A DNA stretch of 64,000 nucleotides. It comes from Prevotella sp. (GTDB lineage: Bacteria; Bacteroidota; Bacteroidia; Bacteroidales; Bacteroidaceae). Below are positions 1 to 64,000 of this stretch, piece after piece. A model generated the notes under the pieces. The model was not told the origin of the DNA. It searched no databases and worked only from the letters and a program-made list of their open reading frames with translations. Position 1 is the stretch's first letter. Every line of letters starts with the position of its first letter. Made by a program: the position numbers and the translations under genes. The stretch spans positions 1 to 64,000 of the forward strand of contig JAILPA010000188.1 of assembly GCA_024690505.1 (NCBI GenBank). The letters are read 5' to 3'.

Positions 1-101
1 TTATTTTGCAACCTCAAGTTTGCAAAATCCGTATATTGTTGGCGCAGACAGCAGTTTGCCTTTGACATAAATCAAATAAGTGTAAAATTGCTACGAAAAA
101 C

Positions 102-133
102 TTTGGAAAGTTTGCAGGAAGTCTATATCTTTG
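102..133 (+). promoter_or_regulatory. Bacteroidetes-type promoter TTTG(102-105)-N20-TATCTTTG(126-133)
   Basis: Exact match to the -33 TTTG / -7 TAnnTTTG consensus with 20-nt spacing. Confidence 0.75.
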
Positions 134-139
134 CACTCA

Positions 140-236
140 GAACAAAGAATATTTTTTTTGATTTGTTTTAGTAGATTAGTTTTTAAGTAGTTTGTTTTTG
201 GAATCCGGCTGTCGTGATGACAGCCGGATTTTTTTG
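140..236 (+). ncRNA. Candidate small RNA or orphan leader between a promoter and a strong terminator
   Basis: Promoter at 102-133, intrinsic terminator at 202-235, and no ATG-initiated ORF between them. Confidence 0.4.
202..235 (+). terminator. Intrinsic terminator
   Basis: 12-bp perfect stem AATCCGGCTGTC/GACAGCCGGATT, 5-nt loop, followed by a T-run. Confidence 0.85.
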
Positions 237-320
237 GTGCTCACTAATAAACAGATGCTCTATTGTGGTGAGGATGGAGCTTGGCCGGACAACAGACCTT
301 GCAAGGCTGGAGCAAATTGG

Positions 321-484
321 GAATTTTCTTTACACAGATATTCTTGCGAAAAGGGAAGGACAACTTTGAAGGCAGAAAAGGACAGCTTTGAGGGTCAAAA
401 AGCGGTGCTTTTCCACCCTCAAAGCTGTCCTTTTCCAAAATCCTTACTGTGAGGTTATTTTCGCAAATTAGAATTTTTCTTACA
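321..484 (-). repeat. 164-bp modular intergenic element, copy A (four 22-bp modules flanked by TGTAARRAAAATTC direct repeats)
   Basis: Reverse-complement orientation of copies at 26782-26945 and 53794-53958; same flanks and module layout. Confidence 0.85.
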
Positions 485-598
485 TTCCACTATCCTCTCC
501 AAGCTACTGTGATGTATGGAAACAGGGTGACCAATTTGATATTCCCATTAATACCATGCCACCACCCCTATGAAAGCTCGACAGAGACCTGGCCTTAC

Positions 599-2704
599 TT
601 ACCTGAGGAATGGTCTGCGTGTAGCATCGGGGCCCAGATAGAATCCCGTATGCGGGGGCTGGTTGTAGGCCGTGTTCTGTGCTGCTACGCTGAGCCGATA
701 GGGGACGTCGAGCATCAGGCAGTTGATGCGATATTCGGTGGGTAGCGTGGTGACGTAGAGCCTCAGCTCGGTGCTCTCCCTGTTGCGTACTAACACCTCC
801 TCACGCCAGTCTCCGAGTATATCAGCCGAGAGGCATGGGTTCGACTTTGTGCCGTTGTTAAACTGTGTGCCCTCGAAGCGCTGCACGTTGGTCATGCGCC
901 CTGTCTGCCAGTCGTACTTCGACACGGTCTCGTGGTCGAGCATCTCGCGCAGCAGGTCACCGTCCCACCACACGGCGAAGTTGGTGGGAATGCGTACGCC
1001 CCTCACCCTCAGGGCATTGTCGTCACCGCCATCGGCCGGGCCTTGTGCTTCTTTCTTCGGTGCCACCAGTTCTCCCTTGATGTTCCTGATTCCGTGGCTA
1101 TCGCTGCTCCACATCTCCAGTCCTGGGTTAGTGGGGTCGATGTCGGCTGCCATGCAGCGACCCACATCTTCCTTGCTCTTTATCTGGAAGATGATTTCGC
1201 CTGTGAGAGCATCGCGCAACTCGCTGCCGTCGCGGCGGTTCTCGTGGCAGTCCCACACCTGCAGGCGGTCGGAGGTTGGGTCGAAAACGGTGAGGTGCAT
1301 GGCGTCGCCGTGTCCCATCCGTGTGTTGTAGAGTCCGCGTCCGTCGTGGTCGAGGGCCATTGCGCCATAGGTTATTTCATCCAGTCCGTCGCCATCCACA
1401 TCGGCAATGCGCAGGTTGTGGTTTCCCTGCCCGGCATAGTCAGCCCATTGGGGCTCGTTGGTGTCGAAAGTCCAGCGGTTTTTCAACTCGTGTCCATCCC
1501 AATCCCATGCAGCAATGACGGTTCTGGTGTAGTATCCTCTACAAAAGATGCCGCTGGCAATAGCCTTTGCTGGCTGTCCTGCCGAGGCCGGCCGCTGGTT
1601 GCCCAGATAGCCCACTGCTGCCAGATAGCGCTCCGAGCGGTTGCCGTGGTCGTCGCCCCAGCTGCGGCCGTTGCCTCTCTCTGGTATGTAGGGTTTCGTG
1701 TCGAGCACGGCGCCCGTCAGTCCGCTGAACACCGATATATATTCCGGTCCGTCGAGTATGCGGCCCATCTTGTTGTCGCTGTTCTGACTGTTGTTCAGGA
1801 ACGAGCGACGCATGTTGCGCCGTTCGGTGCCTGAAAGGTTCTGAGGCAGTGTACGTTCGATACTGTCCCACTGCCGATAGCGTCGGCGAGCCTCATCGCG
1901 CTCTTGCTGCATACGGCGCTGATAGGCTTCGGGATCAGCCTTGATCTTATCCATGCCATGACGCCAATCGGCCTTGGCATCGCCTATCACGTTGCCCTGA
2001 CCGTCCTTGGTGCCGTCGGCAGTCTTTGCCATCAGCTCGGCACATCCGTCGCCATCGAAGTCGTAGACCATGAACTGTGTGAAATGGGCACCGGCGCGGA
2101 TGTTGGGCCCAAGGTCGATTCGCCAGAGCATTTTGCCGCTGTCATCACCGTTGCCGATGCTGTAGCAATCTATGTAGACATTGGCAGTAAAGCCGGCAAA
2201 CATGTTATCCTTGGCGTTCGAGGGTTCCCACTTCAGGAACACCTCATACTGTCCATCACCGTCCACATCGCCCACGCTGGCATCGTTGGCATGGTAGGTA
2301 TAGCGTGAGCCATCGGGCATGGTGCCGCCTTCGGGCTGTTGCAGGGCGATGGGGATATATCCGTCAGGGGCGTTGGCTTTGAGCAGCCATGAGCCACTGA
2401 CTCCCCCTCCGCGCACTTCGTACAGGGCATCGGTGCTCAGGGGGGTCTCGTCGACGTAGAACGTGCCACCCCTTTTCAGCGGGCTGGCATTCAGTTTCTG
2501 TCCGTTGCGGTAGACGTCGAACGGCTGTCCGTTGGAGTCGCTTTCAAGTACACGCCAACTCACTACGACCTGCTGCCCATGGCGCAGGGCCACAACGCCT
2601 CGGTTCAGCCGGTCACGGCACATCTGCGACAGATTGTAGCGTGGCTGGGCGCCTGCGGTCAGTGTTACTAAAAAGATGCTTGCAATAATGAGTCTTAGTT
2701 TCAT
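599..2704 (-). CDS. Rhamnogalacturonan lyase, PL11-like
   Basis: 701-aa ORF with signal peptide; DVDGDGQYEVFLKWEPSNAKDN, GGDDNALRVRGVRIPTNFAVWWDGD and ADILGDWREEVLVR motifs typical of YesW/YesX-type PL11. Confidence 0.9.
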   Translation of the reverse strand: MKLRLIIASIFLVTLTAGAQPRYNLSQMCRDRLNRGVVALRHGQQVVVSWRVLESDSNGQPFDVYRNGQKLNASPLKRGGTFYVDETPLSTDALYEVRGGGVSGSWLLKANAPDGYIPIALQQPEGGTMPDGSRYTYHANDASVGDVDGDGQYEVFLKWEPSNAKDNMFAGFTANVYIDCYSIGNGDDSGKMLWRIDLGPNIRAGAHFTQFMVYDFDGDGCAELMAKTADGTKDGQGNVIGDAKADWRHGMDKIKADPEAYQRRMQQERDEARRRYRQWDSIERTLPQNLSGTERRNMRRSFLNNSQNSDNKMGRILDGPEYISVFSGLTGAVLDTKPYIPERGNGRSWGDDHGNRSERYLAAVGYLGNQRPASAGQPAKAIASGIFCRGYYTRTVIAAWDWDGHELKNRWTFDTNEPQWADYAGQGNHNLRIADVDGDGLDEITYGAMALDHDGRGLYNTRMGHGDAMHLTVFDPTSDRLQVWDCHENRRDGSELRDALTGEIIFQIKSKEDVGRCMAADIDPTNPGLEMWSSDSHGIRNIKGELVAPKKEAQGPADGGDDNALRVRGVRIPTNFAVWWDGDLLREMLDHETVSKYDWQTGRMTNVQRFEGTQFNNGTKSNPCLSADILGDWREEVLVRNRESTELRLYVTTLPTEYRINCLMLDVPYRLSVAAQNTAYNQPPHTGFYLGPDATRRPFLR

Positions 2705-2855
2705 AGATAATGTGATGGAGTTTGTTCTTGTGGTGCAAATATAAAGAAAAAAAACGAATCGAAAAAGGGACTACTCCGATTTTTCAGTTTTTTTGGCATA
2801 ATATGTGTCACGAACGAGAAAAAAAATGGAAGGAATGCGATGTCGTCTGAATGAA

Positions 2856-2970
2856 AAAGCGTAACTTTGCAAACGGCAAAGCATAACTTTGGCCCAGGAG
2901 AAACGTAACTTCGACCGCAGAGAAACGTAACTTCAAGGACAACAAAGAGTAACTTCGCTAAAACAAAAGC
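2856..2970 (+). repeat. Tandem 22-bp repeat array (5 units), CGTAACTTYG type
   Basis: The gtaact/ataact core recurs at 2861, 2883, 2905, 2927 and 2949, exactly 22 bp apart. Confidence 0.85.
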
Positions 2971-2981
2971 AATACATAGCC

Positions 2982-4997
2982 ATGAAGAAAAGACTCCTTT
3001 CACTCTTCCTGACCGCAGCAGCCACACTGGCAGCAACGGCCCAGACACTGAACGTGGCCTCACCCGACGGGCGGCTACAGGTATCCATCGACTGCCACAA
3101 CGGGCGTGCCACTTACAGCCTGAGCTACAACGGTGAACCCATTTTGAAGGCATCGCCACTGGGACTGAAGGCCGACATCGGTGACTTTACCAAAGGCATG
3201 ACGCTAAAGGGCAGCCGCACGGGCAAGGTAGACAAGACCTACACCATGACGCGCACCAAAGCATCGCAGAAGCACTATGTAGCCAACTGTCTGGATGTGG
3301 AACTGCAGAATGCCGACGGACTGCCACTGACGGTGACCTTCCAGGTGGCCGACAACGACGTGGCATTCCGATACACCCTTCTTCGGGCGAAGAGCGACCA
3401 CACGGCATCAGCCTTCATCAGCAGCGAGGCCACCGCTTTCCTGCTGCCCGAAGGCACCACCACGTTCCTCTGTCCGCAGAGCAAGCCCATGGTGGGTTGG
3501 GAACGCACAAAACCATCGTACGAGGAGGAATATAAAGCCGAGGCGCCCATGACGGAGCCATCGGCTTTCGCCGAGGGATACACGTTCCCATGCCTGTTCA
3601 AAATAGCAGGACAATCAGAAAAGTCAGGAAACACGGAAAAGACTGAATCAAGCTCGTGGGTACTCATCAGCGAAACGGGTGTTGGCAGCAACTATGTGGG
3701 CTCGCACCTGAGCGACTATCAGCCAGGTGTTGGCTACACCATTGCATACCCTAACCCTGGCGAGATGAGCGGTCAGGGAAGCAGCCTCGCTGCCATACCC
3801 CTGCCTGGCTCCACACCCTGGCGAACCATCACCGTGGGCAACACGCTGAAACCCATTGTAGAGACCACCGTGGCCTACGACGTGGTGGAACCTCTTTACG
3901 AGCCCACCACCGACTACAAGCCCGGGCGCTACACATGGAGCTGGCTGGTGTGGCAGGACAAGAGCGTGAACTACGACGACCAGAAACGCATGATAGACCT
4001 GTCGGCACAGATGGGCTTCGAGTATGTGCTGGTTGACAACTGGTGGGATGCGCAGATAGGGCGCGAACGCATAGCGCAGCTGTCGCAGTATGCCCAGTCG
4101 AAGGGGGTGCGACTGCTGCTGTGGTACAACAGCAACGGCACTTGGAACGATGCGCCGCAGACGCCACGCCAATGTATGAACACCGCCATCGCACGAGAAC
4201 GCGAGATGGCGTGGATGCAACAGATTGGCATTGCTGGCATCAAGGTCGATTTCTTCGGAAGCGACAAGCAGCCGATGATGCAACTCTACGAGGACATACT
4301 GAGCGATGCCAACCGCCACGGCCTGCAGGTAGTGTTTCACGGATGTACGCTGCCACGCGGCTGGGAACGCATGTACCCCAACTATGTAGCAAGCGAGGCG
4401 CTGCTGGCCTCGGAGAACGTCTATTTCTCAGAGCATCACGCACGTCAGGAGGGCTTCGAACTGACCATGCATCCCTTTGCCCGCAATGCTGTGGCTGCTG
4501 CCGACTGGGGCGGCGTGATGTTGAACCGCTATATGAGCCGCGACAACAAAAGCCGACATCCGCGCTACACCTCCGACGTGTTCGAAATGGCTTCGGGCAT
4601 CGTGCTGCAAACCAGCGTGAACTGCGTGGCGATGTATCCTAACAACCTGAATGAGCTGCCACAGTTTGAGCTGGACTTCCTTCGCCGTATGCCCACCACG
4701 TGGGACGAGACTCGTTTCATTGACGGCTACCCCACCCGCTTTGTCGTGCTGGCCCGCCGCACAGGCAACAATTGGTATGTGGCCGGACTGAACGGCACGC
4801 GGGAAGAGAAGAAACTCGTGCTCAATCTGCCGATGTTTGCCGGTAAGACCGTTGACTACTACACCGACCGCCCCGCGAAGAAAGGCGAGCTGGTGCCGAA
4901 TTCAGAGTTAAAACGTTTAAAGGTGGGTGCCGACGGACGGGCTAAAGTAAGCATTCAGCCCATGGGCGGCATCATCATTTGTAGCGGGAAGGGATGA
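2982..4997 (+). CDS. GH97-family glycoside hydrolase (SusB-like)
   Basis: 671-aa ORF with signal peptide; GRYTWSWLVWQDKSVNYDDQKRMIDLSAQMGFEYVLVDNWWD and GIKVDFFGSDKQ motifs. Confidence 0.92.
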   Translation: MKKRLLSLFLTAAATLAATAQTLNVASPDGRLQVSIDCHNGRATYSLSYNGEPILKASPLGLKADIGDFTKGMTLKGSRTGKVDKTYTMTRTKASQKHYVANCLDVELQNADGLPLTVTFQVADNDVAFRYTLLRAKSDHTASAFISSEATAFLLPEGTTTFLCPQSKPMVGWERTKPSYEEEYKAEAPMTEPSAFAEGYTFPCLFKIAGQSEKSGNTEKTESSSWVLISETGVGSNYVGSHLSDYQPGVGYTIAYPNPGEMSGQGSSLAAIPLPGSTPWRTITVGNTLKPIVETTVAYDVVEPLYEPTTDYKPGRYTWSWLVWQDKSVNYDDQKRMIDLSAQMGFEYVLVDNWWDAQIGRERIAQLSQYAQSKGVRLLLWYNSNGTWNDAPQTPRQCMNTAIAREREMAWMQQIGIAGIKVDFFGSDKQPMMQLYEDILSDANRHGLQVVFHGCTLPRGWERMYPNYVASEALLASENVYFSEHHARQEGFELTMHPFARNAVAAADWGGVMLNRYMSRDNKSRHPRYTSDVFEMASGIVLQTSVNCVAMYPNNLNELPQFELDFLRRMPTTWDETRFIDGYPTRFVVLARRTGNNWYVAGLNGTREEKKLVLNLPMFAGKTVDYYTDRPAKKGELVPNSELKRLKVGADGRAKVSIQPMGGIIICSGKG

Positions 4998-5039
4998 ATC
5001 AGCAGGCGTGCATCATTCATAGCAACGGACAGGAATAAA

Positions 5040-6737
5040 TCAGCGGGCGTATTTCTCAATCAGCCCGTCGGCCTGGTCGTCGCCCAGTTCCTTGGCACGC
5101 TGCAAGTTCTTCAGGCCATCAGTCTTCTGACCTTTCAGACATTGCGCCAGTCCGAGGAACAGGTAGCCGTCGCTCAGCTGGGGGGCTACTTTAATGCAGT
5201 CCTGCGCCGCAGCCATAGCCTCGTCATACATGCCGACCCGCACTAAGAGCGAAGCCTTCTCGGCCAAATACAGCTCGCTTTGAGGGTTCATCTCAATGGC
5301 GCGGTTGATGTCGTTCAATGCCTGCTGATAAAGCTTTCCGCCTACTTCGGCCTGATGGCGCATATAGTAGAAGCGGTCGGTCAGCTGGGCCTGCATCAAC
5401 TGCTCATAGTCTATGAGGTCGGCCACGGCATCACGGTAGCGTCCCACATCCATGCGTGTCTGTGCACGCAACAGTATATATGGAGCGGCTTCCTTCAGAT
5501 ATGGGCGCGAGAAGGTAGTGAGAGCACTGTCGAGCATCTGCAGTTGTCCGACGGAGTCGTTCATCATGGCTTTGCATTGGGATGCCTCGTAGAACAGGTC
5601 GGCCGAGCGGAGATTAGTGGTAAAAAGCTCTTCGTAGACGGAAAAGGCTTCAGCATAGTTCTTCTGTGCATAGAGCACATAGGCCTGCTGTTGCTTATAA
5701 GCCGGAATGGGCTGAATGTCATAAGCCTTGCGGGCCTCGTCGAGGGCACGGTCAAGGTTCCAGGGGGCATATTCGGGCTGGGGCTTGTAGACCGCTTTCT
5801 GATAAATGAGACGCGAATAGGCATAGTGAGCCTCATCGGGGTGTTCAGCCACGCTGATGGCCTTGGCCATATCGGCATCGGCATCGGCATAACGGTCGGC
5901 ATCGGCCAGGTTCTGCGCACGGTACTGATAGCCCTCGGGATTGCGGGGGAACTGGGCAATGAAATCATCGACCAGTCCTGCGAAGCTGAGCGAGTCGAGC
6001 GCTGCCGATGCCATGAACAGAGTGAGCTGGGCCTGTTCTTCATCGGCAGGCAAAGCCTTCTTGATGCCGATAGCACGCAGGGCGGGGTCGTTGATGCTAA
6101 GACCCGATGTCTTCAGATCGTCGGCAAAAGCGGCACTGACAGCATAGCACAGCGTGTCAGCGGCCGAGGCGGGCTGTTGCATCAGTCCCACCACCTCGCC
6201 GGCATCAGTCAGCAACGGAGCACCCACGGCCTCGGCGGGCATTGTGATGGCAACGGTATAATAGGCGTAGGCGTCGTTAAAGGTCTCTGCCTTACGCACG
6301 GTGCCTTGGGTGGATTGCTTCGCCTCAGCATTGGGCAACAGGCACACGGTAGCACCTTGGGAAATGGCGGCACTGGCAGCAATAACAAGCGGCTGGCTCT
6401 TCTTCACCTGGACGTGGAATTTCACCACATCGTAAGTCTCGTTAGCGCCAAGAATCAGGTCGACAGGCGACTCCTTGCCCTGAGCATCGACCACAAAGGC
6501 ACGATGGGCACCGCGAAAAGGTGCAAAACAACTGACAGCCTCGCCCTGCTGACCTGTGAAGAAGCCAATGCTGCTGCCCAGTGGCGTGCCATCGGCCGAA
6601 AAGGTCTTAACGGTGAATACCGACTTGGTGGCCTTCTTCACCCACGACTGTGCCCATGCGGGACTGACGTAACACATGCAAAGCACAAGGGGCAGGGCCA
6701 ATGTCTTTGCCGTCTGTATAAGATTTATCCTCATCAT
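5040..6737 (-). CDS. Exported protein with trypsin-like (apparently inactive) N-terminal domain and TPR repeats
   Basis: 565 aa; EAVGAPLLTDAGEVVGL resembles the GNSGGPLL...GEVVG strand of S1 proteases; TPR-like helices follow. Confidence 0.7.
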   Translation of the reverse strand: MMRINLIQTAKTLALPLVLCMCYVSPAWAQSWVKKATKSVFTVKTFSADGTPLGSSIGFFTGQQGEAVSCFAPFRGAHRAFVVDAQGKESPVDLILGANETYDVVKFHVQVKKSQPLVIAASAAISQGATVCLLPNAEAKQSTQGTVRKAETFNDAYAYYTVAITMPAEAVGAPLLTDAGEVVGLMQQPASAADTLCYAVSAAFADDLKTSGLSINDPALRAIGIKKALPADEEQAQLTLFMASAALDSLSFAGLVDDFIAQFPRNPEGYQYRAQNLADADRYADADADMAKAISVAEHPDEAHYAYSRLIYQKAVYKPQPEYAPWNLDRALDEARKAYDIQPIPAYKQQQAYVLYAQKNYAEAFSVYEELFTTNLRSADLFYEASQCKAMMNDSVGQLQMLDSALTTFSRPYLKEAAPYILLRAQTRMDVGRYRDAVADLIDYEQLMQAQLTDRFYYMRHQAEVGGKLYQQALNDINRAIEMNPQSELYLAEKASLLVRVGMYDEAMAAAQDCIKVAPQLSDGYLFLGLAQCLKGQKTDGLKNLQRAKELGDDQADGLIEKYAR

Positions 6738-6758
6738 TTTAATTGTATTGCTTCAAAC

Positions 6759-6870
6759 ATCAAACCTCAGGATTCCCCCAGGAACACCTATATCAAATCT
6801 CAAGAGTTCCCAGGAACACCCATATCGACCTCAGGAGTTCCCAGGAATACTGATATCAAACCTCAAGAGT
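6759..6870 (-). repeat. About 32-bp minisatellite (4 units) extending from the 3' end of recN
   Basis: atcRaacctcaRgagttcccaggaacac units start at 6759, 6792, 6824 and 6855; the last unit is inside recN. Confidence 0.8.
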
Positions 6871-8516
6871 TCTCGGGCGTGCTGTATAGCGGCATCGGTA
6901 ACGGCGCTGCCACTCAGCATCTGGGCAATTTCCTCCACCCGCTCGGTTTCGGTGAGCATCACCATGTGGCTCTTCGTGCCTTGCGGGGTCTCCTCCTTAT
7001 ATACTTTATAGTGCGTAGAACCAAGGGCCGCAATCTGGGGCAGGTGGGTGATACTGATGACCTGGCGGTCGTTGGCACCCATTTCAGCCATCATCTTGGC
7101 CATCTGCTCGGCAATCTTGCCACTCACGCCGGTGTCAATCTCGTCAAAGATGATGGTGGGCAACTTCACCGCACCACTGATCATGGCCTTGAGCGACAGC
7201 ATGACACGGGCAATCTCGCCGCCCGACGCCACCTGCGATACAGGCTGCAAAGGGGTGGAGGCATTGGCACTGAAGAGGAAGGACACACGGTCGCGGCCGC
7301 TGCGCCCCAGTTCGGGCAGAGGCTCGATGCTCACCTGGAAGCGCACGCTGGGCATACCAAGCGGCACTAAATGGCTCTGCATCTGCTTCTCGATGGCGAT
7401 GGCTGCCTTGCGGCGCTTCTTTGTCAGCACATCGGCCTGAATGGAAGCTGACTGGCGGGCATCGGCCACTCTGCGTTCCAGGTCGGCCAAAGCCTCATCG
7501 CCGTTCTCAATGGCAGACAGCTGCGCCTGTATTTCAGCCTGGCGCGTCAACAGCTGAGCCACCGTCTCGGCGTGGTATTTCTTTTGCAAATCGTAAATCT
7601 TGTCAAGGCGACTGTTCACGGCATCCAGTTCAGACGGATCGAAATCGACATCCTCAAGCTTTGAACTTACTTCCTGTGCCACGTCTTTCAGTTCAATATA
7701 GCTGCTTTCCATGCGCTCAGCCAACTCAGGGGCACCGGGGCAGACATGTTCGACCGCGCGCAGGGCCGCAGCAGCTTTTCGCAACGACGAGACGACACTG
7801 CCCTCGTCGCCCGTCAGCGTCTGCTCCGCCTCGTAGAGAGCCGACTTGATGTCCTCGGCATGAGTCATTGTGTCAGCCCGCTGCTCCAGTTCTTCCTGTT
7901 CGCCATCAATCAGCCGCGCTGCCGACAGCTCGTCGTACTGGAACTGGAGGAAATCGGTATTCTGGCGGGCCTGTTCCACCTCCTCACGCATAGCCTCCAA
8001 GCGGCGTGTGGCCTCCTGATAGTGGGCAAAAGCATGGCGATAGGCCTCGTTTTCCTTCTCGCATCCGGCGATGACATCAACCACACTGAGTTGGAAGTCC
8101 TGTTTGTTGAGCAAAAGGTTCTGGTGCTGGGAGTGCACGTCCACCAACCGTTCACCCAAATCCTTCAGCACCGACAATGCCACAGGGGTGTCATTGATGA
8201 ATGCCCTACTTTTGCCCACTGCCGTCAGTTCACGGCGCACGATGGTGTCGGTGGCATCATACTCCACCTCGTTCTGCTCAAAGAAAGGCTCAAGTTGGTA
8301 GCGTGACAAGTCGAAATGGGCCTCGATGATGCACTTCTCGGTTCCTTGCTTTATACTCTTTGCATCGGCACGCTGTCCTAAAAGAAGGCCGATGGCGCCC
8401 AGAATGATGCTCTTGCCGGCTCCCGTTTCGCCGGTAATGACCGAAAAGCCGCCGTGGAAGTTCATGTCAAGCTCATCGATGAGCGTGAAATTCTTGATGT
8501 ATAGTTGTTTTAACAT
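6831..8516 (-). CDS. recN: DNA repair protein RecN
   Basis: 561 aa; MLKQLYIKNFTLIDELDMNFHGGFSVITGETGAGKSI Walker A, IIFDEIDTGVSGKIAEQMAKMM Walker B. Confidence 0.96.
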   Translation of the reverse strand: MLKQLYIKNFTLIDELDMNFHGGFSVITGETGAGKSIILGAIGLLLGQRADAKSIKQGTEKCIIEAHFDLSRYQLEPFFEQNEVEYDATDTIVRRELTAVGKSRAFINDTPVALSVLKDLGERLVDVHSQHQNLLLNKQDFQLSVVDVIAGCEKENEAYRHAFAHYQEATRRLEAMREEVEQARQNTDFLQFQYDELSAARLIDGEQEELEQRADTMTHAEDIKSALYEAEQTLTGDEGSVVSSLRKAAAALRAVEHVCPGAPELAERMESSYIELKDVAQEVSSKLEDVDFDPSELDAVNSRLDKIYDLQKKYHAETVAQLLTRQAEIQAQLSAIENGDEALADLERRVADARQSASIQADVLTKKRRKAAIAIEKQMQSHLVPLGMPSVRFQVSIEPLPELGRSGRDRVSFLFSANASTPLQPVSQVASGGEIARVMLSLKAMISGAVKLPTIIFDEIDTGVSGKIAEQMAKMMAEMGANDRQVISITHLPQIAALGSTHYKVYKEETPQGTKSHMVMLTETERVEEIAQMLSGSAVTDAAIQHARELLRFDISIPGNS

Positions 8517-8555
8517 GCTGCTTTTGGTTATGATGCACGTCTCTACCCCTGTTCC

Positions 8556-9467
8556 TCACTTCTTGATTTGCTCCCAGGAGTTGTTCTGCGAAGCGTTGAT
8601 GCCAAACAGGATGTCGTAGACCGACTCCTTCTCCTTCTGCGTGCCCTTGCCCTTGTAGATATTGGCAAGCTCGTCCTTCTTGTAGTCCGTCCAAATCTGG
8701 GGCAGCAGGCTGAGAGGCTTGTCCTCGTGGGCCTTCTTGAGATGCGTTTCCAAAGCGGTGGTGACGTTTGTGCGGCCGCGTTCCACGTTCTGTGCCATCT
8801 CGTCCAGCCCATTACGGTAATAGTCGTACTGTAGCTGGCGGAACGGTTTCATGGCCTCGTCCAGATAGTCGTTGATGATGGCAAAGCGGTTGCGCGAATC
8901 CTCAAACGACTTCCATCCTGGGAAGCCCAGATCCTGTGCGTTGTTCACCAGATACATGCAGCGCTGCAGCACATCCGTTCCTCCAAGGGGTGAGAAGGTG
9001 TCGAGGTCGATTCCGATGATGAGGTAGGCATAGTATGCGAAGAGCGCCACGAGCTGGTTGTCGATGACCTCTTCGCTGAAGTTCAGCTGGTCGAACTGCA
9101 CGAAATCGAAGTCGAAGTTCTTGTCGCGGTTATTGTAAATAGTTGTAGTATACGCCGAGTTGTAGACAGGGCGGTTGGCCTGAATCAGTGCTGTGCATGT
9201 GAATCGGTTGGCCGAGGCGTCGTATTTTGTCACGGTGATGTTAAAAGAGCACTGTATGCGCTCGTTCTCCTGGAACTGCAAGGCTGTCCACTGGTGCTCG
9301 TTGACGAACTGCTCCAGTGTCTGTTGCAGGTTATCGAACACCGAGGCATCGGTGCCCTGCACTTGACTGTGGTTTATGGTTATCTTAGCCTGCAGCTCCT
9401 GGGCTGCAACACTATTGGCTGACAGAGCTGCCACGACAACCGTTAGGAAAAGAAATAATCGCTTCAT
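8556..9467 (-). CDS. DUF4835 family, type IX secretion protein PorD-like
   Basis: MKRLFLFL signal peptide; ITVTKYDASANRFTCTALIQANRPVYNSAYTTTIYNNRDKNFDFDF motif; next to recN. Confidence 0.85.
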   Translation of the reverse strand: MKRLFLFLTVVVAALSANSVAAQELQAKITINHSQVQGTDASVFDNLQQTLEQFVNEHQWTALQFQENERIQCSFNITVTKYDASANRFTCTALIQANRPVYNSAYTTTIYNNRDKNFDFDFVQFDQLNFSEEVIDNQLVALFAYYAYLIIGIDLDTFSPLGGTDVLQRCMYLVNNAQDLGFPGWKSFEDSRNRFAIINDYLDEAMKPFRQLQYDYYRNGLDEMAQNVERGRTNVTTALETHLKKAHEDKPLSLLPQIWTDYKKDELANIYKGKGTQKEKESVYDILFGINASQNNSWEQIKK

Positions 9468-9671
9468 AATAAACTGCAAAGCTAACCACTTTTCCTCAAA
9501 CAGCCAAATTTTTCCCGCCTTTTTCGTCTCTTACTAAGAATTTTTAGGAATTGAGCCCAAGGCAGGCCACGATGTCTTACGGGTTTCCCCTGCCTGTCAT
9601 CAGTACGACGGGCCAGCGCCGGCTATAGTGCCCAGACTGTCAGTCAACGTCAACAGAGTGGTTTGGCGGCA

Positions 9672-10253
9672 TCAAAAGGCCAGTTTGGCAAGCCGCTGGC
9701 GTAACAGCTCCGCCTCTGAGCGCCGTATGGCGAGTTGTATTCGGCAGGTGTTCTCAAACGTCTGCGACACGATACGTGGCTGCATCTCCTTCACGATGCG
9801 CATCACGTCGTTCATCATCACGTAAGGAAAGTCGTAGGTGATGACTTCTTCCACCTGCCGCACCTCGATTGTGGCGTGAGCTATGGCATCGGCAGCTGCC
9901 TCGCGATAGGCCACGATGAGGCCGCTCGTTCCCAGATTGACGCCCCCATAATAGCGCACTACGACAATCAGGATGTCGGTCAGTTCATTCGAGTTGATCT
10001 GTCCGAGGATGGGCTTGCCTGCTGTCGAGGACGGCTCGCCATCGTCGTTGGCGCGGAAGTCTTCTCTTAGAGCACCCAGCATGTAGGCATAGCAGACGTG
10101 CCGTGCATCGTAGTATTTCTTGCGATATTGCGCCAGCAGCTCCTTGATTTCGTCGGTTGTCTCGACATGATGGGCAAAAGCGAGGAACTTACTCCGCTTT
10201 TCGGAGTAGAATCCCTCGCTTGTGCCTGTTATTGTCTTGAACTCGTCGGTCAT
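9672..10253 (-). CDS. YigZ/IMPACT family protein
   Basis: DDGEPSSTAGKPILGQI...DILIVVVRYYGGVNLGTSGLIVAYREAA signature. Confidence 0.93.
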   Translation of the reverse strand: MTDEFKTITGTSEGFYSEKRSKFLAFAHHVETTDEIKELLAQYRKKYYDARHVCYAYMLGALREDFRANDDGEPSSTAGKPILGQINSNELTDILIVVVRYYGGVNLGTSGLIVAYREAAADAIAHATIEVRQVEEVITYDFPYVMMNDVMRIVKEMQPRIVSQTFENTCRIQLAIRRSEAELLRQRLAKLAF

Positions 10254-10290
10254 TCTTCTTTCGCTTTGGCTCTATCACGAGAGCAACGCT

Positions 10291-11535
10291 TTAGGCCAGC
10301 TTGTGAATCACCAGTCCCGAGCGTAGCTTCGGCTCAAACCATGTGGCCTTGGGAGGCATGATTTTCCCTGAGTCGGCAATGTCCATAATTTGCTTCATCG
10401 ACACAGGATAGAGAGCCAGTGCTGCCCTCATTTCCCCGCTGTCCACGCGCCGTTTCAGCTCGCCCAGCCCGCGCAGTCCGCCCACGAAGTCGATACGCTT
10501 CGACGAGCGCAGGTCACCAATGTTCAGTATCTGGTCGAGTATGAGTCGCGATGAGATGTCGACGTCGAGCACGCCGATGGGGTCGTTGTCGTCATAGGTG
10601 CCATCCTTGGCCACGAGGCTGTACCAGTGCTTGTCGAGGTAGAGCGAGAACTCGTGCAGCCGTGCAGGCTTGTAGATGTCAGTGCCCTTGTCTTCCACCT
10701 GGAAACTCTTGCTCAGGGCGTCGAGGAACTGCTCCGAGGTCAGGCCATTGAGATCCTTTACCACGCGGTTGTAGTCGAGAATGGTGAGCTGCGATGCCTG
10801 GAAGCACACTGCCATGAAGTAGTTGTACTCCTCCTGCCCCGTGTGGTTGGGGTTCTGGCGCTGTTTCTCGGCTCCCACGAGAGCGGCTGCTGCCGACCGG
10901 TGATGGCCATCGGCAATATACATCGACGGCATCTTGGCAAACTCGTCGGTGATGGTCTGCATGTCAGCATCGTCGTTCACCACCCAGAACTGGTGGCGGA
11001 ATCCGTCGATGGGGGCAATGAAGTCATACTCGGGCTCGGTCTTGGCATAGCGCATCAGCAGCTCGTCGAGCACGGCATTGTCGGGATAGGCGAAGAAGAC
11101 GGGCTCGATGTTGGCATTGTTCACACGTACGTGCTTCATGCGGTCTTCCTCCTTGTCGCGGCGTGTCAGCTCGTGCTTCTTGATGCGCCCTTCCATATAG
11201 TCGTCCACCCAGGCGGCCACCACCAGTCCGTACTGGGTGCGACCGTTCATGGTCTGCGCATATATATAATAATGTTCGCGACTGTCCTGCACCAGCCAGC
11301 CTTTGTCCTGGAACTTCTGGAAGTTCGCGGCAGCCTGCTCGTAGACGCGCGGGTCGTATTCGCTCGTGCCCACAGGGAAGTCGATCTCGGGTTTGATGAT
11401 GTGGTAGAGGCTCTGGGCGTTGTCGCCAGCTTCGGCACGGGCCTCCTCGCTATTGAGCACGTCGTATGGACGGCTCTCTACCTGCTCCACCAGCTCCTTC
11501 GGCGGGCGGATGCCACGGAATGGTTTTACTCTCAT
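10291..11535 (-). CDS. DUF1015 family protein
   Basis: MRVKPFRGIRPPKE...YIADGHHRSAAA...ALYPVSMKQIMDIADSGKIMPPKATWFEPKLRSGLVIH. Confidence 0.92.
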   Translation of the reverse strand: MRVKPFRGIRPPKELVEQVESRPYDVLNSEEARAEAGDNAQSLYHIIKPEIDFPVGTSEYDPRVYEQAAANFQKFQDKGWLVQDSREHYYIYAQTMNGRTQYGLVVAAWVDDYMEGRIKKHELTRRDKEEDRMKHVRVNNANIEPVFFAYPDNAVLDELLMRYAKTEPEYDFIAPIDGFRHQFWVVNDDADMQTITDEFAKMPSMYIADGHHRSAAAALVGAEKQRQNPNHTGQEEYNYFMAVCFQASQLTILDYNRVVKDLNGLTSEQFLDALSKSFQVEDKGTDIYKPARLHEFSLYLDKHWYSLVAKDGTYDDNDPIGVLDVDISSRLILDQILNIGDLRSSKRIDFVGGLRGLGELKRRVDSGEMRAALALYPVSMKQIMDIADSGKIMPPKATWFEPKLRSGLVIHKLA

Positions 11536-11536
11536 A

Positions 11537-11962
11537 TTACAGATTTGCCTTTATTTTCTCTATCATCTCTTTGTACTCAGCATCCGTGAGGTACACCTTT
11601 CCGGGATTCATCTGGAACGTGCCGCCATAGTCAGGGCCGTCGACGTACTTCGGTGCGAGGTGGAAGTGCAGGTGCGACAGCTTGTCGCTGTAGGCGCCAT
11701 AGTTGATCTTCTCGGGATTGAACGCCCGCTGCATGGCGCGTGTCACGCGGGCCACGTCGGCCATGAAGAGGTTGCGCTGCTCGTCGCTGAGCTCGTTGAG
11801 GTCGTTCACATGCTCGTTGTAGGCCACGAGGCAACGGCCGCGGTAGGTCTGTTCTTTGAACAGGAAGGCACGCGACACCTGAAGCTGACAAATCTCAATC
11901 ATCAGGTCGTGGAGTGTCTGGTTGTTGGTGCAGTAGAGGCACTGCTTGGGGTCGCTTTGCAT
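11537..11962 (-). CDS. HIT domain protein
   Basis: 141 aa; LSHLHFHLAPKY, HIT-like motif. Confidence 0.85.
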   Translation of the reverse strand: MQSDPKQCLYCTNNQTLHDLMIEICQLQVSRAFLFKEQTYRGRCLVAYNEHVNDLNELSDEQRNLFMADVARVTRAMQRAFNPEKINYGAYSDKLSHLHFHLAPKYVDGPDYGGTFQMNPGKVYLTDAEYKEMIEKIKANL

Positions 11963-12041
11963 GGTTCTTCTGTTTTAGTATTTTGTAATCATGTGCAAAA
12001 GTAACAAAAACTATCGAAATGGCCAAAAAAAACACTAACAA

Positions 12042-12073
12042 TTTGGCTGTTTAGATTTTTTGTTGTATTTTTG
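12042..12073 (+). promoter_or_regulatory. Promoter TTTG(12042)-N20-TATTTTTG(12066)
   Basis: Exact consensus and spacing upstream of the LRR gene. Confidence 0.75.
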
Positions 12074-12125
12074 CAACATATTTCTATGATTCATATATGT
12101 CAAACCCCGAAAACCAACTAAACTT

Positions 12126-13598
12126 ATGAGACAAAGAATCTACAAGCCCCTTTTACTTGTCATCCTCACGATGGCAGGACTTTCCGCTTCCGCCCATGAT
12201 TGCGAAGTAGATGGCATCTATTACAATCTCGATGAGACTGCAAAGACGGCAACTGTAACCTATTACGGCACATCAATTGGCAGTTCCCAGTATACTGGTT
12301 CCGTGGTCATCCCAGAATCCATCACCTATAGGGGAAACACTTATTCTGTATTTACCATCGGTGATTATGCGTTCTATTGTCAATGGGGTACCTTTAGCAG
12401 CCTGACCAGCATCACCATCCCCAACAGCGTGATCACTATAGGAGAAAGTGCGTTCCATGGCTGCAATAGCCTAAGCGACATCACCATCGGCAATAGTGTG
12501 ACTACCATCGGAGCAGATGCATTTGGGGACTGCCCCAGCCTGACTAGCATCACTATCCCCAACAGCGTAAGCAACATAGGAGATGCTGCGTTCTCTAGCT
12601 GCACCGGACTGACCAGCATCACCATCCCCAACAGCGTAACCGACATCGGTAACCATGCGTTCAATGGATGCACTGGCCTAACCAGCATCACCATCCCCAA
12701 CAGCGTAACCGACATCGGTAACTATGCGTTCCAGTATTGTACTGACCTTGGACAAATTGTTGTAGAGCACGGAAATCCTGTATACGATTCACGAGATAAC
12801 TGCAATGCAATCATCGAAACAGCATCAAACACGCTAATAGCAAGTTGTAAAAGCACCATCATCCCCAACAGCGTAACTACCATCAAATACGTTGCGTTCC
12901 AAGGCTGCAAGGGCCTGACCAGCATCACCATCCCCAACAGCGTGACCAGCATCGGAGGCGGTGCGTTTGAGAACTGCACCGACCTTATACATATTGTTGT
13001 AGAACAAGAGAATCCTGTATACGATTCACGAGACAACTGCAATGCCATCATCGAAACTGCATCAAATACATTAATCGTTAGTTGCAAAAACACAGTCATC
13101 CCCAACAGCATAACTACCATTGGAGCCCTCGCTTTCTCTGGAGTCCACGGCCTGACCAGTATCACCATCCCCAACAGTGTGACTACCATCGGAGGGGGTG
13201 CATTCAGCTCCACTGATCTGACAAGCATCACTATCCCCAGTAGCGTGACAAGAATCGATGGATATGTGTTTAGTCTGTGCTTTAGCCTAACCTCAATAAC
13301 TTCTTTTATTCAAGAACCTTTTGAAATTAAGAGAAACGTATTTCAGAGTTACACTGCCACCCTTTACGTCCCCAAAGGCACCAAAGAGAAATATGAAGCG
13401 ACAGCAGCATGGAATCAATTCAAAAAAATTGTGGAAATGGACGATGAGTTCAATGCTGTTGATGCTGTATGTTTTGGTGCGGAGACCACAGAAGCGAACC
13501 GCTATACCCTTGGCGGCCAGCGTGTGAATAGTCAGCAGAAGGGCCTCAACATCATCCGCATGAGCGACGGCACCACCCGCAAGGTATTGGTGAAGTGA
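12126..13598 (+). CDS. BspA-like leucine-rich repeat surface protein with T9SS-like C-terminal tail
   Basis: Repeats of [21 protein letters not shown]; signal peptide; C-terminus [20 protein letters not shown]...KVLVK. Confidence 0.92.
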
Positions 13599-13628
13599 TT
13601 CGCTTGCTAAGGGAAAGTCATATTACCT

Positions 13629-13679
13629 AAAAGCGTACATCGCCGCTGCACAAATGTGCATTGGCGATGTACTGCTTTT
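13629..13679 (+). terminator. Terminator-like hairpin after the LRR gene
   Basis: AAAAGC-GTACATCGCC pairs with GGCGATGTAC-t-GCTTTT. Confidence 0.65.
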
Positions 13680-13720
13680 ATTGCTTTGTACATCATCATA
13701 AGAAGAAATAGACAATAATT

Positions 13721-13752
13721 TTTGGTGGATTTATTTTTTTTGCATAACTTTG
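13721..13752 (+). promoter_or_regulatory. Promoter TTTG(13721)-N20-TAACTTTG(13745)
   Basis: Exact consensus and spacing. Confidence 0.75.
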
Positions 13753-13779
13753 CATCTTCAATCAAATATAAGTACGAGT

Positions 13780-14847
13780 ATGGGCAAACAAAGCAACCAC
13801 CTTGTGATTATGGCCGGCGGCGTGGGCAGTCGCTTCTGGCCTATGAGTACTGCCGAACGTCCGAAGCAGTTTATCGATGTGCTGGGCACTGGCCGCACCC
13901 TGCTGCAGCTCACCGTAGAGCGTTTCGGCCAGCTCATCCCGCCTGAAAACGTGTGGGTGGTGACCAACGAGCGCTATGCCGACACAGTGGCCGAGCAGCT
14001 GCCCGACATGCCCCGCCAGAACATTCTGTGCGAGCCCTGTCGACGCAACACCGCACCCTGCATAGCCTACGTGTCGTGGCGCATCAAGAGCCGCGACCCC
14101 AAGGCGAACATCGTGGTGACACCCAGCGACCATATCGTGATGAACTCCCAGGAGTTCCAGCGTGTCATCTCCGAGTGCATGGCATTCACCGAGGACAGCG
14201 ATGCCATTGTCACCCTGGGCATGAAGCCCACTCGTCCGGAGACGGGCTATGGCTACATACAGGCCGACCTCTCGTCAAACTCGCTGCGTAACAAGCAGAT
14301 TTTCCGTGTCGACTCGTTCCGCGAGAAGCCCGACCTGGCCACGGCGCAGCAGTACATCAAGAAGAACCATTACTTCTGGAACGCAGGCATCTTCATCTGG
14401 AACGTGTCGACCATTGTCAATGCCTTCCGCGTCTACCAGCCCCGTCTGGCCAAGATATTCGAGAATCTGCTGCCCGTCTATGGCACGCCGCAGGAGCAGG
14501 AGGCCATCAACGAGCAGTTCCCCAAGTGCGAGAACATTTCGGTAGACTATGCCATCATGGAGAAGGCAGAAGAGATATTTGTCTGCCCCGCCGACTTTGG
14601 CTGGAGCGACCTGGGCACATGGGGCTCGCTGCTGACGCAGAGCCAGCGCGACCTCTATGGCAACGCCTGCATAGGCAACGACATCAGCCTGTTCGAGACG
14701 CGCGGCTGCATCATCCATGCCATGCAGGAGAAAAAGGTGGTGGTGCAGGGACTCGATGGCTACATTGTGGCCGAGAACAACGACACCCTGCTCATCTGCA
14801 AACTTTCCGAAGAGCAGCGCATCAAGCAATTCAGCGGCGAGAATTAG
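13780..14847 (+). CDS. Mannose-1-phosphate guanylyltransferase
   Basis: MGKQSNHLVIMAGGVGSRFWPMSTAERPKQF; TPSDHIV; FREKPDLATAQQYIKKNHYFWNAGIFIW. Confidence 0.95.
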   Translation: MGKQSNHLVIMAGGVGSRFWPMSTAERPKQFIDVLGTGRTLLQLTVERFGQLIPPENVWVVTNERYADTVAEQLPDMPRQNILCEPCRRNTAPCIAYVSWRIKSRDPKANIVVTPSDHIVMNSQEFQRVISECMAFTEDSDAIVTLGMKPTRPETGYGYIQADLSSNSLRNKQIFRVDSFREKPDLATAQQYIKKNHYFWNAGIFIWNVSTIVNAFRVYQPRLAKIFENLLPVYGTPQEQEAINEQFPKCENISVDYAIMEKAEEIFVCPADFGWSDLGTWGSLLTQSQRDLYGNACIGNDISLFETRGCIIHAMQEKKVVVQGLDGYIVAENNDTLLICKLSEEQRIKQFSGEN

Positions 14848-14901
14848 GGAAAATCCGCCAAAACTTCAGTAGACAAAGCACCATCTATAGTTTCAAAAAT
14901 C

Positions 14902-15011
14902 GTCAAAGAATTTGAAACAAGTAGTTCGGGGCCGTTGAACTAACAGTTCAGAGGCCCCGAACTTTTAGTTCAGCGGCCCTGAACTAATAGTTTCAGACCG
15001 CTTGAAACTCT
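14902..15011. repeat. 22-bp tandem palindrome array (GTTCRGNGGCCNYTGAAC type), copy 1
   Basis: Units start at 14902 (degenerate), 14924, 14946, 14968 and 14990; same family as 40275-40362. Confidence 0.85.
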
Positions 15012-15171
15012 TTTTCGCAACTCACGCTTGTTTGAGGACTACAGAAACCTTGTCATCGCATGGCAACATCGACATTTTGCCAGGACTTTTCTGCCAGTAT
15101 CGACAAACGGCCGCAAAGCCTGCCTACAAACCGCTAGAGAGAAGAAAAGTGTTCCAAAGTACACTGAAATG

Positions 15172-15203
15172 TTTGGCGGTTACATTTTTTTTTCTTACCT
15201 TTG
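15172..15203 (+). promoter_or_regulatory. Promoter TTTG(15172)-N20-TACCTTTG(15196)
   Basis: Exact consensus and spacing upstream of the 1678-aa ORF. Confidence 0.75.
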
Positions 15204-15239
15204 CCCCCAAATAACTAACAAGCTAAACAAATCAACTAC

Positions 15240-18200
15240 ATGTATCGCACCATCAGAACCCTGCTGCTCATGCTGTTGGCCCCTCTGGCCATCATGGCAA
15301 ACGAATGGAACGCTCAGCTCTACGAAAAGATTGAGCGGAGCATCATTGAGCCGAAATTTGCCGACAAGGTGTTTCTCATCACCAAGTTTGGCGCCGTACC
15401 CGACAACCTGGCCAGCGACAAACTGACCCAGAAGCAGAAAGCCCAGGCCAACCAGAAGGCCATTCAGAAAGCCATCGACAAGTGCTCGAAGAAAGGCGGC
15501 GGCCACGTGGTAGTGCCTGCTGGATGCACATTCCTCACAGGAGCCATCGAGATGAAGAGCGGTGTCAACCTGGAAGTACAAGAGGGCGCCACGCTGCAGT
15601 TCGTCTTCGAGCCCGACCTCTACCCCATCGTGGAGACGTCGTGGGAAGGACTCGACTGCTTCAACCTGTCACCCTGCATCTATGCCTTCCGGGCCGACGA
15701 CTTCGCCATCACCGGCAAAGGCACCATCGACGGTGGCGGCTCGAACGAGACATGGTGGAAATGGTGCGGAGCTGCCCACTTCGGATGGACTGAGGGCACC
15801 ATCAGCCAGAAGGCCGAGGCACGTCCGCGTCTGTTGCGCAATGGCGAGGACGGCGTGCCCATGTTCGATGAGAGGGGCAACCGCACTCCCGAACGCACCT
15901 TCGGCCCCAAGGACGGACTGCGCCCACAGCTCATCAGCTTCAACCTGTGCCAGCGTGTGCTGCTGGAAGACGTCACACTGCTGCGCTCACCCTTCTGGGT
16001 CATACATCCCCTGAAGTCGACCGACATCACCGTGCGCCGTGTGAAGATGATCAACGACGGCCCCAACGGCGACGGATGCGACCCCGAGTCGTGCGACCGC
16101 GTGCTCATCGAGGACTGCTTCTTCAATACCGGCGACGACTGCATAGCCATCAAGAGCGGACGCAACCGCGACGGACGCGAGCGGGCCATGCCATCGCAGA
16201 ACATCATCATTCGCAACTGTGAGATGAAGAACGGACACGGCGGAGTGGTCATCGGATCCGAGATAAGCGGCGGATGCAAGAACGTCTTCGCACACGACTG
16301 CGTGATGGACTCGCCCAACCTGGACCGCGTGCTGCGCATTAAGACCAACTCGTGTCGAGGCGGCATCATAGAGAACATCTTTATGAAGGACGTGAAGGTG
16401 GGACAGTGCGGCGAGAGCGTGCTGAAAATCAACCTCGACTACGAGCACAACGAGATTTGCTGCCGAGGCAACTACCCCACCGTGCGCAACGTGCTCATGG
16501 AGAACGTCACCTGCCAGAAGTCGAAGTATGGCGTGCAAATCATAGGCCTCGACGAGGACACCTACGTCTATGACATCGACGTGCGCAACTGCCGCTTCAA
16601 CGGCGTCAAGCAGGGCAACTTCCAGAGTGGAAAGGTACGCAACGTGCGCTTCGACCGGCTCTACGTCAACGACGGACTCGTGCTGCAGGAGAAGCCCTAC
16701 AAGCACTACTCGGAGTGGATGACCTACTCGGAGATGAAGCGCGTGCCACAAAGCTACATGCTCGACTTCTCCACCAAGCCCAAGTGGAGCTACGTCATGG
16801 GCATAGAACTGGAGGGAATGCTCGACACCTACCTGCGCTACGGCGGCGACGACATACGCAAGTACTGCCAGATGTACACTGACACGATGATCAATGCTAA
16901 AGGCGACATCCGTGGCTACAACATACTGGACTATAACCTCGACAACATACGCACCGGACACTTCGTCACTCGCATGTACCAGCAGTGGCCAGAGGCCAAG
17001 AACCTGCTGGCCATGCAGACCATGATGAAGCAACTGCAAGACCAGCCGCGGACCGTGGCCGACAAGGTGTACTGGCACAAAGCCATCTACGCCTACCAGG
17101 TATGGCTCGACGGCATCTTCATGGGACTGCCCTACCGCTGCCTCACAGCCCCCATCACCACATCGGCAAAGGACAAGCGCAAAGGCGCCGTAGAGAAGAT
17201 TTACGACGATGCCGTTGACCAGTTGAAAATCACATACCAGCGCACACTCGACCCGAAGACGGGACTGAACCGTCACGCCTACGACGAGACACGCAAAGCG
17301 TTCTGGAGCGACAAGGAGACGGGACTCTCGCAGCACTGCTGGGGCCGCGCCCAGGGCTGGTACACCATGGCTCTCATAGAAGTGCTCGACGCCATGCCCG
17401 AGTCGTACAGCCGGCGTGGTGAGGTCATCGACCTGCTGAAGAAAGACTTCGATGCCATACTGAAGTGGCAGGACAAGCAGAGCGGCGTGTGGTATCAGGT
17501 GATGGACTCGCCGGGACGCGAAGGGAACTATCTCGAGTCTACATGCTCGGCCATGTTCACCTATGCACTGCTGAAGGCTTACCGAAAGGGCTACGTCGGC
17601 ACGAAATACCGCGATGCAGGCATCAAGGCCTACCGTGGCATCATCAACAACTTCATCCGAGTGAACGACGACAAGACCATCTCGCTGACACAGTGCTGCT
17701 CGGTGGCTGGACTCGGCCCCGCTGCCACCGACGAGGTCATAGCTGCCATGAAGCAGGTGAACCCGAAAGGCAGCGTGAAGGAGAACAAACGCCGAGACGG
17801 CTCGTACAGCTACTACCTGTCTGAGCCTATACGCGACAACGACGCCAAAGGACTGGGCCCGTTCATCTGGGCTTCACTCGAAATGGAGATGATGGGATTC
17901 GACACCGACAACGTCATGCAGCCCATAGACCGCATGGGCGTAGTGGGACGCAACAACCCCGTCGTGAAAGAGGCTTCACCCCTCGCGTCGCTCACAGTGG
18001 GCAACGGACACTTCGCCACAACCGTCGACGTCACCGGACTGCAGTCGTTCCCTTTTGAATACGGGGCAGGTGTGCCCCTGACAGCCATGTCCGACTGGGG
18101 ATGGCATAAGTTCAAAAACACCGCTGGCCTCACCCCTGCCGACAGCGAGAAAACCTCCGACCTGGGGCATGGCCATCCTGAGACGTATGCCGTAGAGTAC

Positions 18201-20276
18201 AAGGCATCGAAAGGCGACCCAGCACGTAACGTGGCTGCCACCGAATACTTCCGCGTGAATCCCCATCGGCTGAACCTGGGTGTCATAGGTCTCGACATGA
18301 AGACGGCCGACGGAAAGCCCATAGCCCTGAACACCCTGAAGGGCATCCATCAGGAGCTGAAGCTCTACGACGGCGTCATTGAATCGCAGTTCGTGGCCGA
18401 CGGCTCACCCGTCGACGTCACCACGGCATGTATGCAGGACCGCGATGCCGTCATCTACCGCATCAAGTCGCCTCTGCTGAAAGAGGGACGGGCCGCTGTG
18501 GCCATCCGTTTCCCCTACCCCACAGGTAAGCACGCCGACGACGCTGCCGACTTCACCAAGCCCGAACACCACACATCACGCATCATCATGCACCCCGCAT
18601 CCGTTCCCGGTGCTCCGTCGTCAGCTCCCAGTGCTTCTTCATCTGTTCCCGGTGCTTCTTCTATAGCTCCCGGTGCTTCTTCTATAGCTCCCGGTGCTCC
18701 TTTGTCAGCTCCCAGTGCTTCTTCTTTAGAGTCCGTGGTCGGCGGTTTGCCCGCCGACACCCATTCCGCCCTCATTGAGCACACCATTGACAGCACCACC
18801 TATTACCTTTCCCTGCGCTGGCAGGGCAACGCCACTTTGCAGGAATGCGACCGCCACTACTTCGAGCTGTCCACCACTGCCGATGTCCTCGCCTTCGAGG
18901 CCGAATACTTGTGCGCTGACCCCTTAAAGGATAGTGGCAGGGAGCAGTCAGCACTCGTCTTCGACCAGCAGCTGAAAGCCGTCATCAAAGCATGGAACCG
19001 TTGGTGGCAGGAGGGCGCCATTGTCGACTTCGGACAGTGCACCGACCCGCGAGCCCGCGAACTGGAACGCCGCGTGGTGCTCAGCCAGTACCTCACGCAG
19101 GTGAACTGCGCCAACGCCCAACCACCGCAGGAGACCGGCCTTACGTATAACTCGTGGTTCGGCCGCCCGCATCTGGAAATGACATGGTGGCACATGGTAG
19201 ACTTCGCCCTGTGGAACAGGCCGCAGACCGTTGCCAACATCCTCGACTGGTACAACAGTGTTGCATATCCTGTGGCACGCCAGATTGCACAGCGACAAGG
19301 ATTCAAGGGAGTGCGCTGGATGAAGATGACCGACCCCTGGGCTGGCGAGGCTCCGTCGAACACGGGCAGCTATCTCATCTGGCAGCAGCCACATTATATA
19401 TATATGGCTGAGGAGCTCTACAGAGCCAACCCCACCACAGCCACGCTCAAGAAATATGCCGAGCAGGTAGAAGAGACGGCTGCCTTCATGGCAGACTTCG
19501 TGTCTGTGGGCAAGGGGGCGTCTGCCTCCAAGCAGCGCTACTTCCTACAGGGCGCCACCGCCATGCAGGAGTCGATGTCGAAGGACTTTAGCTATAATCA
19601 CCCCTTTGAACTGGCATACTGGCAGTATGGTCTCAACGTAGCAAATCAATGGCGCGAACGGTTGAGCAAGCAGCGCAACGAGCAATGGGATGCCATCATA
19701 GCCAACCTCGCTCACCTCCCCGAGACGAAAGACGGCATATACACAGCTGGTATGGCTAAAGGCAAGACCGACGGACTGAAATCGTTCGACCCCTTCGATG
19801 CCGTCGCCAGCGGTGCAAAGCCCGTCGTCACGACTGAGACCTTTGCTGAGAAATGCCGCAATGACCACCCTGCCGTGCTCGGCGCTGCAGGACTGCTGCC
19901 ACTGAGCACTGCACCTCTCTACAACAAAGAAAAGATGAACGCCACCCTCGACTGGGTGATGGACAACTGGAACTGGGCCACTACCTGGGGATGGGACTAC
20001 GGCATGACGGCTATGGCGGCCGCACGACTCGGACAGCCCGAAACGGCCCTCCGTGCCCTGCTCATCGACACACAGAAGAACACATATCTGCCCAACGGCC
20101 ATAACTTCCAGACGGCCGACCGGCTGCGTATCTACCTGCCCGGCAATGGCGCATTGCTCACCGCTGTGGCCATGATGTGTGCTGGATGGGACGGATGCAC
20201 CATCCCCAACAACCCCGGCTTCCCCCAGGACGGCACGTGGAACGTGCGCTGGGAGGGCCTGCAACGAATGCAATAA
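15240..20276 (+). CDS. Multi-catalytic pectinase: GH28 polygalacturonase + GH105 unsaturated rhamnogalacturonyl hydrolase + C-terminal helical glycosidase-like domain
   Basis: 1678-aa uninterrupted ORF; GH28 motifs NDGPNGDGCDPESC, NTGDDCIAIKSG and NGHGGVVIGSE; GH105 motifs HCWGRAQGWYTMALIEVLD and SVAGLGP; third domain SLTVGNGHFATTVDVTGLQSFP...MTWWHMVDFALW. Confidence 0.9.
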   Translation: MYRTIRTLLLMLLAPLAIMANEWNAQLYEKIERSIIEPKFADKVFLITKFGAVPDNLASDKLTQKQKAQANQKAIQKAIDKCSKKGGGHVVVPAGCTFLTGAIEMKSGVNLEVQEGATLQFVFEPDLYPIVETSWEGLDCFNLSPCIYAFRADDFAITGKGTIDGGGSNETWWKWCGAAHFGWTEGTISQKAEARPRLLRNGEDGVPMFDERGNRTPERTFGPKDGLRPQLISFNLCQRVLLEDVTLLRSPFWVIHPLKSTDITVRRVKMINDGPNGDGCDPESCDRVLIEDCFFNTGDDCIAIKSGRNRDGRERAMPSQNIIIRNCEMKNGHGGVVIGSEISGGCKNVFAHDCVMDSPNLDRVLRIKTNSCRGGIIENIFMKDVKVGQCGESVLKINLDYEHNEICCRGNYPTVRNVLMENVTCQKSKYGVQIIGLDEDTYVYDIDVRNCRFNGVKQGNFQSGKVRNVRFDRLYVNDGLVLQEKPYKHYSEWMTYSEMKRVPQSYMLDFSTKPKWSYVMGIELEGMLDTYLRYGGDDIRKYCQMYTDTMINAKGDIRGYNILDYNLDNIRTGHFVTRMYQQWPEAKNLLAMQTMMKQLQDQPRTVADKVYWHKAIYAYQVWLDGIFMGLPYRCLTAPITTSAKDKRKGAVEKIYDDAVDQLKITYQRTLDPKTGLNRHAYDETRKAFWSDKETGLSQHCWGRAQGWYTMALIEVLDAMPESYSRRGEVIDLLKKDFDAILKWQDKQSGVWYQVMDSPGREGNYLESTCSAMFTYALLKAYRKGYVGTKYRDAGIKAYRGIINNFIRVNDDKTISLTQCCSVAGLGPAATDEVIAAMKQVNPKGSVKENKRRDGSYSYYLSEPIRDNDAKGLGPFIWASLEMEMMGFDTDNVMQPIDRMGVVGRNNPVVKEASPLASLTVGNGHFATTVDVTGLQSFPFEYGAGVPLTAMSDWGWHKFKNTAGLTPADSEKTSDLGHGHPETYAVEYKASKGDPARNVAATEYFRVNPHRLNLGVIGLDMKTADGKPIALNTLKGIHQELKLYDGVIESQFVADGSPVDVTTACMQDRDAVIYRIKSPLLKEGRAAVAIRFPYPTGKHADDAADFTKPEHHTSRIIMHPASVPGAPSSAPSASSSVPGASSIAPGASSIAPGAPLSAPSASSLESVVGGLPADTHSALIEHTIDSTTYYLSLRWQGNATLQECDRHYFELSTTADVLAFEAEYLCADPLKDSGREQSALVFDQQLKAVIKAWNRWWQEGAIVDFGQCTDPRARELERRVVLSQYLTQVNCANAQPPQETGLTYNSWFGRPHLEMTWWHMVDFALWNRPQTVANILDWYNSVAYPVARQIAQRQGFKGVRWMKMTDPWAGEAPSNTGSYLIWQQPHYIYMAEELYRANPTTATLKKYAEQVEETAAFMADFVSVGKGASASKQRYFLQGATAMQESMSKDFSYNHPFELAYWQYGLNVANQWRERLSKQRNEQWDAIIANLAHLPETKDGIYTAGMAKGKTDGLKSFDPFDAVASGAKPVVTTETFAEKCRNDHPAVLGAAGLLPLSTAPLYNKEKMNATLDWVMDNWNWATTWGWDYGMTAMAAARLGQPETALRALLIDTQKNTYLPNGHNFQTADRLRIYLPGNGALLTAVAMMCAGWDGCTIPNNPGFPQDGTWNVRWEGLQRMQ
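18606..18731 (+). repeat. In-frame 21-bp (7-codon) tandem repeat, 6 units, encoding PGA(P/S)SSA-type heptads
   Basis: CCCGGTGCTTCTTCTATAGCT-type units read directly; units 3 and 4 are identical. Confidence 0.95.
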
Positions 20277-20309
20277 CAAACACACAAAACACACAAACTA
20301 CAACAAACA

Positions 20310-22109
20310 ATGAAACGCTTTCTACTCGGTTTATCATTGGTTATTTGCCATTTATCGCTTAGCAGTGTAGCCGCACAGGACATCCCCGCCTTCCCTGGCG
20401 CCGAAGGCCACGGACGATACACAACAGGCGGACGTGGCGCCACCAAGGTGGTTCATGTCACCAACCTCAACAACAGCGGCACCGGCTCGTTCCGGGCTGC
20501 CGTCAGCGGTTCCACCAAGAAGATCATCGTCTTCGACGTTGGCGGAGTGATTCCCCTGCTCAGCGACGTGACCATCGGAGCCAATACCACCATCCTCGGA
20601 CAGACGGCGCCTGCCCCCGGCATCACCCTCCGCTACTATACAGTGCGTCCAAACGGCAACAACATCATTATGCGCTTCATTCGTTGCCGCCGCGGACAGG
20701 AGAAGGACATCAACGACGGTGCCGATGCCACATGGTGTCGCAATCTGACAGGAATCATCCTCGACCACTGCTCCTTCTCATGGTCGATTGATGAGGTGGC
20801 ATCTTTCTACGACAACAACAACTTCACCATGCAGTGGTGCACCATTGGCGAGAGCCTCAACAACGCCGGACACGGCAAGGGCGCTCACGGCTACGGCGGC
20901 ATCTGGGGCGGCAAGCTGGCCTCGTTCCACCACAATCTCATCTGCCATGTCAACAACCGCTCGCCACGCTTCAATGGCGCCCGCTACAACTGGAAAGGCT
21001 ATACGTCGAATAAGCTTTACAATGAGTACAAGTGGGCCAATACACTCCAGGCAGAGAACGTCGATTTCCGCAACTGCGTCATCTACAACTGCGGCAACGG
21101 CTGTTACGGCGGCCCTGGAGGCGGGAAGATCAACATCGTGAACAATTACTACAAGACGGGCCCTGCTGCGAGCACCAGCCGTGTCACCCAGGTGACGGTG
21201 GCCGCCAACGGCAATGCCGGCGATGACCAGACTTTCTGGACGATGACCAGCCGATACTTCATTGACGGCAACCAGATGAACAACACAGCCGACTTTAACG
21301 GGTGGTCGAACATCAGTTACGACAATGGCACCTACACCATCGACAACGAGCAATGGAGCCCCGATCCCAATCACTACAACGGCGAGGACGTCACCTACAA
21401 AAAGAACGGAGCCGGAACCGACTGTGTCCGCATCCGTCTTGACGAGCCCGCACCAACAGGCGTTGTAACAACCCACACGGCAGCCACGGCATTCGACAAG
21501 GTACTGGCCTACGCCGGCGCTTCGCTCAACCCCGACGATGTCGACACACGCTATTTCGACGAAGCACGCTCAGGCACAGCGACCTATAGCGGCTCTGTCA
21601 CCAACACCAAGGGGCGTATTGACATTGTCAGTGATGTCAACGGCTATACCGAGGCCACCTTCGGCACGGGCAGTCGTCCCACCGATTTCGACACCGACAA
21701 GGATGGTATTCCCGATGCCTGGGAGACGGCCAACGGTCTGAACCCCAGCAGCAATGCCGATGCCATGAAAACGACCATCGACCCGTTAGGCTACTACACC
21801 AACCTTGAAGTCTATGTCAACTCGCTCGTACAGGACATCATGCTCAACGAGAACGCTGATGCCAAGGAGGATATGGAGGTGAAGGACTATTACCCCGCCT
21901 ACCACAAGGAGGACGGCACGCTGGTGGCCGCCGTCAACATGCCTGGTGACCCTGAGGCCATTCGGGAAGTATCGACAGCAGCAGACGGCACAAAAGCCTA
22001 CTACAACCTGCAGGGCGTGCGTATCGACGCTCCCGCCCACGGCATCTGCATTGAGGTGACGACCAAGCCCAACGGCACTAAGACCTCGCGCAAAATAATT
22101 ACTAACTAA
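20310..22109 (+). CDS. Pectate lyase, PL1 family, with C-terminal sorting-like tail
   Basis: IPAFPGAEGHGRYTTGGRGATKVVHVTNLNNSGTGSFRAAV; ITIAGQTAP-like and FSWSIDE motifs. Confidence 0.93.
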   Translation: MKRFLLGLSLVICHLSLSSVAAQDIPAFPGAEGHGRYTTGGRGATKVVHVTNLNNSGTGSFRAAVSGSTKKIIVFDVGGVIPLLSDVTIGANTTILGQTAPAPGITLRYYTVRPNGNNIIMRFIRCRRGQEKDINDGADATWCRNLTGIILDHCSFSWSIDEVASFYDNNNFTMQWCTIGESLNNAGHGKGAHGYGGIWGGKLASFHHNLICHVNNRSPRFNGARYNWKGYTSNKLYNEYKWANTLQAENVDFRNCVIYNCGNGCYGGPGGGKINIVNNYYKTGPAASTSRVTQVTVAANGNAGDDQTFWTMTSRYFIDGNQMNNTADFNGWSNISYDNGTYTIDNEQWSPDPNHYNGEDVTYKKNGAGTDCVRIRLDEPAPTGVVTTHTAATAFDKVLAYAGASLNPDDVDTRYFDEARSGTATYSGSVTNTKGRIDIVSDVNGYTEATFGTGSRPTDFDTDKDGIPDAWETANGLNPSSNADAMKTTIDPLGYYTNLEVYVNSLVQDIMLNENADAKEDMEVKDYYPAYHKEDGTLVAAVNMPGDPEAIREVSTAADGTKAYYNLQGVRIDAPAHGICIEVTTKPNGTKTSRKIITN

Positions 22110-22148
22110 ATCCTAATTATAACTTTTATTACTTAAAAATCAAACCGT

Positions 22149-25100
22149 ATGAAGTACAAATTGCTACGATTCTCCCTATTGGGCATTTTTGCGATGCTCT
22201 GTGGAGTAGCCCAGGCTGAATGGGTCGACATCAAGGCTGATTTCACTAATCAAAGTTTCTTCACCGAGGCTGATGCCAACGGGGCTACTGCTGGACTGAA
22301 AATGACTGCCGGTGGTTTCACCCGCGTGGCAGCCGATGATGCTTCGGCCAATGCCGTCATCAGTGGCAAATTCCACAGCAATGATCACGGTATCAGCAAT
22401 TTCTCAGCCACTGTCAAGGTGGAAGGTGCTGTGAAGATCACCTTCGGTACCTGTGCCTGGGGTGGCGACGTGACCGTAAAGGATGGAAACGGCGCCGTTG
22501 TGACCACGATGAACACCAACACCGGGGCCTGCTACCACGGGGACAAGGATGCCAACATCATTTCTTGCTACTACAAGCAGGAAGTGGCCACTACGCTGAC
22601 TATCAGCGGCGGCAGCTATGTTCCCTACTTCGCTGTAGAGAAGGTTGACCCGAAAGAACTGGCAAGCGACGTGAAGTTCATCTTCGATGCCGCCAATAGT
22701 GGTGCAGAGGGCGTGGCTCCTGCTGAAGAGACAGCGGCAGTAGGAAGCCAGTACACCCTGCCAAAGAACTTCACCCTCTACAAGGAAGGTATGACTCTGA
22801 CTGGATGGACTGACGGCAAGAACACGTATGCTCCTGGCGAGGCCATTACGGCTCCCGATGCAGAGAGCGTAACGCTGACGCCCGTCTTCACTACGAACGA
22901 GGTGAGCCTGGCCGACCGCACCGACGAGGTGAAGCTGAACTTCACCTTCCGCCGCGACCAGGGTGCTCCCACCGTGGCCTACCAGAACAAGATTGGCATG
23001 TGGGTGACCCAGGCCCTTGTCAATGGCAAGACCATCGACGTGAAGGCCGACTTCGACACCAACAACGGCGGTAAGTTTGCCAACGGCAACTGGAACGACT
23101 GGGCACAGCTGAACAGCGGCACTAAGTGGACCGTTCCATCGTGCAAGGGCGCCACCATTTCGATGGAAGCCTACAGCGACATCACCACTACCACCATCGA
23201 CGGCCAGAGCGACTACACGCAGGGCAAGACCATCAGCTACACCATCGCCGGCAGTGCCGAGACGGTCGATGTCGTCATCGGCGACGGCTCCTACTACCGC
23301 TACATCCAGGTTGTACTACCCATGGTACAGAGTCAGGGCGGTGGCGAGAGCTTCAATAATGAGGCGGCTACCATCGAGTGGGCAATGAACGACAAAAACA
23401 ATCCCAGTACATATACCGCTGCTCCTGAAGGTGCATTCGCTACAGTTGCTTTTGCTTACGACTCAAATGTAACAATCAAAGGCGCACGCGAAATCACAGA
23501 TGAGAATGGAAGTGGAACTGGTGTAACAGGTATTGAGTTCGCTCCTACCAACAAGACCGATTTGCTGACATGGAGTCTGAAACCATCAGCCGGTCTTACT
23601 TTCACGCCGACAAAGATTTCGGGTTATGTCAACCGTGAAGGCACGGACGTGGAGAATGGACTCACTGTGTCTGCTTACACCGCCGGGAACAATCCACAAG
23701 TATTAGGAACATGGACAGCCCTTCGACGCACGAAGACTTCCAGCCAGAAATCTTACGATGCAACAGCCATCTACAAGTATGAGATTAATCTGACAGCCGA
23801 CCAACAAGCCGCTTTCGCATCAGCTGACGGGTTCTTCCTCACAGCAACGGTTGGCGTAGCCTCCGGCAAGAGTGCAGAGTTTGGTAAAGTCACCATTGAG
23901 GGCTTTGTAAATGGTACCATGGCCAATATTGAAAAATACACGCTGGCTACAGCTGTCGCTCCTGAGGGTGCTGGCAGCATCAACGTCTATCCCGTCAGCG
24001 AGCAGTACGAGGAGGGCAGCGAGGTGACCCTGACCGCCACCGAGAACTTTGGCTACGACTTCGTGAACTGGACCAACGCTGCCGGCGAGGAGGTTTCGAC
24101 CGAGGCAAAGTTCAAGTACACCATGAACAGCAACGAGACCCTCACCGCCAACTTCAAGGCTGTTGAGACCTATGAGCTGGCACTCACCGTAGACGGCACC
24201 AACGACTACATGGTAAACATCACCCCCGAGCCAACTATGGTCGATGGCAAGATGATGTACGAGAATGGCACAGCCGTACAGCTGACCGCCAATCAGTACG
24301 AGGGCTTGGTAACCTTCACCAACTGGAACGACGGCGACACCAACAGCAGCAAGCTTGTCAGCATGACTGAGGACACCAAGCTGACCGCTATGTATGCCCA
24401 GGCCGACATCATTGCCGGTTGGGACTTCTACACCGCAGGAGGCAATGGCCGTAAGGCCGACTTCGCCGCACAGGACAACGACGGTGATGCTCTGAATCTG
24501 GTGAACACCGCTTCCGGCGAGATCCAGGGATGGCTCGACAAGAGCTGGATCGCGGCCGGCGGCTACGAGAGCTTCAAGGGCGCTGCCGTGAACTGGCGCA
24601 CGGGTGCCAGCAATGGCGACGTGGGCTACTGGCACTGGCAGACCAAGGTCAACGCCGAGGCCTTCACCGACATCAACGTTCAGTTCCAGATGCTCTACAA
24701 CTACAACGCCTACCAGACCTACAACGCCGAGTACTCGCTCGACGGTGAGAACTGGACGAAGTTCGGCAGCATCACCATGAGCGGTGCCAAGGCTGCAGCC
24801 CAGTTCAAGGAGCAGATGCCCGCCGAGGCCAACAACCAGAAGGATCTCTACATCCGCATGATTGCCGACAAGACCTCGAAGGTGGACGGTTCAGCATCGG
24901 CCAACGACGGCAACACACTGGCCATGTTCTTCATCACCGGAACACCGAAGCTGGTTGATGACGGCAAGGCTCCCACACTAGTTTCTTCCGTTCCTGCCAA
25001 CGGCGCTACCGGTGCATCGGCAAGTGGCAGAATCGTGCTGACCTTCGACGAGCGTGTGAAGACGACCGACGGCGCACAGGCTACTCTGGGCACCGCTACA

Positions 25101-26624
25101 CTCACCCCCATTGTCAACGGTAAGACCATTACTTTCGAGTACAAGGGACTGGAATATGGCACCGACTACACCTTCGCACTGCCCGGCAACACCGTGGCCG
25201 ACCTCACCGACAACTTCCTGAAGGACGGCATCAGCATCGCCTTCACCACCATGCAGCGTCCCGCCGTGCAGAAGGGACTCTACGATGCAGTGGTTGAGAA
25301 CGTCGACCAGCTCCTGGCCGCCATCAATGCCGCCGAGACTCGTGCCGATAAGAACGTGCGCTACCGCATCTTCATCAAGAACGGCCAGTATGTCATCCCA
25401 GTGAAGGCCAGCATCAAGGTGGCCAAGGCCGAGGGCTACGAGGTACCCGAGTGCATCACCTTCCTCAACGCCTCGAACGTGTCGTTCATCGGTGAGAGCC
25501 GCGACGGCGTCATCATCACCAACGGCATCGACAAGAATGAGACATTCTCCGGACAATACGGTACCACCAGCAAGTACGATGGCATTGGCAACAGCGACGT
25601 GTTCCAGATTGGCAGTCGCGTCAGCGGACTCTACTGGCAAGACTTGACCGTTGAGACTGGCATGGACGATGCCACCGGCCGCGACCTGGCCATCCAGGAC
25701 AAGGGCACCAAGAACATCTACAAGAATGTGGGTCTGCGCGGCTACCAGGACACCTGGACCAGCAACAACGACAACGGACTCTACTACTTCGAGGACGGCT
25801 ACGTGCGCGGACGTACCGATTATATGTGTGGTAAGGGCGACATCTTCTGGAACCGCGTCGAGCTGCGCCAGATTGCAGGCGGCTACGCTGCCGTTCCCAG
25901 CAAGCCCGCCAAGTATGGCTGGATCTACAAAGACTGCGTCATCAATGGTGAAGGCAGTGGCGTCGATGGCAAGTACACCCTGGGCCGTCCTTGGGGCAGC
26001 GGCACACCTATTGCCCTGTTCATCGACACCCGCATGAACGTTGTTCCCTCGGCCATAGGCTGGAACGAGATGAGCAATGGCTGGCCCGCACGCTTCGCCG
26101 AGTACAATTCTACCACCTCCACTGGCACCGTCATTGACCTCAGCGGTCGTAAGAAGACCTTCGGCGACGGTCATGCAAACAATCCTGTGCTCACCGCAGA
26201 GGAGGCTCTGGAGAACAGCGACCTGCACCGCATGTATGGCGACTGGGATCCCACCCTCGCCACAGAGCAGGCTCCCATCCCCTCGGACGTCAAGCAGGAC
26301 GGTAGTAAGCTGGTTTGGAACAATAGCAACTATGCCATGCTCTGGGCTGTGGTGAAGGATGGCAGCATCGTAGCATTCACCACCGAGCCCACCTACGAGC
26401 TCACCGAGGACGGTGCCTACGCCGTGCGTGCCGCCAACGAGATGGGCGGACTGAGCGAGGCATCGGCCACTGTTCAGGCTAAGGACGTCCTGACCGGCAT
26501 CCACGAGGTGACACCCGCTACCGTGCCCGTCAGCGACCGCGTCTACAACATGCAGGGCATCCGCGTGGATCGCGCCACCAAGGGTCTCTACATCGTCAAT
26601 GGCCGCAAGGTCGTGATGAAGTGA
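22149..26624 (+). CDS. Multidomain pectin methylesterase (CE8) with N-terminal beta domains, InlB-type repeat, SbsA-like Ig domain and C-terminal tail
   Basis: 1491 aa; CE8 motifs GYQDTWTSNNDNGLYYFEDGYVRGRTDYMCGKGDIFWNR and LGRPWG; C-terminus VYNMQGIRVDRATKGLYIVNGRKVVMK. Confidence 0.92.
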   Translation: MKYKLLRFSLLGIFAMLCGVAQAEWVDIKADFTNQSFFTEADANGATAGLKMTAGGFTRVAADDASANAVISGKFHSNDHGISNFSATVKVEGAVKITFGTCAWGGDVTVKDGNGAVVTTMNTNTGACYHGDKDANIISCYYKQEVATTLTISGGSYVPYFAVEKVDPKELASDVKFIFDAANSGAEGVAPAEETAAVGSQYTLPKNFTLYKEGMTLTGWTDGKNTYAPGEAITAPDAESVTLTPVFTTNEVSLADRTDEVKLNFTFRRDQGAPTVAYQNKIGMWVTQALVNGKTIDVKADFDTNNGGKFANGNWNDWAQLNSGTKWTVPSCKGATISMEAYSDITTTTIDGQSDYTQGKTISYTIAGSAETVDVVIGDGSYYRYIQVVLPMVQSQGGGESFNNEAATIEWAMNDKNNPSTYTAAPEGAFATVAFAYDSNVTIKGAREITDENGSGTGVTGIEFAPTNKTDLLTWSLKPSAGLTFTPTKISGYVNREGTDVENGLTVSAYTAGNNPQVLGTWTALRRTKTSSQKSYDATAIYKYEINLTADQQAAFASADGFFLTATVGVASGKSAEFGKVTIEGFVNGTMANIEKYTLATAVAPEGAGSINVYPVSEQYEEGSEVTLTATENFGYDFVNWTNAAGEEVSTEAKFKYTMNSNETLTANFKAVETYELALTVDGTNDYMVNITPEPTMVDGKMMYENGTAVQLTANQYEGLVTFTNWNDGDTNSSKLVSMTEDTKLTAMYAQADIIAGWDFYTAGGNGRKADFAAQDNDGDALNLVNTASGEIQGWLDKSWIAAGGYESFKGAAVNWRTGASNGDVGYWHWQTKVNAEAFTDINVQFQMLYNYNAYQTYNAEYSLDGENWTKFGSITMSGAKAAAQFKEQMPAEANNQKDLYIRMIADKTSKVDGSASANDGNTLAMFFITGTPKLVDDGKAPTLVSSVPANGATGASASGRIVLTFDERVKTTDGAQATLGTATLTPIVNGKTITFEYKGLEYGTDYTFALPGNTVADLTDNFLKDGISIAFTTMQRPAVQKGLYDAVVENVDQLLAAINAAETRADKNVRYRIFIKNGQYVIPVKASIKVAKAEGYEVPECITFLNASNVSFIGESRDGVIITNGIDKNETFSGQYGTTSKYDGIGNSDVFQIGSRVSGLYWQDLTVETGMDDATGRDLAIQDKGTKNIYKNVGLRGYQDTWTSNNDNGLYYFEDGYVRGRTDYMCGKGDIFWNRVELRQIAGGYAAVPSKPAKYGWIYKDCVINGEGSGVDGKYTLGRPWGSGTPIALFIDTRMNVVPSAIGWNEMSNGWPARFAEYNSTTSTGTVIDLSGRKKTFGDGHANNPVLTAEEALENSDLHRMYGDWDPTLATEQAPIPSDVKQDGSKLVWNNSNYAMLWAVVKDGSIVAFTTEPTYELTEDGAYAVRAANEMGGLSEASATVQAKDVLTGIHEVTPATVPVSDRVYNMQGIRVDRATKGLYIVNGRKVVMK

Positions 26625-26627
26625 GCC

Positions 26628-26652
26628 ATGAACCGAGCTCGCTCGGGTTCAT
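26628..26652 (+). terminator. Hairpin 1 downstream of CE8 gene
   Basis: ATGAACCGAG/CTCGGGTTCAT imperfect stem just after the stop codon. Confidence 0.45.
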
Positions 26653-26679
26653 CAAAACATGAGCGAAAATAATAGTCAC

Positions 26680-26707
26680 GAGGGTGTGTCAAGACAGGCA
26701 CACCCTC
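26680..26707 (+). terminator. Hairpin 2 downstream of CE8 gene
   Basis: GAGGGTGTG/CACACCCTC 9-bp perfect stem. Confidence 0.5.
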
Positions 26708-26708
26708 A

Positions 26709-26751
26709 TTTAGCGGACAGTAATAGTGTTATATTATTACTGTCCGCTAAA
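26709..26751. repeat. Perfect 17-bp inverted repeat TTTAGCGGACAGTAATA-N9-TATTACTGTCCGCTAAA
   Basis: Read directly; the arm motif recurs near 40715 and 40753. Confidence 0.9.
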
Positions 26752-26781
26752 CATTACAATAGCTTGATGTGGGCGGCAGAA

Positions 26782-26945
26782 TGTAAGGAAAATTCAGATT
26801 TTCAAAAAGGGCCGTACTGTAAGCCTTTTGGAAAAGCACCGCTTTGAGGGTGAAAAAGGACAGCTTTGAGGGTCAAAAAGCGGTACTTTTCCGTCCTCAA
26901 AGCTGTCCTCTACTTTTTGCAAGAATATCGATGTAAAGAAAATTC
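26782..26945 (+). repeat. 164-bp modular intergenic element, copy B
   Basis: Flanks TGTAAGGAAAATTC / TGTAAAGAAAATTC; four 22-bp modules. Confidence 0.85.
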
Positions 26946-27161
26946 ACCGTCCGTATCGGGTTTGAATGGTTCATTATCCAGCCAAGCCCCTTCATCGCCA
27001 TGATAGCATTCCGTAGGCCAAACCCACATAAAATTGAATCAGCAGCACTAGAATAGGCCAAGCAACAGTGCTTAAACAGGTCTTTAGGTCGTCACCTACG
27101 GTCGGTCTTGAAGCGTAACATTTGCTCTTTATTTACGAAGGTGCTAAACATCGAGAAACGT

Positions 27162-27283
27162 GAAACGTAACTTTGACTGCAAAGAAACGTAACTTTGACT
27201 GCAAAGAAACGTAACTTTGAGGTGCGAGAAGCGTAACTTTGAGCAAAGAGAAGCGCAACTTTAAGCAACGAGAAGCATAACTT
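27162..27283 (+). repeat. Tandem 22-bp repeat array (5.5 units), GAAACGTAACTTTGACTGCAAA
   Basis: Units start at 27162, 27184, 27206, 27228, 27250 and 27272. Confidence 0.95.
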
Positions 27284-27505
27284 AACTAACATGCCCACAC
27301 TGAGGCGCCAAGCAGGCGGAATTGTTAATAACACTGTCAAAATGTGTTAAAAAACCATTTTCACCTATTTTTCCCCATTAAAAAACAGAAAATCCACTCG
27401 CTATTTCACATATTTTTCTTAATTTTGCACTCGATTACAAAACAATCAACGGAAACAAATCAATTTATTCACCTAATAATTACTAACTAAATCAAAAAAC
27501 AAGGT

Positions 27506-30500
27506 ATGAAGAACGCAATGCAATTGTTGTGTAAACTTTGCCTACTTGCTGCATTCTTTGTTCTGGCCCCCCCCGAGGCGCTGGCTCAGACGACTGCGAA
27601 AGGTCAGGTATTGGACTCTTCTAACGAGCCTATCATCGGTGCCACCGTGACCGAGAAGGGCAACGCGAAGAATGCCACAGCTACCGACTTCGACGGTAAT
27701 TTCACGTTGAAGTTGCAACACTCGAAGACGGTTGTCGTTTCCTACATTGGCATGTTGCCAAAGGAAGTAACCGCTTCGCAGAACATGAAAATCGTACTGG
27801 AAGACGACAACCAGTCGTTTGAAGAAGTGGTGGTCGTGGGCTACACCAGCAAGGCACGCAAGGACCTGACGGGCTCCGTGGGCTCCATCAGCGGCAAGAA
27901 GCTGGAGGCAGTGCCCGTCACATCGGCAGCCGTGGCCCTGCAGGGTAAGATTTCCGGCGTCCAGGTGACAACAGTCGACGGTCAGCCAGGTGCAGATGTC
28001 AACATCCGCGTACGTGGAGGCACCTCGGTGACTCAGACCAACGAGCCCCTATACATCGTCGACGGCTTCCAGGTGGATAACATCAACGATATTCCCCCAT
28101 CGGACATCCAGTCCATCGACATTCTGAAGGATGCCTCCCTCACCGCCATCTACGGTGCCAAGGGCGGCAACGGCGTTGTGGTGGTAACCACCAAGAGCGC
28201 CCAGGCTGGCACAGTGAAGGTGACCTTCAACGGCAACCTGAACGTGAGCCACCTCTCGAAGAAGCTCGACCTGATGAACGCCTCCGACTTCGTGAAGTAC
28301 CAGTATAACTGGCACGCTGCTGCCGGCACACGTAACGACAATGCAAAGTTCTTCCGTGCAAACTTCGGCAACCCCTACGACCTCGACATGTACCGGACGC
28401 TGCCCAGCCACGACTGGCAGGACGACGTGATGGGCGAGACACCGCTTAACTACTCGGCCAACGTCACCGTAGGCGGCGGCTCGGAGAAAGTGAAGTTCAA
28501 CATCTCGCTCACCAACAGCTCCGACAAGGGTATCATCCTCGGCTCAGGCGTACGCCGCACCAACCTGAACGTGAAGACGAACATCGCCATCAGCGACAAG
28601 CTGACGATGCAGTTCAACCCCAAGTTCACCTTCCGCCGCGACGAGGGTGCCGGTGGCGAGAACATCGGTACGGGTGGTATCATCGACGTACTGAAATATC
28701 GTCCCACCAACGGTCTGCGCGAATTCGGATACATCGACCCCGCCTATGCCGACCCCAACGAGGAAGAACTCTTCAACTACACCAACCCGAAGAGCGACAT
28801 CGCCATCAACCAGCTCATCAAGCACACCTATTCTTATTCTAACGGACTGTCGCTCAGCTGGACGCCCATCGAAGGACTCACCCTTCGCACAGAAGGCACA
28901 CTCGGACTGCAGTGGAGAGATGAGAGCCGCTTCTACGGAGCACTCACCAGCACCGGCCAGAGCCACAACAACCAGCCGGTGGCACAACTCACCGACTACA
29001 AGCGCTTCAGCTATGTGTGGACAAACACCGCCAGCTACAACTTCTCAGTGCAAGACAAGCACAACTGGTCGTTCCTACTCGGACAGGAGATACACCACTC
29101 CCAGAGCGTCAACCACTACATGATGAACCGCTACTTCCCACGCTCGTTCACTGCTCGCGAGGCATGGAACAACATGGCATTCGGCAGCCCCTACGAGGTA
29201 ACATCGAACCGCTCTACGGCCGACCGCACAGCATCGTTCTTCGGACAGGCCAACTACAACTTCCAGCACAAGTACCTCCTCTCCGCCACGTTCCGTGCCG
29301 ACGGTAGCACCATGTTCGCTCCCGGATACCAGTGGGGCTACTTCCCCTCCATCTCGGGTGCATGGGTGATGAGCGAAGAGCCGTTTATGAAGAACATCAA
29401 GTGGATTCATAACCTGAAGATACGCGCCGCCTTCGGTCTGGCCGGTAACAACCGCATCAACAGCGACCTCTGGCGCATACTCTACTCCATCAACTCCACC
29501 GGCGGACCCGGATTCGGCGAACAGACACAGTATGGCGAAAACTACTATGGCAACGCCAGCGGCAACAAGTTCTCGAACGAGAAGATCAAGTGGGAGACCA
29601 CCATCACTCGTAACCTCGCTGCCGACATCTCGCTCTGGAACGGACGCGTCACCATCACGCCCGAGTTCTACTGGAACACCACACGCGACCTGCTCTACAG
29701 CTCCGACCTCGACCCAACCCTCGGCTACACCAGCCAGATGCAGAACATCGGCCAGGTGACCAACAAGGGTATCGAGTTCTCCATCAGCGGCGACATCCTG
29801 CAAGGCAAGGACTACGTGCTCACCGCCAACCTGAACTTCGGCTGGAACAAGAAGAAGATCGACAAGCTGAACGGCACCGATGACGTCATCTGGGATCAGA
29901 ACAACCGTTGGAAGTCCAGCTACAACGACTACTGCCTGAAGGTAGGCGATGAGGTAGGTCTTATCTATGGCTTCGTCTACGACGGACTCTACCAGTTCGA
30001 CGAGTTCTACTTCGATCCTCTGAACAACTATCAGGCCGTGCCCTGGGGCTCAGCAGCTGCTGACAATGGCACCAGCGCCAACTGCGCACCCCGCAGCGAT
30101 GGCTACGTGACCATCATCAACGACATCTCAGGCTCATCGAACAGCGGTATCGCCACACTGCCCGGCAAGCCCAAGTTCAAAGACCTCGACGGCGACGGAC
30201 GCATCACCGAGAACGACCGCACCGTCATCGGTAACACCAACCCGAAGATTCAAGGTGGTTTCGGACTGAACGGACAGTGGAAGAACTTCGACTTCACCGC
30301 CAACTTCACCTACATGCTCGACTTCGACATCAACAACGCCACGGCCTACACACTCTCGGCTTCCGAGGGCAACAAGAACAAGTTCTTCAATGTTCTCGAC
30401 CGCTTCAACGACGCCTGGCAGTACAACGATATCGACGGCTCCATCACAGGTACGAAGGGCGATGTGCTCTACAAACTCTACTACGTGGACGACTGCGTGA

Positions 30501-30829
30501 ACATCTACAAGAACGCCAACAAGGACCGCACACTGTGGAATCCCACCGACGTCACCAAGAAAATCACTCACAGCTACTTCATCGAGGACGGCTCGTTCCT
30601 GCGCTGCTCTGACGTCACCGTCGGCTACACACTGCCGAAGGATCTCACACAGAAGTGGGGCATCTCCAAGGCACGCTTCTATGTGTCAGCATCCAACCTC
30701 TTCATCATAACCAGCTATACTGGCTACGACCCCGAGGTAGACATCCAGACAGGCCTCACCTGCGGCATGGACTACAACCGCTATCCGCGCAACCGCATGT
30801 TTGCTTTCGGAACGAACATCACATTCTAA
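27506..30829 (+). CDS. SusC/RagA-family TonB-linked outer membrane protein
   Basis: 1107 aa; CarboxypepD_reg-like N-terminus, VVVVGYTSKARKDLTGSVGSISGKKL, GGTSVTQTNEPLYIVDGFQVDN. Confidence 0.97.
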   Translation: MKNAMQLLCKLCLLAAFFVLAPPEALAQTTAKGQVLDSSNEPIIGATVTEKGNAKNATATDFDGNFTLKLQHSKTVVVSYIGMLPKEVTASQNMKIVLEDDNQSFEEVVVVGYTSKARKDLTGSVGSISGKKLEAVPVTSAAVALQGKISGVQVTTVDGQPGADVNIRVRGGTSVTQTNEPLYIVDGFQVDNINDIPPSDIQSIDILKDASLTAIYGAKGGNGVVVVTTKSAQAGTVKVTFNGNLNVSHLSKKLDLMNASDFVKYQYNWHAAAGTRNDNAKFFRANFGNPYDLDMYRTLPSHDWQDDVMGETPLNYSANVTVGGGSEKVKFNISLTNSSDKGIILGSGVRRTNLNVKTNIAISDKLTMQFNPKFTFRRDEGAGGENIGTGGIIDVLKYRPTNGLREFGYIDPAYADPNEEELFNYTNPKSDIAINQLIKHTYSYSNGLSLSWTPIEGLTLRTEGTLGLQWRDESRFYGALTSTGQSHNNQPVAQLTDYKRFSYVWTNTASYNFSVQDKHNWSFLLGQEIHHSQSVNHYMMNRYFPRSFTAREAWNNMAFGSPYEVTSNRSTADRTASFFGQANYNFQHKYLLSATFRADGSTMFAPGYQWGYFPSISGAWVMSEEPFMKNIKWIHNLKIRAAFGLAGNNRINSDLWRILYSINSTGGPGFGEQTQYGENYYGNASGNKFSNEKIKWETTITRNLAADISLWNGRVTITPEFYWNTTRDLLYSSDLDPTLGYTSQMQNIGQVTNKGIEFSISGDILQGKDYVLTANLNFGWNKKKIDKLNGTDDVIWDQNNRWKSSYNDYCLKVGDEVGLIYGFVYDGLYQFDEFYFDPLNNYQAVPWGSAAADNGTSANCAPRSDGYVTIINDISGSSNSGIATLPGKPKFKDLDGDGRITENDRTVIGNTNPKIQGGFGLNGQWKNFDFTANFTYMLDFDINNATAYTLSASEGNKNKFFNVLDRFNDAWQYNDIDGSITGTKGDVLYKLYYVDDCVNIYKNANKDRTLWNPTDVTKKITHSYFIEDGSFLRCSDVTVGYTLPKDLTQKWGISKARFYVSASNLFIITSYTGYDPEVDIQTGLTCGMDYNRYPRNRMFAFGTNITF

Positions 30830-30904
30830 AGCCCCCTCCCACGCCCTCCCACAAAAAGGAGGGAATGGCAGAACAGTATCATAAAGAAAAACATCAATTA
30901 AGAT

Positions 30905-33073
30905 ATGAAAAAGAAACTATTATCATACGCGGCTTATCTGACAATAGCGCTCCCCCTAGGGGGAGTCGGAGGGGGGCTCCTCACCTCGTGCAACGACTAC
31001 CTGGATGTTGACGCACCCTCGAAGAGCACTGTCGAGTTCGTATACAGCATGAAGTCGGAGGTAGAGCGTGCACTCAACGGCGTCTATGCTCAGGCTCTTG
31101 TCAACAACTTGTACGGTGACAAGTATCAGAACACATTCGTGCTTAACAGCGACGTTGACATCTCAATTAACGCCTCACGCACACACTCTCACACCACCTA
31201 TCGCCGCTTCGACTGCGACGACCAGGGAGGCGACATCCTCAGCTTCTGGACGGCTGCCTACAACCTCATTGAGTACTGCAATAAGTTCATCACTTACGCA
31301 GAGGCCAGCCCCATCTACTACGTCACCGACAACGACGGTGAATACGAGCTGGACGGCAACGGCAACAAGATTGCCGACGCCGACATGCTGCAGTGGATTG
31401 GCGAGGCCAAGTGCCTCAGAGCCATGGCCTACCACGACCTCGTGGTGATGTTTGGCGACGTGCCCTTCACCTTCGAGCCCACCGACCTGCGCGGCACCGA
31501 GACCATTCCCGTGGCCGACCGTGAGGACATACAGAAAGCACTTATCGCTGACCTGCAGAAGGCTGCACCCGGCATGTCGTCAACGGCCAGCACCACGGTG
31601 GAGCGCTGCTCCAAGGAGTTCGCACAGGGACTCATCGCACGCATAGCACTCACCGCCGGCGGCTATTCGCTGCGCCCCAACAAGAACGACCCCCGCAGCT
31701 ATGGCTTCATGAAACGTCCCGACAACTATCAGGACTACTACCGCATTGCCATGGATTATGCCGACAGCGTCATCTCATCAGGCACACACCAGCTGCGCCT
31801 GAGCTATCAGGACGTGTTCGTCAACGAGTGCAACTATCAGGTAGTGAACAACGACGACCCCATCTTCGAGATTCCCTTTGCCAAGGAGTCAACAGGCAAC
31901 ACTGGCTACATCCAAGGCCCTACCTACAACTCGTATGAGGGCAAGACCGTAGGCCCATGGGGTAAATGCGGCGGCAGTATGCAGCTCAACGCCTTCTACC
32001 GCTTCCTGTTCCGCCAGGGCGACCTGCGCCGCGAGTTCGTCAACGGACTGTGGTACTACAGCTACTTCACCAATGCCGACGGTGCACTGGCCGACTCCAT
32101 CTATTTCCGCAACGACTACTACTGCCACAACAACAAGTGGTCGAAGCTATGGACAGCTGAAAGCTCAGCACTGGGCGACATCACCGAGGGTGGCACCGGC
32201 ATCAACTATCCCTACATGCGCTACGCCGACATACTGCTGATGTATGCCGAGGCTGCCAACGAACTGAACGGCGGTCCTACCGCCAAGGCAGTACAGTGCC
32301 TGCAGACAGTCCACAGCCGCGCATTCATCGACGGCGACCCCGACTTCATCACCGCTGCACAGGCATCGAAAGAAGCCTTCCAAAAGGCCGTCATGGATGA
32401 ACGCAAGTGGGAGTTTGCCGGTGAGAACAGCCGCTGGCGCGACCTCGTGCGCACCAACACCTACGGCGAGGAACTGGTCTACAGCTTCCTGCGCTACTAT
32501 GCCGTGGGCATGAACTGCGGCACTGGATATGAAGACGACATCGTGGCACACGACAGTCCCGATGGAACCGACTACATCTCCGACCTGCCCGGTATGCGCG
32601 TCTACTACCACACCTACAACCTAGAAGAGGCTAACGCCTATGCTCTGCGTATGTTCAGGGCACAGCTCTACGGATACCACGTGGACGATGGAGGCAACAT
32701 CACTCAGAAATACCCCAACCAGTCGTTCCAGAGCCTCCGCATCTTCAATGCCTACAAGTCAGCCGGCTCGGCTCCTATCACCAGCCAGATTACACGTGGT
32801 GGATTCTCAGCCCAGGCTTGGATTCCTGCCGATATGTACGCCTGGTTCAACGAGAACACCGGTCTGCCCAACGACAAATGCAAGTACACCTTCTATGGCT
32901 ACATCCGCTGCGACGACAATGGCAACCTGTGGATCATACGCGACGGTGCGCTGACACAGTTCAACTCTATTCCTGCTGCCAGCGACCTGCCGCCGGTACG
33001 CTACATCCTGCCCTACCCCAACACGGTACTGCAGCGTGCTGCTGGCGTCTATAAGAACTATTACGGATACTAA
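30905..33073 (+). CDS. SusD/RagB-family lipoprotein
   Basis: 722 aa; lipobox LLTSC; CNDYLDVDAPS; YPYMRYADILLMYAEAANEL; VMDERKWEFAGENSRWRDLVR. Confidence 0.96.
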   Translation: MKKKLLSYAAYLTIALPLGGVGGGLLTSCNDYLDVDAPSKSTVEFVYSMKSEVERALNGVYAQALVNNLYGDKYQNTFVLNSDVDISINASRTHSHTTYRRFDCDDQGGDILSFWTAAYNLIEYCNKFITYAEASPIYYVTDNDGEYELDGNGNKIADADMLQWIGEAKCLRAMAYHDLVVMFGDVPFTFEPTDLRGTETIPVADREDIQKALIADLQKAAPGMSSTASTTVERCSKEFAQGLIARIALTAGGYSLRPNKNDPRSYGFMKRPDNYQDYYRIAMDYADSVISSGTHQLRLSYQDVFVNECNYQVVNNDDPIFEIPFAKESTGNTGYIQGPTYNSYEGKTVGPWGKCGGSMQLNAFYRFLFRQGDLRREFVNGLWYYSYFTNADGALADSIYFRNDYYCHNNKWSKLWTAESSALGDITEGGTGINYPYMRYADILLMYAEAANELNGGPTAKAVQCLQTVHSRAFIDGDPDFITAAQASKEAFQKAVMDERKWEFAGENSRWRDLVRTNTYGEELVYSFLRYYAVGMNCGTGYEDDIVAHDSPDGTDYISDLPGMRVYYHTYNLEEANAYALRMFRAQLYGYHVDDGGNITQKYPNQSFQSLRIFNAYKSAGSAPITSQITRGGFSAQAWIPADMYAWFNENTGLPNDKCKYTFYGYIRCDDNGNLWIIRDGALTQFNSIPAASDLPPVRYILPYPNTVLQRAAGVYKNYYGY

Positions 33074-33091
33074 TCTAAGAACTATAACGAC

Positions 33092-35473
33092 ATGAAAAAG
33101 ATACTTAACAACCTTTTGCTCCTCGTGCTGGCATCCACATCGGCACTCGTGGTGTCGTGTAAGGACGATGATGACAAGGGCAGCACCAACACCGACAGGG
33201 AGTTTATGACCATGTTCATCAACGACAACAACCGTGGAAAGGGAGGTGACTACCCATACAACTGCGGCCTCGACGGTGCCTATCCGCACGGAAACACCAT
33301 CCACCTCTACTGGTATGGTGTGAACAACTGCGCTGGATATCAGATTCAGATGGCCATACAGAACAAGGTGAGCGGCGGTGCCAGCGCCTGGGCCAGCGTC
33401 CAGGGCACCAGCGACCTGCTGCTCGACACCATCGTGGGTCCCAAGCAGCTCGACATGCTCATCAAGGACTTGCAGTACTCCACCGACTACCGCTTCGCCA
33501 TCCGTGCCCTGTCGACCAAGGACCGCAACATCAAGGGCGACGAGAGCACCTTTGCTCACGCATCTAACTGGTTCGGCCATGGCGGCGGACGCCAGTGGCA
33601 AGAATACCTGGGCATCACCACACGCGACCGCTACCCGACGCCGTTCGCCATCTACGTGAACCAGGCCGAGACCACCGAGACGACCATGCACATCTACCTG
33701 AACAAGACGGCCAAGGAGGCATTAGGCTATGCCGATGATGCCACCATCACCGATCAGGACGATATAGACAAGCTGGAGTCGTTCTACGAGAACTTCAACA
33801 TAGACGAGGACGGCAACCTGGGCTACCAGATTCTCACCGTCTCGCCTTCACCCAACAACCCCAACTCTACCGTGGGTGAGAAGTGGAAGCGCTACACCAT
33901 CACACAGGAAGACCGTGAACGCGGCTACATCGTCGTCGACGGACTGACGGCCAACTCGGTCTATGTCATCGACGTCATCGACCCCCGCGTTCCCGTGGCC
34001 ATCGACGCCAAGTATAACACCTGCACAGCACGCTCCGATGGCCAGCCCGGTGCTCCCATTCTGCTGAAGCACGAAGAACTGCTGGCAACACAAGCTACAG
34101 CTACACTGCCCAGCAACGAGGACTACAAGCGAGCCGAAGTATTCGCCCGTGCTGCCGAGTTCAACGCTGCGCCCCTCACTCCCACACTCTACGACTTCAT
34201 CTCGAACACCAACTTCGCTGAAGGTCAGGAGTACTACCTCGAGGGTGGCAAGACTTATTACCTCGACGGCAACGACATCACCTGTAAGGGCTTCGTGCTC
34301 CGCACCGATCCTGCCGACGTGGCTCAGGGCAAGCGTGCTCGTGTCATCTGCGGCATCGGTAAGAGCGATATGTACTCACAGGCAACTAACGGCGAGCAGT
34401 GGAACGGATGCCCCTACTCCATGTTCACCTTCGGACGCTCACCCGAAGCCGGTGAGGGCGGTGAGATTTACATGAAGAAGCTGGCCTTCTACGACATCGA
34501 CTTCGACAATCCCCTGTGCTACAACTACGGTGACAACCAGGCCGGACTCGGTACCGCCACGGGTAACTACTTCTTCAACATGTTCTCGAACGGTATGGCC
34601 GTGACCCTCGACTCGCTTGTCATGGAGAACTGCTCGTTCAAGCGCCTCGTCCGCGGTTTCATCCGCGAGCAGGGCCCGAACTACAAAGTATGGAACCACG
34701 TGCTCATCAAGAACAACCTGTTCTACGACTGCGGCTACTACAACCAAGGTGCCGGCGGCTATTGCTGGATAGCAGGTATCAACCAGCCTGGCTCGAACCT
34801 CTACAAGGACTTCAAGGTTGTGGAGAACACGTTCTACGACAGTCCCTTCCCCGCTTTCTTCAGCGAGGAGAACACCAACTACGCCCGCGACAACGGCCCG
34901 TGGATGATCACGTTCTCGAACAACACCCTCATCAACTTCAACACCCGCGCCAGCGGCGCCATCTTCAAGATGCGCGACCTGCCTAACGGTTCCGTTTACA
35001 CCGTTGAGAACAACCTCTTCGTGCTCTGCAAGAAGGACGGCGACCAGCGCGTGCTTCAGATGTGGGGTGCCGACATCCGCAACACTCAGACGATGGGCGA
35101 CGGCTCTGTAGGCAAGGTGACGCTGAACTTCCGCAACAACTGGTCGACAAACAACGACCTGACCAACGGTTCCATCTTCAGCGCCAATGCCTGGAACACC
35201 AGCAGCAACAGCTTCCAGAAGCTCATCAAGGACGGTGCTGCCACCCTCAATGGCACCCTCGAGGTGCAGGTGGCCGACGTCTCTGCTACCGAGTTGATGG
35301 AGCAGCCCTGCCCGCCCCATGTTGCCGCCACTGCCAACGATCCCAACATGCACCGTGCCGATGCACTTGATGGTTCAGCCACCACACAGTACAACGTGAA
35401 CCTCTACTTCAAGAACACCAGCAACGACATCTACAACAACAACGTAGGCGCTGCCCGCTGGCGCAACAAGTAA
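33092..35473 (+). CDS. Surface lipoprotein with fibronectin-like region and DUF4957/DUF5123-like right-handed beta-helix region
   Basis: 793 aa; lipobox VVSC; follows susCD; pattern IKNNLFYDCGYYNQGAGGYCWIAG...VVENTFYDSPFPAFFSEENTNYARDNGPWMITFSNNTL. Confidence 0.75.
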   Translation: MKKILNNLLLLVLASTSALVVSCKDDDDKGSTNTDREFMTMFINDNNRGKGGDYPYNCGLDGAYPHGNTIHLYWYGVNNCAGYQIQMAIQNKVSGGASAWASVQGTSDLLLDTIVGPKQLDMLIKDLQYSTDYRFAIRALSTKDRNIKGDESTFAHASNWFGHGGGRQWQEYLGITTRDRYPTPFAIYVNQAETTETTMHIYLNKTAKEALGYADDATITDQDDIDKLESFYENFNIDEDGNLGYQILTVSPSPNNPNSTVGEKWKRYTITQEDRERGYIVVDGLTANSVYVIDVIDPRVPVAIDAKYNTCTARSDGQPGAPILLKHEELLATQATATLPSNEDYKRAEVFARAAEFNAAPLTPTLYDFISNTNFAEGQEYYLEGGKTYYLDGNDITCKGFVLRTDPADVAQGKRARVICGIGKSDMYSQATNGEQWNGCPYSMFTFGRSPEAGEGGEIYMKKLAFYDIDFDNPLCYNYGDNQAGLGTATGNYFFNMFSNGMAVTLDSLVMENCSFKRLVRGFIREQGPNYKVWNHVLIKNNLFYDCGYYNQGAGGYCWIAGINQPGSNLYKDFKVVENTFYDSPFPAFFSEENTNYARDNGPWMITFSNNTLINFNTRASGAIFKMRDLPNGSVYTVENNLFVLCKKDGDQRVLQMWGADIRNTQTMGDGSVGKVTLNFRNNWSTNNDLTNGSIFSANAWNTSSNSFQKLIKDGAATLNGTLEVQVADVSATELMEQPCPPHVAATANDPNMHRADALDGSATTQYNVNLYFKNTSNDIYNNNVGAARWRNK

Positions 35474-35548
35474 CTTAATTCCCCATCGTTCGGGGGACGA
35501 AGCCAGAAAACCTTTGTCCCCCGACAACAAAACAAACACGAATAAGAC

Positions 35549-36073
35549 ATGAAAGCATTTAGTTTTTCAATACTGTCGGCGATGGTTCTCACTCTGGCCA
35601 TAGGCTTCACCTCGTGCGACGATGCCAATGAATACGAGGACGCTTCCACCACCAACCCGTCGTTTGTCAACAATTACAACGACACGCTGAAGATTGACCA
35701 CCCCGCAAGCATTGCCAACACCACATGGATTCGCAGCGCCGATCTGAAGACAAACGCCTATGGAGAGGCCGTTCAGGGCTTCGTTGAGAGTCTGCGCTTC
35801 GTCTCAGCCGACAGTGTGGCTGTCAAGATGAGCCAGGGCGTAACCGAGGGAACTTGGACCGACGATTCCAACACCGACAAGACCCCTTACTACGAGTACA
35901 CCTACTCTAGCGTGACAGGCAAAATAGACATCCTGAAGACGACGAAGGACGATAAAGGCAAAGTGTCGAAGTCATCCATCTTCAACGCAGTAGCTGTTAG
36001 TGGCAAACAGGAGGTAATGACCGTAGTCCACTACGGCGACACTCCCGTCCAGACCTACCTCGTCAAGCAGTGA
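35549..36073 (+). CDS. Small hypothetical lipoprotein in the PUL
   Basis: 174 aa with lipobox GFTSC. Confidence 0.7.
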   Translation: MKAFSFSILSAMVLTLAIGFTSCDDANEYEDASTTNPSFVNNYNDTLKIDHPASIANTTWIRSADLKTNAYGEAVQGFVESLRFVSADSVAVKMSQGVTEGTWTDDSNTDKTPYYEYTYSSVTGKIDILKTTKDDKGKVSKSSIFNAVAVSGKQEVMTVVHYGDTPVQTYLVKQ

Positions 36074-36091
36074 CCCCACTGCCCGAGCGCA

Positions 36092-36131
36092 TCAGAAAAG
36101 GAAGCCGCATCAAGGCGGCTTCCTTTTCTGA
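36092..36131 (+). terminator. Strong hairpin terminator (likely end of the susCD operon)
   Basis: 17-bp perfect stem TCAGAAAAGGAAGCCGC/GCGGCTTCCTTTTCTGA, 6-nt loop. Confidence 0.85.
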
Positions 36132-36298
36132 ACGAGTACCAAGTCTTTTCGTATTTTTAACTAATACATTGCACGGCGTTTACTTTTATTTTAGTAATTT
36201 TGCAGCGCAATATACATTAAGCTTAAAATCGACAGACTATCCAAGAATATTCTATTTATACAATTATCATTTCAATTATTAACTAAACTAAAATTCTT

Positions 36299-38113
36299 AT
36301 GAAGAAACTGTTTACTTTCGCACTGGCCCTTCTGGGCTTCAGCAGTGTCACAAGCGCTGCTACAGTCGATGACATTGCTCCGCTGAAGCACAGCTATGTG
36401 CTGGTTTGCGATGAGCTGGGTGCTCGTCCTGGAAAAGGTGTCCTGTTTGGTGCCGAACACTTCCTCGACGTGACTGGCGGTTCCACAGCTACCAACAAGG
36501 GACAGGTTGACTTGTCTGTAGTTGATGCTCTCGGCGAGGAAGGTGCTCCGCTGTATGTCACTCAGGAAATCGTTGACAAGTATGGTGCCGACTATCCTGG
36601 TCCTCACTACAACTGGCTGCGTCTGAAGAACGCTCAGGATGTGATTGCTATGAAGTTGACTGCCAAGTCAAAGGTGATTATGTTCATCCAGGGTAACAAC
36701 AAGGTTGGTAAGGACGCCCGTATACCCAAGATTGCTACCGATGCAGAGCTGAAGAACGCTCTGAATGCTGCTCCTGACTCAATTCACCCTGCAACCGTTA
36801 GCGGTTTCAGATGGGAGTACACCGTTGAAGACGACGGTCTCTACTACTTCGGTTCTTACAATGGTGACATGTTCGTCAGCTTCATCATCGTTGAGGCCAA
36901 CGAGGCTCCCGGCACCCCGACCGTTAAGCTGGGCGACCAGACCTACGAGGGCGGCCTGTGGTTCCGCGAGGTGACCGCCAAGGCCAACGACATGGTTGAG
37001 GAAGGCTCTACCGAGAAGATTCCTACCGTGCTGACCTACACCACCGATGGTACTGCTCCCACTGCTTCCAGCCCCAAATACACTGGCCCCATCAAGTGCT
37101 ACCAGGATATGACTGTGAAGTTCCAGGCTTTCATGGATCTTTTTGGAACTGGTGAATTCACTCAAGATGATTTCTGCGACGGTGCCGACAACGAGGCCAA
37201 CGTCACCTTCTCGTTCGACGCTCCTTCAATTGAGGCCGACGGTGCCAACGTGACTATCGTCTCTCCCTACGAGGGTGCCAAGAACTTCGTTTCCATCAAT
37301 GGCGGCGATTTCGACGAGTCCAGTTCCATCACGCTTGAGGAGTCAGCTACTGTTGTTGCCAAGTCTGAGATTAAGAACGGCGACTACACCACATTCGTTT
37401 CAAAGACAGCCACAAAGGACGTCTATGTGCTGAACCCCATCAAGGAGAAGAAGGTCATCAAGGTTATTAACGGTAATGCCGTTCTCGACGAGGAAGCCAC
37501 TGCATCTTCTACCACCGGTGAGGTCTACAAGGTTGAAGGCGGTGAGATCAGCGCCGACAAGAAGGACTTCTTTGTGAAGAACATTGAGTACGCTGTTGTG
37601 AAGAACTCCGACTACCAGATTGATGGCATGGAGATCTACATCAAGATGAACAACACCAACATCACCTTCCAGGTGGCCGAGGGCGACTCGGTGAACGTGA
37701 AGGTTACCTGCTCGAAGAACGCATGCAAGAAAATCGACGCCGATGACAATGCTGAGGATCCCACCGCTCTGGTGAACGACCGCAAGTGCATGGTCAACGT
37801 CAGTGGCACTAACTACTTCCACAAGGACGCCGAGGGCAACGAGGCCAGCGACCTGAAGCTGTGCGAGGATGCCAACATCATCGAGTTCGGTCTGACCGCT
37901 GGTACCTACACCTTCCAGAAGTACTCTGGCACCGGCAACATCCTGATCTACAGCATCGAGATTGAGCCTGCAACTGCTGATCCCGAAGGCATTGCCATTG
38001 TGAAGACTGCTGCCACTGCCAATGCTGCCCGCTACAACGTGGCTGGCCAGAAGGTAGCCGAGGGTTACAAGGGCCTTGTCATCGTGAACGGCCAGAAGCT
38101 GATTCAGAAGTAA
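36299..38113 (+). CDS. Exported hypothetical protein with chitobiase-like C-terminal domain and T9SS-like tail
   Basis: 604 aa; PTVLTYTTDGTAPTASSPKYTGPI motif; C-terminus ARYNVAGQKVAEGYKGLVIVNGQKLIQK. Confidence 0.7.
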   Translation: MKKLFTFALALLGFSSVTSAATVDDIAPLKHSYVLVCDELGARPGKGVLFGAEHFLDVTGGSTATNKGQVDLSVVDALGEEGAPLYVTQEIVDKYGADYPGPHYNWLRLKNAQDVIAMKLTAKSKVIMFIQGNNKVGKDARIPKIATDAELKNALNAAPDSIHPATVSGFRWEYTVEDDGLYYFGSYNGDMFVSFIIVEANEAPGTPTVKLGDQTYEGGLWFREVTAKANDMVEEGSTEKIPTVLTYTTDGTAPTASSPKYTGPIKCYQDMTVKFQAFMDLFGTGEFTQDDFCDGADNEANVTFSFDAPSIEADGANVTIVSPYEGAKNFVSINGGDFDESSSITLEESATVVAKSEIKNGDYTTFVSKTATKDVYVLNPIKEKKVIKVINGNAVLDEEATASSTTGEVYKVEGGEISADKKDFFVKNIEYAVVKNSDYQIDGMEIYIKMNNTNITFQVAEGDSVNVKVTCSKNACKKIDADDNAEDPTALVNDRKCMVNVSGTNYFHKDAEGNEASDLKLCEDANIIEFGLTAGTYTFQKYSGTGNILIYSIEIEPATADPEGIAIVKTAATANAARYNVAGQKVAEGYKGLVIVNGQKLIQK

Positions 38114-38136
38114 GTATTAGCTTATTTCCCCATTAG

Positions 38137-38170
38137 CTCCCCGGCGGCTGCGAGCCGTCGGGGAGTTTTT
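38137..38170 (+). terminator. Intrinsic terminator
   Basis: CTCCCCGGCGGCT-GCG-AGCCGTCGGGGAG followed by TTTTT. Confidence 0.85.
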
Positions 38171-38199
38171 CATTAAGACCCCACAACACCCAAACAACG

Positions 38200-40257
38200 A
38201 TGAACAAACTACTGTTACTACCCCTTATGGCACTGGCCCTTACCGCCACTGCCCAGACAAAGGAAAAGACCCCGGCCTTCCCTGGTGCCGAGGGTTTCGG
38301 CCGCTATGTCACAGGCGGTCGCGGCGGTACGGTCTACCACGTCAAGAACCTCAATGATGCTGGCTACCAGTCGCTGCGCTGGTCTCTGGCCCAGAACCCC
38401 GGCAAGCCCAAGATCATTGTCTTCGACGTCAGCGGCACCATCCATCTGGAGTCGGCCCTTACCATCACCAGCAATATCACCATTGCCGGCCAGTCAGCCC
38501 CTGGCGACGGCATCTGTCTTGCCGACTATCCTGTGAACATCAGCGGCAGCAACGTCATTGTGCGCTACATGCGTTTCCGTCTTGGCAACAAGAACGTGCT
38601 GAAAGACGGTGCCGACAGCTGGGACGGCTTTGGCGGCTACGACAAGATGGACTGGATGATTGACCACTGCTCCGTGTCGTGGAGTATCGACGAATGCCTC
38701 TCTGTGCTGGGCAACAAGAACACCACCGTGCAGTGGTGCCTCGTGGCTCAGAGCCTGGTGAACAGCGGCCACTCGAAGGGTGCCCACGGCTACGGCGGCA
38801 ACTGGGGCGGCACCTACGCCTCGTTCCACCACAACCTCATTGCCCACCACACCAGCCGCACACCGCGCCTTGGCCCGCGCCCCACTACGCAGCTCAAGGA
38901 GCGCATGGACATGCGCAATAACGTCATCTACAACTTCGGCGGCAACGGCTGCTACGGCGGCGAGGGCATGACCGTGAACATTGTGAACAACTACTACAAG
39001 CCAGGCCCCGGCTCGCCTACCGACACTAAAGGCAAGCGCATAGCAGGCATCGGCATACGCACGAACAGCTACGTGACGACCTATCCCGACTATGCTCCTG
39101 CACTCCATCTATGGGGCAAATACTACGTCACGGGCAACGTGAACTCGAAGTACAGCGACGTGACCGCCTCGAACTGGACCATTGGTATCATCAACCAAGT
39201 TGACGCCTCGGGCTGCGACGGCACATGGACACAGGCCACGAAGGACAGCATCAAGCTCAGCGAGCCCATGCCCTTCATCCTTACCACCACCCACACGGCC
39301 CAGAAGGCCTACGAGAAGGTGCTCGACTATGCCGGTGCCTCACTCCACCGCGACTCGTTCGACCAGCGCATGGTCGACGACACCCGCAGCGGCACAGCCA
39401 CCTACACCGGCAGCGGACTGAGCAAGGGCTTCGTCAACAGCCAGAACGACAACAAGCCCTCGGGAGCCGGAAGCGACTGGAGTGCATGGCCCACACTGAA
39501 CAGCACCACCGCCCCCACCGACACCGATGGCGACGGTATGCCCGACGAGTGGGAGACGGCCCACGGCCTGAACCCGAACAGCGCTTCCGACGGAGCGCAG
39601 CTGAACGATGAAGGCTACAGCAACGTGGAGGTATACCTGAACTCGCTCGTGGCCGACATCACCGAAGACCAGAATGCCGACGGCGAGCAGCTGGGACAAA
39701 TCATGAAAGCAGGTGAGAGCATGGATTCTGAGTTTGAAATCAGCGGACAGACGTCATACGACAACTGGTCGTTCAGCGGCGGTTTCAAGATGAACCAGAC
39801 GGGAACTCCCGCCACGGGCAGTTTCGCCACCATCAAGTATTCGGCCAACAAGCAGTATAAGCTCACCCTGCCCGAAGGACTCCAGTTCAGCAGTGTCGAC
39901 TTCTTCGGCTATGCCAATGCCGATGGCGGCAGTTGCTATCTCAGCGAGGTGAACGGCACTGCCTACACCGAGGCCGACTATGCCTTTCCCGCACGCAACG
40001 CTTCGCCCAGCAGCACCACCCACACCATCAACTTCGCTCAGCCCATCAGTGGCACCCTGACGTTCACCGCCAAGGGCAGTCAGACGTGTCTGAAGCTGAC
40101 GCTTCACGTTGACCAGACGCAAGGCATCACGGCTACGCCCAACGACAGAGCCAGGCTGACAGGCAGCCAATATGTCTACGACCTGCAGGGCCGGCGTGTG
40201 GAAGCCCCGCGCAAAGGCCTCTACATCATCAACGGAAATAAGGTCGTCGTCAGATAG
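38200..40257 (+). CDS. Pectate lyase, PL1 family, second paralogue
   Basis: PAFPGAEGFGRYVTGGRGGTVYHVKNLNDAG; ITIAGQSAPGDGICL; C-terminus YVYDLQGRRVEAPRKGLYIINGNKVVVR. Confidence 0.93.
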   Translation: MNKLLLLPLMALALTATAQTKEKTPAFPGAEGFGRYVTGGRGGTVYHVKNLNDAGYQSLRWSLAQNPGKPKIIVFDVSGTIHLESALTITSNITIAGQSAPGDGICLADYPVNISGSNVIVRYMRFRLGNKNVLKDGADSWDGFGGYDKMDWMIDHCSVSWSIDECLSVLGNKNTTVQWCLVAQSLVNSGHSKGAHGYGGNWGGTYASFHHNLIAHHTSRTPRLGPRPTTQLKERMDMRNNVIYNFGGNGCYGGEGMTVNIVNNYYKPGPGSPTDTKGKRIAGIGIRTNSYVTTYPDYAPALHLWGKYYVTGNVNSKYSDVTASNWTIGIINQVDASGCDGTWTQATKDSIKLSEPMPFILTTTHTAQKAYEKVLDYAGASLHRDSFDQRMVDDTRSGTATYTGSGLSKGFVNSQNDNKPSGAGSDWSAWPTLNSTTAPTDTDGDGMPDEWETAHGLNPNSASDGAQLNDEGYSNVEVYLNSLVADITEDQNADGEQLGQIMKAGESMDSEFEISGQTSYDNWSFSGGFKMNQTGTPATGSFATIKYSANKQYKLTLPEGLQFSSVDFFGYANADGGSCYLSEVNGTAYTEADYAFPARNASPSSTTHTINFAQPISGTLTFTAKGSQTCLKLTLHVDQTQGITATPNDRARLTGSQYVYDLQGRRVEAPRKGLYIINGNKVVVR

Positions 40258-40274
40258 AGACTTCTTCAAAAGTG

Positions 40275-40362
40275 TTTCAGCGGCCCTGAACTAATGGTTC
40301 AGGGCCGCTGAACTTTTAGTTCAGGGCCGCTGAACCATTAGTTCCAAAGCCCTTGAAACTAT
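40275..40362. repeat. 22-bp tandem palindrome array, copy 2
   Basis: Units start at 40275, 40297, 40319 and 40341; GTTCAG-GGCCG-CTGAAC perfect palindromes. Confidence 0.9.
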
Positions 40363-40783
40363 TTCGGGGTATTTCACTAATTCTGAATACTGCTGTTCGC
40401 TAAAGCGATAATCGCTGAACTACAATGCGCAGCACGTCTCCCCGTAGCACGTCTCACATCCTTTCAGGAGAATGAGTATGCCGCCCGTCTCCCCTCCAAG
40501 GGGAGGAGAGTGAGGCGGCGGAATCTCTGCTGTTCTCCTTTCTCCCCTCTTGCGTCCCGTTGGCAGCAAGCGTCACCCTTCGGGATGCCGAGCAGGAGGG
40601 AAAGGAGTGGCTGCGCGGAGTTTCCCGCCGTTAGAGCGACTTGAGGGCTTGGATATCGTCTGAATTCCTGGAGCTACTGATAACAAGACAAATCAAGAAC
40701 GGTGAATTGTGTTTAGCTGACAGTAAAAACGACAGAATGGTGAAGTGTGTTTAGCACGCAGTAACAATTTCTGAAACTGCTTT

Positions 40784-42085
40784 TTATTCCTCAAACCGTT
40801 TCCCCCAATAGTTCACCATGCGCTCATAGAGTTTCTGTTCTGAAGGCGAATGCTGGGCGTGCCACAGGCGGCGGTCGGTCAGCTCGTCGGGCAAATATTG
40901 CTGAGTGGTGAAGTGGCCAGGGAAGTCGTGCGGATACTTATAGCCATCGTGATAGCCCAGGTCTTTCATCAGTTTGGTGGGGGCATTACGCAGCGGCAGC
41001 GGCACGGGCTGGTTGCCAGTCTCGCGCACCAAGGCCAGGGCGGCGTCAATGCCTAAGTAGGCCGAGTTGCTCTTGGGCGAGGTGGCCAGATAGACACAGC
41101 ACTCAGCCAGGGCAATGCGGGCTTCGGGCCAACCTATCTTCATCACCGTGTCGAAGGCGGCATTGGCCAGCAGCAGGGCGTTGGGATTGGCCAGACCAAT
41201 GTCCTCGGAGGCGGAGATGACCATGCGGCGGGCAATGAACTGAGGGTCTTCGCCACCCTCGATCATTCGAGCCATCCAGTAGAGGGCGGCATCGGGGTCG
41301 CTGCCTCGTATGCTCTTGATGAAGGCCGAGATGATGTCATAGTGCATCTCGCCGTCCTTGTCGTAAGCCAGAGGATTCTGTTGCAGGCGGGCGACGACAA
41401 TGTCGTCGCATAGTACGACAGGTTCATTGGGCTCAGCCTCAACTACCAGTTCCAGGATGTTGAGCAGTTTGCGGGCATCGCCGCCGCTATAGCGCAGCAG
41501 AGCACCCGTCTCCTTCAGCTCTATCTGGCGTTCCTTCAGCACCACGTCGGTGGTTATGGCACGGTGGAGCAACTGCAAGAGATCGTCTTTCTCGAGTGAC
41601 TTCAGCACGTAGAGCTGACAGCGCGACAGCAACGGACGGATGACCTCGAACGACGGATTCTCGGTGGTGGCACCAATGAGGGTCACGACGCCACGCTCCA
41701 CGGCGCCGAGCAGCGAGTCCTGCTGCGACTTCGAGAAGCGGTGAATCTCGTCTATGAAAAGTATGGGTGATGCCTCGTTGAAGAAACGGCCCTTCTGTGC
41801 CTTCTCTATCACGTCGCGCACATCCTTCACGCCACTCGTCACGGCGCTCAGCGTGTAGAACGGCGTCTCCAGCCGGTGGGCGATAATCTGGGCCAACGTG
41901 GTCTTGCCCACACCAGGAGGTCCCCAAAGGATGAACGACGAAATACGCCCCGACTCAATCATCTGTCGGAGCACGGCCCCAGGACCTACCAAGTGCTGCT
42001 GGCCAATGTATTCATCGAGCGTACGGGGACGCAAACGTTCTGCAAGCGGCTGTGACATTTCATTGGCAAAATTAAGCATTTTCAC
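40784..42085 (-). CDS. rarA: Replication-associated recombination protein RarA/MgsA (AAA ATPase)
   Basis: PLAERLRPRTLDEYIGQQHLVGPGAVLRQMIESGRISSFILWGPPGVGKTTLAQIIA; LFIDEIHRF. Confidence 0.95.
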   Translation of the reverse strand: MKMLNFANEMSQPLAERLRPRTLDEYIGQQHLVGPGAVLRQMIESGRISSFILWGPPGVGKTTLAQIIAHRLETPFYTLSAVTSGVKDVRDVIEKAQKGRFFNEASPILFIDEIHRFSKSQQDSLLGAVERGVVTLIGATTENPSFEVIRPLLSRCQLYVLKSLEKDDLLQLLHRAITTDVVLKERQIELKETGALLRYSGGDARKLLNILELVVEAEPNEPVVLCDDIVVARLQQNPLAYDKDGEMHYDIISAFIKSIRGSDPDAALYWMARMIEGGEDPQFIARRMVISASEDIGLANPNALLLANAAFDTVMKIGWPEARIALAECCVYLATSPKSNSAYLGIDAALALVRETGNQPVPLPLRNAPTKLMKDLGYHDGYKYPHDFPGHFTTQQYLPDELTDRRLWHAQHSPSEQKLYERMVNYWGKRFEE

Positions 42086-42188
42086 CGAGTTAAGTTATCT
42101 TTTAACTACCTTTAACTACTATAACCCCTCTAACTCCCAAAAATCTATTATCTTTGCAAACAGAAAGAAAACAATCAACATCTAATCT

Positions 42189-43004
42189 ATGGATCAGAAA
42201 ACAGAGAAAAAAGCACTAACACTGAAAACGCTTACGAAGAGTACGGTGTGGGACATACAGGAGAACGACATCTTCCGCATGTGGGACAACGCCGAAAAGG
42301 ACGTTGAAGTGAAGGAGAACCTGCGACATTTTGCCGACATCGTCCGCTCAGCCTTTATGATTGAAGAGCTGAAGGAGGACACCAAGCTCGTACGCGCAAA
42401 ATACGAGAAACAGGGCTTCAAGGTGGGACAGGTGAAGATGGAAGACGGCACAAAGGTGGTGTGGGCCATCAAGAAACGCCCCATCACGCGAGTCACCGAC
42501 CTCACCTACGAGAATATCCGCCACATATCTGCAGCAAAACTGGTAGAAGTGCTCGACCGCAACTTTGGCGGCGGCTGGGACTCGCTGTCGCAGAGTATCA
42601 AGGACATCATCGAGAGCGGATTCGACATATCCACCACCACGCTGCCCGCCAACCGCCTGCACAAAAAGGGCGGCATGTACGAGAAGAAGGTGGCCGACGG
42701 CTACGATGTGCTCGAGGTGTCCAAGGGTACATGGGTGGAGGCTATCTTCGCAAAGGTGAAGCCCGAGGCTGAGAAACCGCGCATGAAGTTCAACTCGTAT
42801 CCCGGCGAAGAAGACAACGGTGAAGCGGACGATGAGGACGTTGAGATTGAGGACAACTACAACAAGCCCGATGAGGACGATGTAGACTTCGGAGAGCCTA
42901 ACGACGACGACATCACTGAAGACAACTACTCAACCATGATGGACCTCGGAGCTGCCGACCCCGATGAAGAGGCTGAGGAACTGGCCGACTACGTGGACGA
43001 TTAA
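42189..43004 (+). CDS. Hypothetical protein with strongly acidic C-terminal tail
   Basis: 271 aa; EEDNGEADDEDVEIEDNYNKPDEDDVDFGEPNDDDITEDNY tail; TATCTTTGC box upstream at 42149. Confidence 0.7.
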   Translation: MDQKTEKKALTLKTLTKSTVWDIQENDIFRMWDNAEKDVEVKENLRHFADIVRSAFMIEELKEDTKLVRAKYEKQGFKVGQVKMEDGTKVVWAIKKRPITRVTDLTYENIRHISAAKLVEVLDRNFGGGWDSLSQSIKDIIESGFDISTTTLPANRLHKKGGMYEKKVADGYDVLEVSKGTWVEAIFAKVKPEAEKPRMKFNSYPGEEDNGEADDEDVEIEDNYNKPDEDDVDFGEPNDDDITEDNYSTMMDLGAADPDEEAEELADYVDD

Positions 43005-43064
43005 CCCGCCGCCGGCAAGCTGCATAAGTGCTGTGCCCCACGCGCTCATCAACGAAGCCATAAG

Positions 43065-43100
43065 AAAAGGCTGAACCCCTAACATGGGATTCAGCCTTTT
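43065..43100. terminator. Bidirectional terminator between convergent genes
   Basis: AAAAGGCTGAA/TTCAGCCTTTT 11-bp perfect stem. Confidence 0.8.
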
Positions 43101-43120
43101 ATCGTCAGCAGGCCATCGGC

Positions 43121-44533
43121 TTACTCCTTGGCAGGCTCAGCGGCTTTCTTCGCCGGTGCCTTCTTGGCTGGTGCCTTCTTAGCAACTGGCTTTTTCGCAG
43201 CAGCCTTCTTGGGCTCGGCTGCCTTGGCTTCGGAAGGATCCAGCTTCTCGAGCTTAGCCTTCAGACGGGTGATTTCCTTGTCCTTCATCTCAATCTCATC
43301 GCCCTGATTGCGGATGGTGGTGAGCAGCGAGTTCAGCTCCTCATTCTCAATCTCCAGCGGATAAAGGGCGTTGACGCGATTGATGAAATCGCCCAGGATG
43401 TTCATGTAGTTCGTGAAAGCATCGAAAGGCCCGCTGTAGATGCCGCGGTCAAGTCCCACATTCGAGGGCTTCGTCGTCATAAAGCGGAAGTTGTTCGAGG
43501 CCTGCAGATAGTCCCAGTCCTGCATGATGCGCGGGTCGTCGGCAATGAGCAGACGGTCGGCCACGCTGTAGAGTTTCTGAAAAGCCTCGCGCTGCATGGC
43601 GTTGCCAAGCCAGCACGAGCAGTCGCGCTCTTCGTCGACCCAGGAGAGGGTGTCGGGACAGTCAATCTGGCCTACGCTCTTCACCTTCATGCAGATCTCA
43701 GTGGGCGTAGAGAAGGTGATGCCTTTCTCCTTGGCACAGACGGGCAGAGCCTTAATGAAGTCGAGGATGTTCGAGCTGAGGGGCTGTGCGATGCCGAGGG
43801 CTGAAAGCTCCATGAAGATATTGATAATCTGCTCCTCTTCGGGCAGACGGGCAATACGGTCGATGTAGGCATCGGCAAAGAGGGGATAGCCCTCCCACTC
43901 GGCGTTGTTGAAGCGCAGCGAGATGTCGTCGGAGAGTTCCACGTCGCGGAGCAGCAACTTCAGGTTCGGAGCCATGTTGCAATTGTAGACATAGTGCGGG
44001 CTCTTCCATCCCAGCACGTGCTTGGCACCCTCGGTGAGCATTCCCTTGAAGCCCAAGGCAGCAATCTGGGCGCCGATGTCATCGCTGTAGATGAGCGATG
44101 AGTTGCGAGCCACCTTTGGTGTCTGCCCGAAGTACTCCTTGATTTTCTCCACCTGCTTCTTCATGTCGCGGGCGAAGCTATCGGGATTTGCCAGCGACGA
44201 GAGGCCGTGGCTGTAAGGCTCAGCAAGGAACTCCACGCAGCCGGTCTCGTTCAGCTGCTGAAGCTTCTCGAGCACCTGCGGGGCGTGCATCTCGAGCTGC
44301 TCAATACCTGTGCCCGAGAGCGAGAAGGCCACCTTGAAGAACTTGCCGTTGTCCTTGATCATCTGCTCCAGCGTGCAAAGGGCAGGCATGTAGGAGCGCT
44401 CGGCAATGTCACTGATAGAGCGTTCGTTCTCGTAGTCGTCGTAGTAATAATGGTCGGTACCGATGTCGAAGAAACGATAACGCTTCAGATGGATAATCTG
44501 ATGTATCTCAAAATATAAGCAAATTGTTTTCAT
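43121..44533 (-). CDS. GH57-family alpha-amylase with Lys/Ala/Pro-rich C-terminal tail
   Basis: 470 aa; CLYFEIHQIIHLKRYRFFDIG N-terminus; EFLAEPYSHGLSSL; C-terminal KKAAAKKPVAKKAPAKKAPAKKAAEPAKE. Confidence 0.88.
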   Translation of the reverse strand: MKTICLYFEIHQIIHLKRYRFFDIGTDHYYYDDYENERSISDIAERSYMPALCTLEQMIKDNGKFFKVAFSLSGTGIEQLEMHAPQVLEKLQQLNETGCVEFLAEPYSHGLSSLANPDSFARDMKKQVEKIKEYFGQTPKVARNSSLIYSDDIGAQIAALGFKGMLTEGAKHVLGWKSPHYVYNCNMAPNLKLLLRDVELSDDISLRFNNAEWEGYPLFADAYIDRIARLPEEEQIINIFMELSALGIAQPLSSNILDFIKALPVCAKEKGITFSTPTEICMKVKSVGQIDCPDTLSWVDEERDCSCWLGNAMQREAFQKLYSVADRLLIADDPRIMQDWDYLQASNNFRFMTTKPSNVGLDRGIYSGPFDAFTNYMNILGDFINRVNALYPLEIENEELNSLLTTIRNQGDEIEMKDKEITRLKAKLEKLDPSEAKAAEPKKAAAKKPVAKKAPAKKAPAKKAAEPAKE

Positions 44534-44687
44534 AAGAGCCTCCCCCGACCCCTCCGAAGGAAGGGAGTGCCTGGCGGTTTCAGAGGGAGTGTCCAGGCTT
44601 TCTAATATTTCTTGCTTGTTAAATAATATATTAAGGTATAATCTTTATGCGCAGCCCTTCCCGTCTTTTGGAAGGTTCGGAAGGAAC

Positions 44688-45959
44688 CTACTGTTCCCAT
44701 CCCAATGTCCTGCGATAGAGCGTACGGATCCAGCGGCCAACCTTTTCCCATGTAATCTGGTCCACCTCGCGCTTGCCTTCCTCTTTCAGGTAGCGGAAGA
44801 GCGACTCGTTAGTACAGATGCTGTAGATGGCAGCTGCCAAAGCGTGAATATCCCAGTAGTCAACCTTGATACAGTTGTCCAGGATCTCGGCGCAACCGCT
44901 CTGCTTCGATATGATGGAGGGCGTGCCGCACTGCATTGCCTCGAGGGGCGATATGCCGAACGGCTCGGATACGGATGGCATGACGTAGACGTCGGAGTCC
45001 TTCAGGCACTCGTACACCTGCTTGCCACACATGAAGCCGGGGAAGTGGAAGCGGTCGGCAATACCACGCTCAGCTGCCAGATAGATCATGGCATCCATCA
45101 TGTCGCCCGAGCCAGCCATGCAGAAACGCACGTTGCGTGTGCGGTGGAGCACCATGTTGGCGGCCTCGACGAAATACTCAGGGCCTTTCTGCATGGTGAT
45201 ACGTCCGAGGAATGTCACCACCTTGTCCTTACCCGTGTGGTCGGGGCGGGGGATGGCATCGTACTCGGCGGGCAGGGGATAGACGGCGTTGTGCACCGTG
45301 AAGCACTTTCGCGGATCCTGATGATACTGGTTAATGACCGTCTGACGTGTCAGCTCCGATACGCACATGATGCAGTCGGCATTGTCCATACCGTTCTTCT
45401 CAATGGAGTAGACGGTAGGATTCACCTTGCCGCGCGAACGGTCGAAGTCGGTGGCATGAACGTGTATGCACAGGGGCTTGCCCGAAACCTGCTTGGCATG
45501 AATGCCGGCAGGGAAGGTAAGCCAGTCGTGGGCATGAATAATGTCGAACTCCTCGGTGCGGGCCACGACACCGGCAATAATCGAGTAGTTGTTGATTTCC
45601 TCGTGCAGGTTGCCGGGGTATCCGCCAGCAAACTCCATGGCGCCCAGGTCGTTGACGTTCATGTAGTTGAAGTCGGCGTAGAGATGGTCGCGCAGACGGA
45701 AATAGTAGTCGGGATCCATTATGTTCCCTACCCTATTCTTCACATAGTCATAGTTTACGTCGCGCCAGGCAATGGGCACAGCGTTCATGGCCACGATGCG
45801 ACAGGCATGTTGGCTCTCGTCACCGAAGGGATGAGGCAGGCAAAGCACTGTCTCAATGTCGCCTTGGGCTTTCAAGCCCTCGGAAATACCATAGTTAGCA
45901 GTAGCAAGACCACCAAACACATGAGGAGGATACTCCCATCCAAACATTAATACTTTCAT
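44688..45959 (-). CDS. Glycosyltransferase, glycogen synthase-like
   Basis: MKVLMFGWEYPPHVFGGLATANYGI; FLGRITMQKGPEYFVEAA; MPSVSEPFGISPLEAMQCGTPSIIS. Confidence 0.9.
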   Translation of the reverse strand: MKVLMFGWEYPPHVFGGLATANYGISEGLKAQGDIETVLCLPHPFGDESQHACRIVAMNAVPIAWRDVNYDYVKNRVGNIMDPDYYFRLRDHLYADFNYMNVNDLGAMEFAGGYPGNLHEEINNYSIIAGVVARTEEFDIIHAHDWLTFPAGIHAKQVSGKPLCIHVHATDFDRSRGKVNPTVYSIEKNGMDNADCIMCVSELTRQTVINQYHQDPRKCFTVHNAVYPLPAEYDAIPRPDHTGKDKVVTFLGRITMQKGPEYFVEAANMVLHRTRNVRFCMAGSGDMMDAMIYLAAERGIADRFHFPGFMCGKQVYECLKDSDVYVMPSVSEPFGISPLEAMQCGTPSIISKQSGCAEILDNCIKVDYWDIHALAAAIYSICTNESLFRYLKEEGKREVDQITWEKVGRWIRTLYRRTLGWEQ

Positions 45960-45971
45960 CGTCGTTCCTCC

Positions 45972-47921
45972 TTATTTTTGATACGAATATTTCTCAAGCA
46001 GTTTCATCGTGCGCAGAATCTCGGCCACATTCATGGCAAAGGCCATGGCACCACGGCCGTGGAATGGCGGGTTGCCATCGAACAACTCGGAGATGGTACC
46101 GATGGCATGATAGTCAATCTCGTCTTCATAGCCCACCATCTGGCGCTCGACGAATGACAGGCGTGTGCGCTTATAGAGCTTTAGGCAGGCCTCCATATAG
46201 AAGCCACCAAGCCACGGCCAGGCCGTACCCTGATGGTAGGCATAGTCGCGTTGTGTCTGCGGGCCCACATACATGGGGTTGTAGCCACCACTCTTCGGCG
46301 ACAGCGACCGCAGGCCCTTCGGTGTCAGCAACTCACGAGTACATATATCTACCACGCTCTTCATCTGCTGCTGCGACAGGGGCGAATAGTCGAGGGCAAC
46401 AGCAAATATCATGTTGGGACGCACGCTCCAGTCCATCATCGGGCCGTCAACATAGTCGAGCAGGTAGCCGTATTCATTGACGAAGGTATCTACGAACGAC
46501 TGCTTCGTCTTCTGAGCTAAAGCCTCCAACTCGTCGCTACGCTTCGTGTCGCCTTGCTCAGCTGCCATCGAGGCACAGAACTTCAAGGCATTGTACCACA
46601 GGGCGTTGAACTCTACGATATAGCCCGAACGGGGCACCACGGGACGACCGTTGGCTGTGCTGTTCATCCACGTCACGGCGCGGTCGCGGCCGTTGCTGTA
46701 GAGCAGGCCATTGTCATCGAGCCGCAGATTGGGGTGCTTGTCAGCCTGAATGTAGTCGATAATGGCATTCAGCAGCGAACCGTACATCTCGCGACACTTC
46801 TCACGGCCGGCGTACTTGGCATACTGCTGCACGGCCCACACGGCCCAAAGGGGCACATCGGGCTGTTCCATCTCGTATATCTTCACCGTCAGCGGGTCGC
46901 CATTCATAAATTGGCGCAGGCCTTTCTCGGCGGTCTTCATCACCAGCTCAAAGTAGTCCTGCTCATCGATGGCCAGCGTGAGGCCCGGCAGGGCAATGAA
47001 TGTGTCGCGGGCACGAGCCTTGAACCAAGGATAGCCTGCCAGCAGATAGCGGTCATCGTTCTTCTGGCGGTTGTGGAACTGGTGGGCAGCCGTCACGAGG
47101 CAGTGATAGAAATTGTCGCGCGGCACTCGCACATCGATTTCTTTCTGGAACAGCGTCTTCAGTGTGGACGTCTTGATTTGTGACGTTGATGCAGAGAAGA
47201 CAATGCTCTCGCCTTTGCGTATGGGCATCTCGAAATAGCCAGGCACGTAGAGGTCTTCATTCGATGCATAGCCACGCTCCTGCTCCTTTGGATATTCAAT
47301 GCCCCGATACCAGTCGGGCTGGAAGACAAACTCGTTCTTCTTCGAGAACTGCATGAACAGGTCGGGATAGCCCCGATACATGCATGTCTTGATGCCATTG
47401 TCGATGGGCGTATACTCGCGGCTGGCCACAGAGTTCTCGTGGGTGAACTGTCGTACCGAGCGGAAAGCCAGGAACGGACGGAAGCGCAGCGTGGTGGCTG
47501 AATGTGCATCCTCCAGTGTGTAGCGGATGAGGATGCGATCCTCGTAGGCCTGGAAGATGGCTTCCTTCTTCAGGATTACACCGCCCACGCGATAAACAGT
47601 AGTAGGCACGAGGGAGGCATCGAACTCACGGATGTACTTGTGTCCTTTCGGACTGAAGTTGTTGCCCTGATACTTGTGCAGGCCCAGGTTGAACTCTGCC
47701 CCATGCTGTACTACCGTGCAGTCGAGCGACGACAGGAGCACATGGTTCTCATCGTCAATCTCGGGCACGGGCACTACAAGCAGTCCGTGGTACTTCCGCG
47801 TATTGCAGTCGACCAGGGTCGAACTGCTGTAGGCTCCACCACGGTTAGTACGGAGCAGCTCGCGACGCAGGGACTCTTCCAAGTTCGTCATCACGGCTTT
47901 CTCAAATCGTAAATAACTCAT
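45972..47921 (-). CDS. Glycogen debranching enzyme (amylo-alpha-1,6-glucosidase, GH133-like)
   Basis: LLRTNRGGAYSSSTLVDCNTRKYHGLLVVP; GYPWFKARARDTFIALPGLTL; start trimmed to MSYLRFEK. Confidence 0.92.
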   Translation of the reverse strand: MSYLRFEKAVMTNLEESLRRELLRTNRGGAYSSSTLVDCNTRKYHGLLVVPVPEIDDENHVLLSSLDCTVVQHGAEFNLGLHKYQGNNFSPKGHKYIREFDASLVPTTVYRVGGVILKKEAIFQAYEDRILIRYTLEDAHSATTLRFRPFLAFRSVRQFTHENSVASREYTPIDNGIKTCMYRGYPDLFMQFSKKNEFVFQPDWYRGIEYPKEQERGYASNEDLYVPGYFEMPIRKGESIVFSASTSQIKTSTLKTLFQKEIDVRVPRDNFYHCLVTAAHQFHNRQKNDDRYLLAGYPWFKARARDTFIALPGLTLAIDEQDYFELVMKTAEKGLRQFMNGDPLTVKIYEMEQPDVPLWAVWAVQQYAKYAGREKCREMYGSLLNAIIDYIQADKHPNLRLDDNGLLYSNGRDRAVTWMNSTANGRPVVPRSGYIVEFNALWYNALKFCASMAAEQGDTKRSDELEALAQKTKQSFVDTFVNEYGYLLDYVDGPMMDWSVRPNMIFAVALDYSPLSQQQMKSVVDICTRELLTPKGLRSLSPKSGGYNPMYVGPQTQRDYAYHQGTAWPWLGGFYMEACLKLYKRTRLSFVERQMVGYEDEIDYHAIGTISELFDGNPPFHGRGAMAFAMNVAEILRTMKLLEKYSYQK

Positions 47922-48030
47922 AGTTTCATTTAGTATATTAAGGTTTCTAACATTTATAGGTCTTAGGTTATTTGCTCCCCAAAGGTAAGCATTTTCTGCC
48001 ACACGGCAAAGGAATATACACTATTTAACA

Positions 48031-48969
48031 TCAATCGGGTATCAGGAAGTTCACCACTTCCTGCTCTACGGTGATGTTGTAGGCCCCCACTGGTGTGGGT
48101 ATAAGGCGGCCGTCGATGCCCACCAGTGCCTTTTTCGCTTCGTCTACTTCAAGCAGTCTAGTACGGTAGGGATGCACCGACCGGTGGTTAAGGAAACGTC
48201 CGCTGATAAGTAGCCAGAGGCCGCTGAACAGTTGCAGCACCTGGGGGTCGTAGACTACGGTGACGTCGAGCATCCCGTTATAGGGGACGGCACTGGGAGT
48301 CTGCCCGTATCCATGAGCATTGCCCACACAGAGTGTCATCACCCGGCGGTCGATCACCTCGCTGTTCACCCTCAGCCTCATCTTGTAGTCCTTGCGATGG
48401 AATATCTTCAATATGACCGACGATATGAATGACAGCGTACGCGACCAGAGCACGCGGCGTGTCTGTTGGCGCAGGTTCATAATGTCGGCCGTGGTACCTA
48501 TATTCACGCAATTCAGGAAATAGCGCTGCTGCTGTTGTCCCTGCTTGTCGGTGTAGTGCAGGCATCCCAGGTCGACGCTACGTATGCGTCCATGAGTGAG
48601 CCACTCCACGGTCTGGCTGTCATCGGCCTCGTTGAAGCCCCAGAATCGTGCGAAGTCGTTCAGCGATCCATTGGGCACCACCCCCAGGTTCACCTGGCGG
48701 CGCACGCTGCTCTCCTCGCGCATGAGGCAGTTCACGGCATCGTTCAGTGCCGAGTCGCCCCCCACGACGATGATAGTCTTGTAGCCGTTTCGTATGAGCA
48801 TGGTCACGAGGCGTTCCACGCTGTCGCTGGCCTCGCTCTGCACGAAGTCGTAGTGCACACCCCGCTGGTCAAGCTCTTTCTGTAGTCTTTCCCAGCGTTT
48901 ACGCTTGCTCCTGATGCCATTACGCGGACAATAGAGGATGCCCCACCTCTGAGTATCTGTTGCGTTCAT
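48031..48969 (-). CDS. Diacylglycerol/lipid kinase family protein
   Basis: 312 aa; TIIVVGGDSALNDAVNCLM; GVVPNGSLNDFARFWGF. Confidence 0.88.
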   Translation of the reverse strand: MNATDTQRWGILYCPRNGIRSKRKRWERLQKELDQRGVHYDFVQSEASDSVERLVTMLIRNGYKTIIVVGGDSALNDAVNCLMREESSVRRQVNLGVVPNGSLNDFARFWGFNEADDSQTVEWLTHGRIRSVDLGCLHYTDKQGQQQQRYFLNCVNIGTTADIMNLRQQTRRVLWSRTLSFISSVILKIFHRKDYKMRLRVNSEVIDRRVMTLCVGNAHGYGQTPSAVPYNGMLDVTVVYDPQVLQLFSGLWLLISGRFLNHRSVHPYRTRLLEVDEAKKALVGIDGRLIPTPVGAYNITVEQEVVNFLIPD

Positions 48970-49910
48970 ATCCTTTCTGTTCTCTTATCAAGCAGCTGCA
49001 TAATCGCTTTCACCTTCTCCTCCATGGGCAGGGTGGCATCGATCCAGTTGATGGTAAATCCTCGGCGCTCCATTCCCCTGAACCACGTCATCTGCCTCTT
49101 AGCAAACTGGTGGATGGAAATCTCAAGACGGGAGAACATTTCGTCGTAGGTGGTCTTCCCCACAAGATACTCTGTGACGAACTTATACTCCAATCCGTAG
49201 TAGATGAGGTCTTCGGCGGGGATGCCCTCGGCCAGCAAGCTGCGCACCTCGTCAATCATTCCAGCTTCGAGGCGGGCTTTCAGGCGGCTGGTGATCTTTT
49301 CACGTCGCAAGTCACGGTCGATGTTGACGCCAATGATGAGCGACTCCACAGGCGGGAGCTCGCGGAGTGGCACCGGATGCTCCAGATTGTAGGTCTCAAT
49401 CTCGATGGCACGTATGGCCCGCTGACAGGAGTCGACGTCGGTGGTGTTGTGCATGGTTGAGCCCGTCTTTGCCTTCAGTTGTTTCAGCATGTCAGTCAGC
49501 TCAGCCAGCGACTTGCCTTCCAGCCGGTCGCGCAATGGCTGGTTCTGGGGCACAGGCGACAGGTGGTAGCCCTTCAGCACGGCCTCGATATAGAGTCCCG
49601 TCCCCCCACAAAGGATAGGCGCAGCTCCCCTTCTGAGAATATCCTGATAGGCATCGCAGAAGTCCTGCTGATACTGAAACAGGTTGTACTTCGTGCCCGG
49701 TTCGCAGATGTCGATGAGATGATAGGGGATGTCGACGGGCAAACCGTCGACCACAATATGGTAGTCCTCCAGGTCTTTGCCCGTGCCGATGTCCATGCGC
49801 CGGTACACCTGACGCGAGTCGGCAGAGATAATTTCTCCACCAATCTCAGCAGCCAGATGAACCGCCAGTGGCGTCTTTCCCGAAGCGGTAGGCCCCAGTA
49901 TTGTGATCAT
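48966..49910 (-). CDS. miaA: tRNA dimethylallyltransferase
   Basis: ILGPTASGKTPLAVHLAAEIGGEIISADSRQVYRRMDIGTGK; 4-bp overlap with the lipid kinase gene. Confidence 0.95.
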   Translation of the reverse strand: MITILGPTASGKTPLAVHLAAEIGGEIISADSRQVYRRMDIGTGKDLEDYHIVVDGLPVDIPYHLIDICEPGTKYNLFQYQQDFCDAYQDILRRGAAPILCGGTGLYIEAVLKGYHLSPVPQNQPLRDRLEGKSLAELTDMLKQLKAKTGSTMHNTTDVDSCQRAIRAIEIETYNLEHPVPLRELPPVESLIIGVNIDRDLRREKITSRLKARLEAGMIDEVRSLLAEGIPAEDLIYYGLEYKFVTEYLVGKTTYDEMFSRLEISIHQFAKRQMTWFRGMERRGFTINWIDATLPMEEKVKAIMQLLDKRTERI

Positions 49911-49920
49911 TTCCTCCTAC

Positions 49921-51414
49921 TTACTGTTCTTCGATATTATTAAACCACGCGTTGATTTCATTGCCTTCGGGCACCTGATTGAGGTAGGCTTCTCCTTCCT
50001 CCGTGGAGATGTCCTCGTCGTTGAGTGAACATCCGTCGATGCGGCCCTCCACTTGCAGCACATTGAGTTTCCAGAGGCGCTCGCCGTTCTTGAAGGCATG
50101 TATTTCCTGCTGCCACGAAGGCCCGCCGGCCGGTCCTGCCAGCTTGAGGTAGTAGACGCCGTCTTTCTCGCACCTTGTGGGGCGGAATTTGACATTCTCG
50201 ACTGCTATCAGCTTAAACTCGCCATCATCGCGGATGAAGAAGGCGCCGTTCTGCTCGTCCTTGTCGCGCAGCCATATCCACTCGTTCTCGTAGTCGATGT
50301 AGCAGTGGGCCCACTTGGTGAACTTCACGTCATCATCACCCATCTCGCTGTCGTGGTACATCTTCTCCATCTTGGCGATGTCCGACTTCCACACGGGCGT
50401 TTCCTCGTCCACCATCCAGTGGTAGGTCTCGTAGGTCAGGCATTCCAGTTGGTCATCGCGTACATAGATCATTCCTACAGCCACGCTCTCAGGGGCATAT
50501 CTGCGATAGCAGAGCTCAATTCCCTGAGGGCCCTCGAAGGCGGCCATCACGTTGCAGCCCACATACTCGCCATCGTCCTCGGCATTCCAGGATGCTCCCC
50601 ACTGTGGGTCGTAGTAGCCAATCTCCTCATTGACGAGCACCTCATCGCCTTTGACAAACACATCGAGTGCCAGCGAAGACTTGCGGTCGGGGTCGTATTT
50701 ATCCTGGGGTGCATTCTTATATTCTCCTTCGAACTGCAGTTTGCCCCACACACCGTCGGTGCCAATGGTGCAAAGGGTCTTTGAACTTTGCACCTTCATG
50801 CCATACTTCTGCTCCAGCTTCTTCACGACAGCCTGTGGCAGCGGCTCGGGGTTATCCCATTCCGACTCGACCTCCTTGACGTCGAGACGTTTGTGCGACT
50901 CCAGATAGCTCTCCGTGACAATGATACTGAGGTTGGGGGTGTTGAAGTCCTTATCGCGGTCCGCAAAAGCGTAGCGGGCACAGAGCGACGGGATGTCCTC
51001 TCGTCCGTGAATCTCGCCAATGCTGGGGGTATTGCCGTCGGGGTCTTTCAGCACCTCGTCGACAAACTTCACCTTGACCGTACCGTCAGCCGTAAGGAGT
51101 TCAGTGTAGCTGGCGGCATTGCTGCGGAACGACTCCTGCAGCGCCCAGCTCTTGTGGCTTTCCTCGTACCAGTCGGCATTATCTTCCGTCTTTTCGGGTT
51201 CCTCAATGGCCGCCCAATAGAGCATGAGCATGTATTCGCTGTCCTCAGAAGACATGATAAACATGGGCAGGGGAGCGTCGTTCTCATTGGAAGCGTCAGC
51301 GGTATCCTTTGCCGAGGTTGCTTTGCTTCCACAGGCACAAATCAAAGTGCACAACGCCATGGCCAACAGCATAGTAGCCATACGGCTGGCGACAAAATGC
51401 TTGAAATTCTTCAT
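49921..51414 (-). CDS. Hypothetical lipoprotein
   Basis: 497 aa; lipobox LICAC. Confidence 0.7.
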   Translation of the reverse strand: MKNFKHFVASRMATMLLAMALCTLICACGSKATSAKDTADASNENDAPLPMFIMSSEDSEYMLMLYWAAIEEPEKTEDNADWYEESHKSWALQESFRSNAASYTELLTADGTVKVKFVDEVLKDPDGNTPSIGEIHGREDIPSLCARYAFADRDKDFNTPNLSIIVTESYLESHKRLDVKEVESEWDNPEPLPQAVVKKLEQKYGMKVQSSKTLCTIGTDGVWGKLQFEGEYKNAPQDKYDPDRKSSLALDVFVKGDEVLVNEEIGYYDPQWGASWNAEDDGEYVGCNVMAAFEGPQGIELCYRRYAPESVAVGMIYVRDDQLECLTYETYHWMVDEETPVWKSDIAKMEKMYHDSEMGDDDVKFTKWAHCYIDYENEWIWLRDKDEQNGAFFIRDDGEFKLIAVENVKFRPTRCEKDGVYYLKLAGPAGGPSWQQEIHAFKNGERLWKLNVLQVEGRIDGCSLNDEDISTEEGEAYLNQVPEGNEINAWFNNIEEQ

Positions 51415-51504
51415 CGGTTAATTCTCATTTTAGGTTCATCTTCAGGTTCACCGTCATCTTGGGCGATACAAAGGTAGCGATTATTCCCGAAACCACAAAG
51501 AAAA

Positions 51505-51528
51505 AGGCAAGGATTTTTGTCCTTGCCT
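51505..51528 (-). terminator. Terminator downstream of gapA (minus-strand reading)
   Basis: AGGCAAGGA/TCCTTGCCT stem followed on the minus strand by a T-run. Confidence 0.75.
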
Positions 51529-51632
51529 CTTTATTTGTTGTACTGACGTTGCTTCGATTATTTCAGTTGACTTCGTCGACCCAAACACTCGACTTGGCAA
51601 ACTGAAAGCGAGCTTTCGTCTGCTCTCGCTGC

Positions 51633-52658
51633 TTATTTGAGCTCGGCGAGGTACTTGATGGTGCGAACCATCTGAGAAGTGTAAGAGTTCTCATTGTCGT
51701 ACCAGGCAACCACCTGAACGAGCGAGTTGCCGTCGCCAATCTTAGAAACCATGGTCTGGTTAGCGTCGAAGAGCGAACCGAACTTCATGCCGATGATGTC
51801 GCTCGAAACGAGCTTCTCCTCGGTGTAGCCGAAGCTCTCGTTGGTAGCAGCCTTCATGGCAGCGTTGATGCCCTCAACAGTCACCTCACCCTTCACAACA
51901 GCGTGCAGGATAGTGGTAGAACCAGTGGGAGTGGGAACGCGCTGTGCAGCACCGATGAGCTTACCGTTCAGCTCGGGGATGACGAGGCCGATAGCCTTGG
52001 CAGCACCTGTTGAGTTGGGAACGATGTTCTGGGCACCGGCACGGGCGCGCTGAACATCACCCTTACGCTGAGGACCGTCGAGGATCATCTGGTCGCCAGT
52101 GTAGGCGTGAACGGTGGTCATGATACCGCTCTGGATGGGAGCGAAATCGTTCAGAGCCTTGGTCATGGGAGCCAGGCAGTTGGTGGTGCAAGAAGCAGCC
52201 GAGATAACGGTGTCGGCAGGAGTCAGAGTCTTGTGGTTCACATTGTAAACGATGGTGGGCAGGTCGTTGCCGGCGGGAGCAGAGATAACAACCTTCTTGG
52301 CACCAGCAGTCAGGTGAGCAGAAGCCTTCTCCTTAGAAGTATAGAAACCTGTGCACTCCAGAACAACGTCTACGTCCAGCTTGCCCCAAGGCAGCTCAGC
52401 AGCGTTAGGAATAGCGTAGATAGTGATCTTCTTTCCATCAACAACGATGAAGTCCTCACCAGCCTCTACAGTGTGCTTGTTCTCACCGAACTTGCCACAG
52501 AAACCACCCTGAGCGGTGTCGTACTTCAGCAGGTGAGCCAGCATCTTAGGACTGGTTAAGTCGTTGATAGCTACTACTTCATAACCTTCAGCCTCGAACA
52601 TCTGACGGAATGCGAGGCGACCAATACGGCCGAAACCGTTAATTGCAACTTTTGTCAT
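51633..52658 (-). CDS. gapA: Glyceraldehyde-3-phosphate dehydrogenase, type I
   Basis: [55 protein letters not shown]. Confidence 0.97.
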
Positions 52659-52944
52659 TTTCTTTATTAATTAAAAGGGTTATAATAATCTTTTTACTTT
52701 TTCCGTGCGCAAAGGTACGAAAAAAATCTCATACGGCAAGACTTTGGCTCTCTTAATAAACAATAAAAATGCATGTTAGGCCCAAAATTGGCCACAAAGA
52801 GCGCACACTTCAAGCCAGATTGCAAATTACAGATTGCAAAACAAAGTCATACTACTACCGCCGTAAAGGTTTCACCTTTGCGGACGACGGAGAGAAGAAG
52901 GAAAAAAAATTGGGAAAAAATTGCGAAATTAAAAAATAAATCAC

Positions 52945-53182
52945 TACTTTTGCAGCAAACTTTTCGTAAAAACGAAAGCAGATATGAATAATAACAATAC
53001 AGCCCCCACCCCCAGCCCCTCCCATTAAAGGGAGAGGAGACTCGCTGTAGCCTGCCGCACTCCCCTCCCTTCAAGGGGAAAGGCTACGGGTAGGCGAGCT
53101 TGCTCGGGCGTTCGACCTCTGGTCGCTTGCTACCGAAGGGACGCAAGGATGGGGCTGGGGGTTGTAAGCCTAGTTATATAGA
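52945..53182 (+). repeat. Promoter-leader repeat, copy 1 (upstream of mscL)
   Basis: TACTTTTGCAGCAAACTTTTCG...ATGAATAATAACAATACAGCCCC...AAGGGGAAAGGCTACGGGTAGGCGAGCTTGCTCGGG shared with 54801-55005. Confidence 0.85.
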
Positions 53183-53231
53183 AGGTAGAATGCTATTTTT
53201 ACAACAACACTAAAGATTCAAGACTAGGGGA

Positions 53232-53669
53232 TTTATTAAAGAATTCAAGGAGTTTGCCATGAAAGGCAACGTGATGGACATGGCCGTTGGTGTCATCATC
53301 GGCGGTGCGTTTGGAAAAATTGTCAGCTCGCTGGTCGACGACATCCTGATGCCGTTGGTAGGTAAAGTACTGGGCAATACCGACTTCACAAACCTGTATT
53401 GCGTATTGGCCCAGCCCGAGGGTGGCGACCTGCCCGAAGGCACGGCTCTCGCAGCCGCACGCGAGGCTGGTGCATCGGTGTTCGCCTACGGTGCCTTCAT
53501 CCAGAACGTGGTTGACTTCCTCATCATTGCATTCTGCATCTTCCTCATGCTGAAGGGCATCAACAAGCTGAACCGCAAGAAGGAAGAGGCTCCTGCTCCC
53601 GAGGCTCCTAAGGGTCCCACCCAGGAAGAGTTGCTGACCGAGATTCGCGACCTGCTGAAGCAGAAGTAA
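53232..53669 (+). CDS. mscL: Large-conductance mechanosensitive channel MscL; first ATG at 53259, conserved coding extends upstream without an ATG
   Basis: [42 protein letters not shown] in frame; the conserved N-terminal helix precedes the first ATG. Confidence 0.9.
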
Positions 53670-53707
53670 CAAGCGGAGGGCATTCTGCAAAAGAATGTCA
53701 AGACTGC

Positions 53708-53754
53708 GGGCAGCGACGCTGGTTTTCATACCGACGTCGCTGCCCTGCTTTTTG
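53708..53754 (+). terminator. Terminator downstream of mscL
   Basis: GGGCAGCGACG/CGTCGCTGCCC 11-bp stem followed by a T-rich stretch. Confidence 0.85.
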
Positions 53755-53793
53755 CTGTTGCGACAACAAGATTTATGATTGACAATAGAAGAG

Positions 53794-53958
53794 TGTAAGA
53801 AAAATTCTAATATACAAAAAAGGGCCTTGTAACAGGGATTTTGGAAAAGCACCGCTTTGAAGGTGGAAAAGGACAGCTTTTTGCCCCTCAAAGCTGTCCT
53901 TTTCCACCTTCAAAGCGGTGCTTCCCTTTTTACAAACATTTCCATGTAAAGAAAATTC
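53794..53958 (+). repeat. 165-bp modular intergenic element, copy C, with a 34-bp perfect stem
   Basis: 53847-53880 pairs perfectly with 53890-53923 (9-nt loop); flanking TGTAARRAAAATTC direct repeats. Confidence 0.9.
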
Positions 53959-53994
53959 ACAACCCACCCGGTCTTGAAAGATTCATTTGATGCA

Positions 53995-54711
53995 TCAGTC
54001 AACCGGGCTCCAGCTGCTGATGATCAGCAGCGAGAAATAGGGCACACTGCGTTGACAGACGACAGCAGGATCAGTGGTATGGAACTGGCTGCTAGTGCCG
54101 ATGTTCTCGAAGTAGTGGCAGAGGAGGTCGCGATGGCTCTGCAGAAAGGCTTTTACCACGTCCTGACACTGCGACAACTTCATAACGACCACGGTGTGTG
54201 ACTCGCGCAACAGACGGTCGAGCTCTTCGGCCGACTGCACTATGGGGACGACGAGCAATCGTTCGCGACGGCTCACCAGCGACAGGCTGGCCTCGGCTGC
54301 TGCGGCAATGAACGAGGTGATGCCTGGCAACTGGACAACGGGAACCTTTTGGGCCTGTAGACGCTCCAAAACGTAGTGGATGGAGGCATAGATGCTGATG
54401 TCGCCCTCCACAGCAACGGCCACCTGCCGGCCTTCGTGGTAGAGTTGTATGAGCTCTGCGCACATGGCATCGTAGGCTGACAATGCCTTCCGCCGGTCGC
54501 GCTCCATAGGCACAGGAAACAGCCTCAGCTCAGCGGGAATGGCCCAATAGCCCAAAATATCGGCGGCACGCGAGGTCATGGTGCCATCGGCAGATGCTGT
54601 GCCAGGAACGACAACGACGTCGGATGACTTGAGCTGTCGCAAGGCCTTGACCGTCAGCAACTCGGGGTCGCCCGGCCCTAAGGATATGAAGGTGATGGGA
54701 TGATGTGTCAT
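53995..54711 (-). CDS. Precorrin-2 C20-methyltransferase-like (tetrapyrrole methylase)
   Basis: ITFISLGPGDPELLTVKALRQLKSSDVVVVPG; VAVAVEGDISIYASIHYV; VQLPGITSFIAAAA. Confidence 0.85.
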   Translation of the reverse strand: MTHHPITFISLGPGDPELLTVKALRQLKSSDVVVVPGTASADGTMTSRAADILGYWAIPAELRLFPVPMERDRRKALSAYDAMCAELIQLYHEGRQVAVAVEGDISIYASIHYVLERLQAQKVPVVQLPGITSFIAAAAEASLSLVSRRERLLVVPIVQSAEELDRLLRESHTVVVMKLSQCQDVVKAFLQSHRDLLCHYFENIGTSSQFHTTDPAVVCQRSVPYFSLLIISSWSPVD

Positions 54712-54800
54712 AGAGAGGGAGAAATAACTTTTCTGTCTGCAAAGATACGGCTTTTATTTGAAAACAACGCGAAAAATGATGCATTTCCCCAAAAAATGAT

Positions 54801-55005
54801 TACTTTTGCAGCAAACTTTTCGAAACGACGAAAGTAGACATGAATGATAACAATGCAGCCCCACCCCCAGCCCCTCCCCTTGAAGGGAGGGAAGAACGGC
54901 AGGCTTCAGCGAGTCTCCCCACCCTTCAAGGGGAAAGGCTACGGGTAGGCGAGCTTGCTCGGGAATGGGGCTGGGCTGGGGGGATCTGTAACTCTAGTGA
55001 TATAG
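54801..55005 (+). repeat. Promoter-leader repeat, copy 2 (upstream of mnmA)
   Basis: Same sequence family as 52945-53182. Confidence 0.85.
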
Positions 55006-55027
55006 AAGACAAAACGAAAAAACAGCG

Positions 55028-56164
55028 ATGATGATACGAAAAGAGGAATTGGAAGGGAAGCGGATAGCAGTGCTGCTCAGCGGCGGTGTCGACAGCTCGG
55101 TGGTGGTCTATGAGCTGGCACGGCTGGGACTGCATCCTGATTGTTTCTACATAAAGATTGGAGCCGATGAGAATGACGAGTGGGACTGCTCCATGGAGGA
55201 AGACATGGAGATGGCAACGGCAGTGGCAGCTAAGTACGGGTGCCGGCTGGAGGTGGTGGACTGCCACCGCGAATACTGGGATCAGGTGACCGCCTATACT
55301 ATGAATAAGGTACGCACAGGAGAGACGCCCAACCCCGACGTGATGTGCAACCGGCTCATCAAGTTCGGGGCATTCAACGAGAAGCGGGGCCACGACTACG
55401 ACCTCATTGCCACCGGGCACTACGCTCAGACGGAATTCTCGCCCCACCCCTCCGAAGAAGCGCAGAATTCCCTGGGACAAGAGAGACTGAAATGGCTCTG
55501 CACCGCACCCGACCCTGTGAAGGATCAGACGGATTTCCTGGCACAGATAGAGGGATGGCAGCTGCAGAAAGCCATCTTCCCCATCGGGCACTACATGAAG
55601 GACGAGGTGCGGCAAGTGGCAGAGCACGAGCACTTGGTAAGCGCCAAGCGGAAAGACTCGCAGGGCATCTGCTTCTTAGGAAAAATCAACTATAACGAGT
55701 ACGTGCGGCGTTTCCTGGGTGAACTGCCAGGTGACGTAGTGGAGCTGGAGACAGGACGCATCATAGGCCATCATCGCGGCCACTGGTTCCACACCATAGG
55801 CCAACGTAAGGGTATGGGGCTGGGCGGCGGTCCCTGGTTCGTTGTCAGGAAAGACGTGAATCAGAACATTCTTTATGTATCACATGGCTACGACCCGCAA
55901 TCGGCCTATAAGCAGCATTTCCCCATCCATGCCTTCCATAGCCTCAACGGCGTGCTGCCTCCCGAGCGCATCACGCTGAAGATACGCCACACGCCCGAAT
56001 ATCTGCCCGCCAGCCTTGAGCCAACCGGCGACGGCTGCTACACGGTACATGCCGACGCACCCATCCACGGCGTAGCACCCGGCCAGTTCTGCGTGGTCTA
56101 CGACGAGCAGCACCACCGCTGCTACGGCTCGGGCGAGATTAGCATAGATACTTTACTCGCGTAG
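55028..56164 (+). CDS. mnmA: tRNA-specific 2-thiouridylase MnmA
   Basis: RIAVLLSGGVDSSVVVYEL; TPNPDVMCNRLIKFGAF; GKINYNEYVRRFL. Confidence 0.93.
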   Translation: MMIRKEELEGKRIAVLLSGGVDSSVVVYELARLGLHPDCFYIKIGADENDEWDCSMEEDMEMATAVAAKYGCRLEVVDCHREYWDQVTAYTMNKVRTGETPNPDVMCNRLIKFGAFNEKRGHDYDLIATGHYAQTEFSPHPSEEAQNSLGQERLKWLCTAPDPVKDQTDFLAQIEGWQLQKAIFPIGHYMKDEVRQVAEHEHLVSAKRKDSQGICFLGKINYNEYVRRFLGELPGDVVELETGRIIGHHRGHWFHTIGQRKGMGLGGGPWFVVRKDVNQNILYVSHGYDPQSAYKQHFPIHAFHSLNGVLPPERITLKIRHTPEYLPASLEPTGDGCYTVHADAPIHGVAPGQFCVVYDEQHHRCYGSGEISIDTLLA

Positions 56165-56257
56165 GCTTATAATCTCGTCTGATTCATAGATCCATATCAA
56201 GCAGCTTACCCATTTGTTATGCAATGCGGTGTTGCAATACCATCATCATATTAGTAG

Positions 56258-56303
56258 AAGTCCAAAAGTGGCGTGCAGATACGTGTACGACACATTTGGA
56301 CTT
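56258..56303. terminator. Bidirectional terminator-like hairpin between convergent genes
   Basis: AAGTCCAAAAGTG pairs with CACATTTGGACTT with one mismatch. Confidence 0.65.
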
Positions 56304-56362
56304 TTCGGTAAATAATTATCCAAGTTACAAGTTTATGGTGATGACACCATTATACGGTAGCG

Positions 56363-56974
56363 CTACTGGAAAATCTTGAACTCATAGCCCTGCTCCTTGA
56401 GCCACTCCAAACTCTGTGGCAGGGCTGTGCGCAGCTTGTCGATGGCCTTCAGCGAGTCGTGGAAGGTGATGATGGAGCCCGGGCGGGCATAGCGTTTCAC
56501 GTTGTTGACGATGTCGTCGGCAGTCATCCACTTCGAGTAGTCGCGGGTGACGAGATCCCACATCACCACTTTATATTTACGCGAGAGCCATGCATACTGC
56601 GACAGGCGCATCCACCCATGGGGCGGACGCATGTAGCGGCTGCGGATGTAGGCATTGGCCTTCTCCACATTATACATGTATTGCTTGATGGTGTGGCTGA
56701 AGCCACCAATGTGGTTGTGGGTGTGGTTGCCCACCTGATGCCCTTCGGCCTTGATGCGTTCAAAAAGCTCGGGATACTTGCGCACGTTGTCGCCCACCAT
56801 GAAGAAGGTGGCCTTGACGTCGAAGCGGCGCAAAGTGTCGAGGAGGAAAGGCGTAGATTCAGGAATGGGGCCGTCGTCGAACGTCAGGTAAACTGAACGT
56901 TCGCGACGGTCCATTCTCCATAAGGCTTTCGGGTAGAGCCAGCGGAGGTAAACGGCTGGTTGCTCGATAATCAC
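56363..56974 (-). CDS. Polysaccharide deacetylase family protein, probable GTG start
   Basis: VYLTFDDGPIPESTPFLLDTLRRFDVKATFFMVGDN; GHQVGNHTHNH; the ORF-track start overlaps the upstream gene, and GTG at 56974 lies just after its stop. Confidence 0.88.
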   Translation of the reverse strand: MIIEQPAVYLRWLYPKALWRMDRRERSVYLTFDDGPIPESTPFLLDTLRRFDVKATFFMVGDNVRKYPELFERIKAEGHQVGNHTHNHIGGFSHTIKQYMYNVEKANAYIRSRYMRPPHGWMRLSQYAWLSRKYKVVMWDLVTRDYSKWMTADDIVNNVKRYARPGSIITFHDSLKAIDKLRTALPQSLEWLKEQGYEFKIFQ

Positions 56975-56975
56975 G

Positions 56976-59900
56976 TTATTGCTCTGCGGGCATTTTCTGT
57001 TTGTAGTCGTCGTACAGCTTGTTGAACTCCTGATAGAGACGTTTACCCTCAGTCTCGTCATACCTCATCACGGTCTCAGAGACATTGCTCAGGGCGTAAA
57101 GCTGCATACTGCACTGATCCTGGTTAAGACTGAACAGCTTCGAGTCGAGCGACATGTAGAAGTTCATGTACTGGATTGACTTCTTCCACAGCTGGCTCAC
57201 TATGTCGTTAGCCTCATTGTAGAACTTCTGCTTCTCAGCCTTATCGGTTGAGAACTGTGCCAGACGATAGTAGGAATCGGCAATCTTAGTCGAGATGCAC
57301 TCGCCTCCATACTCGTCGTGGGGCACCTGCGAGGCAGGCAGTTCCACCTTCATCTTCTCGAGCACGTTTGCTGCCTTCTTCAGTTTGTCGTTCATCAAGT
57401 CCTTTTTCGCGGTGGCCAAGTTGGCATCTTCGGAATAAGCTGCATTCTCTGCGCTAACCAAAGCTTCACCAGCCTCATCGAGCAGCGCCTGCACCAGCCT
57501 CACCATATAGATGCGGTGGGTATAGCACATACGCATCACGGTCTCGTCGAGGTAGATGCCGTTCTTCACACCGCCAAAGGCGAAGTGCATGATGTTGTTA
57601 TAAGCCTTTTCGGTATCGATGTTCTTCATGCCGGGGAGACACTCCAGGCGGCCATAGCTGCCAATCTTGTTGACTTTGAAGGGTGTGATGCGATAGGCCA
57701 GTCCCTCGTTCACAAAGAACTCACCCAGCGTGAGCCAGTTCTCGCGGCCCACGGTTGTGGCGACGTAGAGCGGACGCTCCCAGTTGGCATTTGCCAGCAT
57801 CTCGAACATCATCAGGTGGCTCTTGCTCAGACCGCCGACGCCACGCAACGATATCTCCATGCGGTCGGGGATGGCGTTCAGACTGTCCTCACGGGTCTGC
57901 AGGTTGTCGCCCTGAATCATCATGCCACTGCGCAGCACGGCCTCCTTGTCGATGGTGATATGCACCTGGGTCGTAGGAATGACATTGTTCAGCTTCAGGT
58001 CGTAGCCACCGGCCTTGCTGATGACTGCCAGCTGACGGTCGCGGCGCTGCTTGTCTGCCTTGTTATTGCACAGGAAGCGGTAGAAGCAGGTGGCATCGGA
58101 AGTGTCGAAGGGGTCATAGCCAAACAAATCGACTGCCTCTTCATAAGAGATGCCGCCCAGTCCTATGCTGGCCATGTTGCGCTTGAAGAGGTCATAGTCG
58201 AAGCCTTTCTGCTCGTCGAAGCATTCGTTCAGCATGGGCAGGAAGTAGTTGATGCCATAGTACCAGTTGGTGATGGGCTTCAATATCTTCAGGCACAGAG
58301 CCTTCTCACTGTCGCTGCGCTGTCCGCGCACCCATTTATAGAGCACGTTCTTCAGCTCGAACTCATCATCTCCGAACAGCTTCTTGCCTTCCTCGGCCGT
58401 GATGCCGAACTCGCGCTTCACGATGGTGCCGGTGCTATCGAGGTCGCACAGAGAGCGGAACTGCTCGATGGCCATCATCACGAACTGGTCTACGTGAGCA
58501 GCTTCGTTTGTGCCGTCGATATATTCCGAACGTTTCCAGGTGATGGGCAGTGCGGGCGATTCGTATGCCGGGCGCACCATCTGGTCAATGTACCAGTCGG
58601 TGTTCAGGTAGCTCAGGTTACACACACGTGCATCAAGACGCTGTCCCTCGGTGTCCATATTGTACCACAGTGGGAAGGTATCGTTGTCGCCACAGGTGAA
58701 GATGATGGGATGGCTCTGCTTCTTAGTGCCGTCGGGCAGTGTGACCTCCTTCTGCAGTGAAGTGAGGTAGTTCATGCCGAAGTCGCGGCAGGTGTATCGA
58801 CCCGAGCGGTCGTGGTCGTCCCAGTTCTGCGATGCCATCTGTATGGGCACCACGAGGCAAACGGCCGACACGATGCCCGCCAACGCCAGACGCACATTCT
58901 TTGTTGCCATCTTCTTGCTCAGCATTTGGCGAATCATGGTGATGACGGCAGCCACGCCCATGCCACACCAGATGGCGTAGGCATAGAACGAACCAGCATA
59001 GGCATAGTCGCGCTCACGAGGCTGATAGGGAGTCTGATTCAGGTATACCACGATAGCCAGTCCCGTCATAAAGAAGAGGAAGAACACCACCCAGAACTGC
59101 TGCACGCCCTTCCGTCCACGGCCCAGCATCTGCCAGAACAAGCCTATGAGTCCCAGTATCAGCGGCATCATAAAGTAGACGTTGTTGCCCCGGTTGTTCT
59201 GCAGTTCGTCGGCCATCAGCGACTGGTCACCCAGACGGGGATTATCGATGAACGAGAATCCGGACAGCCAGTTGCCGTGCACCGAGTTTCCGTGTCCCTG
59301 CAGGTCGTTCTGCCTGCCGGCGAAGTTCCACAGGAAGTAGCGCCAGTACATCCATCCGCACTGGTAGGTGAAGAAGAAGCTCATGTTGTCCCAGAAGGTA
59401 GGCATTACCACCTCTGTGTTCGAGTCGCGCAAGCCGGCATCCTTCAGCATTTTATGAACCTGTCCGTCACGATACCTGTCGGCATAGAAAGGCCACTTGG
59501 CCTCTGCCTTGCTGCCAGTAATACCGCCGTTCCAATCGAGATAGAACTGCACGTGACGCGGGTCATTGGAGTACATACGTGGGAAGAACATGTTCTCTTC
59601 GTACACGGGCTTGTCGTTGATGCCGTGTCCGTTGGGGCGTAGCACGATGAAATACGAGTCGGCCACACTGTCGCTCGTTTTCTCAACGCGGTGGTAAACA
59701 GGAGCGCCCTCGTCGTAGACAATGTCGTTATTCTCCTCGTCAATTCTGTACTCCGAATCGAATCCCTGTCCCCAGAGCAGCGGACGATAGCCATACTGGT
59801 CGCGGCTGAGATAAGTTCCCAGCGTGAAGATGTCCTCGGGCGAGTTCTGATCCATTGGGGGATTAGCGCTACTGCGGATGACGATGACGGCATACGTTGA

Positions 59901-60983
59901 GTAGCCAATCATCAGCATCAACATGCAGAGCAACACCGTATTCTTCAGACGGGCCGAAATGAGGGGGATGGTCTTCTTGGGCCCACGTTTCATAAACAGC
60001 AGATAGGCCACGATGCCCATAATGACAACGCCGGTGAAGAAAGCAGTCCATCCGAAGCCAATAAACGGCACGCCCAGCAGTCCAAAGCCGAGCAGGAAGG
60101 CCACGTTCTGGCGCACCCAGTTCTTCTCAGTGGCGCACTGCGTCTCGTAGATGGCCCATATCACCGAACCGATGAGCAGCAGCAGATAGACGAAGAGGCC
60201 TGTGTTGAACGACATGTGGAGCGTGTTCACGAAGAACAGTTCGAACCATCCGCCGACGGTAATGATGCCGGGCACGACGCCATAGAGCACGGCGGCCAGT
60301 ATGACGAACGACACTGCCAGAGCCACCAGCGAGCCCTTCAGGTTGGCATTGGGGTAGCGCTTGTAGTACCACACCAGCACAATGGCGGGCAGACAGAGCA
60401 GATTCAGCAGGTGTACGCCAATGGAAAGGCCTGTCATATACATAATGAGCACCAGCCAGCGGTCGCTGTGAGGCTCGTCGGCATGTTCCTCCCACTTCAA
60501 TATGAGCCAGAACACCACAGCGGTGAAAGCCGATGAGTAGGCATACACCTCACCCTCTACGGCCGAATACCAAAACGTGTCACTAAACGTATAAATGAGT
60601 GCTCCCACCAGTCCCGATGCCTCGATGGCCACGAGCTTCGGCATGTCGAGCTCCTCCCACTTGCTGATGAGGAGGCGGCGCACCAAGTGCGTGATGCTCC
60701 AGAAGAGGAACAGTATGCAGGCAGCCGAGAGCAGTGCGTTCATCATGTTCACCATGCGAGCCACCTGGGCGGGGTCGCTGGTAAACTGCGAGAACAGGTT
60801 GGCCGTGAGCATGAAGAATGGTGCGCCGGGGGGATGACCGACTTCCAACTTGTTGCCTGTGGTAATAAACTCAGGACAGTCCCAGAACGAGGCTGTAGGT
60901 TCGATGGTGGAGCAATAGACAAAGGCGGCAATGAAGAATGTTAGCCAGCCCAGCACATTGTCCACAAGACGGAATTGTTTCAT
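56976..60983 (-). CDS. DUF2723 large membrane protein (glycosyltransferase-like)
   Basis: 1335 aa; LGWLTFFIAAFVYCSTIEPTASFWDCPEFITTGNKLEVGHPPGAPFFML. Confidence 0.92.
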   Translation of the reverse strand: MKQFRLVDNVLGWLTFFIAAFVYCSTIEPTASFWDCPEFITTGNKLEVGHPPGAPFFMLTANLFSQFTSDPAQVARMVNMMNALLSAACILFLFWSITHLVRRLLISKWEELDMPKLVAIEASGLVGALIYTFSDTFWYSAVEGEVYAYSSAFTAVVFWLILKWEEHADEPHSDRWLVLIMYMTGLSIGVHLLNLLCLPAIVLVWYYKRYPNANLKGSLVALAVSFVILAAVLYGVVPGIITVGGWFELFFVNTLHMSFNTGLFVYLLLLIGSVIWAIYETQCATEKNWVRQNVAFLLGFGLLGVPFIGFGWTAFFTGVVIMGIVAYLLFMKRGPKKTIPLISARLKNTVLLCMLMLMIGYSTYAVIVIRSSANPPMDQNSPEDIFTLGTYLSRDQYGYRPLLWGQGFDSEYRIDEENNDIVYDEGAPVYHRVEKTSDSVADSYFIVLRPNGHGINDKPVYEENMFFPRMYSNDPRHVQFYLDWNGGITGSKAEAKWPFYADRYRDGQVHKMLKDAGLRDSNTEVVMPTFWDNMSFFFTYQCGWMYWRYFLWNFAGRQNDLQGHGNSVHGNWLSGFSFIDNPRLGDQSLMADELQNNRGNNVYFMMPLILGLIGLFWQMLGRGRKGVQQFWVVFFLFFMTGLAIVVYLNQTPYQPRERDYAYAGSFYAYAIWCGMGVAAVITMIRQMLSKKMATKNVRLALAGIVSAVCLVVPIQMASQNWDDHDRSGRYTCRDFGMNYLTSLQKEVTLPDGTKKQSHPIIFTCGDNDTFPLWYNMDTEGQRLDARVCNLSYLNTDWYIDQMVRPAYESPALPITWKRSEYIDGTNEAAHVDQFVMMAIEQFRSLCDLDSTGTIVKREFGITAEEGKKLFGDDEFELKNVLYKWVRGQRSDSEKALCLKILKPITNWYYGINYFLPMLNECFDEQKGFDYDLFKRNMASIGLGGISYEEAVDLFGYDPFDTSDATCFYRFLCNNKADKQRRDRQLAVISKAGGYDLKLNNVIPTTQVHITIDKEAVLRSGMMIQGDNLQTREDSLNAIPDRMEISLRGVGGLSKSHLMMFEMLANANWERPLYVATTVGRENWLTLGEFFVNEGLAYRITPFKVNKIGSYGRLECLPGMKNIDTEKAYNNIMHFAFGGVKNGIYLDETVMRMCYTHRIYMVRLVQALLDEAGEALVSAENAAYSEDANLATAKKDLMNDKLKKAANVLEKMKVELPASQVPHDEYGGECISTKIADSYYRLAQFSTDKAEKQKFYNEANDIVSQLWKKSIQYMNFYMSLDSKLFSLNQDQCSMQLYALSNVSETVMRYDETEGKRLYQEFNKLYDDYKQKMPAEQ

Positions 60984-61154
60984 CTCTACAGATATGCTTT
61001 TTAACGTTAAAATCTGAATTCAGGGTGCAAAGGTACGCAAAAGTTTAGAGTTTAGGGGTTAGAGTTGAGAGTTTTTGCTGCTGCTTGGCGTTTTTTAACA
61101 TTCATGCCGAGGACAGAACAACAAAGCTAATCGCCGAATAGTTACCGCATCGCG

Positions 61155-61607
61155 CTACACCACGAGATTTCCCACCAAGACGACGATGACGTAGCGAAAA
61201 ATCTTACCCAGGGTGATGCTGACAAACGATATGACAATGTTTGCCCGCATCAGTCCGAGGACGATGGTGATGGCTGTGCCCAGAAGTGGAATGAAGGCAA
61301 AGAAGCCCATCCACGCGCCTCGACCTGCCATGAACTGGTGAGCGCGTTCCATGTTTTGCTGACTGACGTGCAGCCATCGTTCTATCCATTCCTGCTTACC
61401 CATGCGGCCCACAAAGTAATTGAAGAAAGAGCCCAGCGTGTTGCCTATGGTGCCGTAGACCATCAGCGTCCAGGCGTCGAGTCCCATCGCCATCAGCCCC
61501 ACCATCACGGCCTCGCTGCTAAAGGGGAAGAAGCTTCCCGCCAGGAATGCGGCCAACAGCATTCCCCAATAGCCGTAGCTGGTGAGAAGGTCGATAAAGG
61601 CATCCAT
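61155..61607 (-). CDS. YqaA/DedA-type small membrane protein
   Basis: MDAFIDLLTSYGYWGMLLAAFLAGSFFPFSSEAVMVGLMAMGL...GNTLGSFFNYFVGRMG; start trimmed. Confidence 0.85.
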   Translation of the reverse strand: MDAFIDLLTSYGYWGMLLAAFLAGSFFPFSSEAVMVGLMAMGLDAWTLMVYGTIGNTLGSFFNYFVGRMGKQEWIERWLHVSQQNMERAHQFMAGRGAWMGFFAFIPLLGTAITIVLGLMRANIVISFVSITLGKIFRYVIVVLVGNLVV

Positions 61608-61651
61608 GATGAAAATGAGGAATGAGAAATGACAAATGAGGGATGGGAAAG

Positions 61652-62575
61652 CTATGATGCCTGTGTGACTGAGAGATAGGTGAGCGCGACAGTTGCAATG
61701 ATGGCGGCTATAAAGGCCATATTGGTCCAGCGGGTGCTGGTAAGCGTCAGGAAATGGGCAATGAGTGGACTGACGCAAACCAGAGCCAGACGCATCAGCG
61801 GGTCGAACAGATGCGGCAGCAAGGCAACGAGCAGCAGGCTGAGCACCGACATCAGCGAGAAGAAGCCATATAGCTGGCGTGTGCGTATCTTGTCTTCGTA
61901 GCTACGGTGCCATACGTGAACCAGACCCGCCACCGTCAGCACCAGCGTAAACACATAAGAGGTGATTTGTGGGAGTGTAAGGGCGACGGACTGAGGTTGC
62001 AGGCCGGAAGCGAGAAGTGCGAAGTGATCGGCAAGGGGGGTGAAGTCGTGCAGGTAAATCAGCCACAGCATGGCAAACCAATAAGGTGTGAGCAGTCCCA
62101 GTACCGAGGCCATCCACGAGCGGAAGCCCAGCGACTGCAGATATGTGGCCATGAGAATCCACAGCACGGGCACGAAGAGCAGCACCTGGACGAAAGCCAC
62201 CGATGCCAGGCTCACGAAGACGAAGGCATAGAACGTGCGCCCCACGGCCTGACTATCCTGATAGGTGCTTAGCAACAGCAGCAGAGCCGCCACCATGCAC
62301 AAGAGGAAAGTGTTGCCCGAGATTGAGGGGAAGAGGAAGCTGGCGGTGCACGAGAGCGACATGAACGTGCACGACACCATACGACTGCGTACGCGCAGCA
62401 GGGCGTTCTGGTTGCTCAGCTCTATCAGCAGATATACCGATGCTGCAAAGCACGCCAACTGTGGCCACAGGTGGCGTGTCGCCAGCCCGCTGAACAGCCA
62501 CACCACGATGGTGAAAGCCGCCACGACAGGCAGCGTCATGTCCGCATAGGCAATTCTGTTCTGAAGCCGCTTCAC
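61652..62575 (-). CDS. Hypothetical polytopic membrane protein
   Basis: 307 aa with multiple hydrophobic segments. Confidence 0.75.
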   Translation of the reverse strand: MKRLQNRIAYADMTLPVVAAFTIVVWLFSGLATRHLWPQLACFAASVYLLIELSNQNALLRVRSRMVSCTFMSLSCTASFLFPSISGNTFLLCMVAALLLLLSTYQDSQAVGRTFYAFVFVSLASVAFVQVLLFVPVLWILMATYLQSLGFRSWMASVLGLLTPYWFAMLWLIYLHDFTPLADHFALLASGLQPQSVALTLPQITSYVFTLVLTVAGLVHVWHRSYEDKIRTRQLYGFFSLMSVLSLLLVALLPHLFDPLMRLALVCVSPLIAHFLTLTSTRWTNMAFIAAIIATVALTYLSVTQAS

Positions 62576-62615
62576 TTGAACTGACTATATTGCTCCTTGG
62601 TTAGAGATTACGAAA

Positions 62616-63902
62616 TCAGAGGTCAGCGCCAATGTCGCGGCGGAAATAGCGATCGGTGAACTCTATCTTCTGTGCTGCGGTGAACGAACGCTGCAGCGCC
62701 TCGGCCTTGTCCTTGCCATAGCTGCTGACGGCGATGACGCGCCCGCCATTGGTCACCACCTGACCATCTTTCAAGGCTGTACCGGCATGGAAGACGATGG
62801 TGTCGCCCTCGTTCTTCGCACCACATGCCTCGTCTGCCATGATGATGGGATAACCTTTCTTATAAGCCTGAGGATAGCCACCGCTGACCAGCATCACACA
62901 CACGGCAGCACGCTCGTCGAACGCGATGCTGCGACGGTCAAGGTCGCCCTTGGCCACGCCCTCGAACAGATCCACGATGTCGCTCTTCAGGCGCAGCATC
63001 ACACTCTCCGTCTCTGGGTCGCCCATACGGCAGTTGTACTCAATGACCATCGGCTCACCTTTTACGTTGATCAAGCCAAAGAAGATGAAGCCCTTGTAGT
63101 CTATACCCTCAGCCTTCAGCCCCTCTACCGTGGGACGTATGATGCGGTCTTCCACTTTCTTCATCCACTCCTTTGTGGCAAAGGGCACAGGCGATACGCT
63201 GCCCATGCCGCCTGTGTTCAGGCCTGTGTCGTGCTCGCCAATGCGCTTGTAGTCCTTCGCTTCGGGCAGTATCTTGTAGTGATCGCCATCAGTCAGCACA
63301 AAGACCGAGCACTCTATGCCACTGAGGAACTCCTCTATCACCACACGGCTCGATGCATTGCCGAACATGCCGCCCAGCATCTCCTTCAGTTCATTCTTGG
63401 CTTCGTCGAGGGTGGGCAGGATGAGCACACCCTTGCCGGCGCACAGGCCATCGGCCTTCAGTACGTATGGCGGCTGCAAGGTCTCAAGGAATGCCAGCCC
63501 CTGTGAAAGGTGCTCACCGTCGAACGTCTGGTAGCGGGCAGTAGGAATCTGGTGGCGCTGCATGAAGCCCTTTGCAAAGTCCTTCGACCCTTCGAGCACG
63601 GCACCTGCCTTCGATGGGCCTATCACCGGCACATCCTTCGTGCGGGGGTCGGCCTTCAGGTCGTCGTAGATGCCCTTCACCAACGGGTCTTCAGGGCCCA
63701 CCACCACCATGTCGACGGCACGGGCCACCACAAACTGCTTCACGGCCTCAAAGTCGTCGGCACGCATGTCTACGTTCTCACCCACGTTGCATGTGCCCGC
63801 ATTTCCAGGGGCAATAAACAGTTTCTCACACTTGCTGCTCTGAGCAATCTTCCACGCCAGCGCGTGCTCGCGCCCGCCGCTGCCTAATAATAGGATATTC
63901 AT
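62616..63902 (-). CDS. purD: Phosphoribosylamine-glycine ligase
   Basis: [57 protein letters not shown]. Confidence 0.97.
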
Positions 63903-64000
63903 CTCGCGTAAAGGTTTTATCGTTTCAACAAAGAATTATTCTCATTCGGCCTTTTATATAACCATAGTTACAGACACCATCTCCCCTTGAAAGGGAGAGA

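What the first reader, a model, noticed from the sequence alone, without database searches (positions are those of the whole stretch)
27162..27283. 22-bp tandem array upstream of susC, each unit carrying a TAACTTTG -7-like box
Five and a half units of GAAACGTAACTTTGACTGCAAA lie exactly 22 bp apart (27162, 27184, 27206, 27228, 27250, 27272), about 220 bp upstream of the susC start. Each unit holds TAACTTTG or a variant (CAACTTTA, TAACTTAA), similar to the Bacteroidetes -7 consensus TAnnTTTG. The internal TTTG-to-TA spacing (14 nt) is not the N19-21 expected for a promoter. It could be a row of partial promoters, an RNA polymerase decoy, or a phased regulator-binding array of about two helical turns.
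Basis: partly seen in the sequence, partly recalled or inferred. Interest (0 to 1): 0.7.

Follow-up and report, generated by a model that had tools for sequence, protein, structure and literature searches.

The report
Genome-wide 22-bp phased intergenic repeat arrays
The row of 22-letter repeats in front of this sugar-uptake gene is real, but it is one of at least 16 such rows scattered between unrelated genes in this bacterium, each keeping the same 14-letter core at an exact 22-letter beat, so it looks like a protein-docking array or a self-copying repeat and not the gene's promoter.

Summary
The array is real: six 22-bp-phased cores at 27162-27285, 220 bp before susC. It is not a susC feature. 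The same core, RAARCGTAAYTTYG, recurs in at least 16 arrays (69 units) in the own genome. Adjacent cores are 22 bp apart: all 22 exact pairs in the whole genome, although spacings of 16-34 bp were allowed, with 0 in the reversed control. The 8-bp spacer is private to each array; the core is not. The core is also conserved within arrays beyond the neutral expectation (0.85 versus 0.64 for the spacer; a simulation predicts about 0.66).

Neighbouring genes are unrelated, and five of 16 arrays point at a gene's 3' end. The nearest susC orthologue has the same promoter box but no array. Array units differ from true -7 boxes in this genome, so promoters and polymerase decoys are rejected.

Twenty-two bp is also the commonest tandem period in intergenic DNA sampled across the genus, mostly with other cores. 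Other species with a similar core show unit-by-unit copy change.

Best reading: a dispersed family of phased protein-binding arrays, grown by local unit duplication. The binder is inferred, not found. The closest published relative is BrickBuilt of Porphyromonas gingivalis.

The parts
27162..27175 (+). unit 1 core GAAACGTAACTTTG (spacer ACTGCAAA 27176-27183)
27184..27197 (+). unit 2 core GAAACGTAACTTTG (spacer ACTGCAAA)
27206..27219 (+). unit 3 core GAAACGTAACTTTG (spacer AGGTGCGA)
27228..27241 (+). unit 4 core GAAGCGTAACTTTG (spacer AGCAAAGA)
27250..27263 (+). unit 5 core GAAGCGCAACTTTA (spacer AGCAACGA)
27272..27285 (+). unit 6, degenerate terminal core GAAGCATAACTTAA
27420..27427 (+). likely true susC -7 box TAATTTTG, followed by C; about 134 bp downstream of the array; a matching TAATTTTG box lies at a similar place upstream of the nearest orthologue, which has no array
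   Evidence: transcription start not mapped
27506..30829 (+). SusC-like TonB-dependent receptor (Plug, CarboxypepD_reg-like)
2856..2957 (+). second family-A array in the window, five cores 22 bp apart, ending 24 bp before a GH97 gene
26832..26947 (+). family-B dispersed repeat in the same intergenic gap (22-bp units AAAGNNNNNCTTTGAGGGTCA, inverted repeats); a copy also lies beside the C111 family-A array

Best explanation
The array is one member of a dispersed family of intergenic arrays, so far seen above control level only in this genus, in which a 14-bp core (RAARCGTAAYTTYG) is repeated at an exact 22-bp pitch with an unconstrained 8-bp spacer. SHOWN: dispersion, exact pitch, core constraint, array-private spacers, unit-wise copy change between sister genomes, no link to promoters or to one class of gene, absence at the nearest susC orthologue. 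INFERRED: the core is the recognition site of a sequence-specific DNA-binding protein whose bound copies sit side by side two helical turns apart, giving a cooperative multi-site array (architectural, insulating or modulating neighbouring transcription). Arrays grow and are homogenised by local tandem duplication of whole 22-bp units, while selection for binding keeps the core and the pitch. At susC the array would at most modulate a promoter that works without it in relatives.
For: Pitch: 22 of 22 exact core pairs in the whole genome lie 22 bp apart when 16-34 bp was allowed, 0 in control. Core constraint: columns 1-12 carry 1.0-2.0 bits, columns 16-19 about 0. Within arrays the core is 0.85 identical against 0.64 for the spacer, core higher in 10 of 12 arrays, Wilcoxon p = 0.003; a neutral simulation that includes the detection bias predicts about 0.66 for the core. 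Between arrays core 0.80, spacer 0.35, so arrays are not recent copies of each other. Flanks share no common leader, tail or inverted ends; the longer matches found are two gene paralogues, two family-B copies and a C122/C165 pair. Unit-wise change: one locus in two close genomes (flanks 91-95% identical) differs by exactly one 22-bp unit. A closely similar core at the same pitch recurs in other species of the genus (7-unit array L205, 6-unit array L215), and hits in the rest of the order are at control level. RNA folding is not consistently strong, which favours DNA-level recognition.
Against: No binding protein was identified and no binding data exist. No functional class of neighbouring genes. 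The core is only weakly palindromic. A biased amplification process could also fix a pitch. The pitch in relaxed B-DNA (10.5 bp per turn) drifts by about 1 bp per unit.
Confidence: 0.48

Rival explanations
1. Neutral or selfish minisatellite: an unknown amplification process in this genus tends to make 22-bp tandem units; the arrays have no host function and the shared core reflects common descent or the preference of that process.
For: 22 bp is the commonest intergenic tandem period in the own genome (23 of 53 arrays) and in 13 other same-genus genomes (30 of 146; 21 bp: 6, 23 bp: 8), mostly with unrelated cores. No clear positional or functional preference. Array absent at the nearest susC orthologue. 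BrickBuilt in Porphyromonas gingivalis is a comparable species-specific repeat (PMC4596501).
Against: Core is conserved well above the spacer within arrays. Spacers are not shared between arrays and flanks carry no common transposon-like ends.
Confidence: 0.35
2. Post-transcriptional leader element: the repeats act in 5' untranslated RNA, bound by an RNA-binding protein or small RNA, to control translation.
For: Five of 16 arrays end 17-41 bp before a start codon in the same orientation (C4, C70, C150, C170 and window 2856). TAACTGA direct repeats of Beggiatoaceae were proposed to act this way (PMC4679880).
Against: Five of 16 arrays point at a gene's 3' end, including one between convergent genes. 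The susC array lies upstream of the likely -7 box. Folding is not consistently strong in either strand.
Confidence: 0.11
3. Row of partial promoters or RNA polymerase decoy built on the -7 box TAnnTTTG.
For: 29 of 69 units contain TAnnTTTG; TAnnTTTG is the published -7 consensus of the Bacteroidetes primary sigma factor (PMC7366714).
Against: 40 of 69 units break the consensus; units lack the C that follows TTTG in 83% of genuine sites and carry RAARCR, seen in 1 of 65 genuine sites. Fourteen-nt internal spacing cannot pair -33 with -7. Arrays in other species mostly carry TTCG or TTCA.
Confidence: 0.04

Closest known systems
BrickBuilt minisatellite/MITE of Porphyromonas gingivalis (PMC4596501)
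   Same: Species-specific, intergenic, dispersed (19 loci), 1 to 23 tandem units of about two helical turns, conserved half plus variable half of the unit, unrelated neighbour genes
   Different: 23-nt period, leader and tail with IS5-like terminal inverted repeats; here 22 bp and no shared flanks or inverted ends
TAACTGA heptamer direct repeats of Beggiatoaceae and some Bacteroidetes (PMC4679880)
   Same: Intergenic direct repeats of a short fixed word at many loci, some close to start codons
   Different: Heptamer unit and a different word; mostly directly upstream of starts; here a 14-bp core at 22-bp pitch with no strict position
REP/REPIN elements with RAYT transposase
   Same: Dispersed intergenic repeats; families B-E here also have inverted repeats
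   Different: No Y1 transposase (PF01797) found in the own genome; units are tandem at fixed pitch
Iterons of plasmid origins (own knowledge)
   Same: Direct repeats near 22 bp, phased protein-binding sites
   Different: Dispersed over the chromosome, no replication initiator tied to them; not tested further

Membership tests
BrickBuilt MITE | 23-nt tandem unit | tested here: not met
   Pitch is 22 bp in all exact pairs
BrickBuilt MITE | shared leader and tail with terminal inverted repeats | tested here: not met
   No common flanks among the 16 arrays
BrickBuilt MITE | unit half conserved, half variable; intergenic dispersal | tested here: met
Bacteroidetes primary-sigma promoter | -7 box TAnnTTTG in each unit | tested here: not met
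   29 of 69 units
Bacteroidetes primary-sigma promoter | sequence context of genuine -7 boxes in this genome (C after TTTG) | tested here: not met
   C in 83% of 65 genuine sites, A in 25 of 29 array units
Bacteroidetes primary-sigma promoter | transcription start just downstream | not testable with these tools
   needs 5'-end mapping
REPIN/RAYT | REP-associated Y1 transposase in the genome | tested here: not met
   PF01797 no match in own genome, found in 5 of 14 control genomes; own genome is 82% complete
Phased regulator-binding array | fixed pitch and conserved core with free spacer | tested here: met
Phased regulator-binding array | a protein that binds the core | not testable with these tools
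   needs pull-down, EMSA or ChIP

The most novel reading that the evidence does not exclude
This genus carries a general, undescribed machinery tied to a 22-bp pitch: DNA-binding proteins, or an amplification enzyme with a two-turn footprint, that create and keep many 22-bp-phased intergenic arrays. The core differs between species and families, as satellite repeats do in eukaryotes, while the pitch stays fixed.
Probability: 0.3. Interest if true: 0.75.

Novelty: new variant of a known kind. Interest (0 to 1): 0.5.

Why it matters
If a protein reads these arrays, one factor would touch a dozen or more unrelated intergenic regions in this bacterium, and its site is now known to the base. If the arrays are selfish, the fixed 22-bp period points to an amplification process not found described here. 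In both cases copy number can differ between close genomes, so the arrays could be a source of expression variation and a strain marker. The finding also warns against reading TAACTTTG-rich repeats before susC as promoters.

Tried and rejected
Promoter or decoy reading: rejected on base context. susC-specific operator: rejected, since the array is absent at the nearest orthologue (84% identity over the first 400 aa) and present beside unrelated genes. Coding repeat: 22 is not a multiple of 3 and arrays are intergenic. REPIN: no PF01797. Rfam: no match in the window. RNA hairpin array for family A: fold z-scores from -0.2 to -3.6 without consistency. MITE-like ends: none shared. Replication-strand polarity: 6 same, 10 opposite to local GC skew, no clear bias. 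Phage and plasmid records: no match. Viral contigs gave 8 scattered matches to the paired-core pattern at spacings of 18-26 bp, not followed up.

Full report
OBSERVATION. The array is in the sequence as described: six cores at 27162, 27184, 27206, 27228, 27250 and 27272, each 22 bp after the last. The first two units are identical; later ones keep the 14-bp core and change the following 8 bp. The last core ends 220 bp before the susC start at 27506, which encodes a SusC-like receptor followed by a SusD-like gene.

IT IS A DISPERSED FAMILY. A search of the window's own assembly (2.9 Mb, 188 contigs, 82% complete) with two cores at 22-bp spacing gave 46 matches and none for the reversed pattern. 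In 748 kb read in detail there are 16 arrays with 69 units, including a second one in this window at 2856-2957 just before a GH97 gene. Part of those 748 kb was chosen because it holds arrays. When the spacing between exact cores was left free from 16 to 34 bp, all 22 pairs in the whole genome were at 22 bp. With looser cores one step of 23 bp appears, on C122.

ANATOMY OF THE UNIT. Columns 1-12 of RAARCGTAAYTTYG carry 1.0 to 2.0 bits, columns 16-19 almost none. Spacers resemble each other inside an array but not between arrays, whereas cores are nearly as alike between arrays (0.80) as within (0.85). In 10 of 12 arrays the core is more conserved than the spacer (Wilcoxon p = 0.003). A simulation of neutral divergence that includes the detection threshold predicts about 0.66 core identity at the observed spacer identity; 0.85 is seen. 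This is the main evidence that something reads the core. It also argues against recent copying of whole arrays; the flanks show no common ends. The longer flank matches are a pair of paralogous genes behind C170 and C150, two copies of another repeat family, and one pair of loci (C122, C165) not resolved further.

NOT PROMOTERS. Sixty-five TAnnTTTG sites upstream of genes outside arrays define the genuine -7 context in this genome: C follows in 83%, and RAARCR directly before TA occurs once. In array units with TAnnTTTG, A follows in 25 of 29. Only 29 of 69 units keep TAnnTTTG at all. The published consensus is TAnnTTTG at -7 and TTTG near -33 (PMC7366714). A better candidate for the susC promoter is TAATTTTG at 27420-27427; the nearest orthologue found (84% identity over the first 400 aa) has TAATTTTG at a similar place, and no array.

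CONTEXT. Neighbours include GH97, NadA, CobD, HU-HIG, a penicillin-binding protein, an S41 peptidase, cytidylate kinase and VapE-like genes: no theme. Downstream of the array lies a gene start in 11 of 16 cases and a gene's 3' end in 5, an excess that is not significant by itself. Five arrays end 17-41 bp before a start codon. Gene calls were made by a codon-usage script and are approximate; the left neighbours on C4 and C70 were called as reading into the array.

OTHER GENOMES. The paired core at 22 bp, with one mismatch allowed, occurs in 27 other genomes among 300 searched in the genus, with several hits in a few (8 in G228, 7 in G316) and single hits elsewhere near the control level. Over the rest of the order hits do not exceed control. 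The loci in hand show clear arrays with the same 14+8 layout, a slightly different core (GAGCCGTAAYTTCG) and other spacers (L205 seven units, L215 six, L208). L206 and L210 are the same locus in two close species and differ by one whole unit.

A WIDER PATTERN. In ORF-masked sequence sampled without regard to this repeat, the commonest tandem period is 22 bp in the own genome (23 of 53 arrays) and in 13 other same-genus genomes taken together (30 of 146; 11 of the 13 have at least one); five genomes from other families gave 2 of 22. The cores differ between species and families. Own-genome families B to E have inverted repeats inside the unit (mean longest stem 5.5 against 2.9 for shuffled units); other genomes less so (4.0 against 3.1, a script that stopped with an error before its third comparison, so no value for other periods is available). 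One genome (G009) instead favours 14 bp. The samples are small and the masking is crude, so the genus-wide statement is provisional.

MECHANISM. Shown: fixed pitch, constrained core, free spacer, local homogenisation, unit-wise gain or loss, dispersal, no promoter identity. Inferred: a DNA-binding protein that occupies one core per two helical turns and so forms a cooperative array. From general knowledge, estimates of the helical repeat in living bacteria lie near 11 bp, which would make 22 bp two full turns. The chief rival is a selfish or neutral minisatellite with a process that favours 22-bp units; it explains the genus-wide period more simply but explains the core-versus-spacer contrast less well.

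COMPARISON. The nearest published thing is BrickBuilt of P. gingivalis: 23-nt tandem units, half conserved and half variable, intergenic, 19 loci, but with leader, tail and IS5-like inverted ends (PMC4596501). This array resembles it in layout but fails its defining features, so it is not filed as a member. A handful of full-text searches found no description of 22-bp-phased arrays in Prevotella-like genomes; subscription papers were not searched.

Noticed in passing
window 26832-26947; also L030:18038, L031:4128, L032:3651, L035:14153, L043:19351, L046:9189, L052:7589, L056:16874, L061:15019, L133:7873, L136:1004, L138:14072, L139:4876, L140:9449: Family B: dispersed element with 22-bp units AAAGNNNNNCTTTGAGGGTCA, forming long inverted repeats and flanked in several copies by ATGTAARGAAAATTC; abundant in the own genome, MITE-like.
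   Followed up: partly
window 14937-14997 and 40276-40344; also L030:821, L034:19103, L037:12739, L050:586, L134:6064, L136:9689, L137:2786: Family C: 22-bp units AGTTCAGCGGCCCTGAACTAAT, strong alternating palindromes; in the window both copies lie just downstream of a gene.
   Followed up: partly
L031:13434, L036:10434, L040:18394, L046:18360, L053:4754, L146:1694; and L037:18363, L053:12623, L056:10556: Families D (AGTCCGAAGCCTTCGGACT plus 3 nt) and E (CGTAACACGGCGTGTTACG plus 3 nt), also at 22-bp pitch; an array on C135 (L130:8147-8278) grades from the family-A core into family-E-like units.
   Followed up: partly
L038:16748-16783 and L061:212-269: Family-A arrays 36-41 bp upstream of two genes with similar starts; the L038 gene is HU-HIG by Pfam. 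A BrickBuilt copy also lies beside a gene annotated as PF00216 DNA-binding protein, perhaps coincidence.
   Followed up: no
L029:6164-6265, L031:9363-9464 and other family-A arrays: Most cores hold TAA and 22 is not a multiple of 3, so an array read from its core strand stops all three frames within about three units; called genes at C4 and C70 appear to end inside the third core.
   Followed up: no
L087-L091 (genome G009): Same-genus genome with a 14-bp tandem period as its commonest intergenic period (11 of 36 arrays) instead of 22.
   Followed up: no
L083:3205-3273, L084:1981-2067, L151:9695-9786, L085:700-909: Arrays with 21, 23 and 44-bp periods and a fixed-plus-variable look in other same-genus genomes.
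   Followed up: no
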